Shown piece by piece: positions 1-53,161 of a stretch of 53,161 bases of DNA (its first letter is position 1; every line of letters starts with the position of its first letter). The translations under genes and the position numbers were made by a program. The stretch is from Myxococcales bacterium (lineage in GTDB: Bacteria > Myxococcota_A > UBA9160 > UBA4427). The stretch spans positions 33,484 through 86,644 of the forward strand of contig DUCT01000160.1 in assembly GCA_012959665.1 (NCBI GenBank). Direction: 5' to 3'. A model generated the notes under the pieces. That model saw nothing but the letters and a program-made list of their open reading frames with translations, searched no databases and was not told where the DNA came from.

Positions 1-3
1 ACC

Positions 4-246
4 ATGCTGATCGCGCTGATCGCCGCAGTCCGTGGCCCAACGGTCTTCGACCGTATCCTCGCGATTAATATGTTCGGTACAAAAACGGTATTGCTGATTG
101 CAGTGAGTGGGTTCTTGACCGGGAGGCCGGAATGGCTCGATTTGGCCCTGGTGTACGCGCTGGTCAATTTTATAGGCAGCATCGCGGTGCTCAAGTTTGT
201 TCGCTTCGGCAACCTAGCTCGAGACGATGAGGGGTCGGCATCTTGA
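4..246 (+). CDS. mnhF: Mrp/Mnh antiporter subunit F (MrpF/MnhF-like); may be truncated by the window edge
   Basis: Small hydrophobic ORF with MrpF-like 'RGPTVFDRILAINMFGTK' motif; overlaps the next subunit gene. Confidence 0.75.
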   Translation: MLIALIAAVRGPTVFDRILAINMFGTKTVLLIAVSGFLTGRPEWLDLALVYALVNFIGSIAVLKFVRFGNLARDDEGSAS

Positions 247-590
247 TTTCCATTCCCGACGTTGTGAGTTGGGTCAGCCTGATCGCCGGATCGATCTTCT
301 GCATTATCGGGGCCACGGGTCTGCTCAGAATGCCCGATTTCTGGACGCGTACCCACGCGGCGGGGGTTACCGATACGATGGGGGCGGGACTGATCCTGGT
401 GGGCCTGATGTTCCAGGCGGGCCTGAGCCTAGTCGCCGTGAAGCTCGTGATGATCTTGGTCTTCCTCTATATCGCCGGCCCCACTGCGGGGCACGCGCTC
501 TACCGAGCGGCCCATGGCTATGGCGTTCCCATGGGAGAATCGACAGTCGGGATCAGTCCTTCAGGAGGGGATGAAGATGATTCCCATTGA
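243..590 (+). CDS. mnhG: Mrp antiporter subunit G (MrpG/MnhG-like)
   Basis: 'GLLRMPDFWTRTHAAGVTDTMGAGLILVGL' is typical of MrpG. Confidence 0.85.
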   Translation: MISIPDVVSWVSLIAGSIFCIIGATGLLRMPDFWTRTHAAGVTDTMGAGLILVGLMFQAGLSLVAVKLVMILVFLYIAGPTAGHALYRAAHGYGVPMGESTVGISPSGGDEDDSH

Positions 591-1116
591 GTTTCTCTTG
601 CTTGCTTTTCTCGCAGTGACCGCCATCGTGATCGCTCGACTCGATTACCTTTTCGCCGCCGCAATGCTGACGGGCATTTTCAGTCTTCTCTCCGCCGGGC
701 TCTTTACCTTGATGGACGCGGTGGATGTTGCATTCACCGAGGCCGCGGTGGGCGCGGGTGTATCCACGGTACTGATGCTCGGGACCCTCTCTCTGACAGT
801 GAGGGAGGAGAGGGAGAGGCCTTCGCGGATCCTTCCCTTCGTGATCGTATTTCTGACGGGAGGAGCGCTTTTTTGGGGCACCTTGGAGATGCCCGCTTAT
901 GGCGATCCGACGGCTACGATTCATCAATATCTTGCGCCGGATTATATCGCGGGCACCGAGGCCGAGTTTGGTATTCCGAATATCGTCACGGCGATTCTTG
1001 GGAGCTACAGGGGATTCGACACCCTGGGTGAAACCGCGGTGATCTTTACGGCTGCCCTGGGCGTGATGGCTTTGCTTGCAAGTGGTCGGGGCCGGAGGGG
1101 GGAAGAAAAGAAATGA
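571..1116 (+). CDS. DUF4040/MbhD-MbhE-like antiporter subunit
   Basis: N-terminal hydrophobic MbhD-like part, C-terminal 'IVTAILGSYRGFDTLGETAVIFTAALGV' typical of MbhE/MrpA C-terminus; ATG at 571. Confidence 0.75.
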   Translation: MKMIPIEFLLLAFLAVTAIVIARLDYLFAAAMLTGIFSLLSAGLFTLMDAVDVAFTEAAVGAGVSTVLMLGTLSLTVREERERPSRILPFVIVFLTGGALFWGTLEMPAYGDPTATIHQYLAPDYIAGTEAEFGIPNIVTAILGSYRGFDTLGETAVIFTAALGVMALLASGRGRRGEEKK

Positions 1117-1556
1117 AAATCCCCTTGATGCGTATGCGCGAGAAACTCGTGGTGCGTGTTGTTTCTCGCTTCTTCATTCCGTTCATTCTTCTTTTCGGAC
1201 TCTACGTTCAATTTCATGGTGATTTTGGTCCGGGAGGCGGTTTTCAAGCGGGCGTGATCTTCACATCGGGCTTTGTTCTTTACGGGTTGGTCTTTGGTCT
1301 TGAAAATCTCCAGCGGGTGGTACCGTGGAGAGTTGTCGAATCGGGGGCATCCCTGGGGCTGTTGCTCTACGGGTGTGTTGGTATCGCTTCGTTGTTTTTG
1401 AATGGGAATTTTCTGGACTACAAGGTCCTCGATCCACACGATGCCATGCACGGACTCCACCTTGGGATCCTGCTCATAGAGTTGGGTGTCGGGCTGACGG
1501 TTAGCGCGTCAATGCTTGCGATCTTCTACGCCTTTGCGGGCCGAAGGACTGCATGA
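1113..1556 (+). CDS. mnhB: Mrp antiporter subunit B (MrpB/MnhB-like)
   Basis: 'HGDFGPGGGFQAGVIFTSGFVLYGLVFG' MnhB signature; 4-nt overlaps with neighbours. Confidence 0.88.
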   Translation: MKIPLMRMREKLVVRVVSRFFIPFILLFGLYVQFHGDFGPGGGFQAGVIFTSGFVLYGLVFGLENLQRVVPWRVVESGASLGLLLYGCVGIASLFLNGNFLDYKVLDPHDAMHGLHLGILLIELGVGLTVSASMLAIFYAFAGRRTA

Positions 1557-1918
1557 TGGGGATTCTCGGCCTCTGGAACTATTGGATGGTCATCGTCTTG
1601 ATGATGATTGGTCTCTATATCCTGATAGCGAGGGAAAACCTGGTTAAGAAGATGATGGGTCTCAATATCTTCCAGGTCTCGGTCATCATGTTCTGGGTGT
1701 CCATTGCGAAAGTGGAGGGAGGAACAGCTCCTATCATTCCGGAGGGCGTGACCGATGTTGTTTATTCGAACCCTCTTCCCCACGTATTGATGCTGACAGC
1801 AATCGTCGTCGGCGTGGCGACTACGGGCTTGGGCCTGGCCCTCATCGTTCGGATTTACGAAGAGTACGGCAGCGTAGAAGAAGACACTCTGCGCGAAATG
1901 GATCGGGTGGCGGAGTGA
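1553..1918 (+). CDS. mnhC: Mrp antiporter subunit C (MrpC/NuoK-like)
   Basis: NuoK/MrpC-like: 'LPHVLMLTAIVVGVATTGLGLALIVRIYEEYGS'. Confidence 0.88.
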   Translation: MMGILGLWNYWMVIVLMMIGLYILIARENLVKKMMGLNIFQVSVIMFWVSIAKVEGGTAPIIPEGVTDVVYSNPLPHVLMLTAIVVGVATTGLGLALIVRIYEEYGSVEEDTLREMDRVAE

Positions 1919-3390
1919 TCGAGCACCTTCCTGCGTTGCAGACCGTGGTGCCCATGATGGCCGCGCCGATTTGCGTTCTGCTGCGCCAAGCGACTCTGGT
2001 GCGCATTTTTGCGATCGCCGTTGCTTGGTCGTGTCTCGCTATTGCATTGGCGCTGCTCGAGGAGGTCCTGAGCCACGGGACGATTTCCTACGCATTGGGC
2101 GGTTGGGTGGCTCCCCTGGGTATCGAGTACCGCGTGGATGTCCTGAACGCCTACGTCCTCGTTATTGTGGCAACGATCGGCGCGGTCGTGATCCCCTTTC
2201 CCTTGGATGGGCGTGAGTTGCGTATTCCCCGGGAGCGATACTTTCTCTTTTATGCGCTCTTCCTTCTCTGCCTGACAGGACTGCTCGGTATCACGATCAC
2301 CGGGGACCTGTTCAATATCTTTGTCTTCCTGGAAATTTCCTCGTTGTCGGCTTACGCCTTGATTGGGCTCGGAAAAGAGCGCGGGGCCCTCACGGCAGCC
2401 TTCTCATACCTCGTCATGGGCACCATCGGGGGCACCTTTATCCTGATCGGTACTGGGCTCATCTATCAGATGACCGGTACGCTCAATATCGTGGACTTGG
2501 CCCGGCGCCTCCCCCCGGTCCTCGAATCGAGGACGGTCTGGATTGCCCCGGCATTCCTGGTGGTGGGAACGAGTATCAAACTTGCGGCGTTTCCCCTTCA
2601 TCAATGGCTTCCGAATGCCTACACGTTTGCGCCATCCATGGTCGCATCGTTTCTCTCTGCCACCGCCACCAAGGTGGCCTACTACGTTCTGGTGCGGGTG
2701 ATTTTCGGTATTTTTGGCGCGGCCTTCTTCTTTGAAACTCTTGGGTTGTCGAACCTGCTCCTCCCGCTATCCCTAATCGCCATGCTGGTGGGTTCTATCG
2801 CAGCGATTCAGCAGACGAATATCAAGCGCCTCCTCGCTTATTCGAGTATCGCTCAAATCGGTTATATGACTTTGGGCCTCAGCCTGGCCAATCTGAATGG
2901 CTTGACCGGCGGACTGGTGCATCTATTCAATCATGCGCTGATGAAGGGAGGGCTCTTCCTAGTCGTGGCTTGCGCGCTCTCGCGAGTTGCCTCTCCCGAC
3001 CTTGAGGCGCTACGGGGGCTGGGGAGAAAAATGCCCCTAACCATGGCAGCTTTTGTCGTGGGCGGGTTGAGTCTTATCGGGGTGCCGGGGACCGTTGGCT
3101 TCGTGAGTAAGTGGTTCCTTGTGCTTGGCGCACTGGACAAGGGCCTTTATGCGGTTGCGTTTTTGATTCTTGGGAGTTCGCTGCTCGCGGTTGTCTATGT
3201 ATGGCGAGTGGTGGAGATCATGTATTTTCGCGATTCGGACGCCATTGTTGAGCGGGACGAGGCGCCGCTCTCCATGCTTGTGCCTACTTGGATTTTGATC
3301 GGGGGTACGGTCTACTTCGGGTTCAATACGGCCCTGACTGCGGGCGTGGCCCACACCGCTGCGCAATTTTTGCTGAGTCTTGGATCATGA
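1915..3390 (+). CDS. mnhD: MrpD/NuoN-like antiporter subunit (first copy)
   Basis: Proton-conducting antiporter fold: TM5 Glu 'FLEISSLSAYALIG', TM7 Lys 'GTSIKLAAFPLHQWLPNAY'. Confidence 0.9.
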   Translation: MIEHLPALQTVVPMMAAPICVLLRQATLVRIFAIAVAWSCLAIALALLEEVLSHGTISYALGGWVAPLGIEYRVDVLNAYVLVIVATIGAVVIPFPLDGRELRIPRERYFLFYALFLLCLTGLLGITITGDLFNIFVFLEISSLSAYALIGLGKERGALTAAFSYLVMGTIGGTFILIGTGLIYQMTGTLNIVDLARRLPPVLESRTVWIAPAFLVVGTSIKLAAFPLHQWLPNAYTFAPSMVASFLSATATKVAYYVLVRVIFGIFGAAFFFETLGLSNLLLPLSLIAMLVGSIAAIQQTNIKRLLAYSSIAQIGYMTLGLSLANLNGLTGGLVHLFNHALMKGGLFLVVACALSRVASPDLEALRGLGRKMPLTMAAFVVGGLSLIGVPGTVGFVSKWFLVLGALDKGLYAVAFLILGSSLLAVVYVWRVVEIMYFRDSDAIVERDEAPLSMLVPTWILIGGTVYFGFNTALTAGVAHTAAQFLLSLGS

Positions 3391-4895
3391 ACCCAGAGAC
3401 CGCCATTGCTGTCGCCGTATTGTTGCCTCTCCTCGGTGCGGTGGGAATCGCTCTTACGGGACGTTGGCCGAACCTTCGGGAAGGGGTGACCATTGCCACG
3501 GCTCTGGCGGTTTTTGGCGTCGTACTGAGTCTGGTGCCCGGCGTTTTGGGAGGAGACCGCCCAGGTCTAACAGTGCTCAACGTCATGCCGGGCGTGGCGC
3601 TGGCTTTTGAAGTTGAGCCCCTGGGAATGCTCTATGGGTTGGTGGCTTCGAGTTTGTGGATTCCCACCGCTCTGTATGCCATCGGCTATTGCCGGGCGCA
3701 CGGAGAAGAGAACCAAACACGCTTCTTCGTCTGCTTTGCTCTGGCGATTTTTGCTGCCCTGGGGATCGCGTTTGCGCGGAATCTCTTTACGCTCTTTCTC
3801 TTCTACGAAGTTCTGACTTTATCTACGTATCCCCTGGTCACGCACTACGGCAACGACGAGGCACGCGCTGCCGGCAGGACCTATCTCGGGATTCTGCTCA
3901 CCACCTCTGTTCTCTTCCTGCTTCTTGCCATCGTCTGGACCTGGAAGCTCACCGGGACTCTCGAGTTCAGCCCAGGGGGTATCCTCGCCGGAAGGGTCGA
4001 TGGACCACTTGTTGCCATACTTCTGGGTCTTTACGCTTTTGGGACTGGCAAAGCCGCGCTGATGCCGTTTCACCGATGGCTGCCGGCAGCGATGGTGGCG
4101 CCGACGCCGGTCAGCGCTCTTTTGCACGCCGTGGCCATCGTGAAAGCTGGCGTTTTCACCGTGATGAAAGTCATCGTCTACGTTTTTGGGATCGACTTTT
4201 TGTCTGAAACCGGGGCTTCGATTTGGCTCATGTACGCCGCGTCCTTTACCCTGCTTGCTGCTTCGATCATTGCCTTGACGAAGGACAATTTGAAGGCGCG
4301 GCTTGCCTATTCGACGATCAGCCAACTCGCCTATATCGTACTGGGCGGGGCGTTAGCCACGGCCACGGGTGTTTTCGGGAGTGGGATGCATATCGCCATG
4401 CACGCCATGGGGAAGATCACCCTTTTCTTCTGTGCAGGGGCAATCTTTGTCGCCTCCCACAAGAAAAATGTAAGCGAGATGGATGGGCTGGGGCGAACAA
4501 TGCCCTTTACCCTGGCCGCGTTCTTCGTGGGCTCCATGAGTATTATCGGTCTGCCTCCCACAGGAGGTGCTTGGAGCAAGTGGTATCTCGCCTTGGGTGC
4601 GGCCGAGGGCCATCATGCAGTTTTTGTCGGTGTATTGATGGTGAGTTCGCTTCTGAGTATCGGGTACTTGATGCCGGTGGTTGGGCGGGCCTTCTTCCTG
4701 CCCCCGAACCCGGATTCCGCGCCCGCCGCCAACTCGGATGAGAAAACGACATCCGGGGGGTTCTGGGAAAATTTGCGCGAGGCCCCTCTGCTGTGCTTAG
4801 CGCCTCTCTGTGCCACGGCGGCTGGGTGCGTGGTTCTCTTTTTCTATGCGCCGGATGTTCTCGGGCTGCTGCAGACCATGCGTCTTGGGAGATAA
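3387..4895 (+). CDS. MrpD-like antiporter subunit (second copy)
   Basis: ATG at 3387 in ATGA overlap with the previous stop; 'FYEVLTLSTYPLVTHYG', 'GTGKAALMPFHRWLPAAMVAPTPVSALLHA'. Confidence 0.88.
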   Translation: MNPETAIAVAVLLPLLGAVGIALTGRWPNLREGVTIATALAVFGVVLSLVPGVLGGDRPGLTVLNVMPGVALAFEVEPLGMLYGLVASSLWIPTALYAIGYCRAHGEENQTRFFVCFALAIFAALGIAFARNLFTLFLFYEVLTLSTYPLVTHYGNDEARAAGRTYLGILLTTSVLFLLLAIVWTWKLTGTLEFSPGGILAGRVDGPLVAILLGLYAFGTGKAALMPFHRWLPAAMVAPTPVSALLHAVAIVKAGVFTVMKVIVYVFGIDFLSETGASIWLMYAASFTLLAASIIALTKDNLKARLAYSTISQLAYIVLGGALATATGVFGSGMHIAMHAMGKITLFFCAGAIFVASHKKNVSEMDGLGRTMPFTLAAFFVGSMSIIGLPPTGGAWSKWYLALGAAEGHHAVFVGVLMVSSLLSIGYLMPVVGRAFFLPPNPDSAPAANSDEKTTSGGFWENLREAPLLCLAPLCATAAGCVVLFFYAPDVLGLLQTMRLGR

Positions 4896-4896
4896 A

Positions 4897-5151
4897 ATGA
4901 GCGAAGAAGGATCAAGACCCTCTCATTGGCTCGAACGGCCGGGTAGCGTCAACAAGATTATTCGTTCCCTCGCCCTGGTTTGTGCCTTGGTTGTCGTGGC
5001 TGATTTCTTCTACGAGAAGCACGGCCACTATTCCTGGGAGAATTCCCCAGGTTTTTATGCCTTGTTCGGTTTCGTCTCGTGCGTAGTGCTCGTCCTTGCG
5101 GCCACACAGTTACGCCGAATTCTCAAGCGGGACGAGGATTACTATGATTGA
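4897..5151 (+). CDS. Small membrane protein (about two TM) within the antiporter operon
   Basis: ATG at 4897; 'HGHYSWENSPGFYALFGFVSCVVLVLAATQLRRILKRDEDYYD'; tightly spaced between MrpD-like genes. Confidence 0.7.
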   Translation: MSEEGSRPSHWLERPGSVNKIIRSLALVCALVVVADFFYEKHGHYSWENSPGFYALFGFVSCVVLVLAATQLRRILKRDEDYYD

Positions 5152-6835
5152 AGCTGCACCGCCTGGGATGATCATGATCTTGGGCGCACTGTTGGTGCCG
5201 CTGCTCAGCGGATGGGTCCGGCAGGCCTATATGTTGGCTCTTCCGGTTCTGGGGTTTATCCAGGTCGCCATGCTTCCGTTGGGTTTCGTCTCTTCGGTCG
5301 AGATGTTTGGTTATGAGTTGACGCTTGTTCGGGTCGACGAGTTGAGCCGTGTATTTGCATACGTTTTCTACATTGCTTCTTTCCTGAGCATTGTCTACGC
5401 GCTGCACATTAAGGACACCATTCAGTTCGTGAGTGGGCTTATCTATGCGGGGGCGGCAATTGCCGCTCTCTTCGTTGGAGACCTGATCAGCCTCTTCGTA
5501 TTTTGGGAACTGACGGCGGTCGCATCGCTCTTTCAAATATGGGCTCGGAGAACGGAGCGATCTTACAAGGCAGGTCTGCGCTACCTGATTATTCAAGTGG
5601 GGTCTGGTGTTCTGCTCCTGGCAGGAACGATTCTGCATTTCGCTGACACCGGCTCGCTCGAATTCGGCGCCCTGGGGCTCGTGAGTACCGGAACCACCCT
5701 GATCTTCCTCGCCTTCGGCATCAAGGCGGCGTTTCCATTGCTGCATGGGTGGCTACAGGACGCGTATCCCGAGGCCACAGTCACGGGAACGGTTTTTCTT
5801 TCGGCTTTTACGACCAAATTGGCCATCTACGCTTTGGCTCGGGGATTCCCGGGCACTGAGATCCTGGTGCCGATCGGTGCCGTGATGACCGCGTTTCCGA
5901 TTTTCTACGCGGTGATCGAGAACGACCTTCGTCGGGTGCTGGCCTATAGCCTGAATAACCAGTTGGGCTTCATGGTGGTGGGTATTGGAATAGGAACCGA
6001 GATGTCCCTGAATGGGACTGCGGCCCATGCCTTCTCTCATGTGATCTACAAGGGCCTGCTCTTCATGTCCATGGGGGCGGTCTTGTATCGGACGGGGACC
6101 GTCAAGGGTTCGGAACTCGGCGGGCTCTACAAGTCCATGCCCTGGACCGCGACCTTCTGCATGATTGGCGCCGCTTCGATTTCGGCTTTCCCGCTCTTCA
6201 GTGGTTTCATCTCGAAGTCACTCATTTTGACCGCCGCGGCCGAAAACCACTACACGCTGACTTTCCTTGTCCTCCTGTTCGCCTCCGCAGGCGTTTTTCA
6301 CCATTCGGGAATCAAGATTCCTTACTTCGCATTTTATGCCCACGACAGCGGAATTCGTTGCGAGGAAGCCCCCCTGAACATGCTCGTCGCCATGGGGTGC
6401 GCAGCGTTCCTCTGCATTGCGTTGGGGGTTGCTCCGGGTTTCCTCTACGCGCTTCTCCCCTATCCGGTCGATTTTGAGCCCTATACGACCTCCCACGTTG
6501 TCAACCAATTGCAACTCCTGCTTTTCTCCGCAGCGGCCTTCGTCTTTTTGCAGAAAACGGGCCTCTATCCGGCTGAGTTGAAGTCGGTGAATATCGACGT
6601 GGACTGGCTCTATCGGAAGGTGCTACCGACCGCGGTCAGGCGGATTGGGGACCAGGTGGGTCGTTTGAAAGCCAGAATGCAGACCAAAGCACTCGAAACC
6701 GTGGGTTTCGCAGTTCGGTACATCGAGGGCCACCATGCGCCGACCGGGGCCCTTGGAGACCCCTGGTCCATCGGGGCGACGGCATTGTGGGCGGCCGTTC
6801 TTCTGATCGCGTACCTCCTGATGGCTCACCGCTAA
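5144..6835 (+). CDS. MrpD-like antiporter subunit (third copy)
   Basis: ATG at 5144; 'FWELTAVASLFQIWARR', 'FGIKAAFPLLHGWLQDAYPEATVTGTVFLSAFTTKLAIYAL'. Confidence 0.87.
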   Translation: MIEAAPPGMIMILGALLVPLLSGWVRQAYMLALPVLGFIQVAMLPLGFVSSVEMFGYELTLVRVDELSRVFAYVFYIASFLSIVYALHIKDTIQFVSGLIYAGAAIAALFVGDLISLFVFWELTAVASLFQIWARRTERSYKAGLRYLIIQVGSGVLLLAGTILHFADTGSLEFGALGLVSTGTTLIFLAFGIKAAFPLLHGWLQDAYPEATVTGTVFLSAFTTKLAIYALARGFPGTEILVPIGAVMTAFPIFYAVIENDLRRVLAYSLNNQLGFMVVGIGIGTEMSLNGTAAHAFSHVIYKGLLFMSMGAVLYRTGTVKGSELGGLYKSMPWTATFCMIGAASISAFPLFSGFISKSLILTAAAENHYTLTFLVLLFASAGVFHHSGIKIPYFAFYAHDSGIRCEEAPLNMLVAMGCAAFLCIALGVAPGFLYALLPYPVDFEPYTTSHVVNQLQLLLFSAAAFVFLQKTGLYPAELKSVNIDVDWLYRKVLPTAVRRIGDQVGRLKARMQTKALETVGFAVRYIEGHHAPTGALGDPWSIGATALWAAVLLIAYLLMAHR

Positions 6836-6926
6836 GTTTGTCTCGGGGGGGGCGTCGATCCTGCGCGCCCGGGTACCGGACTGGCGGATTGTTCAGGCCC
6901 GTTGCCTAGACTAAAGTCTGCTTCCC

Positions 6927-6968
6927 GGCTCACTTCAGCCTCTGGCCCTACGGCTAGGCCAGGGAGCC
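6927..6968 (+). promoter_or_regulatory. Candidate structured 5' leader (two-tier stem-loop) upstream of pdxS
   Basis: Outer arms GGCTC (6927-6931)/GAGCC (6964-6968) and inner arms CTGGCC (6942-6947)/GGCCAG (6957-6962), about 30 nt before the pdxS ATG. Confidence 0.35.
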
Positions 6969-6999
6969 AACATTCGCGATACGGCAAAGAGGAGCCCCC

Positions 7000-7917
7000 A
7001 TGGCAAAGAGTGAAAATGGAAACGGTCAAGCGCGGCGAGGTGCCGAGTCCTTTGATCTGAAGATCGGCTTGGCGGAGATGCTGAAGGGGGGCGTCATTAT
7101 GGATGTCACCGATGTCGACCAGGCGAAAATCGCCGAGGATGCCGGTGCATGCGCGGTAATGGCTCTTGAGCGGGTGCCCGCCGATATTCGCCGGGACGGG
7201 GGTGTTGCACGGATGAGCGCCGTGGACATGATCGAGGGCATCCAACGTTCGGTCTCGATTCCCGTGATGGCCAAGGTCCGGATTGGACATATTGCCGAAG
7301 CACGGGTTCTCGAAGCCCTTGGGGTAGATTTTATCGATGAGAGCGAGGTCTTGACGCCCGCGGACGATGAGCATCACATCGACAAGCACGGCTTCAAGTC
7401 GCCTTTCGTCTGCGGAGCGCGCAATTTGGGCGAAGCCCTGCGGCGCATCGGAGAAGGTGCGGCGATGATTCGGACCAAGGGGGAAGCGGGCAGCGGCAAT
7501 ATCGTCGAGGCGGTGCGGCACCTGCGTTCGGTCTGCGGCGAGATCCGGGCCCTCCAGGCCCTTCGCCCCGAGGAATTGATGGCCCAGGCCAAGCATCTCC
7601 AGGCCCCTTATGAGTTGGTTCGTTTGGTGCACGCCAACGGCTGTCTTCCGGTTCCGAATTTTGCGGCGGGCGGGATCGCTACCCCGGCGGATGCATCGCT
7701 CTGCCGTGAGCTTGGAGCCGAGGCCATTTTCGTGGGCTCGGGTATTTTCAAGAGTGAGGACCCTTCGGCCCGAGCCCGGGCGATCGTGCGCGCAAATACC
7801 CATTGGGACAATCCGGCCGAAGTCGTGGCTTCGTGTCGGGGCCTGGCGAGCGCCATGGAAGGGATTGAAATGTCGACCCTGGCCGAGAGCGAGCGTCTGG
7901 CCAACCGGGGCTGGTAG
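7000..7917 (+). CDS. pdxS: Pyridoxal 5'-phosphate synthase subunit PdxS
   Basis: '[48 protein letters not shown]'-like core typical of PdxS; SD gaggag before ATG. Confidence 0.97.
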
Positions 7918-7932
7918 CCGGTTCATCCGGTG

Positions 7933-8523
7933 ATGAGCCAGGCAGTGGCAGCAGAAGGTACGCGCGTCGGTGTCCTGGCGATCCAGGGTGCGGTGGATAA
8001 GCACTTCGCAATGCTTGAGCGCCTGGGCGTTCGGGGTGTTCGGGTCCTGGGCAAGGAAGACCTTGCAGGCCTTCGGGGATTAATTATCCCCGGGGGAGAG
8101 AGCACGACCATCTCAAAGGGGCTGGACCGGCTCGGACTCTTTGAGCCGATTCGCGCTTTTGCTCGGGCGGGTGGGAGGATCCTGGGAACCTGCGCGGGTG
8201 CCATTCTGCTGGCCCGGGAGTGCGAGAACCATCCGGTTCCCACCCTGGAACTCCTGGATGTGCGTGCGGTTCGCAACGCGTACGGGACACAGGTCGATTC
8301 TTTTGTGGCCCAGGCCGACCCCGGGGCCGCCGCCAACCTCGAAGGGATGGGGTGCGTGTTCATCCGGGCCCCTCAGATCGCCGACCCGGGTCCCGAGGTC
8401 GAGGTGCTCCTGCGCGTGGATGGATTGCCGGTTCTGGTACGCCAGGGTCGAATTCTGGCCAGCACCTTCCACCCGGAACTCGCCGATGACCCCAGGCTCC
8501 ACGCGCTCATGCTCGGACTCTAA
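7933..8523 (+). CDS. pdxT: Pyridoxal 5'-phosphate synthase glutaminase subunit PdxT
   Basis: 'GVLAIQGAVDKHFAMLERLGV', 'LIIPGGESTTISKGL', nucleophile 'GTCAGAILLA', 'TFHPELADD'. Confidence 0.95.
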   Translation: MSQAVAAEGTRVGVLAIQGAVDKHFAMLERLGVRGVRVLGKEDLAGLRGLIIPGGESTTISKGLDRLGLFEPIRAFARAGGRILGTCAGAILLARECENHPVPTLELLDVRAVRNAYGTQVDSFVAQADPGAAANLEGMGCVFIRAPQIADPGPEVEVLLRVDGLPVLVRQGRILASTFHPELADDPRLHALMLGL

Positions 8524-8709
8524 ATCCCCCCAAAGGAACCTCTGGCTGGGGACACGTATTTTTGGTATCAATGCGCGCTCACCGGGGGCCTCTGAAGCCC
8601 CTTCAATGAAATAAACCCTCAGTCCCAGTGCCCTCGCCGGTCCCGACCCGGCGCGATTCGGCAGCGGGCTCGGGTGCCAGCGGCACCTGTCCAGGAGGAG
8701 GAGTCAAGC

Positions 8710-9366
8710 GTGCGGGAATACGAACTCAATATCATCATCCAGCCGGAGATCTCGGAAGAGGGCTCGGCCACGATCCTGGGCCGTCTCTATGAATTGCTCG
8801 AGGCCGGCCCCTCAATCCGCCTACTCTGCGATGATCTCGGCAAGCGCAAGCTCGCCTACGAGGTCAACCGTTTCCAGAAGGGGCACTACTACCTGCTGTC
8901 CTTTCTCGATCCCGGACCGGTGGTGTCCGAACTCGAAAGAGTGCTGCGTCTTGAAGAATCTGTGCTGCGCTTCCTGACGGTCAAAGTCAACGACGATGTG
9001 ACCGATATCGAGGGTAGGGTGGCCGAGGCCAAGGAGCGCGAAGAAGAGCTCGCGAAGCGCGCCGCTGACAAGGCTACGCGAGAAGCCGAAGAGGCCAAGT
9101 CTCGAGCCGAGGCCGAGGCCCTTGCCGCCGAGCGTGCGGCCGCCGCCGCGGAAGCGAAGGCGACAGAGGAAGCAGATGCGAGCGAGGCAGTAGGGGAGGT
9201 CGCTGGGGCTGAGCCCGAGTCCGCCGCCGATGAAACCCCGGCCAAAGACGCTCCTGTGGTTCCGGCTGAGGAGACAGAGGCCGAACCGGCAGCCAGTGCC
9301 GATGAGGCTGCTGCGCCCGGGAAGCCAGAGGCGAAAGCGGACGGAAGTGAGGAGGAACAATCATGA
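8710..9366 (+). CDS. rpsF: 30S ribosomal protein bS6 with long acidic C-terminal extension
   Basis: GTG at 8710 after SD AGGAGGAGGAG; '[16 protein letters not shown]' ... '[20 protein letters not shown]' bS6 core; then about 115-residue Ala/Glu-rich tail. Confidence 0.93.
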
Positions 9367-9839
9367 GCGAATCCGATAACTCCGAGGCAGGTGCACGCCC
9401 GGCTGGGCCCCCTGCATCCCCCGCTGGCGGAACCGGCGACAGTCGGCCGAGTCGAGGCCCCAGTGCTGATAGAGGTGATAGAGGTGATCGAGGTGATCGA
9501 GGTGACCGTGGAGATCGAGGTGACCGTGGCGACCGCGGCCCCCCGCGAGGCCCTTGGAGTGTCAAGGCCCAGCTTCGCTCTGCCGCGCGGAAGAAGGCCC
9601 GGAAGGGCCAGAAAAATGGCATGTTTCAGCGCAGGAAGGTGTGCCGCTTCTGCGCGGACAAGACTGCGGTTCTGAACTATCGAGAAGCGAAAACTCTCCG
9701 GCTCTTCATTTCAGAGACCGGTAAAATTACTCCGCGCAGAATCTCTGGAACCTGTTCCAAGCATCAGCGCAAGCTCGCGTCCGAGATCAAGCGGGCTCGT
9801 CATATCGCGCTGCTCCCGTACGCGCCGAGTCACTACTAG
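9363..9839 (+). CDS. rpsR: 30S ribosomal protein bS18 with low-complexity N-terminal extension
   Basis: C-terminal bS18 core '[64 protein letters not shown]'; overlaps rpsF stop. Confidence 0.94.
9468..9539 (+). repeat. In-frame 9-bp tandem repeat (8 units) encoding (Asp-Arg-Gly)8 in rpsR
   Basis: Read directly: gat aga ggt x2, gat cga ggt x2, gac cgt gga, gat cga ggt, gac cgt ggc, gac cgc ggc. Confidence 0.97.
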
Positions 9840-9854
9840 GCGGAGGCTGAACCG

Positions 9855-10310
9855 ATGTCGCTGGTCAAAATTATTTTGAGCGAAGAGATACATCGCCTGG
9901 GCGTTGCGGGTGATTTGGTGAGCGTAAAACCCGGTTACGCGCGAAATTTCCTTCTACCCCAGGGAAAGGCCGTTTTGGCCACCCAGGGTAGGGTGAAGGA
10001 AGTTGAGCACCAGCAACGGATGATCAGCGATAAGCAGGCGAAGGAAATGAAGAACCTCGCAGCCCTGAAGACTCGCCTGGAAGCCGTTGTACTCGAGTTT
10101 GAGGCCCAGGCCGGCGAAGAGGGCAAGCTGTTCGGCTCGGTGACCGCCCAGCAGCTGGCCGACCAGTTGGCCGAAAAGGGGCAGATCGTGGATCGGCGCA
10201 AAATTTCGCTGGATGAGCCCATTCGGACCGTGGGTGAGCATACGGTTTCGATCCGGATGCAGGGTGATATGGTGGCCAATCTGAAGGTGATCGTCTCGGC
10301 GACGGACTGA
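9855..10310 (+). CDS. rplI: 50S ribosomal protein bL9
   Basis: 'VKIILSEEIHRLGVAGDLVSVKPGYARNFLLPQGKAVLAT' bL9 signature. Confidence 0.96.
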   Translation: MSLVKIILSEEIHRLGVAGDLVSVKPGYARNFLLPQGKAVLATQGRVKEVEHQQRMISDKQAKEMKNLAALKTRLEAVVLEFEAQAGEEGKLFGSVTAQQLADQLAEKGQIVDRRKISLDEPIRTVGEHTVSIRMQGDMVANLKVIVSATD

Positions 10311-10336
10311 CGGATCCGAGGGCATCCGGCTCTTTT

Positions 10337-10404
10337 GCGTGCCGGGGTTTGAGTGCCAGGATTCGCGTGCCGGGCTTAGCGCTTGGGATTAGCGCTTGGG
10401 ATTG
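10337..10404. repeat. Imperfect direct tandem repeat, 13-14 bp period, rplI-dnaB intergenic
   Basis: gcgtgccggggttt / gagtgccaggattc / gcgtgccgggctta / gcgcttgggatta / gcgcttgggattg. Confidence 0.8.
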
Positions 10405-10663
10405 TTCGTGCCGATTCGTTGTCGCCCTCTGGACAGCCGATCTGGTGGGTCGCGGATTCCCCCCCCTGAGTTGAGGCCGAGGGGCTTGAGATCTTGGGTC
10501 TGCGCTCGCTTCTCGCGGAGCTCGCATCGCCGAAAAACCCATTCTCGGAACTTCTTTGGCGAATGCGTAATTGGAGCTTCCCGCTTCCGCATGTCCAATG
10601 ATATGATGCTTCGACCGGCGGTCCCCGGTCCATTTCGGCCTGGGACTACCGAGGGGGGGGTGG

Positions 10664-12145
10664 ATGAGTCTCGACGGGATTCCCGGTGGGTCCGCGGGTT
10701 CAACTCAAGGCCGCAGCTTGGGTATGAGTGCGGGCCGAGAGCCGCCCCACGACCTGTCCGCCGAGAAGGCGGTGTTGTCGGCGATTCTCCTCGACAATGG
10801 CGTCATCCATTCTTTGGTGACGGAGTTGAAGGAGGAGGATTTTTATCACCCCGCTCACCAACTTCTCTTTCGGGCCATGGTGCAGCTCAAGGACCGCAAT
10901 CAACCCGTCGACCTAACGACCCTCAATACCCATCTGCAGGTGGAAGATCTGCTGGATGCTGTGGGCGGCGTGGTGCTCTTGGCCGAGATCGCCGACTACG
11001 AAGCGACGGCGGCCAATGTCATGCACTACGCGGGAATCGTCCGGGAGGGGGCCAAGAAGCGGAACCTGATTAGCGTGGCCTCGGAGATCGCTAGCCTGGG
11101 CTACGACCGTCGGGAATCTGCAGATAAACTCCTCGACAGCGCCCAGAGCCGTATTTTTTCTCTGGGTCAAGAGCAGGGCAGCCAGACTCTTCAAAGCTTG
11201 AAGACAGGCGTACACGACGCGATGGATCACGTCGATATGCTGATGAACCGCAGCGGCGAGTTGACCGGGCTTTCCACCGGGTATGCCAAGCTCGATCAAC
11301 TGACCGGAGGGCTACAGCCCGGAGATCTTTTCATCCTGGCCGCTCGGCCCAGTATGGGAAAGACAGCGCTGGCCCTGAATATTGCGCGCAATGCCGCAGT
11401 GGATGGGGGCAAGACCGTAGCGGTCTTCTCGTTGGAAATGACGACCCGCTCGCTGATCATGCGCATGCTTTCCTCCGAGGCCCAGGTGGATTTTGCAACG
11501 TTTCGGAGTGGTCTAATTTCAGGCGAAGTGCACGGGCGGCTGATGGTTTCGGCCGCCCGGCTCGCCGAGGCCGGCGTGTGGATCGACGACACGGGCGCGG
11601 CGACTGTGCTCGAGATCCGCTCCAAGAGTCGCCGTCTGCGTGCCGAGCATGGCCTCGACCTGGTGGTGGTCGACTATCTGCAACTTGCTCACGGCGACGG
11701 CGGAGCCGGTAGCCGCGAGCAGGAAATTTCTGAGATCAGCCGAGGCCTGAAGGGCCTGGCCAAGGAGTTGAATATTCCCGTCCTGGCGCTCTCTCAGCTG
11801 AACCGCGGACCCGAGACTCGTAAGGAGGACAAGCGCCCGATGCTGGCCGACTTGCGCGAATCGGGCGCGATTGAGCAGGACGCCGACATCATTGGCTTCA
11901 TTTATCGCGACGTGGTCTACAATCGGGAAACCGAGCACGAGAACATGGCCGAGTTGATCATCGCCAAGCAGCGCAATGGGCCTACGGATACGGTGAAGCT
12001 CGAATTCGAAGGTCGTTACGCCCAGTTCCGCGACTGGCCCATTTCCGATGATCCTTATGGGGGAGCGAGCGGCAGTGGCGGCTTCTCCGGTGGGGACTCC
12101 GGCTTCCAAGGCCGCGGCGGGTACGCGGACGACGATCCCTTTTGA
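10664..12145 (+). CDS. dnaB: Replicative DNA helicase DnaB
   Basis: 'PPHDLSAEKAVLSAILLDNG', Walker A 'AARPSMGKTALALNIARNAA', 'VVVDYLQLAHG', 'LADLRESGAIEQDADIIGFIYRD'. Confidence 0.96.
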   Translation: MSLDGIPGGSAGSTQGRSLGMSAGREPPHDLSAEKAVLSAILLDNGVIHSLVTELKEEDFYHPAHQLLFRAMVQLKDRNQPVDLTTLNTHLQVEDLLDAVGGVVLLAEIADYEATAANVMHYAGIVREGAKKRNLISVASEIASLGYDRRESADKLLDSAQSRIFSLGQEQGSQTLQSLKTGVHDAMDHVDMLMNRSGELTGLSTGYAKLDQLTGGLQPGDLFILAARPSMGKTALALNIARNAAVDGGKTVAVFSLEMTTRSLIMRMLSSEAQVDFATFRSGLISGEVHGRLMVSAARLAEAGVWIDDTGAATVLEIRSKSRRLRAEHGLDLVVVDYLQLAHGDGGAGSREQEISEISRGLKGLAKELNIPVLALSQLNRGPETRKEDKRPMLADLRESGAIEQDADIIGFIYRDVVYNRETEHENMAELIIAKQRNGPTDTVKLEFEGRYAQFRDWPISDDPYGGASGSGGFSGGDSGFQGRGGYADDDPF

Positions 12146-12265
12146 GTGAGTGCGCACTAGACCAAAATTTCGTGAACTCGACGCCCTTTCCGACTCTTCA
12201 TATACTGGTTTCCGAGTTCCAATCCTTTATTTTCCGAGCCCCAACTGATCGCCCGTGAGCGAGAT

Positions 12266-13195
12266 GTGAGGAGACCGTTGCCCTCCGCGCTGCAAGCCCG
12301 TGGCCTTCGAGCAGGCGCCCGCATCGGAATCGCGGCGCCCGCGGGTGTCGTCGATCCCGTGTGTCTAGAAGCGGGCGAGCAGGCCCTGCGTGGAATGGGG
12401 TTTGAGCCCGTTCGTCGGAGCGATCTCACCGAGGGTGCGGGCTACCTGGCTGGGGAGGATGCCCGCCGGGCCGAGGAACTAAGCGAGTTGGTCGCTGCCC
12501 CGGACATTGATGGCATTATTTGTGCTCGTGGCGGCTACGGGAGCAGTCGCCTGCTCGAAAGCCTGGATGCCAAGGCCTTTCGGCGGGCGCGAAAACCCTT
12601 GGTCGGATACAGCGACATCACTTCCCTGCTGCTTTGGCAATGGCAATCAGCGGGCTTGATGGGGATTCACGGTCCAATGCTCGAGCGCGAAGGTGGGCTC
12701 CCGGAAGAAATGGCCGAATCCCTGCGTTGCGCCCTGTTGGGCGAACTCGGTGGGGCGACCCTTGTGGGCCGACCCGGGGTGTCCGGGCGCGCGGAGGGTC
12801 GACTCCTCGGCGGGTCTCTCACCTTGGTGACCGCGAGCCTGGGCACGGCCTGGGAAGTGGATACCCGGGCCTCCATTCTCTTGCTTGAGGAGGTGGGGGA
12901 GCAGCCCTACCGCATCGACCGCATGCTCGAGCAGTTGCGCGCGGCCGGGAAGTTGGATGCCCTCGCGGGCGTGGGCATCGGAAGCCTCGAGGGGTGCCTG
13001 GACGAACGCTACCCCGAGCGGAGCGCCGAAACAGTGTTGCGGGAATTCCTGGATCCCCTGGGCATCCCCGTGGTATTTGGCCTGCCTTTTGGGCATGGTG
13101 CGCAAAATCTATCTTGGTCATTTGGGGGTCGGGCGGTGCTTGACGGTGATCGCGGCGAGTTGAAAATGGTAGAGTCCGCGGTCACGACTCGCTGA
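12266..13195 (+). CDS. ldcA: LD-carboxypeptidase (LdcA/MccF-like, peptidase S66)
   Basis: 'RIGIAAPAGVVDP', 'IICARGGYGSSRLLESLD', 'LVGYSDITSLLLW', 'GIHGPM', C-terminal 'GLPFGHGAQNLSWSFGGRAVLD'. Confidence 0.9.
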   Translation: MRRPLPSALQARGLRAGARIGIAAPAGVVDPVCLEAGEQALRGMGFEPVRRSDLTEGAGYLAGEDARRAEELSELVAAPDIDGIICARGGYGSSRLLESLDAKAFRRARKPLVGYSDITSLLLWQWQSAGLMGIHGPMLEREGGLPEEMAESLRCALLGELGGATLVGRPGVSGRAEGRLLGGSLTLVTASLGTAWEVDTRASILLLEEVGEQPYRIDRMLEQLRAAGKLDALAGVGIGSLEGCLDERYPERSAETVLREFLDPLGIPVVFGLPFGHGAQNLSWSFGGRAVLDGDRGELKMVESAVTTR

Positions 13196-13287
13196 TCCCC
13201 CCTAGCCGAGCCTTGGAACTGCCCGTGGGCGAGTGATGCTCCGGGAAGCGGCTTGCAGCCTGGCATTTATTGGACGGATCGGGAGAC

Positions 13288-14454
13288 ATGAAGCGAAGTC
13301 TGATCAAGCGAAAATTGGGGAAAGTCGAGCGCACTCTCGACAAGGCAATCGAGAGCGCGGAAATACCCGGCGCGGTGGTGCTTGCACGGATGCCGCGAGA
13401 GGGCGAGGTGCTTGAATTCGCCTGGGCTCAGGGTTTTTCGACCATGCGGCCCGAGCGTTTGCCCATGACGCGCGAGACCATCTTCGACTTGGCCTCTTTG
13501 ACGAAGAGCCTTGCCACCACGACCGGCGTGATGAGGTTGATGGAGGATGGCCTCGTCGCTCTCGACGATCCGGTGGCCAAGTACCTGCCGGTTTTCGGCG
13601 AACGTGACAAGGAAGCCGTGACCGTGCGCCACTTGCTGACCCACTCGGCCGGTCTCAAGCCTTGGAGGGGTTATCACGAACTCATGCTCGAGAGAGAGAC
13701 CCGCACCGGCGAGCGCACAGTGGGAACCCCGGAAGGCCGTGCCTGGATCTTGGATCGGGTGCTGCGTTCGGGGCTGGTGCACGAACCCGGAGAAGCCGCG
13801 GTCTACGGCGATCTGGACTTCATCGCCCTGGGCGCTCTTGTTGAAGAGGTCTCAGGACAACCCTTGGAGCTGTTTTGCGCCGAACGAATTTTTGAACCCC
13901 TGGGCATGAAGGAGACGGCTTTCCTGCCTCTCGCCGAGCCTGGCCACGAGGCGCTGGCTGTGCCCGAAGCAATTCGCCGGCGAATCGCCGCCACCGAAAA
14001 CTGTTCCTGGCGAAAGCGAATTCTCTGGGGCGAGGTTCACGATCCCAATGCCTTTGCCATGGGGGGGGTGGCGGGGCACGCGGGTCTTTTTGCGCCGGCC
14101 GATGACGTCATGACTTTTGCTCAGGCCTTTCTCGATGCCTGGCATGGCCGGAGCGAAGCATTGCCGCCGGCGCTTGTCAGGGAGTTCAGCGAGCGCCAGG
14201 AGATGCCCGAAAACTCGGACTGGGCTCTTGGCTGGGATACCCCTACCCAGGGACAGTCCTCATCAGGCAAATATTTTTCGGTCCGTTCCGTGGGGCACCT
14301 GGGTTTTACTGGGACATCTCTCTGGATCGATCTCGAACGCGAAGCAATTGTCGTGATGCTCACCAATCGAGTGCACCTGATCGCGAAGCGAAGTCGATTC
14401 GATCTTCGACCTCGAATTCATGATTTGATCATCGAAGGCCTCACGGCAGACTGA
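13288..14454 (+). CDS. Beta-lactamase-related serine hydrolase (class C-like fold)
   Basis: SxxK 'FDLASLTKSLATT', 'VRHLLTHSAGL', 'VYGDLDFIALGALVEEVSGQPL', 'VGHLGFTGTSLWID'. Confidence 0.88.
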   Translation: MKRSLIKRKLGKVERTLDKAIESAEIPGAVVLARMPREGEVLEFAWAQGFSTMRPERLPMTRETIFDLASLTKSLATTTGVMRLMEDGLVALDDPVAKYLPVFGERDKEAVTVRHLLTHSAGLKPWRGYHELMLERETRTGERTVGTPEGRAWILDRVLRSGLVHEPGEAAVYGDLDFIALGALVEEVSGQPLELFCAERIFEPLGMKETAFLPLAEPGHEALAVPEAIRRRIAATENCSWRKRILWGEVHDPNAFAMGGVAGHAGLFAPADDVMTFAQAFLDAWHGRSEALPPALVREFSERQEMPENSDWALGWDTPTQGQSSSGKYFSVRSVGHLGFTGTSLWIDLEREAIVVMLTNRVHLIAKRSRFDLRPRIHDLIIEGLTAD

Positions 14455-14461
14455 GAGAAAG

Positions 14462-15910
14462 TTGGTGAACGCCCTTCGCCACGTCCACTTTATCGCGATC
14501 GGCGGCACGGGAATGGGAAGCCTGGCGGGCCTTCTGAAGGCTCGAGGGCTCGAGATCACCGGCTCAGATCGTGCCCTCTACCCGCCCATGAGCACCGCCC
14601 TCGCGGAATGGGGCATCGATGTAGTCGAAGGCTTTCGCGCGGAGCATGTTCTCACGCGTCGCCCGGATCTGGTCGTGATCGGCAATGCGGTTCGGGGTGA
14701 TAATCCGGAGGCCCTGGCGGCGATCGAGGCTGGGTTGCCGTATCGATCGTTTGCCGATGCGCTCTATGAACTGGCCATTGCATCCAAGCACAGCCTCGCA
14801 GTCACCGGGACCCACGGAAAGACGACGACGACGAGCCTCTGCGCCTATCTGCTTCACGCGACAGGCCGGGATCCCTCGTTTCTGGTCGGGGGGATTGCGC
14901 GAGATTTTGAGAGTCCGTTCAGGGAAGGGGCGGGCGACCATTTCGTCGTGGAAGGCGATGAGTACGACACGGCCTTCTTTGACAAAACACCGAAGTTCTT
15001 TCACTACCACCCCGAAACCTTGATTATCACCTCAGTGGAATTTGATCACGCCGATATCTATCGCGATCTTGCGGCGGTGAAGTCCGTGTTTGCCCAGTTG
15101 GTCAGGAACATGCCTCAGTCGGGGACCATCATCGCCAGCTGGGACCACCCCACCGTGCGGGAGGTGGTCGCCAACTCACCGTGTCGGGTGATCCGGTATG
15201 GCGTGGGAGAAGTTGGGAACGAGCAAGCCTCCGATATTGATTTTATGGCCCATTCCCTCGAAGTCAGTCCGGAGGGAACCCGTTTCGCCCTCGAGAGCCC
15301 AGGCGCATCGGTTCAGACTCTCCTGCTGCCTCTGCACGGCCGTTTCAACGTAGAGAATGCGGTGGCGGCCCTGGTCGCGGCCCACGTGCTCGGGGTTTCG
15401 TTGGAGGAGAGCGGGGCCGTTCTGCCCGGCTTTCAGGGTGTAAAGCGGAGGCAGGAGCTGAGGGGATGCGAGGGAGGGGTTCGCGTCATCGATGATTTCG
15501 CGCATCACCCTACGGCGGTTCGGGGAAGCATTGAGGCCTTGCGCTCGCGTTACGTTACCGGACGCCTTCTTGCTGTATTTGAGCCACGCTCAAATACCAG
15601 CCGAAGAAAGCTATTCCAGCAAGAATATGTGGATGCCTTGAAGGGCGCAGACGCGGTGCTGGCCTTGGAGGTGCCTGCCGAGCCCATCTACAGTGCCACG
15701 GGAGAAGTGACTGAACTTTTCTCTGCCCCAGAACTGGCCTCTGCCCTTGGGGCCAAAGGGATCGAGGCGGGCTCTTTCGCAAGCGTCGAAGCCATTGTGG
15801 CTCACCTGGTCGGGGGAGCGCAGGACGGGGACACTGTGCTGATCATGAGCAATGGTGGCTTCGGAAATATTTGGGAAAAACTGCTCGACGCCCTGAAGGG
15901 CCGAGATTGA
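14462..15910 (+). CDS. mpl: UDP-N-acetylmuramate:L-alanyl-gamma-D-glutamyl-meso-diaminopimelate ligase
   Basis: Mur ligase: 'HFIAIGGTGMGSLAGLLKARG', 'VTGTHGKTTTTSL', 'FVVEGDEYDTAFFDKTPKFFHYHPETLIITSVEFDHADIY' (Mpl-type), TTG/GTG start. Confidence 0.92.
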   Translation: MVNALRHVHFIAIGGTGMGSLAGLLKARGLEITGSDRALYPPMSTALAEWGIDVVEGFRAEHVLTRRPDLVVIGNAVRGDNPEALAAIEAGLPYRSFADALYELAIASKHSLAVTGTHGKTTTTSLCAYLLHATGRDPSFLVGGIARDFESPFREGAGDHFVVEGDEYDTAFFDKTPKFFHYHPETLIITSVEFDHADIYRDLAAVKSVFAQLVRNMPQSGTIIASWDHPTVREVVANSPCRVIRYGVGEVGNEQASDIDFMAHSLEVSPEGTRFALESPGASVQTLLLPLHGRFNVENAVAALVAAHVLGVSLEESGAVLPGFQGVKRRQELRGCEGGVRVIDDFAHHPTAVRGSIEALRSRYVTGRLLAVFEPRSNTSRRKLFQQEYVDALKGADAVLALEVPAEPIYSATGEVTELFSAPELASALGAKGIEAGSFASVEAIVAHLVGGAQDGDTVLIMSNGGFGNIWEKLLDALKGRD

Positions 15911-15993
15911 CGCGGAACTCAGGTCTTCGGGAAGCAAGAGAGAACCCAGCGATCGGAACGAGAGGTTCCGAGCGAAACGGCTCGGGTCCAAGG

Positions 15994-16030
15994 CAGCGAT
16001 TGGAAGTGATTGGAATTGGAAGCGATTGGA
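15994..16030. repeat. Short direct repeat (agcgattgga/agtgattgga/attgga/agcgattgga) between convergent mpl and padR
   Basis: Read directly from sequence. Confidence 0.7.
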
Positions 16031-16621
16031 TTAGAGGGACGCCGATAGGCGCTCGTCTTGGTGAAACGCAGGAGCCGTCACGATGTTCGGGTCTTGGGTC
16101 ATCGCAAGAATCTTTTCCAACAGCCGAACCCGCAAGCGGAGCATTTCGAAGCCATATTCGTGGGCGAGTTGTAGGCCCAGGGTCTGATTGCGACCGGTCG
16201 TCTCCATTGTCGACATAATTGTCGACATATTTGACTCATAGGCGGTAATCTCGCTGCGTAGGCTTTCCAGGCTTTCGGCGATCCACCCTCTTGCGTACTT
16301 AATCGTTTCATCAGTTTGCATCACGACCTTGAGCAGTAGCTGATCCCGAAAGCAGGGTTTCTCGTGAAAAAACTCGAGTAGCCACCTATGCAGATCGTTT
16401 CTCCCCGGCTCCGAGATGTAATAGGTCTTGCGCGCCCGTCCACTGTGAATCACGGACTTATGGGTGATGAAACCGTCCGCTTCCAGGGCGTGGAGGGCAG
16501 GGTAAATCGATGCATTCGTCATCGGATAGATCCATGAATACCGATTGGCGTGTTGCCGCAATAGGTAACCGTGCATGGGGCTTTCGTTGAGTAGTGCGAG
16601 GAGGGTGTGGCGTAGCGGCAT
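16031..16621 (-). CDS. PadR-family transcriptional regulator
   Basis: 'LRHTLLALLNESPMHGYLLRQ...NASIYPALHALEADGFITHKSVIHSGRARKTYYISEPGRNDLHRWL' winged-helix PadR signature plus Vir-type C-terminus. Confidence 0.88.
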   Translation of the reverse strand: MPLRHTLLALLNESPMHGYLLRQHANRYSWIYPMTNASIYPALHALEADGFITHKSVIHSGRARKTYYISEPGRNDLHRWLLEFFHEKPCFRDQLLLKVVMQTDETIKYARGWIAESLESLRSEITAYESNMSTIMSTMETTGRNQTLGLQLAHEYGFEMLRLRVRLLEKILAMTQDPNIVTAPAFHQDERLSASL

Positions 16622-17197
16622 GATGGGTTTCGTCCTTGTCGGTTTGTTGGTTCTCCTGAGAAAAATATTAGATATCGCTTATTAGAGGCCCCGTGAGGAT
16701 TTTGGTCTCGGGGGTCATTCAATGCTGTTTCTCGGCCCCTTTCATCGAGTACTAAGGGCAACAGGGCAACAGCGGAAAACATGGCAACAGAAAAAGATGA
16801 ATGAGCTTGGCATTGGCTTGGGACGCACGGATCTCTTCGGAATGGGACTCCTTGACGTCTCTATGGGTTAAACCCTACGTTACTGAATGGACCCTATCAT
16901 ATAAGTCGGTATTAGAATAGGTAAAAACCCTGAATTGTTAGATTATTTTTTTCTAATGTTTTGACTGATAAAATACTAATTCTTTTTGAAGAGTTGAAAT
17001 CATCATAGAATTCCACAAGTCTTGATCTCAAATGCATATCGAATGTTCAAGGGCTGCAGATCGCCACGGGAATCTAATGTATAACTAGCCATTCCCCGAG
17101 GGGGTGGAATTGGGGTCTCGAGTGGGCCTGGATTCGTGTAGCACCGGGAAAATACGCAACTCGGGGGCAGCCGAGTCGGGTGCAACAGGAAGAGGGC

Positions 17198-19003
17198 CTA
17201 GACGTCCAATCCGACGGATCGCATCAACTCGATGGCATTGCTTCGAGCGACGACACCCTCTCGCAGGCGAAAGTCGAAGAACATTCGGCCGTTCTCGATC
17301 CTGTCCTGGAAGTGCACATTACTCACGGCCAATTCCCTGTGCTCGGCGATCCGTGCCAAGGCGAGGTCGTGGGTGGTCACGATCCCAATGGCTCCCCGCT
17401 TGAGAAGGCCCCGAACCACGGCGTCGGCACCGATTTTTCGGTCGTGGGAGTTGGTGCCATGCAGCACCTCGTCGAGGAGAAACAGAACTGGCCATTCCTG
17501 GGCAGTCAAATCGACGATCTGTCGCAAGCGCTTGATTTCGGCCAGGAAATGCGATGTGCCGGTGCGGAGTGAGTCGCTGATGCGGATAGAAGCTCCGATT
17601 TGAATCGGGGAGAGCCTCAGGCGGTTCGCCCGGACTGGGGCCCCCGCCAAGGCCATTATGGTTGCGCAGCCGGCGGTTCGTAGGAGAGTGCTCTTGCCCG
17701 ACATATTCGAGCCGCTCATCACCAGGGCCCGGCAGTCCCTCGAGAGGGTCAGGTCGTTGCGCACGCATGCGTCACCGAAGATCAGCGGGTGCCCCAGGCC
17801 CTCGGCCTCAAAGACAGGGCCGTCCTCGACGATCTCGGGGAAAACATGCCCGGGCTGTTCATACGCGTATCCCGAGAGGGCGCAGAGAACCTCGATCTCC
17901 GCCGAAGCATCCACCCAGGGGCCAAGGGTGGGGCCGCAGTCCGCTCTCCAGCGCTCAAGCGCCAAGGCCATCTGGGTTCCCCAGAGCAGGAGCCCGCCGA
18001 TGGGTGCAAAAAACTGGTTGCGCCGGGCATCGAGAAACTGCATCAGGCGACCCAATTGGGCGATTTTCCGAGAGGGCGGCATGGCCTGCCCCGCCAGGGA
18101 ATGAGAAAGTTCCTTAAGACGGTCCGCCTCCATGGGTTCTTCCTCGAGCCGGGCTAGGAGGCCCGAAAGAACCGCCAGGTCCTGGCTGGGTGCCTCAGCG
18201 GCTGCCAGCGTGGCGACCACCTGGGACCGCAGCGCCAGTGCAAAGGCAGACTGAACTGCAATCGCGAAGAGGAAAGGAATTGCGCCGGCACCGGTCAAGA
18301 TCCATGCAGCCAGGGAGCCGAGGGTGGTGACCGTCAGGGCGCCCGCCACCCAATGCAATCCCGCGGTGGGCAGGGAGGCCGGTCGATTTCCCCACTCGAT
18401 GAGCCGTTCGGCGCCGATCCGATTGCCCACGTCTTCGCCGATGAGCGCGAGATCCCGTCGCAACTCGATCTTGGGGACCAGTTCTCTCACCGCGGCCTGA
18501 CGCTGGCGCGTGATGGCGGCTGGCGCGGGTTCCAGTAACCAGCGGGCGAGCAGGTTCGCCCCGGCCGAAGTTCGCACCGTGCCCAGGAGTTCGAAGAGCG
18601 AGCCCTCACCGAAAATATCCAGATCGTTGGCGTAGGGATGGGCGGGATCGAGGTAACGCAGGCCCGAGTGGCCTTTCCCAGGCCAGCTGCCGTCTATTCG
18701 GGCCAGGCCGAGGGCGAAGAAACTCGCTGTTCGTTCGATCACCCTCAGCCGCCGGATCGCTCGATCGTGCAGGATCACGAGAAGCAGGAAGAGCCCAGCG
18801 GGCGGCAGCACCCAACTCGCCGGGATCTGATGGCTGCCGAAGGCCAACCATCCCGCGACGAGGCCCACGGCGAAGACGCCCAACCGCGTGTGGGAGACCG
18901 AGCGTTCCCAGCGTCGCCAGGTCGTGGCGCCACCTTCAAGATGCTCGGCCCAGCCCGAGTAGACCGATTGCGGGGCACCGCTCCAGGAGGGTTTTGAACT
19001 CAC
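17198..19003 (-). CDS. MutS-like ATPase with predicted N-terminal membrane helices
   Basis: GTG at 19003 in GTGA overlap with thiD stop; TM-like segment 'LGVFAVGLVAGWLAF...WVLPPAGLFLLLVIL'; Walker A 'MSGSNMSGKSTLLRTAG', Walker B 'VLFLLDEVLHGTNSHDR', 'VTTHD'. Confidence 0.88.
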   Translation of the reverse strand: MSSKPSWSGAPQSVYSGWAEHLEGGATTWRRWERSVSHTRLGVFAVGLVAGWLAFGSHQIPASWVLPPAGLFLLLVILHDRAIRRLRVIERTASFFALGLARIDGSWPGKGHSGLRYLDPAHPYANDLDIFGEGSLFELLGTVRTSAGANLLARWLLEPAPAAITRQRQAAVRELVPKIELRRDLALIGEDVGNRIGAERLIEWGNRPASLPTAGLHWVAGALTVTTLGSLAAWILTGAGAIPFLFAIAVQSAFALALRSQVVATLAAAEAPSQDLAVLSGLLARLEEEPMEADRLKELSHSLAGQAMPPSRKIAQLGRLMQFLDARRNQFFAPIGGLLLWGTQMALALERWRADCGPTLGPWVDASAEIEVLCALSGYAYEQPGHVFPEIVEDGPVFEAEGLGHPLIFGDACVRNDLTLSRDCRALVMSGSNMSGKSTLLRTAGCATIMALAGAPVRANRLRLSPIQIGASIRISDSLRTGTSHFLAEIKRLRQIVDLTAQEWPVLFLLDEVLHGTNSHDRKIGADAVVRGLLKRGAIGIVTTHDLALARIAEHRELAVSNVHFQDRIENGRMFFDFRLREGVVARSNAIELMRSVGLDV

Positions 19004-19806
19004 GAATGCTCTCGGGCGGGGGCGAGAAAGGCCGCGCCGCTTCCCAGGCCGGAGGCGCCGCGAAGGCGGGTGGCGACGAAGCATCGGGCATGGTTCACGG
19101 CTTCTTCAAGGCCTTGGCCCAGGGCTAGGCCCGCTGTAATGGCCGATGCCAGCGCACAGCCCGTTCCGTGGACGGCTCCAGCGTCGATCCTTTCGCCCTT
19201 GAGCCAAGTCATGGGGTTGGCCGATTCCTGAGCGATCGCCAACAAGTCGTCGGGGGGACCGTCGCGGTGTCCGCCCTTGATGAGAACCGCCTCGCAGCCA
19301 AATTTTTCGAGGAAAACCTCAGCTGCCGCCTCGCAATCCCGCTTGCGTCCGATCTCGATCTCGGTCAAAAGTTCCGCTTCATGCAGATTGGGGGTGACCA
19401 ACCGAGCGCCCCGCATCAATTCGCGGAGAACGGGCCACGCCCTGCGTTCCAGCAGAGGGGTACCGTCACTGGCGGCAAGAACAGGGTCGATGACCGTGGG
19501 AATCTGGGTGGCGAATCCGGAAAGCGCGAGTTGAACGCTCCGGGCGACATCGTCCGAGGCCAGCATCCCGATCTTGATGGCGGCGGGGGTGATGTCCGCA
19601 AGAAGGACGCGCAATTGATCCAGGGCCACGGAGGGAAATACGGGCATCACAGCACGAACTCCACTGCTGTCCTGGACGGTCAGCGCGGTGACCACTCCGG
19701 CACCGTGCACACCGTACGCGGAGAAGACTTGGAGGTCAGCCTGAAGGCCGGCTCCGCCGGTCGGGTCAGAGCCCGCAATCGTGAGAGCACATTTCATTAT
19801 CTGCAT
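19000..19806 (-). CDS. thiD: Hydroxymethylpyrimidine/phosphomethylpyrimidine kinase
   Basis: 'ALTIAGSDPTGGAGLQADLQVFSAYGVHGAGVVTALTVQDSSGV', 'DPVLAASDG', 'LVTPNLHEAELLT', 'DAGAVHGTGCALASAITA'. Confidence 0.93.
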   Translation of the reverse strand: MQIMKCALTIAGSDPTGGAGLQADLQVFSAYGVHGAGVVTALTVQDSSGVRAVMPVFPSVALDQLRVLLADITPAAIKIGMLASDDVARSVQLALSGFATQIPTVIDPVLAASDGTPLLERRAWPVLRELMRGARLVTPNLHEAELLTEIEIGRKRDCEAAAEVFLEKFGCEAVLIKGGHRDGPPDDLLAIAQESANPMTWLKGERIDAGAVHGTGCALASAITAGLALGQGLEEAVNHARCFVATRLRGASGLGSGAAFLAPAREHS

Positions 19807-20028
19807 GGTAAGATCCGCCGCGGTTCGGCGCATCCCATGGAGAAATTCTCCGGACGATTCTTCGGGCTCTGGTGGTGGCCCGCGAGACGCCAGAAGCCAG
19901 GCCGATTGGGCGATTCGTACCGCGCCCCAAGCCGTGCAACACTCCTGGGGTGCCCGGTGGCCGACAGCCGGTTTTCGAATCGAAAGGACCATTTTGACGG
20001 TCGTGATGCTTCAGACTAGGTTCCGCGT

Positions 20029-20799
20029 ATGATGAAATTACGACTCTCCGCCAGCTGGCCCGACCTTTGTGCAGTGTTCCTGTTGCTGGGCCTCGTCCTT
20101 CCACCGGCCATGGCTCCGCTGGGGACCGCCTTGGCGGCGGACATGGACAAGCAAACGCCCTCGGATTCCAAAGCTGAAAATCCAGTCCCTATAGACGTGG
20201 GCTTTTGGGCGACGAGTCGCGCCCGGACCGATTACGAGGTCGTCGTCGTCCAGTACTGGTCAGTCGGACCGCTCCTGCGAGCCGAAGCGGTGACGAGAGG
20301 ACAGAACATCGTGACCTTGGTGAACGGGGACTATTACTACGCCTACGACGCTCTCACCAACTCGGGTTACCGCATTCGCCGGACTGCCGGAGCCATCGCT
20401 GCCGATTCTGGTCGCAAGCGTCCCTTCGGGATGCACCTGCAGGAAATCCTTGACCAGGGTGGAGAAAAAATTCGAGAGGACACTTTCGGGGGCATCCCCG
20501 TCGATGTGTATCGCCTGACGAATGATGAAGAACGCCGAACTCTCTGGGTGCAAAAAGAATCGGACGCGATTCCGGTTCGGATTGAAACTTACGATCGACG
20601 TCGAGGTCGCACCGCAAGGCTGGATTGGGTCAACTGGCTTTCGGGCTTGAAGGTTCCGCCCTCTTTCTTCGCCCCTCCGGTAGAGGTGAAGTTCGAGGAA
20701 TTTGATACCTACCAGGACTTTCTCGTGCGCTTGGCAGCCGGGTCGGTGCCTCCGGCCCCCCCTTTCTTCCAGGAGCTCATCGAGAATCGTCGGCCCTGA
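20029..20799 (+). CDS. Exported protein of unknown function, possibly LolA/lipoprotein-sorting-like fold
   Basis: N-terminal signal peptide; beta-rich sequence with 'TLWVQKESDAIPVRIETYDRRRGRTARLDWVNW' reminiscent of outer-membrane lipoprotein-sorting proteins. Confidence 0.55.
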   Translation: MMKLRLSASWPDLCAVFLLLGLVLPPAMAPLGTALAADMDKQTPSDSKAENPVPIDVGFWATSRARTDYEVVVVQYWSVGPLLRAEAVTRGQNIVTLVNGDYYYAYDALTNSGYRIRRTAGAIAADSGRKRPFGMHLQEILDQGGEKIREDTFGGIPVDVYRLTNDEERRTLWVQKESDAIPVRIETYDRRRGRTARLDWVNWLSGLKVPPSFFAPPVEVKFEEFDTYQDFLVRLAAGSVPPAPPFFQELIENRRP

Positions 20800-20810
20800 T
20801 CCTCGGAATT

Positions 20811-20900
20811 CTTACCTTCGATCTTCTTACCTACGCGCCTCTTACCTTCGCGCCTCTGACCTTCGAGCCTCTGACCCTCCAACCTCTTACCGTCGCGGAT
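20811..20900. repeat. 15-bp direct tandem repeat, 6 units, at a convergent gene junction
   Basis: cttaccttcgatctt/cttacctacgcgcct/cttaccttcgcgcct/ctgaccttcgagcct/ctgaccctccaacct/cttaccgtcgcggat. Confidence 0.93.
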
Positions 20901-20928
20901 AGCGATGGTTGATCGCCGGGGCGCGCGG

Positions 20929-22029
20929 TCAGGTCACCCAAGTGATATTGGCATCCACCGGGCTGGATGCTTCGACGGAGAGCGTCGCGAGTCTTCTGAC
21001 CACCGTGTTGGAGATATCCTTGAAAGCGATGGCCGTGGGCGAATGGGGCGAAACGACAATGATGGGCTCACCACGATCGCCGTAATCCGCCATGTGGGGA
21101 TCAATGGGGACTTCTCCGAGAAATTCTACGCCGAGTTCTTTGGCGACTCGTTTCCCTCCATCCTTCCCGAAGAGGTAGTACTGCTTGTCGGGCAGTTCAG
21201 GCGGGGTGAAATACGACATGTTTTCGATGATGCCGAGAACCGGCACGCTGACCTTGTTGAACATCTGCAGCCCCTTGCGCGCGTCGATCAGCGAGAGGTC
21301 GTTGGCCGTCGTGACGATCACCGCGCCCGAAAGGGGCGCAAGCTGGGTCAAGGTGAGCGCGGCGTCCCCGGTCCCGGGCGGAAGGTCGATGATGAGGTAG
21401 TCGAGTTCGCCCCAAGCGACATCGGTGAGGAATTGTTTGATCAGTCCATGGACCATGGGCCCGCGCCAAATGACGGGCGAATCGTCGGTTACGAAAAATC
21501 CCATGGACATGAGCTTGAGCCCGTATCCTTCCAGGGGAATTATGCGTTGATTCGAAGTGGTTGCCGGGCGGCCGCTCACGCCGGTGATGAGAGGAAGCGA
21601 AGGTCCGTATACATCGGCGTCGAGAATGCCAACCCGCGCGCCGCTCTGTTGCATGGAGAGTGCGAGATTGAGTGCGGTCGTGCTTTTGCCGACCCCTCCC
21701 TTCCCCGAAGCGACCGCGAGAATGTTCTTGACTCCAGGGAGAACAAGCTTTTCCTTGATCGAGGAGGTCGACTGGCGAGTATTCGCAGTCATGCTCACGG
21801 TGACCTCGCCCACGCCCTTGAGCGCACCCACCGCTTCGTATGCGGATTTCTCGAATTCTGCCTTGATGGGGCAGGCGGGGGTGGTGAGCTCGATTTCGAA
21901 CGACACCTTCTCACCGTCAATTTTGATGTTTTTGACAAAGCCGAGGTCGACAATATTCTGTTTGAAGTCCGGGTCCTCGATGGGCCGGAGGGCGTCGAGG
22001 ATCTGATCCTCTGTAACGGGAGGGGCCAT
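20929..22029 (-). CDS. apbC: Mrp/ApbC/NBP35-family iron-sulfur carrier P-loop ATPase
   Basis: N-terminal MIP18-like domain 'DALRPIEDPDFKQNIVDLGFVKNI', 'VASGKGGVGKSTTALNLAL', 'YLIIDLPPGTGDAALTLTQ', 'VLGIIENMSYF'. Confidence 0.94.
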   Translation of the reverse strand: MAPPVTEDQILDALRPIEDPDFKQNIVDLGFVKNIKIDGEKVSFEIELTTPACPIKAEFEKSAYEAVGALKGVGEVTVSMTANTRQSTSSIKEKLVLPGVKNILAVASGKGGVGKSTTALNLALSMQQSGARVGILDADVYGPSLPLITGVSGRPATTSNQRIIPLEGYGLKLMSMGFFVTDDSPVIWRGPMVHGLIKQFLTDVAWGELDYLIIDLPPGTGDAALTLTQLAPLSGAVIVTTANDLSLIDARKGLQMFNKVSVPVLGIIENMSYFTPPELPDKQYYLFGKDGGKRVAKELGVEFLGEVPIDPHMADYGDRGEPIIVVSPHSPTAIAFKDISNTVVRRLATLSVEASSPVDANITWVT

Positions 22030-22110
22030 GGTCTTTCCTTGAGTGGATGCTTAAAGTCACGGTCAACAATGGTTTAAAGATGCATGCCGTTTGGCGGCCG
22101 CCTGAGCAAT

Positions 22111-22200
22111 TGAAATCCGGACAACTGAAATCCGGACAATGAAGAGCCGGACAATGAAAGTCCGGACAATGAACACACGGATAATGAACACACGGGCGGG
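22111..22200. repeat. 15-bp direct tandem repeat, 6 units, upstream of the questin-oxidase-like gene
   Basis: tgaaatccggacaac/tgaaatccggacaat/gaagagccggacaat/gaaagtccggacaat/gaacacacggataat/gaacacacgggcggg. Confidence 0.93.
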
Positions 22201-22258
22201 CAACGAAGCCCAGTCCAGCCGTCGGGAAGCTCAAACTGTAGCGCGCCCTGGAGGAACA

Positions 22259-23320
22259 TTGTCGTTGACCGAACTCGACCAGGCTCTCAGCCGGCTGCAA
22301 TCGACCGCCCCCGAGTATTCGGGTGGACTGAGCAACCACGGCCCCATGGTCGCCGAGGCCCTGCATTGCCTGGGCCACGAGGCGTTGATTTCCGCCTGGG
22401 CGGACGTCTACGTCCCTCGCCTGGAGGATCGCGCAGCGGGCCGGCCCATCCCGGTTCCGCAACAGGAAGCCGGGCTAGGCAATGGAGATTTCGCCGACTG
22501 GCGAGTCACTTTCGAAGGCGAGCTGGCAGAGGAGCCCTGGACGAAGGTGGCGCGGGTCTGGATTCCTGTCCTGCTGCCCGGGTATTTCGCGGCCGCGATG
22601 CACGGACCGATCCGGGTGGCCCATGCGATTCGCGCACTCGAGGAGGAGGAAACCCCGCTCCGATTGGGCGAGTTGGCTGAGGCGTTGGGCTATTGGGCCA
22701 GCCGGTTCCAGCGCCTGCCGGGTGATGTGGGGTCCGCTCACCGGCCCGGCTTCGGTCCGGCCCAGGTCCTAGCCGAGGCGGTAAGGGTGCCGGCGGAGCG
22801 TCGACGTATAGGTTTCCTGACCGACGCCGTGGGTGTCCTTGATGGGGAGAAGGGCTTCGCCAAGACGATGGCAGGGGCAGATCTGGAATGCGCTTCGCCG
22901 AGCCAACTCATCGGTGAAATCTGCGCGTGTGCTGCGGGCCTCTACATCGAAAACCCCTCGTCGCGAATCGCGTATGTCCACGCCCTGACCGGGCCCTCAG
23001 CTTTGAGGCTTATGAGTGCTTACGTCGATGCCGAGGATCTGCGTCGTGGAATCGGCTACGCCCTCCAGGCCGCGGCCGCTCTTCACTGCACACACTCCGA
23101 AGCGGTCAGTACGGCGGCCCGCTCGTCGGGAGCGGCGGAACAGGCTCTGTCCTGGGATGAACTTCGCTACCGTGCGGCGTGTTCCCTGGAAGAACATGCA
23201 ATCAAATTGACCGAGGCTTGCTGGCGTGAGAATCGCTTCCAGGCGGATGAACGCTTTCGGCGGGCGTCGGCCGACGCGATCACACACCTCGGTGTGTCCT
23301 GGGGTGGCCGAGGCGGTTAG
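22259..23320 (+). CDS. Questin oxidase-like (DUF4243) family protein
   Basis: 'GGLSNHGPMVAEALHCLGHE', 'LLPGYFAAAMHGPIRVAHAIRAL', 'LAEALGYWASRFQRLPG'; TTG at 22259 preceded by GGAGG; in-frame ATGs further upstream lie inside the 15-bp repeats. Confidence 0.7.
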   Translation: MSLTELDQALSRLQSTAPEYSGGLSNHGPMVAEALHCLGHEALISAWADVYVPRLEDRAAGRPIPVPQQEAGLGNGDFADWRVTFEGELAEEPWTKVARVWIPVLLPGYFAAAMHGPIRVAHAIRALEEEETPLRLGELAEALGYWASRFQRLPGDVGSAHRPGFGPAQVLAEAVRVPAERRRIGFLTDAVGVLDGEKGFAKTMAGADLECASPSQLIGEICACAAGLYIENPSSRIAYVHALTGPSALRLMSAYVDAEDLRRGIGYALQAAAALHCTHSEAVSTAARSSGAAEQALSWDELRYRAACSLEEHAIKLTEACWRENRFQADERFRRASADAITHLGVSWGGRGG

Positions 23321-24531
23321 TTGCCGTGCTGCGCCAGAAGCATCTCGGCATTGCCGCTGAGGATCGCGAACCGCTCCTCGGGGTGCCCCTCAGTGACGAT
23401 CAATACCTTGGCAAGGCTTGCCCCGAGATGGTAGAACGGCCAGTCGCTTCCGAAGAGAAGCCGATTGGATCCGACTTTGTCGATGAGTTCCCGAAGAACG
23501 CTAATGCCCTGACCGTGAATTCCCAGCCAGAGATTCTTGTGCCTGCGTGCAAGGGGAATTGCGTCGCCCACATCCCGTGCCCCGGCATGCCCAAGGATGA
23601 ATTGAACTTCGGGATGTGAGGCCACCGCGTTCTCGTAATGGCGGATCAGGGTATAACGATGGGTGTATTCGGGCTCGATACCAGCTCGGCCCCCGTGAAA
23701 GAAGATCGGGACTCCCAGTTTTCCGCACTCCCTATAGATGGGATCAAGTTCGGGGGAATCGGGATAGAAACGCTGGACCGCCGGGTGAAGTTTGAGGGCG
23801 CTGGCACCCCGGGCGACTTGAAGGCGCAGGGACGCGATGGCGTCGGGGTCGCGCGGGTGGACCGAGGCCCCGGCGAGCAGCCGTTTTGAACTACCCGAGG
23901 ACTCGATGGCGGTCGCCCAATGGCGGCTCAAGTCGTCGCCAAATGGCAGCCCTAGAGCGATGGGGAGTATGACCGCCCGTTGGATCCCCATGGCGTTCAT
24001 TTCATCCAGCAAGTTCGGAATCGTGTGAGTGGCCGCCGCCTCGCTTCCCCAGCCGGCCTGAGCCACAGTCTCTTCCCTCAGTAAAGCGAGGTCGCTCTCG
24101 GTGAAATTGGCATTCACATAGACATCGAGATCCAGCTCGCAGCCTCGGTCGGTCGCATCGCAATCCAGGAAATGGCGGACTCGGGGGGTGGGTTTCAGCC
24201 AGTCGATGGTCGGTGCGAAGAGCAGGGACATTCCAAGGTGTGCATGAAAGTCAGTCACCGAGGGAAGGTCTTCGACAACGCATCGTAATCGACCCTCAGC
24301 GTCGATTTCGAAATAGGGAAGGTCCGCAAGGCCACGATACCCCCGATAGATGTGGCGTCCGTAAGGTCCTCGGCCAGCCCTTTTCTTTTCGAGGCGCATT
24401 TGTTCGGCGAGTCGCTGGATGTCGGCGTCGTGATACCGATTGGGATCTTCGCAGCCAAAGGGGGCCAGTAGTGAGGCAGCACTGATTCCGAGTGCTTGCA
24501 AGAAAAAACGGCGATCCACCGGGGCGCTCAT
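23317..24531 (-). CDS. Amidohydrolase (TIM-barrel metal-dependent hydrolase) with Tat-like lipoprotein signal
   Basis: 'DRRFFLQALGISAASLLAPFGC' Tat/lipobox-like N-terminus; 'VTDFHAHLGMS', 'GASALKLHPAVQRFYPD', 'FFHGG', 'FILGHAGARD', 'LLFGSDWPF'. Confidence 0.82.
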   Translation of the reverse strand: MSAPVDRRFFLQALGISAASLLAPFGCEDPNRYHDADIQRLAEQMRLEKKRAGRGPYGRHIYRGYRGLADLPYFEIDAEGRLRCVVEDLPSVTDFHAHLGMSLLFAPTIDWLKPTPRVRHFLDCDATDRGCELDLDVYVNANFTESDLALLREETVAQAGWGSEAAATHTIPNLLDEMNAMGIQRAVILPIALGLPFGDDLSRHWATAIESSGSSKRLLAGASVHPRDPDAIASLRLQVARGASALKLHPAVQRFYPDSPELDPIYRECGKLGVPIFFHGGRAGIEPEYTHRYTLIRHYENAVASHPEVQFILGHAGARDVGDAIPLARRHKNLWLGIHGQGISVLRELIDKVGSNRLLFGSDWPFYHLGASLAKVLIVTEGHPEERFAILSGNAEMLLAQHGN

Positions 24532-25538
24532 CGCGACGAGTCTCCATCGGGGTGCATCCAATACCTTCGAAAGTCGCTCCACTCTTCCCGATCGGTCACC
24601 CAGTTGGAATAAATAGCCACGCCGGAGAGGCAGTGCGATGAAGTGGATCGGTTCTCCAGCGCCGCTCGGACTCCGAGCGAAGCCGTTCGCAGGTTCTCCA
24701 CCTTCGGGTTGGAGTAGAGGGGAACATCCTCGTACGCAGGGAGACCGATCAGGACTTCGTGGCCTGGGACCGAACAAGCCCAGTCCACTAGAAGATTAGT
24801 TTGGTGGCGGACGAAAGCGAGGTAGGGGTTGATGTAGTTGAGCCCAGAGTCGTATGCCATCAGGACGGTTTGGTCGCTTGCTGTCATCGTGGCGAGGTAG
24901 AAGCCAGCGGTCCAGAAGCTTCGGCGCAACGGTCCAGGGAAGATTCCCATAAAGTTTGCTCGAGGTGTGGCCTGGCTGATCACGAAGTCAAGTCCCAAGG
25001 CGGTCCGGACGTTGGTGAGCAGCGTGAGATAGCCGGGCTCGTGGTCGATCATGGGCTCAAAATCGAAGTGGACGCCATCGAAACCGACTGCGCGAAGTTC
25101 GACGAGTAAAGCGATTAGCTCGGACTGAAAGGCCGGGTCGTCGAGAGGGATATTTTCTACTCGCGCCCCTACCCAGGCGAAAAGTCGGGCATCAGAAAAA
25201 ACCGCTCGCAGAGACGAAAAGAGCTCGCCTGGCTTGTCCCGGACGGTGCCATCCGAGAGGGCGGGGCCCACATGGATGAAGAGGTCGCGAATTCCATGAC
25301 GATCGAGATTCTGCTTGAGCTGTGCCAGTTCCCCACCGGGCACGGGCTTTTCGTCCCGGACGCCATAGCCGGTATACCACTTGTGTCCAAGCCATATTCC
25401 ATTGGTCCCGCGATCGAAGCGCTGCTCCGAGGTAGGGAAAGGGTCCCACAGGACCATGCCAGCAGCGATTGCGGTGGCAAGAAGCAGCAGCAAGGCCAGA
25501 AGTCGCAGTCTTCGCAATCGAACCTCAATAGCTTCCAT
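24528..25538 (-). CDS. Membrane-anchored or exported GH18-like TIM-barrel protein
   Basis: N-terminal hydrophobic anchor; 'FDGVHFDFEPMIDHEPGYLTLLTNVRTAL' resembles the GH18 DxxDxE-type motif; ATGA overlap with the downstream amidohydrolase. Confidence 0.6.
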   Translation of the reverse strand: MEAIEVRLRRLRLLALLLLLATAIAAGMVLWDPFPTSEQRFDRGTNGIWLGHKWYTGYGVRDEKPVPGGELAQLKQNLDRHGIRDLFIHVGPALSDGTVRDKPGELFSSLRAVFSDARLFAWVGARVENIPLDDPAFQSELIALLVELRAVGFDGVHFDFEPMIDHEPGYLTLLTNVRTALGLDFVISQATPRANFMGIFPGPLRRSFWTAGFYLATMTASDQTVLMAYDSGLNYINPYLAFVRHQTNLLVDWACSVPGHEVLIGLPAYEDVPLYSNPKVENLRTASLGVRAALENRSTSSHCLSGVAIYSNWVTDREEWSDFRRYWMHPDGDSSR

Positions 25539-25618
25539 GGGGAAAAGAAGAGTTTGGGCCGGGCCTTTGTTCCCGTCTCGGGTTCCGGCGACCGAGGACG
25601 CATGGTAGGCTAATCACG

Positions 25619-26131
25619 ATGACACTCAAATATCGTTTGTTCGGTGGAGTCTTTCTTGTTGGACTGATTCTTGACCAGTGGACGAAGCTCTCGATCGTCG
25701 ACCATTTTCGCTACGGGGAGCGTCTTGAGGTCATTCCCGGAATTTTCGATCTGACACACGTTCGGAATCCGGGTGGAGCATTCAGCCTCTTCGCCGACGG
25801 ACCTTTCGAGTGGAGGATGACTTTTTTCGTTGGGGCCACCGTGTTGGCGATCGTGCTGCTTATGGTTTTTCTGGCGCGTCACGAGGGGGAGGATTGGCTG
25901 ACCCCGTCGGCTCTGGGCTTCGTGATGGCAGGCGCGGTCGGGAACTTGATTGACAGGCTTGCCTATGGGGAGGTGATCGATTTCATCGATATTCACCTCT
26001 GGGGCGGATATACCTGGCCGACTTTCAATGTGGCCGACAGCGCGATTGTTCTTGGCGTGGGGCTGCTGCTCTTTGAGGTATTCCTCGCCGATCAAGATCT
26101 TTCCGAAGCCGACGAATCGATGGCGGATTGA
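25619..26131 (+). CDS. lspA: Lipoprotein signal peptidase (signal peptidase II)
   Basis: 'DQWTKLSIVDHF', 'THVRNPGGAFSLFA', 'GAVGNLIDRLAYGEVIDFIDIH', 'TFNVADSAIVLGVGLL'. Confidence 0.95.
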   Translation: MTLKYRLFGGVFLVGLILDQWTKLSIVDHFRYGERLEVIPGIFDLTHVRNPGGAFSLFADGPFEWRMTFFVGATVLAIVLLMVFLARHEGEDWLTPSALGFVMAGAVGNLIDRLAYGEVIDFIDIHLWGGYTWPTFNVADSAIVLGVGLLLFEVFLADQDLSEADESMAD

Positions 26132-26222
26132 CTGGCCTAGGGGCAGGCGCTGGGGTTCGCTGACCGATTGGCCCCTTTGCTAAGTCCGATCGCCGAGCCA
26201 TTTTCCAGGCCTGATTTCTTGA

Positions 26223-26260
26223 GCCCCACGTACTCAGCCCCACGTACTCAGCCCCACGCG
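26223..26260. repeat. 14-bp direct tandem repeat (about 2.7 units) at the lspA/nupC-like convergent junction
   Basis: gccccacgtactca/gccccacgtactca/gccccacgcg. Confidence 0.85.
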
Positions 26261-26341
26261 AAAGGGTCCGCGGGGCAGAGCGCATGGTGGGCGAGGGAGA
26301 CTGGGCTCCCTGGGCTTCCGGAATCCGGGGTAGGGAGATCT

Positions 26342-27574
26342 TTAGATCAGCAAGCCCGCTAGACAGGCGGTCATGAAACTGGCGAGGGATCCCGCGAGAA
26401 TCGAGCGTAGGCCGAGGCTTGCCACTTCGTGGCGCCGGCTCGGGACCATTCCCCCGATGCCCCCCAAAAGGATCGCGAGGGATCCGAAATTGGCAAAACC
26501 GCAGAGCGCGTATGAAGCGATTACCCGGCTTCGTTCGGTCAGCTGGCCCGACGCCATTTCCTCGCCAAGCTGCTGGTAGGCAAGGAATTCGTTGAGAACG
26601 GTCTTGATGCCAAGGAGCGAGCCCACAGCGGGGGCATCTTGCCAGGGTACGCCCATCAGGAAGGCGAGGGGGGCGAGAAGTATTCCCAGAATTTTCTCGA
26701 GAGTCAGGTCTCCAATGCCCACGAAAGCACCGACTGCGCCAAGCAAATCGTTCGCCATCGCGATGAGCGCCACAAAGGCAATCAAGGTGGCGCCGACGTA
26801 GGCAGCGAGCCTCATCGCATTCAGCGCTCCGTCGGCAGCGGCGTCGATGATATTCCCATCGGGTCTCTCCACCGGCGATCCGACGCCGGCCATGGTCATA
26901 GGCTCACCCGTTTCGGGGATCATGATTTTGGCAAGTAGAAGCGCGGCGGGAGCGGAGAGAATACTGGCGGTGACAAGATGCCCCGCGAAGGCACCGCCCC
27001 CGAGAATATTCACGTATGCCAGGAGCACTGAGCCGGCGACTGTCGACATTCCCAGGGTCATGGTTGTGAAGAGTTCCGATCGCGTCATCCGTTCGATATA
27101 GGGTTTGATGATCAGGCAGGATTCAACCATCCCCACAAATATATTGGCGACTGCCGCGAGACTTTCAGCCCCTGAGAGTTTCATGCTTCGGGCGAGGATC
27201 GCGGCTAGGCCTCGAACGACCCACTGAACCCAGCCGAGGTGGTAGAAGATCGAGAAGAGGCTCCCCATGAAGATAATGATGGGGAGAACACCGAGGGCGA
27301 AGGAAAATCCGACATCGACCAGAGGGCCGAATACGAATTGGGTTCCCGCATTCGTGTAATCCAGGAGTCGCCCCACACCGACAGAGACGCCGGAAAAAAA
27401 GGCCTGCCCGGCATTCGTCCGTAGCAGCCCGAGTCCGAGTGCGAACTGAATGGCCAAGCCCCAAGCCACGGTCTTCCATGCGATCTCGCGTCGATTGGAG
27501 GAGGCTAGCCAAGCGATCCCCATCATGACGAAAAGTCCGAGAGCCGACATCAATCTCATTCCGATTTCGTTCAC
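26342..27574 (-). CDS. nupC: Concentrative nucleoside transporter (NupC/CNT family)
   Basis: 'GVLPIIIFMGSLFSIFYHLGWVQWVV', 'ESLAAVANIFVGMVESCLIIKPYI', 'MTLGMSTVAGSVLLAY', 'YALCGFANFGSLAILLGGIGGMVPSRR'. Confidence 0.92.
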   Translation of the reverse strand: MNEIGMRLMSALGLFVMMGIAWLASSNRREIAWKTVAWGLAIQFALGLGLLRTNAGQAFFSGVSVGVGRLLDYTNAGTQFVFGPLVDVGFSFALGVLPIIIFMGSLFSIFYHLGWVQWVVRGLAAILARSMKLSGAESLAAVANIFVGMVESCLIIKPYIERMTRSELFTTMTLGMSTVAGSVLLAYVNILGGGAFAGHLVTASILSAPAALLLAKIMIPETGEPMTMAGVGSPVERPDGNIIDAAADGALNAMRLAAYVGATLIAFVALIAMANDLLGAVGAFVGIGDLTLEKILGILLAPLAFLMGVPWQDAPAVGSLLGIKTVLNEFLAYQQLGEEMASGQLTERSRVIASYALCGFANFGSLAILLGGIGGMVPSRRHEVASLGLRSILAGSLASFMTACLAGLLI

Positions 27575-28227
27575 TTTTCCTCCCGGTCCCGATCCCTCTC
27601 GAAAAGGTTCGCGAGTTCCCGGGTGGCGGAGATTGGATTGGCTGCTGCGGCGACGGCGGAAATGACCGCCGCACCGGATGTCCCGGTTTCGAGGATGGCG
27701 CGAATATTTCCGCCGTTGATTCCGCCGATGGCCACCAGGGGGAGTGGGGCCACCCGGCGAACCGCTTGCTCGAGGGCTGCGATTCCGGGCGCGGTCTCGG
27801 GGGAAGCTTTGGACTGCGTGCCGAAGATGGGCCCGAAGGCCACGTAGCTCGGCGCGGCTTTCGCGGCAGCAGAGGCCTGGTCGAGGTTATGAGTCGAAAG
27901 CCCGATGGCGAGCTTGGCTAAGGCCTCCTTGGGAATGCGGTCTGCCGGCATGTCGTCCTGGCCCAGGTGGAGCCCATCGGCGCCTGCAGCCAGGGCAAGA
28001 TCAAAGCGATCGTTGATCACAAAGAGAACCCCGGCGCGGCGTGTCTTCCATCGAATGGCCTGGGCCCACTCGAGGGCCTGGGAGTCGATTGCATGCTTGA
28101 TCCTGAGTTGAATAACCGAAGCTCCCCCAGCGCAGGCTGCTTCGGCCTGATCGACGGGGCCTTGAGGCCAGCGAGGGTCATCGTCTGCGAGCACGTGGAG
28201 GCCAGCAAAGGGCACGGCGGAGTTCAT
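27571..28227 (-). CDS. thiE: Thiamine-phosphate synthase
   Basis: 'GGASVIQLRIKHAI', 'LFVINDRFDLALAAGADGLHLGQDDMPAD', 'GLSTHNLDQA', 'YVAFGPIFGTQSK', 'PLVAIGGINGGNIRAILETGTSGAAVISAV'. Confidence 0.93.
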   Translation of the reverse strand: MNSAVPFAGLHVLADDDPRWPQGPVDQAEAACAGGASVIQLRIKHAIDSQALEWAQAIRWKTRRAGVLFVINDRFDLALAAGADGLHLGQDDMPADRIPKEALAKLAIGLSTHNLDQASAAAKAAPSYVAFGPIFGTQSKASPETAPGIAALEQAVRRVAPLPLVAIGGINGGNIRAILETGTSGAAVISAVAAAANPISATRELANLFERDRDREEK

Positions 28228-29675
28228 TCGTCGTCACTTTTTCGTGGGAGATCGATCTCAAGCTCCATGAGTTTTTTGCGCAAAGTATTTCGGTTGATTC
28301 CGAGCAACGCAGCCGCGCGAATCTGGTTGCCCTCGGTGAATTTTAGAACGGTGCTCAGCATCGGGCGTTCCACGGTTTCAATGAGTCGTCGATGGAGATT
28401 GTTGACATCGTTTTCGCTTAGAGAATCGCGAACATGCCGTTCCACCATATCCTCGATGCTGTTTTTCCGGTCACTCAGACCGCCATCGGCGAGGAAGTCG
28501 AAATCTGCGGGCGAGAGAACACGGGCAGAGGACAGAACCAGTGCCCGTTTGATGGCATTTTCGAGTTCTCGAACATTGCCCGGCCAGTTGTAATTCCGGA
28601 GATGGTCGAGAGTTGTCTCGGCGATCTGAGTGTCTTTTTCGGACAGTTCCTCGGCGTATCGATGGGTAAAGTATTCGGCGAGTGTTCGAATGTCGTCCTT
28701 TCGATCGCGAAGAGGCGGTATTTCGATGGGGACTACCCGGAGTCGGTAGAGCAGGTCCTCTCGGAAAAGCCCCGCGCTTACGGATTCCTCAAGATTTCGA
28801 TGGGTCGCGGTAACGACCCTGACATCGACGAAGGCCGGGTCGCGACCGCCCACGGGAGTGACCTCTCCACTCTGAAGCACGCGTAGCAATTTGGCCTGGA
28901 GTTCAATGGGCATATCGCCAATTTCGTCGAGGAAGAGTGTTCCCCCCGATGCTTCTCGAAACCGCCCCAACCTTGCGGAGATCGCCCCCGTGAAGGCACC
29001 CCTTTCGTGGCCGAAGAGTTCACTCTCCAGAAGCTCGCTGGGAATGGCCGCGGCGTTCACGGTGACGAATGGACGGTCAGACCTTGGGCTTGCAGCATGA
29101 ATCGCCTGGGCGACCAACTCTTTTCCGGTTCCACTCTCACCCGTGATGAGGACGGGCACATTGCGGATCGCCACCTTTCCCACGAGTTTGAATATTTCGA
29201 GTAGGGATTGGCTGCTTCCAACCAGTCGCTCGTTCCGGGGTCGCCTTGAGCCTTCGGCTTCGCGTTGCAGATCTCGAATTTGGCCCTGAAGGTTTCGAGT
29301 GGATTGGGCACGTTCAACCAAAGCCGAGACCTGGGCCAGGGAGAAGGGCTTGACCAGATAGTCGAGTGCGCCTCGCTTCATTGCTTCGACGGCGTTGTCC
29401 ATGGTGTTCTGCGCGGTGATGATCACCACGGGCGTAGCCGAGCCCCCGCTTCGCAACTGTTCGAGCACGTCGAGTCCGCTCAAACCGGGCATTCGGATAT
29501 CAAGAAAAGCCAGGTCGAATTGATTCGAAGTCAATGCATCGAGGGCGGATTCGCCGTCCGCAACTTCATTGACTCGATGCCCCTCGGATTCGAGTGCCTC
29601 TCGCAAGACGAAGCGGATGGAATCTTCATCGTCTGCCACGAGCACGGTCATGTCCCTTTCGTCGCCAACGTTCAT
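28224..29675 (-). CDS. ntrC: Sigma-54-dependent NtrC-type response regulator
   Basis: Receiver domain 'MTVLVADDEDSIRFVL', AAA+ 'ITGESGTGKELVAQAIH', sigma-54 loop 'ERGAFTGAISAR', C-terminal Fis HTH 'NQIRAAALLGINRNTLRKKL'; ATG at 29675 in ATGA overlap. Confidence 0.92.
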   Translation of the reverse strand: MNVGDERDMTVLVADDEDSIRFVLREALESEGHRVNEVADGESALDALTSNQFDLAFLDIRMPGLSGLDVLEQLRSGGSATPVVIITAQNTMDNAVEAMKRGALDYLVKPFSLAQVSALVERAQSTRNLQGQIRDLQREAEGSRRPRNERLVGSSQSLLEIFKLVGKVAIRNVPVLITGESGTGKELVAQAIHAASPRSDRPFVTVNAAAIPSELLESELFGHERGAFTGAISARLGRFREASGGTLFLDEIGDMPIELQAKLLRVLQSGEVTPVGGRDPAFVDVRVVTATHRNLEESVSAGLFREDLLYRLRVVPIEIPPLRDRKDDIRTLAEYFTHRYAEELSEKDTQIAETTLDHLRNYNWPGNVRELENAIKRALVLSSARVLSPADFDFLADGGLSDRKNSIEDMVERHVRDSLSENDVNNLHRRLIETVERPMLSTVLKFTEGNQIRAAALLGINRNTLRKKLMELEIDLPRKSDDE

Positions 29676-30838
29676 CCGCCGTCTCCTCTCCCCAGTGGCT
29701 CCGTACCGCCTCTTGATGCTTTGCCCGCAGAGGCCAAGGGCAGCTTGACCCGCACTCGGCCCCCGCTCTCGTGGGACGCATCGATTCTGAGCAGGCCGCC
29801 GTGTCGGCTGATCCAATGCCTGGAGACCGCGAGTCCAAGGCCAGTCCCGTTTGCCTTGGTGGTGAAGAAAGGCGTGGACAACTGGTGCTGGATGGCTGGA
29901 GAAATTCCAGGCCCCTCGTCCTCGAAGCAGATGATGACGGTGGGGTGCGGCTGGCCGCTCTCGCTCTTGAGTCGATTTTCCAGGGCCATGCCCGTGGTCA
30001 GGGTGAGGGTCCCTCCGTTTTCCTCCATGGCTTGGATCGCATTCTGGGCCAAGTTCAGAAAAACTTGTTTCAGGCGATTGGGGTCGGCCAAAATTTTGGG
30101 AATCGACGGATCGTAGACGCGTTTGAACTGAATGTTTTGGGCTAGGGGCTCGGCTTCCAGGAGTTCGACGACCTCGTCGAGCAGGCGGTGGAGATTCACG
30201 CGAGCCCGATCGAGGGCTTCACCCCGAGCGAAGACCATCAGTTCGTCCACCAAGCCCGAGATTCGATCGACCTCACGCACGATGAGCTGTGCAGACTTTT
30301 GGCCCTGGGTGTCCTTGACTTTTCGCTCCAGGAGTTCGGCTGCTCCACGGATCCCCCCGAGCGGGTTCTTCACCTCGTGCGCGATGCCCGCCGCGATCTG
30401 TCCGTAGGAGACCAGGCGATCACGCTGGGCTGCCTCGTCCTGAAGATCGGCGAAAGCGGTTCGGTCGCGAAGGACCATCACGGCACCCGCGGGGCGGGCT
30501 CCTCGGCCGACCGTGAGTGGAGAGATCGAGACAGCTACGACCCGGATTGGTCCGAAGGGTCGCTGCAGGGGGACTTCGTCGTCGACGATGGGCCTCCCTG
30601 TCTGTTGCACGCCAGCGACCAGGGCCGGAAAGGGACTATTAGGCCCCATTAGTTGGTCCAAAGGCTGTCCCAGTCCGGCCGCCAAGGAGGTTTCGAGGAT
30701 TTGGCACGCCTCCTCATTGAGCCAAGTGACTTCCCCTATGGGGGAGAGCACAATCACCCCGTCCAGAACTGCGTCCAGGACATCGGTCAAATCCGGCCTG
30801 AGATCATCTTGCTCGGTCACGTGTCGGTTCGCTTCCAC
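29672..30838 (-). CDS. ntrB: NtrB-type PAS sensor histidine kinase
   Basis: PAS-like N-terminus, H-box 'IAAGIAHEVKNPLGGIRGAAELLE', N/G boxes 'VFLNLAQNAIQAM', 'DEGPGISP', 'GTGLGLAVSR'. Confidence 0.9.
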   Translation of the reverse strand: MEANRHVTEQDDLRPDLTDVLDAVLDGVIVLSPIGEVTWLNEEACQILETSLAAGLGQPLDQLMGPNSPFPALVAGVQQTGRPIVDDEVPLQRPFGPIRVVAVSISPLTVGRGARPAGAVMVLRDRTAFADLQDEAAQRDRLVSYGQIAAGIAHEVKNPLGGIRGAAELLERKVKDTQGQKSAQLIVREVDRISGLVDELMVFARGEALDRARVNLHRLLDEVVELLEAEPLAQNIQFKRVYDPSIPKILADPNRLKQVFLNLAQNAIQAMEENGGTLTLTTGMALENRLKSESGQPHPTVIICFEDEGPGISPAIQHQLSTPFFTTKANGTGLGLAVSRHWISRHGGLLRIDASHESGGRVRVKLPLASAGKASRGGTEPLGRGDGG

Positions 30839-30977
30839 GGGTAGGGGCCCGTTTTGGGTGCCTAAAAAATAAGCAATTTAGCGTCTGACCCTTGGTCCGC
30901 CACCGGTTGGAGGCCCCACGGTACCGGGTTCGAATAGCTCCCCAGGGGCAGCAGGATTGGGTAGTCTTGGTCTCCGC

Positions 30978-32252
30978 ATGCGTACAGGAATTAGCGTCCA
31001 AGAGGCCTACGACAGCGTTCTGGGGTCGGCTCAGCCGCTGAGGGGCGAGAACGTACCGATCTTCGACGCGCTGGGACGCTGCCTCACGGCCCCCGTGGTG
31101 TCCCAGAGGCAATTGCCGCCGGCGGACTGCTCGGCCATGGACGGCTATGCGGTTCGTTTGGGGGCGCTGGGCTCGGCGACTCCATCGAACCCGGTTGAGC
31201 TCCGGGTGGCCTTTGAAATTCCAGCGGGTCGGGCCGCCCACCAGGCACTGGAACCGCTGGAATCTGCAAGGGTTTTCACCGGAGCACCGGTTCCCCGAAC
31301 AGCGGAGGCGGTGGTCCGCCAAGAGGACACAGAAGTAAATGGCGATCACGTTCGCATAAATATTTGCCCAGCACCGGGAGAGCATATCCGCAATGCGGGG
31401 GAGGATGTCCAGATTGGCGACGAGGTTCTGGGCGTGGGCTGCCGGATCGGACCGTCGGAGATTGGCGTGCTTGCCTCCCTGGGCCGCTCGGGGGTGGAGG
31501 TTCACCGTCGGCCCCGGGTCGCCATCCTTTCGGGAGGCGACGAATTGGTGGAGATTGACGGCGACGTCTCCGGGGGGCGAATTGTCGCGTCCAACGCCTA
31601 CACGCTCAGCGCAGCCTGCCGCATGCTGGGGGCCGAGCCCCTGTATTTGGGGATCGCCTCGGACCGTCCCGAGAGCGTGGGGCAGCTGTTTCGGTCGGCG
31701 CTCGCTGCGGACTGCATCGTGAGCACCGCGGGCGTGTCGGTGGGTGACCACGACCATGTGCGGCCGGTTCTCGAAAAGCTGGGTTGCCGGCTCGACTTCT
31801 GGGGCGTCCGCATGAAGCCCGGTTATCCCCTGGCCTTTGGTCGCTTCGACTCGGTTCCGGGATCGGGCAACGGAGCGGGTCCCCTGGTCTTCGGGCTTCC
31901 CGGCAACCCGGTCTCCGCCACCGTTTGCTTCGAGCAGTTCGTGCGACCGGTCCTCCTGAGGATGATGGGCCGCCGCGATCTTTGGAGGCCGATTCTGGAG
32001 GTGCGGGTCGTCGACCGCTTGGTCAAGAAGCCCGGCCGTCTGCATTTTGTTCGCGTAACCCTTGAGCGCCGGGACGGAGAGTGGCAGGCGCGGAGCACGG
32101 GAAATCAGAGCTCCGGGGTGATGACCTCCATGGCTCGCGCCGATGGCCTGTTGATTTTTCCCGAGGAAGCCAGCGAACTGATCGCGGGTGCGACAGCCCA
32201 GGTGCAGGTATTGGACGAGAGCTTCTTTACCCGAGACTCTGCGGGTTTTTAG
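30978..32252 (+). CDS. moeA: Molybdopterin molybdenumtransferase
   Basis: 'LPPADCSAMDGYAVRL', 'ARVFTGAPVPRTAEAVVRQED', 'VAILSGGDELVEIDG', 'SNAYTLSAACRMLGAEPLYLGIASD', 'FGLPGNPVSATVCFEQFVRP'. Confidence 0.94.
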   Translation: MRTGISVQEAYDSVLGSAQPLRGENVPIFDALGRCLTAPVVSQRQLPPADCSAMDGYAVRLGALGSATPSNPVELRVAFEIPAGRAAHQALEPLESARVFTGAPVPRTAEAVVRQEDTEVNGDHVRINICPAPGEHIRNAGEDVQIGDEVLGVGCRIGPSEIGVLASLGRSGVEVHRRPRVAILSGGDELVEIDGDVSGGRIVASNAYTLSAACRMLGAEPLYLGIASDRPESVGQLFRSALAADCIVSTAGVSVGDHDHVRPVLEKLGCRLDFWGVRMKPGYPLAFGRFDSVPGSGNGAGPLVFGLPGNPVSATVCFEQFVRPVLLRMMGRRDLWRPILEVRVVDRLVKKPGRLHFVRVTLERRDGEWQARSTGNQSSGVMTSMARADGLLIFPEEASELIAGATAQVQVLDESFFTRDSAGF

Positions 32253-32305
32253 CGCCGGCTTCTCACTGTGCTGAACCCGGCGTGGGACCAGGCCCCTTTT
32301 AGGCA

Positions 32306-32395
32306 CTACTGGGCTTGGTACTACTAGGCCTGGTACTACTAGGCTAGGTACTGCTAGGCCTGGTACTACTGGGTCTGTTTCTACCGAGCCAAAGC
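32306..32395. repeat. 15-bp direct tandem repeat (5-6 units, near-palindromic unit) at the moeA/AsmA-like convergent junction
   Basis: ctactgggcttggta/ctactaggcctggta/ctactaggctaggta/ctgctaggcctggta/ctactgggtctgttt/ctaccgagccaaagc. Confidence 0.93.
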
Positions 32396-32399
32396 GGAG

Positions 32400-35243
32400 C
32401 TAGGGGGCAATATCGGGGCTCGTCTTGCCTTCGTCGATTTGCCCGCCGGACAGGATCGCGCGCAGGATCTGATAGGGCGCCTCGAGGGCATCCGGAAGCC
32501 CTTCGGCGAAACTGCGACCGGGAAGCGATCTGACTTGGGGCTCGCTCAGGTTCCCGCTTACCTGATAGTAGGTGCCCACCAGGCCCCGTTCAGAACCCGG
32601 AAGAATGATTTTGACCAGGGGGATCGCCTCGAGGAGTTGGCCTGCCCCGCGAAAGAGGAAGAGTCCAGCCACGCCAATCAAATCGTAGGGAGGATGCACG
32701 ACGTCCAGACTTCCCGAAGCGTAGATCCGGAGAGGTCCCTCGAGTTCGAAGTTGCGAGTCACAATACGTTGGTCATTGAGGTGCATGTCGGCGGTCATAG
32801 ACTCGTAGGGAATAGAGGCCTGCTCCGCATATTGGTTATAGCCCTCACTCGCCTGGGCCAAGGCGAGGAGGATCGGGATTTCTTGGCGCCCCAATGCGCC
32901 TTGGTGGGCTTCCATGCTGGCGGTTCCCGTGAGTCCATCGAGGAGAGGCAGTCCGGGGTGTAGATCGCCCGCGAGCGAGCCTTTGAGCTGGAGGGTGCCC
33001 GTCAGATCCCCCGACCGAATGCTGAATAATTCGCCCAGCCGGTTCATGTCCGCATCTTCGATGGAGAAGGTCAGGGCCACGGGAACCGAATGGGCATGGC
33101 TGAGGTTCAGCTCAATCTCCGCATTCAGGGATCCCCGAGGCTCCAGGTTGGCACGAAACCGGGTCAGGAAGAGCGATGACCCAAGGGCGGAGAAGTCGGC
33201 CTCCACGGCCTGCAGGGGGATTAGCCCGGTTTCCAGACCGGGCACTTCAATCCGTCCCGACACCCAGGCAACAACGGGAGGTCGCTCGGCCATGTCCGGG
33301 GTCGTCGGGTCGGGGTTGCTCTTGCCCGGGGTGTCGTTTTCCGCACTCTTGGGGTCGGGGGGCTGGATGCCGGGAGGCGTTTCGGCGGTTCGGACCGCTG
33401 GGCCGGCGTGCACGACCAGTTGGATTCGTTTCGACGGTGCAGTGGTCCAGATCAGCTCCCCCGCCAAAGGCACGCCCCCCAGGATCAGCGATTCGGCCTG
33501 AAAACTGGCTTTCTTCGAACTCGGAACAATCTGTAGATCCGCTCCCCGAACGGTCCAGGGAAGGGAGGGGTGTTCGAGCCGGTCGATCCAAATTCGGAAG
33601 GGCAGGGCCTTGGTTTCGCTCTCGCTTATCGGGCCCATGGCGGGGCTGGGCTCGCCCGAGGAGTGCAGGGCATTGGGCGCGGGCCCCCCCCCTCCGAAGA
33701 GCTTGAAGAGCGGGTCGAGTCCGGGGAATGAAGAGGGTTCGGTTTTATTCGAATGGCCATGGGGCGCGATGTCAAAGATGTTCGAAAAGCCCGTGATTCT
33801 GACGTCCAGAGCCGGCAGGGGCTCTCCGTTTTGGAGGCCGCGTCCTCGCCGCAACACGAAGGTGTCGCCCCGGAGCTCAAGGCGTCCCGCGAGCTGTGTA
33901 AAGGTGTCTCCCCCATCCGATGAAATCTCGAAATTAGCCAGTTCCCCGCTGAGATTGACGGGCCCCGGCAATCGGTCGAGTTCTCCCGAGTAGAGCCGCT
34001 CCCAGTCCAGGAGGCTCAACGTGCCCGTGAGCGTAATCTTCTCGGCGTGCCCGGCTCTCAGCTGCATGAGTTGATCGCCGGCGGTGAATGCCAAGGGCTC
34101 AAAGAATTCACCAAGGGTCGCGATGTCGAGCCCGTTAATTTTGGCGGACATTTGGGCTTGTGACGATTCACCGAGCGGGCGCTGTATTTCAGCGTCCATG
34201 CCTATTTTAATTCCGGCATTGTCCAAGAGACTTCCTGTCAGCCGAATCGTTTCATCCTCGACTTTCGCGATCCCGGCCAAACGCAGACTGTCCCTACGGA
34301 TTTCGAAATCTTTCCTGTTTTTGAGGGGATAGAGTCCGCGGTAGGCCGCGATCGTCCAGTCGATGGCGAGTCGTCCCGTCTTCTTGGAATTGGTCAGGTA
34401 ATCGATGGCACCGGTGAGGGAGCCCTCGGGCCAGGTTGATTCGTCTCCCGTTGAGAGATAGGGGTCGAGAGTTTTGAGTTGGAATTCGCTCGCGGTAATC
34501 CGCGCGCGGTACTCGCCCGCACCATTGTTCTCGCCCAAGACCTGAACTGAATTTTCGTGCCCATCTCCATCGAGGAGGTTGCCCGAGAGTTTCAATTGCG
34601 CTTCGCCGGAGAGCCAGTGATGAATCAGGACCCCCTCGATCCCGTTCAGGCTAAGGACCACCGGTGTCTGGTCTTTCTTGTCCCGCGATCTGCTTTCGTC
34701 CCGGAAGAGAACTCGTCCTCTCCTGAGTTCGATTCGGTCCGCCGCGATGGGAGCTGCCAAAAGGGTCCGGGTGACGCTTTCGAAGCTAGAAAAAATCTCG
34801 AGGGAGGCCTCGGGATTCATGGATCGACTTTGGGATCCCATATCGGCCAGGGCTTGGACTGGGTAGGGATACCAGGTACCGCCTTCATCTCTTCGAATAT
34901 CCAGGGTGGCGTCCTCAAGGATCAACCCCGAGAGGCGAAATCGTCCGGTCGCCAGGGCAAACAAGTCGATCTCAGCGGTGACCCTCTTGGCATTGAGGCG
35001 AGAGCCCCGAATAGCCGTGGAGTCGGGATAAACGGTGACGGATTCACCCTGGACGAAGAGGCCTCCTTCGATGGCGAGCCCCGCCCGGCCAATTCGAACC
35101 GGCCCGGCAAGGATCGAAGTGAGTTGCGTCTCCAATTCACGGGTCAGGAGTTCGATTCCAACCACACTGGAAATCCAGTAGCCGGCGGCGGTGGCAGCGA
35201 GAAACCCGACAAGCAGGATCCATGCACTTTGACGCCCCTGCAC
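32400..35243 (-). CDS. Large AsmA/DUF3971-like membrane-anchored protein (putative envelope lipid transport or assembly)
   Basis: N-terminal TM 'ILLVGFLAATAAGYWISSVVGIELLTRELETQLTSILAGPVRIGRAGLAIEGGLFVQGESVTVYPD', C-terminal 'TGTASMEAHQGALGRQEIPILLALAQ' AsmA-like. Confidence 0.75.
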   Translation of the reverse strand: MQGRQSAWILLVGFLAATAAGYWISSVVGIELLTRELETQLTSILAGPVRIGRAGLAIEGGLFVQGESVTVYPDSTAIRGSRLNAKRVTAEIDLFALATGRFRLSGLILEDATLDIRRDEGGTWYPYPVQALADMGSQSRSMNPEASLEIFSSFESVTRTLLAAPIAADRIELRRGRVLFRDESRSRDKKDQTPVVLSLNGIEGVLIHHWLSGEAQLKLSGNLLDGDGHENSVQVLGENNGAGEYRARITASEFQLKTLDPYLSTGDESTWPEGSLTGAIDYLTNSKKTGRLAIDWTIAAYRGLYPLKNRKDFEIRRDSLRLAGIAKVEDETIRLTGSLLDNAGIKIGMDAEIQRPLGESSQAQMSAKINGLDIATLGEFFEPLAFTAGDQLMQLRAGHAEKITLTGTLSLLDWERLYSGELDRLPGPVNLSGELANFEISSDGGDTFTQLAGRLELRGDTFVLRRGRGLQNGEPLPALDVRITGFSNIFDIAPHGHSNKTEPSSFPGLDPLFKLFGGGGPAPNALHSSGEPSPAMGPISESETKALPFRIWIDRLEHPSLPWTVRGADLQIVPSSKKASFQAESLILGGVPLAGELIWTTAPSKRIQLVVHAGPAVRTAETPPGIQPPDPKSAENDTPGKSNPDPTTPDMAERPPVVAWVSGRIEVPGLETGLIPLQAVEADFSALGSSLFLTRFRANLEPRGSLNAEIELNLSHAHSVPVALTFSIEDADMNRLGELFSIRSGDLTGTLQLKGSLAGDLHPGLPLLDGLTGTASMEAHQGALGRQEIPILLALAQASEGYNQYAEQASIPYESMTADMHLNDQRIVTRNFELEGPLRIYASGSLDVVHPPYDLIGVAGLFLFRGAGQLLEAIPLVKIILPGSERGLVGTYYQVSGNLSEPQVRSLPGRSFAEGLPDALEAPYQILRAILSGGQIDEGKTSPDIAP

Positions 35244-35551
35244 TTCGTCTCCTTCGGGTCATTTTCTACTCAAAGCGGTGTCTAGCCTTGAGTAGGCATG
35301 TTTCGCGCACTCACCGGTTGGTCGAGGCCCCGGACGGGACTCTCCCACTGCGTCTTGCTTGCTCGATTCGTGCTCCGCTCAGACTGTAGATCTTGAGCAG
35401 GGGATCTGTGACGCCCGGGCAGGGGAGTCCCCAAATCTTCTTTTTTACTAAAGAAATCATACCCAACCGTCCGATCCACTCTATGAGCCGTGAGATGGGC
35501 CCCGGGAATGAATCTCGGTCTGCCCGAACATCTGCACAAGGAGAAGGTTAT

Positions 35552-35827
35552 ATGTACGAATCAGGCGAGCAACAGGTAGCAGTAGAGGAAGAGTGGCCCG
35601 AGAAGAAAAATCGCGTACGTGAGATTCGTGAGCACAAGCTGATGACCCAGCAGCAGCTTGCCCGCAAGGCAAGAATAGCGCTTCGCACGATTCACAGTGT
35701 TGAGAAGGGTCTCAACTGCCGGATGGATACCAAGCGGAAGATTCTCTTGGCGCTTGGCTTGCGGTTTGAAGATAAGGATTTGGTGTTTCCCCCGCGGAAG
35801 CCGCTTGACTTTATTCTCCCCCAATAG
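35552..35827 (+). CDS. Small XRE-family helix-turn-helix regulator
   Basis: ATG at 35552 after aaggagaagg; 'VREIREHKLMTQQQLARKARIALRTIHSVEKGLNCRMDTKRKILLALGL' HTH_XRE. Confidence 0.85.
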   Translation: MYESGEQQVAVEEEWPEKKNRVREIREHKLMTQQQLARKARIALRTIHSVEKGLNCRMDTKRKILLALGLRFEDKDLVFPPRKPLDFILPQ

Positions 35828-35892
35828 ACTCGATCCTGCTACGATGCGGTGACCTTGGGGGTGGGCCTTAGGGCCCCCCCACGGAGGCTCCC

Positions 35893-38277
35893 ATTCCGGA
35901 CCGCATCTCAATTCTTGCGGACGTCGCTGAGATCGTTTCCCGCTCCCACGATTTGCAGGAGACTCTCGCGAACGTCACGGATCTGGTCGCGAAGCGGCTC
36001 GATGCGGACGTCTGTTCGATTTATCTGATCGATACGGATCCCGAGATCCTGACCCTGATGGCCACCATAGGCCTGGACCCAGCTGCAGTGAGTCGTGTTC
36101 AGTTGCGGGTGGGGGAAGGCCTGGTGGGTCTCGTCGCCCAGCAGCGCGAACCGATCGCTTTGGTGCATGCTCGCGAACATGAGGGCTTTCGCTATTTCCC
36201 CGAAACAGGGGAGGAGCGATTCGAATCTCTGCTCGCAGCGCCCCTAGTGATGCAGAACGCGACCATCGGCGTATTGGTGATCCAGACCGTGGATCCACGG
36301 GCTTTCGAGAAGTCCGATGTGGAGTTGATGCAGACTTGCGCCCAGCTGTTGGCGCCTGTGGTGGTCAATGCTCAGCTTCTGGCCTTGATGAGCATCAGTG
36401 AAACACGGCGGGCCGAGATTACCTCGTCATTGACCAGCACAACGGGTCGGTTTCCCGATGCCAATCGGTCCCCATCCCGAACCGAGCAGAACGTCGAATT
36501 GCGCGGGATCGCCACGTCTCGCGGGGTTGCCATCGGTCCAGTCTATCGGGTCGACGACCCCGTTGATCTTGATCATGTGGAGTATCTGCCGAGGGAATCC
36601 CTTGCCGAAGAACGTGAGGATTTGCTGAAGGCTCTGGCTGAGACCCGTTCGGAAATCGAGGAAGCGCGAGAAGCCTCAGGAGTGCGATTCGGTCCGGAAT
36701 TCGCCGCGGTCTTTCATACCCAGATCCAGATTCTCGAGGACAAGGGATTCGTTGACAATATCGACGAGGCGATCAACCTCAAGAAGAATGCTCTGCTCGC
36801 ACTTCGATCGGTGCTGGATACTTATCGGGAGACGTTTGAGCGAATCGAGGATGAGTACTTTCGCGAGCGGGGTGCCGACATCATCGACATCGGGCACCGT
36901 ATCATGGAAAATCTGCTCGGTGTCCGCTCCCCGGTAGCCCCCATGCAGCCCGGTTCAGTTGTGGTTGTCGATCAGGTTCTCGCTGGGCTCTTTGCTCGGC
37001 TCGAGATGGATCAAGTATCGGCCATCGTTGCCGAGCACGGTGGTTCCACCTCCCATGGCGCCATTTTTGCCCGGACTCTAGAGATCCCGGCGGTTACAGG
37101 CGCCAGTGGAATCATGAACGAGGCCCGGCAGGGAGAGGTTTGCATTGTCGACGGGGCAACCGGGCGGGTCTATCTCCAGCCCGACGAGACGCTGATCGAC
37201 TACTACCGCGGGGCACAGCGTGAGCATGAAGTGGCTATCGCGCACCTCGATGCTCTTTGCGGTCGACCCGCGGAGACCTTGGATGGAAATTCTGTGACCC
37301 TTTCGGCCAACGTGGGGCTCCTCAACGACTTGCGTCAGGTGGATCAGCATGGGGCTGAAGGGATAGGACTCTTCCGGACCGAACTTCTGGCTCTGGCCCA
37401 TCGGGGATTCCCAAGTCAGGAGGAGCAGGAGCAGCTGTATCGTCAGGTTGTGGAGCAGATGGCTCCAAGGCCCGTCACTATTCGCACCTTGGACCTGGGG
37501 GGCGATAAGGGAATCCCCAATGTGGGTATGCCGGGCGAAGAGAACCCACAACTCGGGCTTCGCTCCATACGCCTCACCCTTGAAAACAGGCGAGCATTTC
37601 GAGCCCAGCTTCGCGCGATTCTCAAAGCGAGCGCCTTCGGTCCGACGAAGTTGCTGTTTCCAATGATTTCAAATATCGAAGAATTGCGAGAGGCCAAGGC
37701 ATTGCTCGAGCAGGTTCAAGCGGACTTCGAAAAGAAGGGCCTGGAATTCGATCGCGATATGCCAGTGGGCGTGATGATTGAAGTGCCGTCCACGGCGATT
37801 TCTGCAGACATATTCGCCGCGGAGTGCGATTTCTTCAGTATCGGAACCAATGACTTGACCCAATACACCCTGGCGGTCGATCGTGGCAACGAACGAGTGG
37901 CCCACCTTTATGATGGCTTGCACCCGGCGGTTCTCTCGCTCATCGACCTCAGCGTGAAGGCGGCTGCCCGGGCGGGAATTCCAATTTCGGTCTGCGGTGA
38001 AATGGCCAGCAACCCGCTGTCTGTACCTATTCTTGTGGGCCTCGGTATTGGAGAACTCTCCCTAGTCCCCGCAGCAGTGCCATTCGCCAAAGAAATCGTG
38101 CGCGCACTCGACGGGCGAGAAGTCGCCGAAGACGCACGACGCGCTCTCAAGGCATCGTCGGCTCAGGATGTCCATAAAATCGCAGCCAGTCGACTACTCG
38201 GTGCTGGATTGCTCGATCATCCCGATATCGGTGCTTGGCTCCGCAATTTCGTGGACGAGGCGTCGGGGTTCCCTTGA
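35893..38277 (+). CDS. ptsP: Phosphoenolpyruvate-protein phosphotransferase PtsP (GAF domain + EI), probable ATT start
   Basis: GAF domain then EI: 'VSAIVAEHGGSTSHGAIFARTLEIPAV', 'GIGLFRTELLAL', 'RTLDLGGDKGIPN', 'FFSIGTNDLTQYTLAVDRGN', 'SVCGEMASNP'. The tool ORF starts at TTG 35953, but GAF-like sequence continues upstream to ATT 35893, preceded by GGAGG. Confidence 0.9.
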   Translation: MPDRISILADVAEIVSRSHDLQETLANVTDLVAKRLDADVCSIYLIDTDPEILTLMATIGLDPAAVSRVQLRVGEGLVGLVAQQREPIALVHAREHEGFRYFPETGEERFESLLAAPLVMQNATIGVLVIQTVDPRAFEKSDVELMQTCAQLLAPVVVNAQLLALMSISETRRAEITSSLTSTTGRFPDANRSPSRTEQNVELRGIATSRGVAIGPVYRVDDPVDLDHVEYLPRESLAEEREDLLKALAETRSEIEEAREASGVRFGPEFAAVFHTQIQILEDKGFVDNIDEAINLKKNALLALRSVLDTYRETFERIEDEYFRERGADIIDIGHRIMENLLGVRSPVAPMQPGSVVVVDQVLAGLFARLEMDQVSAIVAEHGGSTSHGAIFARTLEIPAVTGASGIMNEARQGEVCIVDGATGRVYLQPDETLIDYYRGAQREHEVAIAHLDALCGRPAETLDGNSVTLSANVGLLNDLRQVDQHGAEGIGLFRTELLALAHRGFPSQEEQEQLYRQVVEQMAPRPVTIRTLDLGGDKGIPNVGMPGEENPQLGLRSIRLTLENRRAFRAQLRAILKASAFGPTKLLFPMISNIEELREAKALLEQVQADFEKKGLEFDRDMPVGVMIEVPSTAISADIFAAECDFFSIGTNDLTQYTLAVDRGNERVAHLYDGLHPAVLSLIDLSVKAAARAGIPISVCGEMASNPLSVPILVGLGIGELSLVPAAVPFAKEIVRALDGREVAEDARRALKASSAQDVHKIAASRLLGAGLLDHPDIGAWLRNFVDEASGFP

Positions 38278-39929
38278 GCTAGGCCTGTACTCAGCTTGCC
38301 GCGGATGACCTCGGCGACCACGAGGAATGAAGCGGCCACGGCGATTACCGATGCCCAACGATATTCATCGTACTCCTGATAGAAAATCAGCCCATTGAGG
38401 TTCCACGCGGTGGCTGCGCCCAGAAGTACCAGGCCGACCGTGGGGCGACGACTGGCGAGTAGCGCAACCGCGATGAAGAAAGAGAAGTAGTAGTTGGTCG
38501 GTGCCGTGACGAGGGGAATCAGGCAGGCGCCGAGTGCGGCCGCTTCCCAATCCTCGGTCTCTCGCAGCGCGCGCCAGAAGAGAGCGAAGAAGGCGATCAG
38601 GATAGAGATGTGAATGGGTAGGGCCACCCAGGAAGCTTGGGGAGAAAGCCATTGGGCCAAAACCTGGAGGCCTATCTGGTTGGTGATCGTCATCGAAGAA
38701 AATTCCAAAATCTTGATCACGAAATCCGAATAAGCGGAAGAGGGCAGGACAATCAGGCTTGCGAGCCCGATACCGCCGAACGCAAGCACGGCTCCGCCCA
38801 CGAAGCGCTTGTGGCACGCCTTCAGCTCTCGGTGAGCCAGGAGATGTTGGGCCGCTCGCAGCCCATAGCCGAGGCCCAGGGCGCCGGGAAATAAGCGAAG
38901 CAGAGTGGAGCAGGATAGTGCGGCCCCGCCGATCAAGGGCAGGCCTCTTTTTAAGGCCGCCACTCCACCGATTGCACTGATCCACCAGAGATGGCGGAGG
39001 AAAGCATCGCCCACCCAAGCGTATCGCCAAAGGCAGCCGGTTCCCCAGATCAGCACGATCAGGCAGGTGGTTTCCAGTCCAAAGATCCAAGCCACGGTGG
39101 CGAATGCTGAGATGATCAGAAGGCGATCGACCCGGGACAGCAGATATGCGGACTCCGGATTACTGACCGAGAAGATATTCGCGACCCATCCGCCGGCCAG
39201 GGTCCAAGGCGGAGAAGGGTGATAGCCGTGGTCTTGCCATGTCGCTCGCCGAAGGTGGCTCGGCCACTTCTGGACGAAGAAAGCGACGTCGTCCCCGAAT
39301 GCTTGCCATCGCTGATCCCCAAACCGCTCGGGGCAGTCCTGCCCGTCTTTCTTGATGGTTTCGTAGGGCTGTAGTTCCATGGAATGCAGGTTGCGAGCGC
39401 GGTCGCGCTGCGAATTTGGCAACTGCAATCCGCGCTCGGCCAGCACTGCCAGGGAGCACCCGTAGAGATCGAAATACCCGAGCTCCTCGAAATATTTTGA
39501 ACCGACGTAGTAATGAAAATTGTCCGTTGTCGCGAACCCCCGGACGTGGGAGAACTGAAAAAACTGGTAGTAGGAAGCGAATGCCCCAGCTGCAGCAACC
39601 GCCAAGAGGAAAAGTCTTGCGCGAGCGAGTTTTGATGGGCGGTGCCGGGGGAGAAAAAAACCCCATGCGAATATTGCAAAGCCGGCAACGAGGATCGCCA
39701 GGCGAACTTCGCTCATCCGGTAGTCGATGCTCTGGCTTCCGTCCTGGATGAGGATGGGTTGGCCGGATCCGAAAGCACCCGCGGCTGTCGCTGGGGAGGC
39801 AGGGGCTCCGTTCAGGGCCGAGTTCGTATCGGAGAGCGCGGTCCCCGCGATGCTTACAAAAAGGAAAAGCAGGAAGACGAGCTTGGGGGCTGTCCACTTC
39901 ACTCCGCTTCTCCTGCCCGTCAGACTCAT
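38217..39929 (-). CDS. Polytopic membrane protein, GT87/DUF2029 glycosyltransferase-like
   Basis: Many hydrophobic helices with lumenal-type loops ('FSHVRGFATTDNFHYYVGSKYFEELGYFDLYGCSL'); architecture like integral membrane mannosyltransferases. Confidence 0.55.
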   Translation of the reverse strand: MSLTGRRSGVKWTAPKLVFLLFLFVSIAGTALSDTNSALNGAPASPATAAGAFGSGQPILIQDGSQSIDYRMSEVRLAILVAGFAIFAWGFFLPRHRPSKLARARLFLLAVAAAGAFASYYQFFQFSHVRGFATTDNFHYYVGSKYFEELGYFDLYGCSLAVLAERGLQLPNSQRDRARNLHSMELQPYETIKKDGQDCPERFGDQRWQAFGDDVAFFVQKWPSHLRRATWQDHGYHPSPPWTLAGGWVANIFSVSNPESAYLLSRVDRLLIISAFATVAWIFGLETTCLIVLIWGTGCLWRYAWVGDAFLRHLWWISAIGGVAALKRGLPLIGGAALSCSTLLRLFPGALGLGYGLRAAQHLLAHRELKACHKRFVGGAVLAFGGIGLASLIVLPSSAYSDFVIKILEFSSMTITNQIGLQVLAQWLSPQASWVALPIHISILIAFFALFWRALRETEDWEAAALGACLIPLVTAPTNYYFSFFIAVALLASRRPTVGLVLLGAATAWNLNGLIFYQEYDEYRWASVIAVAASFLVVAEVIRGKLSTGLAQGNPDASSTKLRSQAPISG

Positions 39930-39972
39930 GGGGTCGTCCCTTTTGTCAGCCGGTTCACGAGGGGGCGAGTGG

Positions 39973-42624
39973 CTAGCCCACGATATTGACAAGCCGGCCC
40001 GGAACCACGATGACCTTCTTGGGTTTTCGGCCCGACAGGTGGCTCTGCACCCGAGGTGAAGCCAAGGCCATTGCCTCCAGGTCAGCGTCGCTCGTCTCTT
40101 TCGCTACTTCCAACTCGTCACGCTTCTTCCCATTCACCTGAATCACGATTCGAAGCATTTCCTCTTCGAGCAACTGCAGCTCGATTTCGGGCCAGGGCTC
40201 GTAGGCAAGAGTTTCTGAATGGCCGAGCCGGCTCCAGAGCTCTTCCGCAAGATGGGGAGCCAAGGGTGCCAGCATCAGAACGAGTTTTTCGGCGGCGTCC
40301 TGGGTTAGTTCGTCGCCGCCGCGGGTGACGTCACGCACAAAGACCATCAGCTTGGAAATTGCCGTGTTGAAACGCATGGCTTCAATGTCTTCGGTCACAC
40401 CCGAAATGGTTCGAGCCAGGAGACGGCGCTGGTCATCGCTTCCCGGCCCCTGGGCAAGACTTCGATTGACAGATTCTTCGCCTGAATCGTCGACGACAAG
40501 ACGCCAGCAGCGCTGGAGAAAACGGTAGATGCCCTGTATTCCGTCCGTGGACCACGGTGCATCTTTTTCCAGGGGGCCGATGAACATTTCGTAGAGGCGC
40601 ATGGAGTCAGCGCCGAATTCATTGATGACATCGTCTGGGTTGACGACGTTGCCCCTGCTCTTGGACATCTTTTCCATGACACTTTCAAGGACAAGCTCAG
40701 GGAACCGGGCATGGCGGGCCTCTCCGGAACTTTTGTCGATGATGACATCGCTAGCAGCCGCCCAGCGGGCCTTTACGGCTCGATCATCGTCCACTGTCCG
40801 GGGGCCTTCGTTGGAGATGCGTATTTGCTGGGCCGGGTAGGGCGTCGCCTTCATCGCCGGATCGTCATCGAGGTTGTCATCGTAGTAACGGAAGCTCTCG
40901 CCAAGAATCATTCCCTGGTTGACAAGCTTTTGGAATGGTTCACGGGTATGGACAAGGCCGATGTCGAAAAAGACCTTGTGCCAAAATCGGGCATAGAGCA
41001 GGTGAAGAACGGCATGCTCGGCTCCCCCCACGTAAAGGTCCACCGGCATCCAGTATCGTTCAGCCTCTTCCGACCAGGGTGCTTCCTGGTTCTCGGGGTC
41101 AATGAACCGGAGGAAGTACCAGCAGCTCCCGGCCCATTGGGGCATGGTGTTCGGATCTCGATGGGCCGTTTTTCCCGTTTCGGGATCGGTGACTTCGATC
41201 CAATCGGTGACCCGGGCCAGAGGCGCTTCGAAATTTTCCCCGGTTGGTTTGAAGTCATCGAGTTCGGGCAGAGTGAGGGGGAGGTCCTCCTCGGGAACCA
41301 GGCTGACGCTTCCGTCCGTCCGGTGGATCACAGGGAATGGCTCTCCCCAATAACGTTGGCGGCTGAATAGCCAGTCGCGGAGTTTGTAGGTAATGGAGGC
41401 CTCGCCGAGCTTCTCCGCTTCAAGCCATTCGTTCATTTTTTTCTTGGCGGCTGCAGTCTCAAGGCCGTCCAGGAATGAGGAGTTGATGGCCTTTCCGGCT
41501 CCGGTATAGGCGGCTTCCTCGAGGTTACCCCCCTCGACGACTTCGATAATGGGCAAGTCAAAGGTCTTGGCGAAGAGGTAGTCGCGCTCATCATGGCCGG
41601 GGACGGCCATGATGGCGCCTGTCCCGTAGGCGGCGAGTACGTAGTCGGCTATCCAAATCGGAATTTCGGCATTGTTGACGGGGTTTGTCGCGAATGCACC
41701 GGTGAATGCACCGGTCTTTTCGCTGGAGTCGGCCATGCGGTCGCGTTCGCTTCGGCGCTGAGTTCGTTGGATGTACGTCTGAACGGTCTCGCGCTGGGCG
41801 GCGGTAGTGATCTCGGCGACCAAGGGATGCTCCGGGGCCAGTACCATGTATGTGGCACCGAAGAGTGTGTCCGGCCGGGTGGTAAAAACTTCAATCTGCT
41901 GCGCGTCGGCGCCTTTGCCCGCCACCGGGAAGCGGATCCGAGCCCCTTCCGAGCGCCCGATCCATTCTCGCTGCATCTTTTTGATGGGTTCTGGCCAGTC
42001 CAGATCTTCAAGGTCGTCCAGCAGACGCTCGGCGTACTGGGTGATTCGCAGCATCCACTGCTTGAGTGGAAGACGGGTGACCGGGTGTCCCCCGACTTCG
42101 CTCCGGCCGTCGATCACTTCTTCGTTTGCCAGCACGGTTCCGAGTTCGGGGCACCAGTTGACCGGGACCTCTGCCTGATAGGCGAGTCCGCGCTCGTGGA
42201 GTTTCAAGAAGATCCACTGGGTCCAGCGTGAGTAGTCGGGTGCGGTGGTGTCGATCTCCCTCGACCAGTCATAGCTGAAGCCCATGGATTGTATTTGTCG
42301 GCGGAAGTTCGCGATGTTGCGCTGGGTGGTGATGCGGGGATGGGTTCCGGTCTTGATCGCGTACTGTTCGGCGGGGAGTCCAAAAGCATCCCAGCCCATG
42401 GGATGCAGGACGTTGAATCCCCGCATGCGCTTGTATCGTGCCAGGATATCCGTCGCCGTAAAGCCTTCGGGGTGGCCCACGTGTAGCCCGTCTCCCGAGG
42501 GATAGGGGAACATGTCGAGCACGTAGTACTTGGGCTTGGTCGTGTCGAGGACAGCCCGAAAAGTTTGGTTTTCAAGCCAATAAGCTTGCCAGCGGGGCTC
42601 GATTTCATCGGGCGAATAGGTCAT
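39973..42624 (-). CDS. leuS: Leucyl-tRNA synthetase
   Basis: '[21 protein letters not shown]', '[26 protein letters not shown]', '[16 protein letters not shown]', '[18 protein letters not shown]'. Confidence 0.97.
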
Positions 42625-42744
42625 CAGTGGGGAAAGTGCCCGTGAGTGGCCGACTCGTCAACGGAAGAGGCCAAGTCGCCCGTAAATTTCGAACATTCGC
42701 GATTGGGCTAGAGTCGGCCAATGGCCGTGGATGAAGAGCCCTCA

Positions 42745-43545
42745 ATGCAGGTATTCGTGGTTTCGGATGGGACGGGGGATACCGGCACCGCGACAGTTCG
42801 AGCAGCAATGCTCCAATTCCAAAGCCCCTGGCGTTTGCGGGTTTTTGGGGAGATCCGCCGGCCGCCGGAAGCAAAAAGGGTCGTCGCTCGTGCCGCCGAG
42901 GAGAACGCGCTCGTGGTTTTCAGCCTGGTCGAGCGCAACATGGTCGATGTCATGCAGCGCGAAGCCCAGCAGCAGGGCGTTGTTGCCCTGGATTTGCTCG
43001 GGCCTTTGATTGCCAGAGTTGCCCAACGACTCCATGCCGAGCCGAAGCACCAACCCGGCCTCCTTCATAGCATGTCGGAGGACTATTTCGCACGAATTGA
43101 CGCGGTGGAATTCGCCGTGAACCACGACGATGGCGCGAATGTCCACACCCTATACGATGCGGATATTGTCTTGACCGGAGTTTCTCGGACTTCCAAGACA
43201 CCGCTCTCCATGTACCTCGCCCAACGGGGATACAAAACCGGAAATGTTCCCCTTGTCCCTCGAGTCGATCCGCCCCGGGAGCTTCTGGAACTCGACTCAC
43301 AGCGGGTGTTCGGCCTTCTGATTGATGCGGGCGAGTTGATGACGATTCGCCAGGCTCGCCTTCGAGCCATCAAGGCTTCCCCGGCTTCCGAGTACACCGA
43401 CATCGCAGCGGTCACAGATGAGGTTGAGGAAGCACGACTTCTTTGCCGTCGAAATGGCTGGAGGATCGTCGACGTGACGGGCAAGGCCGTTGAAGAGAAC
43501 GCGGCTCGACTGATGGAATACTACGAACTAAGACACGGCGGTTGA
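42745..43545 (+). CDS. ppsR: PEP synthase/pyruvate phosphate dikinase regulatory protein (bifunctional kinase/pyrophosphorylase, DUF299)
   Basis: 'VFVVSDGTGDTGTATVRAA', 'DADIVLTGVSRTSKTPLSMYLAQRGYKTGNVPLVP', 'VTGKAVEENAARLMEYY'. Confidence 0.92.
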   Translation: MQVFVVSDGTGDTGTATVRAAMLQFQSPWRLRVFGEIRRPPEAKRVVARAAEENALVVFSLVERNMVDVMQREAQQQGVVALDLLGPLIARVAQRLHAEPKHQPGLLHSMSEDYFARIDAVEFAVNHDDGANVHTLYDADIVLTGVSRTSKTPLSMYLAQRGYKTGNVPLVPRVDPPRELLELDSQRVFGLLIDAGELMTIRQARLRAIKASPASEYTDIAAVTDEVEEARLLCRRNGWRIVDVTGKAVEENAARLMEYYELRHGG

Positions 43546-43566
43546 TTGATCCCCGGCCGTGAACTT

Positions 43567-46500
43567 CTAGTCTTCCCGCAATCCCTTCTTGCGTTCCATT
43601 TCTTTCTGCCGGTGAATGGCATCGATCTGGTCTTCTGTAAGCAGCGCCGTTGCCACCTTGGGTCGGAACACCGAGTAGAACGCTGGCACGACTGTCAACG
43701 CACCGAACATGTTGATGACCATTAGGATGCAGAGCATCTTGGCCATGTCGGCCTGGAAGCGAAGGCTGGAAAAAGTCCACAACACAATGCCACCGACAAT
43801 GGTGCTCGCAGTGAATGCAACCGCCATGCCTGTGGTTCGGATCGCACGGCGAACGGCTTCGTCAATATCGGCTGTGTCGGAGACCTCGTGGCGAATTCGG
43901 TCTACGATATAGATCGCGTAGTCGACGCCGATTCCGACGCCCACTGACTGGACAGGAAGAGTGTTGATGTTCAACCCCATGCCCGCTATCGCCATATAGG
44001 CCAGTGAAAGCATGGTGGCGGTAGCGATCTGCAGCAGGATGATGAAACCGCTGGGTACGGATTGGTAGGTGATCGAATGAAGGGTGAAGATCACCAGGAA
44101 GATCAGCACGATATTGGCCACATGGCTACGTTCGACCTCGTCATCGATCGCGGCCAGGATGCCCATCAGGCCCCCTGCCATCACGAACTGAACACCTCGA
44201 GTCCATGAGTTGGTCTGCTGGTAGGCTGGGATTCCGTCGACGGCCTTGGTGTCCTCGACGATGAGGTTGGTCGTATTGGTGGCCACCGCCCGCACGCCAA
44301 ATTCTTCATCTTCCCACCAGTAGTCGATGTCTTCGAGCTGCCAGTTGGCCAGGGTTCCGGGCCACGTGAAGAATTCGCCTTCCTCCATGTCATCGAGATT
44401 ATCCTCGTAGTCCTCGATGGCGCCTTCCCTGAAGGTGTGAATCCATTCCGGCAGCCCCTCCACGCTCGTGAACTCCGAGATCGACTGGCTCGAGTAGGTG
44501 CCGTCGGTGTTGCGAACCTGGACCTTCATTTCGTGATGCCGGTCCGGAAGCAGCGGCCCGAGCATGTAATACCATTTGTCGATCAATGCTTTTTGGGTAA
44601 AGAAACCGTCTTCGGGTCCGGCGCGATCCTTCTCCAGACGGACGATCACTTGGCCAATGGGGTTGCGGCGAATGAATTCCTCGGCGGCGGTCACCGCGCG
44701 CCGAATTGTCTCCCCCTTGTGGTCGCGATAGAAGAACGAAATGTTTGAATCCTTGCCCTCGGGTGTGAGGTAGGGATCCATGGCGCCAGGGGCGCCGTTG
44801 GTCCGCATTTGGAAGATCTGTTGGCGAACCACGGCTTGATCGTCGGAGACAAAACTCCACTTTGGGTCGCCATAATGGTTCATCGACCATGCGGTTCGAA
44901 CAATCGGAACGATGGAGAAGGTGGCGCCGAGAGGTGTGTACATCCCCATCCAGCGCTCAAATTCCGCCATTCTCAGGATAGGTAGGGCGTCGCCGCTGGC
45001 CTTCTCTTTGTCGCCTTCCAAGAAGACGACCATGGAATCCACGCCCCCGAATCTTTCTGCAATTTCGGCGGTGGCGATGTTCCACTCGTGGTCGGGAAAG
45101 AGCAGGGGCGTCCCGGGCTTGGCCTCGCCGATCTGGGAGTAGACAAGAGTGATGTAGGTCGACACGATGAGCAGCACAACGGTGCCCACGGCAATGACGT
45201 ACTTCCAGGTCGGATGGGTCGTGATGTTTCCGAGGAAATTCGTAAAGCGCACCATGAAGGCGGGCACGAAGTGTTCGTGCTCGGCGGGAGCCGGCAGGTA
45301 GCAGATCAGCACGGGATGAAGAATTTCTACGGTGATGATGATCGAGGAGACCCAGAACGCCCCGAAAATGCCGAGCTCGCGCATTTGAGGAATGGAGGTC
45401 ACGAGGATGACAAGGAGGCCGGCGACGTCTGTGACGATTCCGAGAGTTCCCGGTACGATGAGTTCGCTCATCGCTACGGTGGCGGCTTCCTTCTTGGCCG
45501 CCTCGGGGTCGCCCATGGCGGGGAGTAGGATTTCGTAATCCTCGAAAAAACGCTCGGCCATTTGAACCGTATGGGATACGGCTCGGGCGGTGATAATGGT
45601 GGGGATCACGAGGATTAGCGGATCAAAGGTAATGCCCACCCAGCCGGTAAATCCGAGGCCCCAGATCGTAGTTGCCAGGGCGGCAACGGCGGGAATCAGC
45701 ACGCCGTGCCATCGCCTGAAGTACGCCCAGAGCAGTACGAAAATCATCACAACGGTCAGGAAGAGGAAGAGGGTGATTTCGAAAGCGTGGAGCAGGATCC
45801 ATCCCACGAGAACCGGGTAGCCGGAGATGAAAACTTGGACATTTTCGGTTTCTTCGTCGAGCTTGATCTGCTGCACATGATCGAAGACGGCGATAAAGGT
45901 TTCGCGGTTGTTCAGTCGATCGGTGATGAAGCCCGCGGTGATCAGCGCTCCCTGCTGGTCGAGGGAGACCAACCGGCCGTAGATAAAGGGAGGGTTCTGC
46001 CTGACCCTCTCTCCGATCGCGTCGGCCTCTTCCTGGGTTTCAGGCAGTTCTGACATCAAGACGGTTGTCTCGATATCCCCGGCCGCTTCTACCTGGATGA
46101 CCCGTGTGTTGTTCGCCGTGACCGAGCGGATCTGATAGTGGTTGACAGGGTAGGGCGGGTAGGTGGTATCCAAAAGTTTCTGGATCTTCTGAGGGGGCGT
46201 TTCCGCCTCCTCCAATTCGTCGCGCATCTCGTCGCGCTCGTCTATATGACTATTGTAGCCCCGGCCGTCTAGCCGCTGAGTGATCCTGTTGATTCGGGCG
46301 AGATTGTCCGGGGTGAAAATCGTGCCTTCCTTTACGACCACGGCGATCGCGATGGACGAGGACCCGCCAAACTTGTTGGCAAATTTATCCTGGGCACTGA
46401 TGAAGGGGTGGTCGGGCCACTGGTCTCTTGCCCGGGTGTCGACGTTGATGGCCGGGAGGTTCTTCCAGCCCATATCCATGGTCAGCAGCAAGGCATTGAG

Positions 46501-46620
46501 GATCGGAAAAAAGAAGAACGCCGTGGAAATGATGAGCGCGATCAGAATGGGAAACTTCCGCCGGACGACGGCCTCGGCGAAGATCAGTGTGGCGGATTTG
46601 TTTGCTCGAATTTCACTCAT
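43567..46620 (-). CDS. MMPL/RND-superfamily exporter (HAE3/hopanoid-type-like)
   Basis: RND topology with two TM bundles: 'FDPLILVIPTIITARAVSHTVQMAERFFEDYE', 'VGVGIGVDYAIYIVDRIRHEV', 'RRAIRTTGMAVAFTASTIVGGIVLW'. Confidence 0.85.
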   Translation of the reverse strand: MSEIRANKSATLIFAEAVVRRKFPILIALIISTAFFFFPILNALLLTMDMGWKNLPAINVDTRARDQWPDHPFISAQDKFANKFGGSSSIAIAVVVKEGTIFTPDNLARINRITQRLDGRGYNSHIDERDEMRDELEEAETPPQKIQKLLDTTYPPYPVNHYQIRSVTANNTRVIQVEAAGDIETTVLMSELPETQEEADAIGERVRQNPPFIYGRLVSLDQQGALITAGFITDRLNNRETFIAVFDHVQQIKLDEETENVQVFISGYPVLVGWILLHAFEITLFLFLTVVMIFVLLWAYFRRWHGVLIPAVAALATTIWGLGFTGWVGITFDPLILVIPTIITARAVSHTVQMAERFFEDYEILLPAMGDPEAAKKEAATVAMSELIVPGTLGIVTDVAGLLVILVTSIPQMRELGIFGAFWVSSIIITVEILHPVLICYLPAPAEHEHFVPAFMVRFTNFLGNITTHPTWKYVIAVGTVVLLIVSTYITLVYSQIGEAKPGTPLLFPDHEWNIATAEIAERFGGVDSMVVFLEGDKEKASGDALPILRMAEFERWMGMYTPLGATFSIVPIVRTAWSMNHYGDPKWSFVSDDQAVVRQQIFQMRTNGAPGAMDPYLTPEGKDSNISFFYRDHKGETIRRAVTAAEEFIRRNPIGQVIVRLEKDRAGPEDGFFTQKALIDKWYYMLGPLLPDRHHEMKVQVRNTDGTYSSQSISEFTSVEGLPEWIHTFREGAIEDYEDNLDDMEEGEFFTWPGTLANWQLEDIDYWWEDEEFGVRAVATNTTNLIVEDTKAVDGIPAYQQTNSWTRGVQFVMAGGLMGILAAIDDEVERSHVANIVLIFLVIFTLHSITYQSVPSGFIILLQIATATMLSLAYMAIAGMGLNINTLPVQSVGVGIGVDYAIYIVDRIRHEVSDTADIDEAVRRAIRTTGMAVAFTASTIVGGIVLWTFSSLRFQADMAKMLCILMVINMFGALTVVPAFYSVFRPKVATALLTEDQIDAIHRQKEMERKKGLRED

Positions 46621-46924
46621 CAAATATTCCCGGTCGTCGTGCTTTCCGAAGGGTCTGGGGGCGTTACAAATTACCGCAAAAAGAAAGCCGAAATTTCGAT
46701 TCGGCCTCCGGCTCGCCCCGGAATTTCTGGTCCCTGGGCCATCCAAGCGCACGAGATCCAAGCGGCGGACCCAACGGGCTTCTCAGCGGAGCCCGAACAC
46801 TATTTGAATGGCTCCCGAGGTCAAGGCGATCCGGTAGGGATTTTGGAGTACTTTGCTCCCGGCGGGGGAGGTTTCCGAGGGTTTGGCCTTGGGTCTCGGC
46901 CAATATGAAGCCGCTGAGGACTAA

Positions 46925-47929
46925 ATGACGAGCAACCCGCGAGTTTTTGCGAGCCATGGGATGGAGAGTCTTTCGGTTCTGGCGGGTCGAGACCTGCTGT
47001 CCCCGCTGCGGGAACGTTGGGACTGTCGTGTCTGGGAACATGCACGGCGCCCCGTTCCCGAGGAGTTCAAGGCCCTGGCGCATCCCGCTGAGGGATTGCT
47101 CTGCCTGCTCACCGATCGGGTGGATCAGGACCTGATCCAGGCTTGTCCGCGGCTTCGGGCAATTTCGAGCTTTTCGGTTGGGGTGGACCACATCGACCTA
47201 GTCGCCGCGACTGATCGGGGCATTTTGGTAGGAAATACCCCCGGAGTGCTGACCGAAACCACTGCTGACTTGGCCTTTGCTCTGCTCTTGGCCGCAGCCC
47301 GGCGCGTGGGCGAGGCGAGTGATTTTCTGCGCAGGGGCGAATGGGCGGGAGGGCACTGGGAAATCGATGCCTTTGTGGGGAAGGATCTGCACGGCGCCAC
47401 CCTCGGGATTATCGGCCTGGGGCCCATCGGTCAGGCCGTGGCCCGGCGGGCCCAGGGCTTTGGCTTGCGCGTGCTGGGCTGGTCGCGCTCGGGAAGGGAG
47501 GTGCCCGGGGTTCGTGGGCTGGCTCTTCCAGAGTTGCTTGCCGAGTCTGATTTCGTGAGTGTTCACGTGGCTTTGGCCGCCGAAACCCGCGGTTTGCTGG
47601 ACGCCCGGGCCCTGGCCCAGATGAAACCCGGCGCGGTGCTCGTCAATACGGCTCGGGGGGGAATCGTGGACGAGGTCGCCCTGGCCAACGCCCTCCGCTC
47701 GGGACATCTCGGGGCGGTCGGTCTCGACGTATTCGCCCAGGAACCCGCCGCCGGTGACCATCCGTTGCTCGAATTCCCAAATGCGGTGCTCACGCCCCAT
47801 ATCGGGAGTGCCAGCATCGGGACTCGGATCCGAATGGCCGAACTCGCGGTGGACAACCTCGTTGCGGGGCTGGACGGGCATCGGATGCCCCAGTGCGCCA
47901 ACCCAGAGGTCGTAGTCAAAAGGAACTAG
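46925..47929 (+). CDS. D-2-hydroxyacid dehydrogenase (glyoxylate/hydroxypyruvate reductase-like)
   Basis: 'ATLGIIGLGPIGQAVARRAQGFGLRVLGWSRSG', 'MKPGAVLVNTARGGIVDEVALANALRSGHLGAVGLDVFAQEP', 'LTPHIGSAS'. Confidence 0.92.
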   Translation: MTSNPRVFASHGMESLSVLAGRDLLSPLRERWDCRVWEHARRPVPEEFKALAHPAEGLLCLLTDRVDQDLIQACPRLRAISSFSVGVDHIDLVAATDRGILVGNTPGVLTETTADLAFALLLAAARRVGEASDFLRRGEWAGGHWEIDAFVGKDLHGATLGIIGLGPIGQAVARRAQGFGLRVLGWSRSGREVPGVRGLALPELLAESDFVSVHVALAAETRGLLDARALAQMKPGAVLVNTARGGIVDEVALANALRSGHLGAVGLDVFAQEPAAGDHPLLEFPNAVLTPHIGSASIGTRIRMAELAVDNLVAGLDGHRMPQCANPEVVVKRN

Positions 47930-48519
47930 GGTTCTGGGGGCCCACACCGGGCGATGAAGTCCCGCGGTGCAACCACCTGGGCGCCCCCATGACGGCAGCG
48001 CCCCCCGACCTGGTGGTCCGCTGTGACCACCGCGAAGGCCTGAGGGTTCTCGGCTTTCCGTACCCGGGCGACGATCCACTGGTCTGCGGAAGGGGCGAAT
48101 ACGATTCGGGGGTTGCTGTCACCGGACTCGGGGCTGGGCCGTTTGCCGTCGAAGACGATCCAGACCGAGCCGGGTGTGGGCTCCGGTTCGGGCATGTCTG
48201 GGTCGAGGGCCTCGGGCGGCCCGGGCCCCCCGTCGGGTTTTGGCGCCATGCCGTCGAACTCCAGCACTCGATTGCGAAGGAGGTCACGGCCCTTTTTACT
48301 CCACCAATCGATGTTGTCCCGGGGCTGGCCGCCGAGCAAGACCGTGTGCAGAACGTTGTAGCCGTCGATGAGCCAGATCGAAGGACTCGCCGGCGCCGGA
48401 TTCGCCTGGGCGGCCCCGGTCCGGGGCGACGTGCAGGCCCGGGCTTCCCCCGGGCTCTGTCTCGGCCTCTCGCTCACTTTTTGTTCACTTTGTTTAATTT
48501 TATCGTTGTATTTTATCAT
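47926..48519 (-). CDS. YacP-like NYN-domain (PIN-like) RNA-binding/nuclease protein
   Basis: 'SIWLIDGYNVLHTVLLGGQP' NYN start; acidic 'WIVFDGKRPSPESGDSNPRIVFAPSADQWIVARV' core; start uncertain (48519 or 48573). Confidence 0.7.
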   Translation of the reverse strand: MIKYNDKIKQSEQKVSERPRQSPGEARACTSPRTGAAQANPAPASPSIWLIDGYNVLHTVLLGGQPRDNIDWWSKKGRDLLRNRVLEFDGMAPKPDGGPGPPEALDPDMPEPEPTPGSVWIVFDGKRPSPESGDSNPRIVFAPSADQWIVARVRKAENPQAFAVVTADHQVGGRCRHGGAQVVAPRDFIARCGPPEP

Positions 48520-48588
48520 CGTGCTGACGTCGTCCCTGGTTTTTCCGTCTCGCCCACTGTGACCCCGCCCCATCGTTTTGACTAACGC

Positions 48589-48696
48589 CTAAACCAAGGT
48601 CTAAACCAAGGTCTAAACCAAGGCGCAAATCAACGCCAAAACCAACGCCAAAACCAAGGCCTAAACCAACGCCAAAACCAAGGCCACAGCCAAGCC
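48589..48696. repeat. 12-bp direct tandem repeat, 9 units
   Basis: ctaaaccaaggt x2/ctaaaccaaggc/gcaaatcaacgc/caaaaccaacgc/caaaaccaaggc/ctaaaccaacgc/caaaaccaaggc/cacagccaagcc. Confidence 0.93.
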
Positions 48697-48757
48697 AACT
48701 CCAATCGTCTTGGGCGTCCTGGGCGACTCGGTTTCCCTGGAAAATCGACACGGGAGG

Positions 48758-48827
48758 CCCCCAGCCGCCCGCCGGGAGGGGGGCGAGCCCGAAGCCTCGG
48801 GGTCCTGAACCGGCGGGCGGCTGGGGG
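48758..48827. repeat. Perfect 18-bp inverted repeat with 34-nt loop
   Basis: Left arm CCCCCAGCCGCCCGCCGG 48758-48775; right arm CCGGCGGGCGGCTGGGGG 48810-48827 (exact reverse complement). Confidence 0.93.
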
Positions 48828-48835
48828 GAACGGCG

Positions 48836-48880
48836 AGATTCTCGGGCCCTAAATTCTCGGGCCCTAAATTCTCGGGCCAA
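48836..48880. repeat. 15-bp direct tandem repeat, 3 units
   Basis: agattctcgggccct/aaattctcgggccct/aaattctcgggccaa. Confidence 0.93.
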
Positions 48881-48960
48881 TTAAAGCGGGGAAAATGCCG
48901 CTGAGCCCAGCCCGACCAAAAGAACGGTCAGCAGGCCGAGCAAGGTCTCAGTGGCACCCG

Positions 48961-49080
48961 TCGGGGGACTGCTCATCATGGGGGTACTTGAGGGGGGACT
49001 GCTCATCATGGGGGTACTTGAGAGGGGACTGCTCATCCTGGGGGTACTCGAGAGGGGACTGCTCATCATGGGGGTACTCG
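48961..49080. repeat. 30-bp direct tandem repeat, 4 contiguous units
   Basis: tcgggggactgctcatcatgggggtacttg/aggggggactgctcatcatgggggtacttg/agaggggactgctcatcctgggggtactcg/agaggggactgctcatcatgggggtactcg. Confidence 0.96.
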
Positions 49081-49269
49081 AGATGGCGGTATTGGAGATG
49101 GCGGTGCTTGAGGCCCGAGCACCTGATACTCGAGCACCTGAGACCCGAGCACCTGAGACCCGAGCGCTTGTGATAAGGACAGCGCTTGTGATAAGGACGG
49201 CGCTTGTGATCGGGCCAGCGCTTGTGATAAGGAGAGGCGAGTCGTAGACAGGCGAGTCGTAGAGAGGCG
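49081..49269. repeat. Compound tandem repeat: 6 x 15 bp (49081-49170), 3 x 18 bp (49171-49224), 3 x 15 bp (49225-49269)
   Basis: agatggcggtattgg/agatggcggtgcttg/aggcccgagcacctg/atactcgagcacctg/agacccgagcacctg/agacccgagcgcttg, then tgataaggacagcgcttg/tgataaggacggcgcttg/tgatcgggccagcgcttg, then tgataaggagaggcg/agtcgtagacaggcg/agtcgtagagaggcg. Confidence 0.93.
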
Positions 49270-49629
49270 AGCCGTCCAGATTTTTTGAAAGGGACGGCGG
49301 CGGCGGGTTCTCCGGTTTCCAGCGCATGCATGATCCTCCGGTACTCGGTTGTTCTTGGCCTCGGGGGCGACCTTCCCAGCATGGAGTCCAGGGGTGACAG
49401 ATGTGGTCACGGCGATCGGGTGTCCCTGGGAATCGGGGTGCGCCTCGGCCCGGGGTTCCCGAGGGAAGCGGCTTGCCCTTTGAGGGGCGGGTCGCCTTTC
49501 CGATCTCGTGTCGATTCGTTAAACCTACCCGGCCTGGGGGTACTTGATTTCGCCCCGACTCCGAGCCGGCGCTCGTCGGCTCGCGCGGCCTATCTTCCAC
49601 TCAATTTGCTTGTTTTTTCGAGGTTTCTC

Positions 49630-51348
49630 GTGGTTCAGGTTTCAAGACACGACATCGTGATCGTGGGGGGGGGCGGCGCCGGGCTTCGAGCCGCCATTGC
49701 CGCCGCAGAGGCGAATCCCGATCTTTCCATCGCTCTGGTCTCCAAGGTCTACCCGATGCGGAGCCACACGGTCTCCGCCGAGGGCGGGGCGGCGGCGATC
49801 GCCCGGGACGACGACAACGAGGAGCTTCACGGTTTCGACACCGTCAAAGGCTCGGATTTCCTCGGCGATCAGGACGTGATCGAATATTTCGTCGAGAACG
49901 CGCCCAGGGAACTCGCCCTGCTGGAAAATTGGGGCTGTCCCTGGAGCCGAAACGAAGACGGCAGCGTCTCCACCCGGGCATTTGGCGGTATGTCCACCAA
50001 GCGCACGTGGTATGCCACGGACAAGGTCGGCTTCCACATGCTCCACGCGCTTTTTCAGCACTCCCTGCGTTTCGACAATATCGTGCGCTACGACGAGTTC
50101 TTCGTGACCAAGCTTCTGGTCGAAGACGGTCGCTGCCAGGGTGTCGCTGCACTCGAAATCCGAACCGGAGAGTTCCACGCGATCCTGGGCCGTTCGGTCA
50201 TTCTGGCCACGGGTGGCGCCGGCAAGATCTTTCCCTTCACGACCAACGGGACGATCAAGACCGGCGACGGGATGGCCCTCGCATACCAAGCGGGCGTAGC
50301 GCTCAAGGACATGGAGTTCGTTCAGTACCATCCGACAGGTTTGCCCGGCACGGGCATCCTGATTACGGAAGCGGCCCGGGGTGAGGGCGGTTATCTGCGT
50401 AACAACAAAGACGAACGCTTCCTGGTCGACTACGACTACGGAGTGGGCGATAAAGCAGAACTCGGCCCACGGGACATGGTCTCTCGGGCGATCATTCAGG
50501 AGTTCGAAGCCGGGCGCGGTTTTGAAGGTCGTTATGGGAAATACTGTGTGGTGGATCTTCGCCACCTCGGCGAGAAGCATATCGACGCCAAGCTTCCCTT
50601 CGTCCGCGAACTTGCGAAAATTTATATCGGCGTGGATCCCGTTCACGAATACATCCCCATCCGGCCGGTGGTTCACTACATGATGGGCGGCGTAGATACC
50701 GACATCAACGCAGCCACCGAATTGCCGGGCCTCTTCGCTGCGGGGGAGGTGGCCTGCGCTTCGCTCAATGGTGCCAATCGTCTGGGGTCGAATTCCTTGA
50801 CCGAGTGCCTGGTTTTCGGAGCGGTGGCGGGCCGGAATGCCATCGAGTTTGCCCAGGGCGCGGGAGAGGGCAATTCGTCGGCTCTCGTCTCCCAAGCCGA
50901 GGAAGAAGCTGCGAGGGTAGAAGCTTTGAGGGGCAACGGGCGGGGGAACGAAAAAATCGCGGGCCTGCGCCATGAGATGAATTCGACAATGGAGGCCGGG
51001 TGCGGGGTTTATCGTATGCAGGAGTCCATGCAGATCGCAGCGACCGAGACTCGGTCGATTCGTAAGCGTGCGGCGGATCTGCACCTCAAGGATTCGAGTC
51101 GAGTCTTCAATACCGAGATCGTCTCCGCCCTTGAGCTCCAGAACATGGTCGAACTCGCCGAGGTTTTGGCTGTCAGCGCGGCCCATCGAAAGGAATCGCG
51201 TGGAGCCCATACCTGCCGAGATTATCCGACGCGCGACGACCAGAGCTTCCTCTATCACACCCTGGCGCATCGGACTGACGATGGGCCTCGCCTGGGTCGG
51301 AAGGAAGTCAAGCTTGGACATTGGGAGCCCCAGGAGCGGAAGTACTGA
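49630..51348 (+). CDS. frdA: Fumarate reductase flavoprotein subunit (FrdA-type)
   Basis: 'DIVIVGGGGAGLRAAIAAAEANPDLSIALVSKVYPMRSHTVSAEGG', 'MEFVQYHPTGLPGTGILITEAARGEGG', 'HYMMGGVDTD', 'ARKESRGAH'-like 'HRKESRGAH'; GTG 49630 with upstream gagg. Confidence 0.93.
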   Translation: MVQVSRHDIVIVGGGGAGLRAAIAAAEANPDLSIALVSKVYPMRSHTVSAEGGAAAIARDDDNEELHGFDTVKGSDFLGDQDVIEYFVENAPRELALLENWGCPWSRNEDGSVSTRAFGGMSTKRTWYATDKVGFHMLHALFQHSLRFDNIVRYDEFFVTKLLVEDGRCQGVAALEIRTGEFHAILGRSVILATGGAGKIFPFTTNGTIKTGDGMALAYQAGVALKDMEFVQYHPTGLPGTGILITEAARGEGGYLRNNKDERFLVDYDYGVGDKAELGPRDMVSRAIIQEFEAGRGFEGRYGKYCVVDLRHLGEKHIDAKLPFVRELAKIYIGVDPVHEYIPIRPVVHYMMGGVDTDINAATELPGLFAAGEVACASLNGANRLGSNSLTECLVFGAVAGRNAIEFAQGAGEGNSSALVSQAEEEAARVEALRGNGRGNEKIAGLRHEMNSTMEAGCGVYRMQESMQIAATETRSIRKRAADLHLKDSSRVFNTEIVSALELQNMVELAEVLAVSAAHRKESRGAHTCRDYPTRDDQSFLYHTLAHRTDDGPRLGRKEVKLGHWEPQERKY

Positions 51349-52115
51349 TGGCTGAATCGAAGAAAATGCTGCGGGTTGAGATTTCGCGTTTCGATCCCGA
51401 TCGAGACGAGGTCCCCAAGACCCAAGAGTACGAGATCCCTGTCCAGGACGATTGGAAGGTCTTGGACGCGATCAACTACATCAAGGACGAAGTCGATCCG
51501 AGCATCTCCCACCGTTGGTCCTGCCGCATGGCGGTCTGCGGGAGCTGTGGGATGATGCTGAACGGCGAGCCCAAGCTGACCTGCAAGACGCCTTTGTCCG
51601 ATTACGACGAGACCATCAAGATCGAGCCCCTGGCGAATTTTCCCATTGTGCGCGATCTGGTCGTCGACATGGATGGCTTCATGGACAAGTTCCGCAAGGT
51701 GAAGCCCTGGATTGTTCGCGCCAAGGCCCGCGCCGAGGACATGGAGGACCTTAACGAGAAGGGGACCTTCAGCCAGTCGCCGGACCAGTTGGCCACATTC
51801 AAGCAGTTCAGCATGTGCATCAACTGCCTGCTCTGTTACGCGGCTTGCCCCGTGATCGCCAATGAGCCCGAGTTCATTGGCCCGGCGGCCATCGCCTTGG
51901 GTCATCGATACAACCTCGATAGCCGGGACGAAGGCCAGGCAGAACGCAACTCGATCTTTCGTGGGGAGGGGACGGTCTTCTCCTGTTCCTTCGCAAACGA
52001 ATGCAGCGAGGTCTGCCCCAAGAACGTGGACCCAGCGGCGGCGGTCAACCAGGCGAAGCTGGCGGCGGTGGTCGATTGGGCAAAGGGACTGGTTCTCCCC
52101 AGGGAGGGCGCATAG
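51348..52115 (+). CDS. frdB: Fumarate reductase iron-sulfur subunit
   Basis: 'CRMAVCGSCGMMLNGEPKLTCKT', 'CINCLLCYAACPV...PEFIGPAAIALGHRYNLDSRD', 'CSFANECSEVCPKNVDPAAAVNQ'. Confidence 0.95.
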   Translation: MAESKKMLRVEISRFDPDRDEVPKTQEYEIPVQDDWKVLDAINYIKDEVDPSISHRWSCRMAVCGSCGMMLNGEPKLTCKTPLSDYDETIKIEPLANFPIVRDLVVDMDGFMDKFRKVKPWIVRAKARAEDMEDLNEKGTFSQSPDQLATFKQFSMCINCLLCYAACPVIANEPEFIGPAAIALGHRYNLDSRDEGQAERNSIFRGEGTVFSCSFANECSEVCPKNVDPAAAVNQAKLAAVVDWAKGLVLPREGA

Positions 52116-52117
52116 TC

Positions 52118-52561
52118 ATGACTCGAGCCGCACATCCCGAAGCGATGGCCCCGCCCAAGAAGGGCCCGACGCGGACAGCGCCTCCTCGGATGCCGGGTTC
52201 CTGGTGGGGCGCTCCCCGGATTCGGACCTACCTGCTCTTCGGAGCCACCGGGGTCGTGTACTTCCTGGCGGGGACAGTGGTTCTGCACCTGGTCTGGGCT
52301 CTGGGCAAGGGCCCGGACGCCTGGGCGACGGTTATGGCGAGTCTCTCCCATCCGCTCTATCTCGTATTTCACGCGCTGACCCTGATCTCTGTCCTGTTTG
52401 TGGGGATCCGCGCCTTCGGGACCATGATGCCCAAGATGCAGCCCCGGGGAGGACCTCTGCCGGTTCTCGCTCCCGGGCTTGTCCGGGGTTTGATTTACTC
52501 CGCTTGGGCCGCTCTTACCCTGGTGTTCAGCTTGATTCTGGCTGGGAAGATTGGATCATGA
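52118..52561 (+). CDS. frdC: Fumarate reductase membrane anchor subunit C
   Basis: 'MPGSWWGAPRIRTYLLFGATGVVYFLAGTVVLHLVWALGKGPDAWATVM' FrdC-like; adjacent to frdB. Confidence 0.87.
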   Translation: MTRAAHPEAMAPPKKGPTRTAPPRMPGSWWGAPRIRTYLLFGATGVVYFLAGTVVLHLVWALGKGPDAWATVMASLSHPLYLVFHALTLISVLFVGIRAFGTMMPKMQPRGGPLPVLAPGLVRGLIYSAWAALTLVFSLILAGKIGS

Positions 52562-52917
52562 AACACTTGTTGCTCAAGCTCGAACCGATCATCTGGCTGC
52601 TTTTCGGGGCCGGTCTGTCCGTCGGCACAATGCTTCTCACGGGCTTCGTCCTGGTGGTGGGCCTTGCGATCCCCATGGGCCTCGTCCCTTCGGACGCTCT
52701 TGATTATGAGCGGGCGCACGCGCTGGCTTCAAATGGCTTTGGTCGGCTGGTGCTCCTCGGCCTGATTGCTCTTCCGCTCTGGAAGGGGGCCCACCACGTA
52801 CGCTCCCTCTCCGTGGACTTCAACGGCGGGGACCGGGATGGCGCCGTGGGCGTTCTCGTCTACACCGCTGCTGCCTTGTGCAGCCTGATCGCCATCGTCG
52901 CCGTAGTTCGCCTTTAG
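52558..52917 (+). CDS. frdD: Fumarate reductase membrane anchor subunit D
   Basis: ATG at 52558 in ATGA overlap with frdC; three TM segments; 'FGRLVLLGLIALPLWKGAHHVRSLSVDF' FrdD-like. Confidence 0.87.
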   Translation: MKHLLLKLEPIIWLLFGAGLSVGTMLLTGFVLVVGLAIPMGLVPSDALDYERAHALASNGFGRLVLLGLIALPLWKGAHHVRSLSVDFNGGDRDGAVGVLVYTAAALCSLIAIVAVVRL

Positions 52918-52980
52918 CGGTTTCTGGCAGCGGTTTCTGGCAGCGGTTTCTGAGACCGGTTCTCACAGCGGTTTGTAAGA
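52916..52980. repeat. Imperfect direct tandem repeat, about 13-bp period, immediately 3' of frdD
   Basis: agcggtttctggc/agcggtttctggc/agcggtttctgag/accggttctcac/agcggtttgtaagac. Confidence 0.85.
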
Positions 52981-53161
52981 CAGCGGCTCTCACCGCCACG
53001 CTTTTGCGCTGGACTCGCGATTCTGGGTTCGGGGATTCGATTGCCCAGCCATTTTCTTTCGTGCGCCCGTGGATTGACGGGGTGGGTTGTGTGCTTATTC
53101 AATGGTCTCGGCAGCGAGGGCAGAAGCCTGGAACCGTCGAGCGAGAAGCAGTGCCCCGGCA

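Follow-up and report, generated by a model that had tools for sequence, protein, structure and literature searches.

The window analysed here, a stretch of 53,161 nucleotides, belongs to contig C160 in a MAG of 3.57 Mb in 268 contigs that is 80.5% complete. At the locus of interest the gene order is a D-2-hydroxyacid dehydrogenase gene (plus strand), a gene for a YacP-like NYN protein (minus strand), a repeat mosaic, and frdABCD (plus strand). The longest ORF of the yacP-like gene spans 47926-48573 on the minus strand and its product matches PF05991 (E 2.6e-07); comparison with relatives indicates that it probably starts at a GTG at 48477. The frdA gene occupies 49630-51348 and is followed by frdB, frdC and frdD (to 52917), each of the FrdA, FrdB, FrdC and FrdD proteins being recognised. 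By FrdA, the closest named relatives are Myxococcota and Deltaproteobacteria MAGs, UWMA-0324 (91%) and TMED88 (81%) among them, and the nearest genome to the source has an FrdA identity of 91%. In what follows, G000 is the source genome, G001, G002 and G003 are congeners, G004 is the closest genome by FrdA identity, and G005 and G016 belong to a sister genus.

The repeat mosaic and its flanks

TRF and an inverted-repeat search confirmed the repeat blocks that a sequence-only reading of this interval had noticed; they resolve into arrays of 12, 15, 30, 15, 15, 18 and 15 bp and a perfect 18-bp inverted repeat. The 12-bp array (48587-48698, x8.2-9.4) lies in the spacer upstream of yacP and is non-coding, with an in-frame TAG in the yacP frame, and the perfect 15-bp array at 48838-48878 (x2.7), also non-coding, is placed just 3΄ of the stop codon of a small gene described below. 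The remaining five arrays are within that gene and are read on the minus strand: a 30-bp array (48964-49083, x4.0, 95% matches, no indels) encoding (SSTPMMSSP[PL])n, a 15-bp array (49068-49105, x2.5) encoding AISNT/AISST, a 15-bp array (49109-49165, x3.8) encoding (VSGAR)n, an 18-bp array (49163-49233, x3.9) encoding (VLITSA)n, and a 15-bp array (49235-49275, x2.7) encoding SPLYD/SPVYD. What had been taken for six copies of one 15-bp unit proved to be two different arrays, while the 18-bp array is present as described, although with nearly four copies and not three. At a score of >=40, 27 TRF rows were observed in the window against ~1 when all of it was shuffled with a first-order Markov model, so the mosaic repeats are far beyond chance. 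No structured RNA family was found at E <= 1 across 47800-49700.

Between the small gene and yacP there is a hairpin (48758-48827) with perfect 18-bp arms at 48758-48775 and 48810-48827 and a 34-nt loop; an inverted-repeat search found this pair as the sole inverted repeat of >=12 bp. The hairpin is GC-rich, folds strongly as RNA (z of -4.8) and carries no T-run; it is thus not a classical intrinsic terminator and, judging from its sequence, may include a displaced yacP N-terminus. The G002 spacer contains an 11-bp inverted repeat (shuffle maximum 10 in 60 shuffles) that has the GC-rich core CCGGCGGGCGG in common with the hairpin. A hairpin arm resembles the yacP start of G002, G003 and G001. 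The YacP homologue of G002 (L088) has an N-terminal stretch built from repeats (ERGRERGRERGRGK), so that in this genome the same interval has gained coding repeats in another gene.

The mosaic had been described as lying directly upstream of the fumarate reductase operon, but its end is ~355 bp before the frdA start. Alignment with relatives revealed a palindrome, GTGAC-N7-GTCAC (49394-49410), between the small gene and frdA, which the relatives inspected have either complete or, in G002, G004 and G005, with one altered half-site, and which has four exact sites in the whole 3.57-Mb assembly. A promoter-like block, CTTTCcg...aTTCGgTAAACCTa (49496-49528, plus strand), is conserved upstream of frdA in an alignment of seven genomes. 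The conserved sequence before frdA extends from 49394 to 49528, outside the mosaic. A VNTR locus controlling an operon would have its array at the promoter or start of that operon, whereas here conserved elements stand between the mosaic and frdA.

A small minus-strand gene

Most of the mosaic is part of an overlooked, conserved small gene for a predicted membrane protein. This unannotated gene, of 148 aa, runs from 49327 to 48881 on the minus strand and is recognised by its syntenic homologues in five relatives, by third-position codon differences and by hydropathy. A Shine-Dalgarno sequence, GGAGG (49335-49339, minus strand), is seen 7 nt before its ATG, and GGAG/GAGG-like sites also occur 5΄ of the homologues. 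The product reads MRWKPENPPPPSLSKNLDG-[repeats]-TGATETLLGLLTVLLVGLGSAAFSPL up to the stop codon, with a short N-terminus, a repeat-expanded linker and a C-terminal hydrophobic/transmembrane segment (hydropathy ~2.0 over 19 aa) whose last residues are ...LLTVLLVGLGSAAFSPL. By sequence, a conserved ORF, a C-terminal TM segment and a ribosome-binding site are all present, as in a small tail-anchored membrane protein. The product matches no Pfam or NCBIfam family.

Homologues of 59-145 aa, without these repeats, occupy the same place between yacP and frdA in G001, G003, G002, G005 and G016. Those of G003 and G001 have 59 and 97 aa and end LASAAFSPL, that of G002 has 68 aa and ends LLTAATAPI, and those of the sister genus, G005 and G016, have 145 and 129 aa and a C-terminal hydrophobic segment. 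Over the last 22 codons, the window and G003 differ at codon positions 1/2/3 in 7/3/14 cases, and the window and G001 in 6/4/13; such a bias towards third positions is characteristic of constraint on the protein. A profile built from the homologues matched only this locus, in 4 of the 24 relatives searched (three congeners and G005), a set that left out G016. The small gene is missing from G004, where the profile found nothing, so the gene is dispensable. In G004 (L085 957-1260), where the small gene is lost, the spacer is filled by other arrays with units of 13-15 bp.

Five of the seven mosaic arrays (48964-49275) lie inside the small gene, in the linker that joins the N-terminus to the hydrophobic end. 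The statement that no ORF explains the mosaic is therefore wrong for this part. In all five the unit is divisible by 3, the probability of which is ~0.008 at the non-coding rate. The codon-usage score is -3.6 for the repeat part, which is neutral rather than positive, -1.8 for the whole ORF and +4.2 for the C-terminal 26 codons. A crude codon-usage caller initially favoured a plus-strand ORF (48951-49247) over the small gene; this ORF was rejected as a gene, since it consists almost wholly of repeats and it is the minus strand that encodes the conserved protein. The in-frame arrays probably lengthen the linker of the small protein, a linker that we would expect to be disordered.

Arrays across the genome and among relatives

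Further arrays in the window, away from the mosaic (at 9467, 10334, 10372, 15999, 16755, 20810, 22111, 26222, 32305 and 52916), were a first hint of a genome-wide property. A TRF sample of stretches totalling ~451 kb of the source genome held 60 non-coding and 22 in-gene arrays, a split that is approximate because it comes from a simple codon-usage ORF caller and not from a standard gene finder, and such arrays are thus widespread in genes and spacers. The unit was divisible by 3 in 21 of the 22 arrays in strong genes and in 23 of the 60 outside (Fisher p 2e-6). Non-coding arrays reach at most ~130 bp, and their units cluster at 12-16 bp; their copies have a median of 90% matches, and 12 of the 60 arrays reach 100%. 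The A content of arrays is mildly raised (23.8% vs 19.7%). In-gene arrays mostly encode low-complexity segments, for example SGQGM, AASTQSGP and EAAPV. Another repeat-built linker of the source genome, (AASTQSGP)n, is encoded by a 24-bp x8 in-gene array (L122 914-1105). Per 100 kb of non-coding DNA, the source genome has ~102 non-coding arrays and G004 ~92, as compared with 35 in G001, 31 in G002 and 26 in G003; Markov shuffles gave ~1 array per 100 kb of all DNA. Spacers with an array made up 26% of the convergent, 14% of the same-direction and 22% of the divergent spacers of G000, so that the preference for convergent spacers is weak.

Neighbouring arrays in the genome match in unit sequence above random pairs (mean score 7.1 vs 3.8, p ~4e-6), a score to be read knowing that overlapping arrays trivially have bases in common. 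This unit sharing, together with the behaviour of the arrays as lineage-specific insertions, agrees with the proposal of the sequence-only reading that the mosaic arose by successive local amplification. Within the mosaic itself, the sharing of ends by neighbouring blocks that had been reported is strong at the step from the 30-mer to the 15-mer, but not at the other steps.

None of the seven mosaic arrays was found in 40 relatives, where the only matches were two short stretches of low complexity, 33-48 bp long. The position of the mosaic holds other arrays there: 13-15-mers in G004, 11- and 9-mers in G003, and 21- and 8-mers in G001. Likewise, eight other array-bearing spacers of the window have no array in common with relatives having the same flanking genes, and G004 lacks the arrays at 15999, 16755 and 20810, the three of these eight spacers that were checkable in that genome. 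The spacer at 20800-20928 is 129 bp long and includes an array of 86 bp, while its counterparts in four relatives measure 20-37 bp; that at 32253-32399 is 147 bp long, of which 69 bp are array, and measures 63-76 bp in relatives; and that at 26132-26341 is 210 bp long here and 63-67 bp in relatives. Of the spacers without arrays, several are near-equal in length (388 vs 392; 96 vs 95-98; 80 vs 84-86), although the comparison is not uniform, as some array-free spacers differ too (e.g. 199 vs 294-329). By these comparisons of sequence, the mosaic arrays are lineage-specific and probably recent.

Loss of repair genes was considered as the cause of the excess and rejected, because MutS, MutL and XseA are present in 5/5 congeners. 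RecJ (TIGR00644) gave no match in 41 genomes of the order (G000-G040, 25 of them high-quality), while the same search was positive in 13 of 14 control genomes; RecJ cannot explain the array excess, because it is undetected in low-repeat genomes too. No SbcD was found over the cut-off in the five congeners. The window also contains a MutS-like gene with a MutS_V domain (17207-17722, minus strand), a third such gene that is kept in 5/5 congeners besides two other MutS-family genes.

Origin of the mosaic and comparison with known systems

Arrays of this kind are usually explained by slippage between short direct repeats. We consider it likely that the mosaic consists of recent, lineage-specific slippage minisatellites, clustered here and filtered by reading frame, and that they are tolerated by-products of a repeat-prone lineage and do not serve to control frdABCD. 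Wherever short direct repeats occur by chance, replication slippage would give rise to arrays of ~8-30 bp units, all over the genome, and new arrays would at times begin at the edge of an older one. Within the small gene a frameshift would ruin the conserved C-terminus, so that only units divisible by 3 would persist; this frame-phasing follows if the conserved protein end is under selection, which is supported by the third-position codon differences. The repeats, the conservation of the small gene, the frame-phasing, the genome-wide excess and the lack of these arrays in relatives are direct results of the analysis; we infer the slippage mechanism, the expression of the protein, the disorder of the linker and the near-neutrality of the arrays. 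The mosaic is best read as one of many short tandem repeats made genome-wide by this lineage, and not as a dedicated frd switch. More tentatively, an active repeat-generating process restricted to the lineage of G000 and G004, and comparable to that of Borgs, might continually add new low-complexity, in-frame linkers to proteins, fill spacers and repeatedly remodel small membrane proteins such as the one described here; we regard this as possible, but doubtful.

Could the mosaic instead control frdABCD, as a regulatory or contingency (VNTR) region? The sequence-only reading had suggested a regulatory, insulating or contingency role, and the mosaic does sit between divergent genes close to frdA, with arrays of a kind that can change copy number. 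However, the palindrome and the promoter-like block intervene in the ~355 bp before frdA, none of the seven arrays occurs in relatives with the same frd neighbourhood, including congeners that keep both frd and the palindrome, and the mosaic is largely inside a gene on the opposite strand. We have rejected control of frd as the main reading, since the arrays are absent from relatives and the conserved elements (49394-49528) are outside the mosaic, and we judge it very improbable. A different proposal is that the arrays in the small gene are selected, the expansion of a disordered Ser/Thr/Pro-rich linker adaptively altering the length or the interactions of a membrane-anchored protein. This would suit the strong variation in homologue length (59-148 aa), the in-frame state of 5/5 arrays and the report that in Borgs many of the proteins carrying such repeats are membrane proteins, with the repeats mostly disordered (PMC9879509). 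It seems unlikely to us, given that plain spacers are enriched in arrays of this kind too, that the repeat units are common to no homologue, that codon usage in the repeat part is neutral and that G004 has lost the gene.

That neutral score would also fit a minus-strand ORF that is no gene, in a wholly non-coding mosaic where the multiples of three are coincidental, and period-3 repeats do keep several frames open, including the plus-strand ORF at 48951-49247. Such a coincidence is hard to reconcile with a conserved C-terminal protein sequence showing third-position differences, an SD site, same-place homologues in five genomes and five in-frame arrays out of five, and we give it very little weight. 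An assembly artefact or a mobile repeat element is scarcely credible: the source MAG is fragmented and incomplete, and short-read assembly struggles with repeats, but the non-coding arrays are short and mostly imperfect, and therefore spannable by reads, and a second MAG, G004, has the same array excess. The mosaic had no match in plasmids or phages, and there was no viral contig with the 30-mer pattern; a transposed repeat was rejected, since copies were found neither elsewhere nor in mobile replicons.

These findings have wider implications. An apparently non-coding repeat patch can conceal a conserved small gene, and an uncultured Myxococcota lineage has ~3x the tandem-repeat density of its congeners. 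Comparison of the G000/G004 pair with its low-repeat relatives could help to show what determines how often repeats are born in bacteria, and bears as well on how new disordered protein linkers arise.

A keyword search of the open-access literature found no paper on repeats of this kind in Myxococcota, which is weak evidence of novelty. The contingency loci and VNTRs of pathogens are similar in being short tandem arrays that could change copy number by slippage; unlike them, the arrays described here show no promoter-spacing or frame-switch design and are not conserved at their location. The bacterial 'satellites' of Subirana and Messeguer (2019, PMC6749651) are likewise arrays that occur once each and have no relation to one another, dispersed through the genomes of a few repeat-rich species, and their coding arrays are multiples of three. 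Here, in contrast, the units are mostly of 12-18 bp, and since array definitions differ the densities are not directly comparable. Neither 'Myxococc' nor 'Deltaproteobacteria' was found on searching the text of the paper, so the lineage is not described there.

The archaeal Borg elements (Schoelmerich et al. 2023, PMC9879509) are likewise rich in independent arrays, in genes and in spacers. Borgs are linear extrachromosomal elements, whereas the arrays reported here are on MAG contigs with core chromosomal genes (mutS-like, frd). Nearly perfect copies, a criterion for Borg arrays, are not the rule here (median 90% matches, 12/60 at 100%), and the arrays are short (median ~52 bp) with A only mildly enriched (23.8% vs 19.7%). 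The two systems agree in the frame rule: units divisible by 3 account for all in-gene arrays in Borgs and for 21/22 here, and for only 14-38% of spacer arrays in Borgs and 38% here (PMC9879509). Replication slippage has been invoked for Borgs too, where in-gene arrays form disordered regions (PMC9879509). In both systems, the segments that in-gene arrays encode are probably disordered and often belong to membrane or extracellular proteins, and turnover is rapid and lineage-specific, the arrays here being independent, with none shared with relatives at the mosaic or in the comparable spacers of the window.
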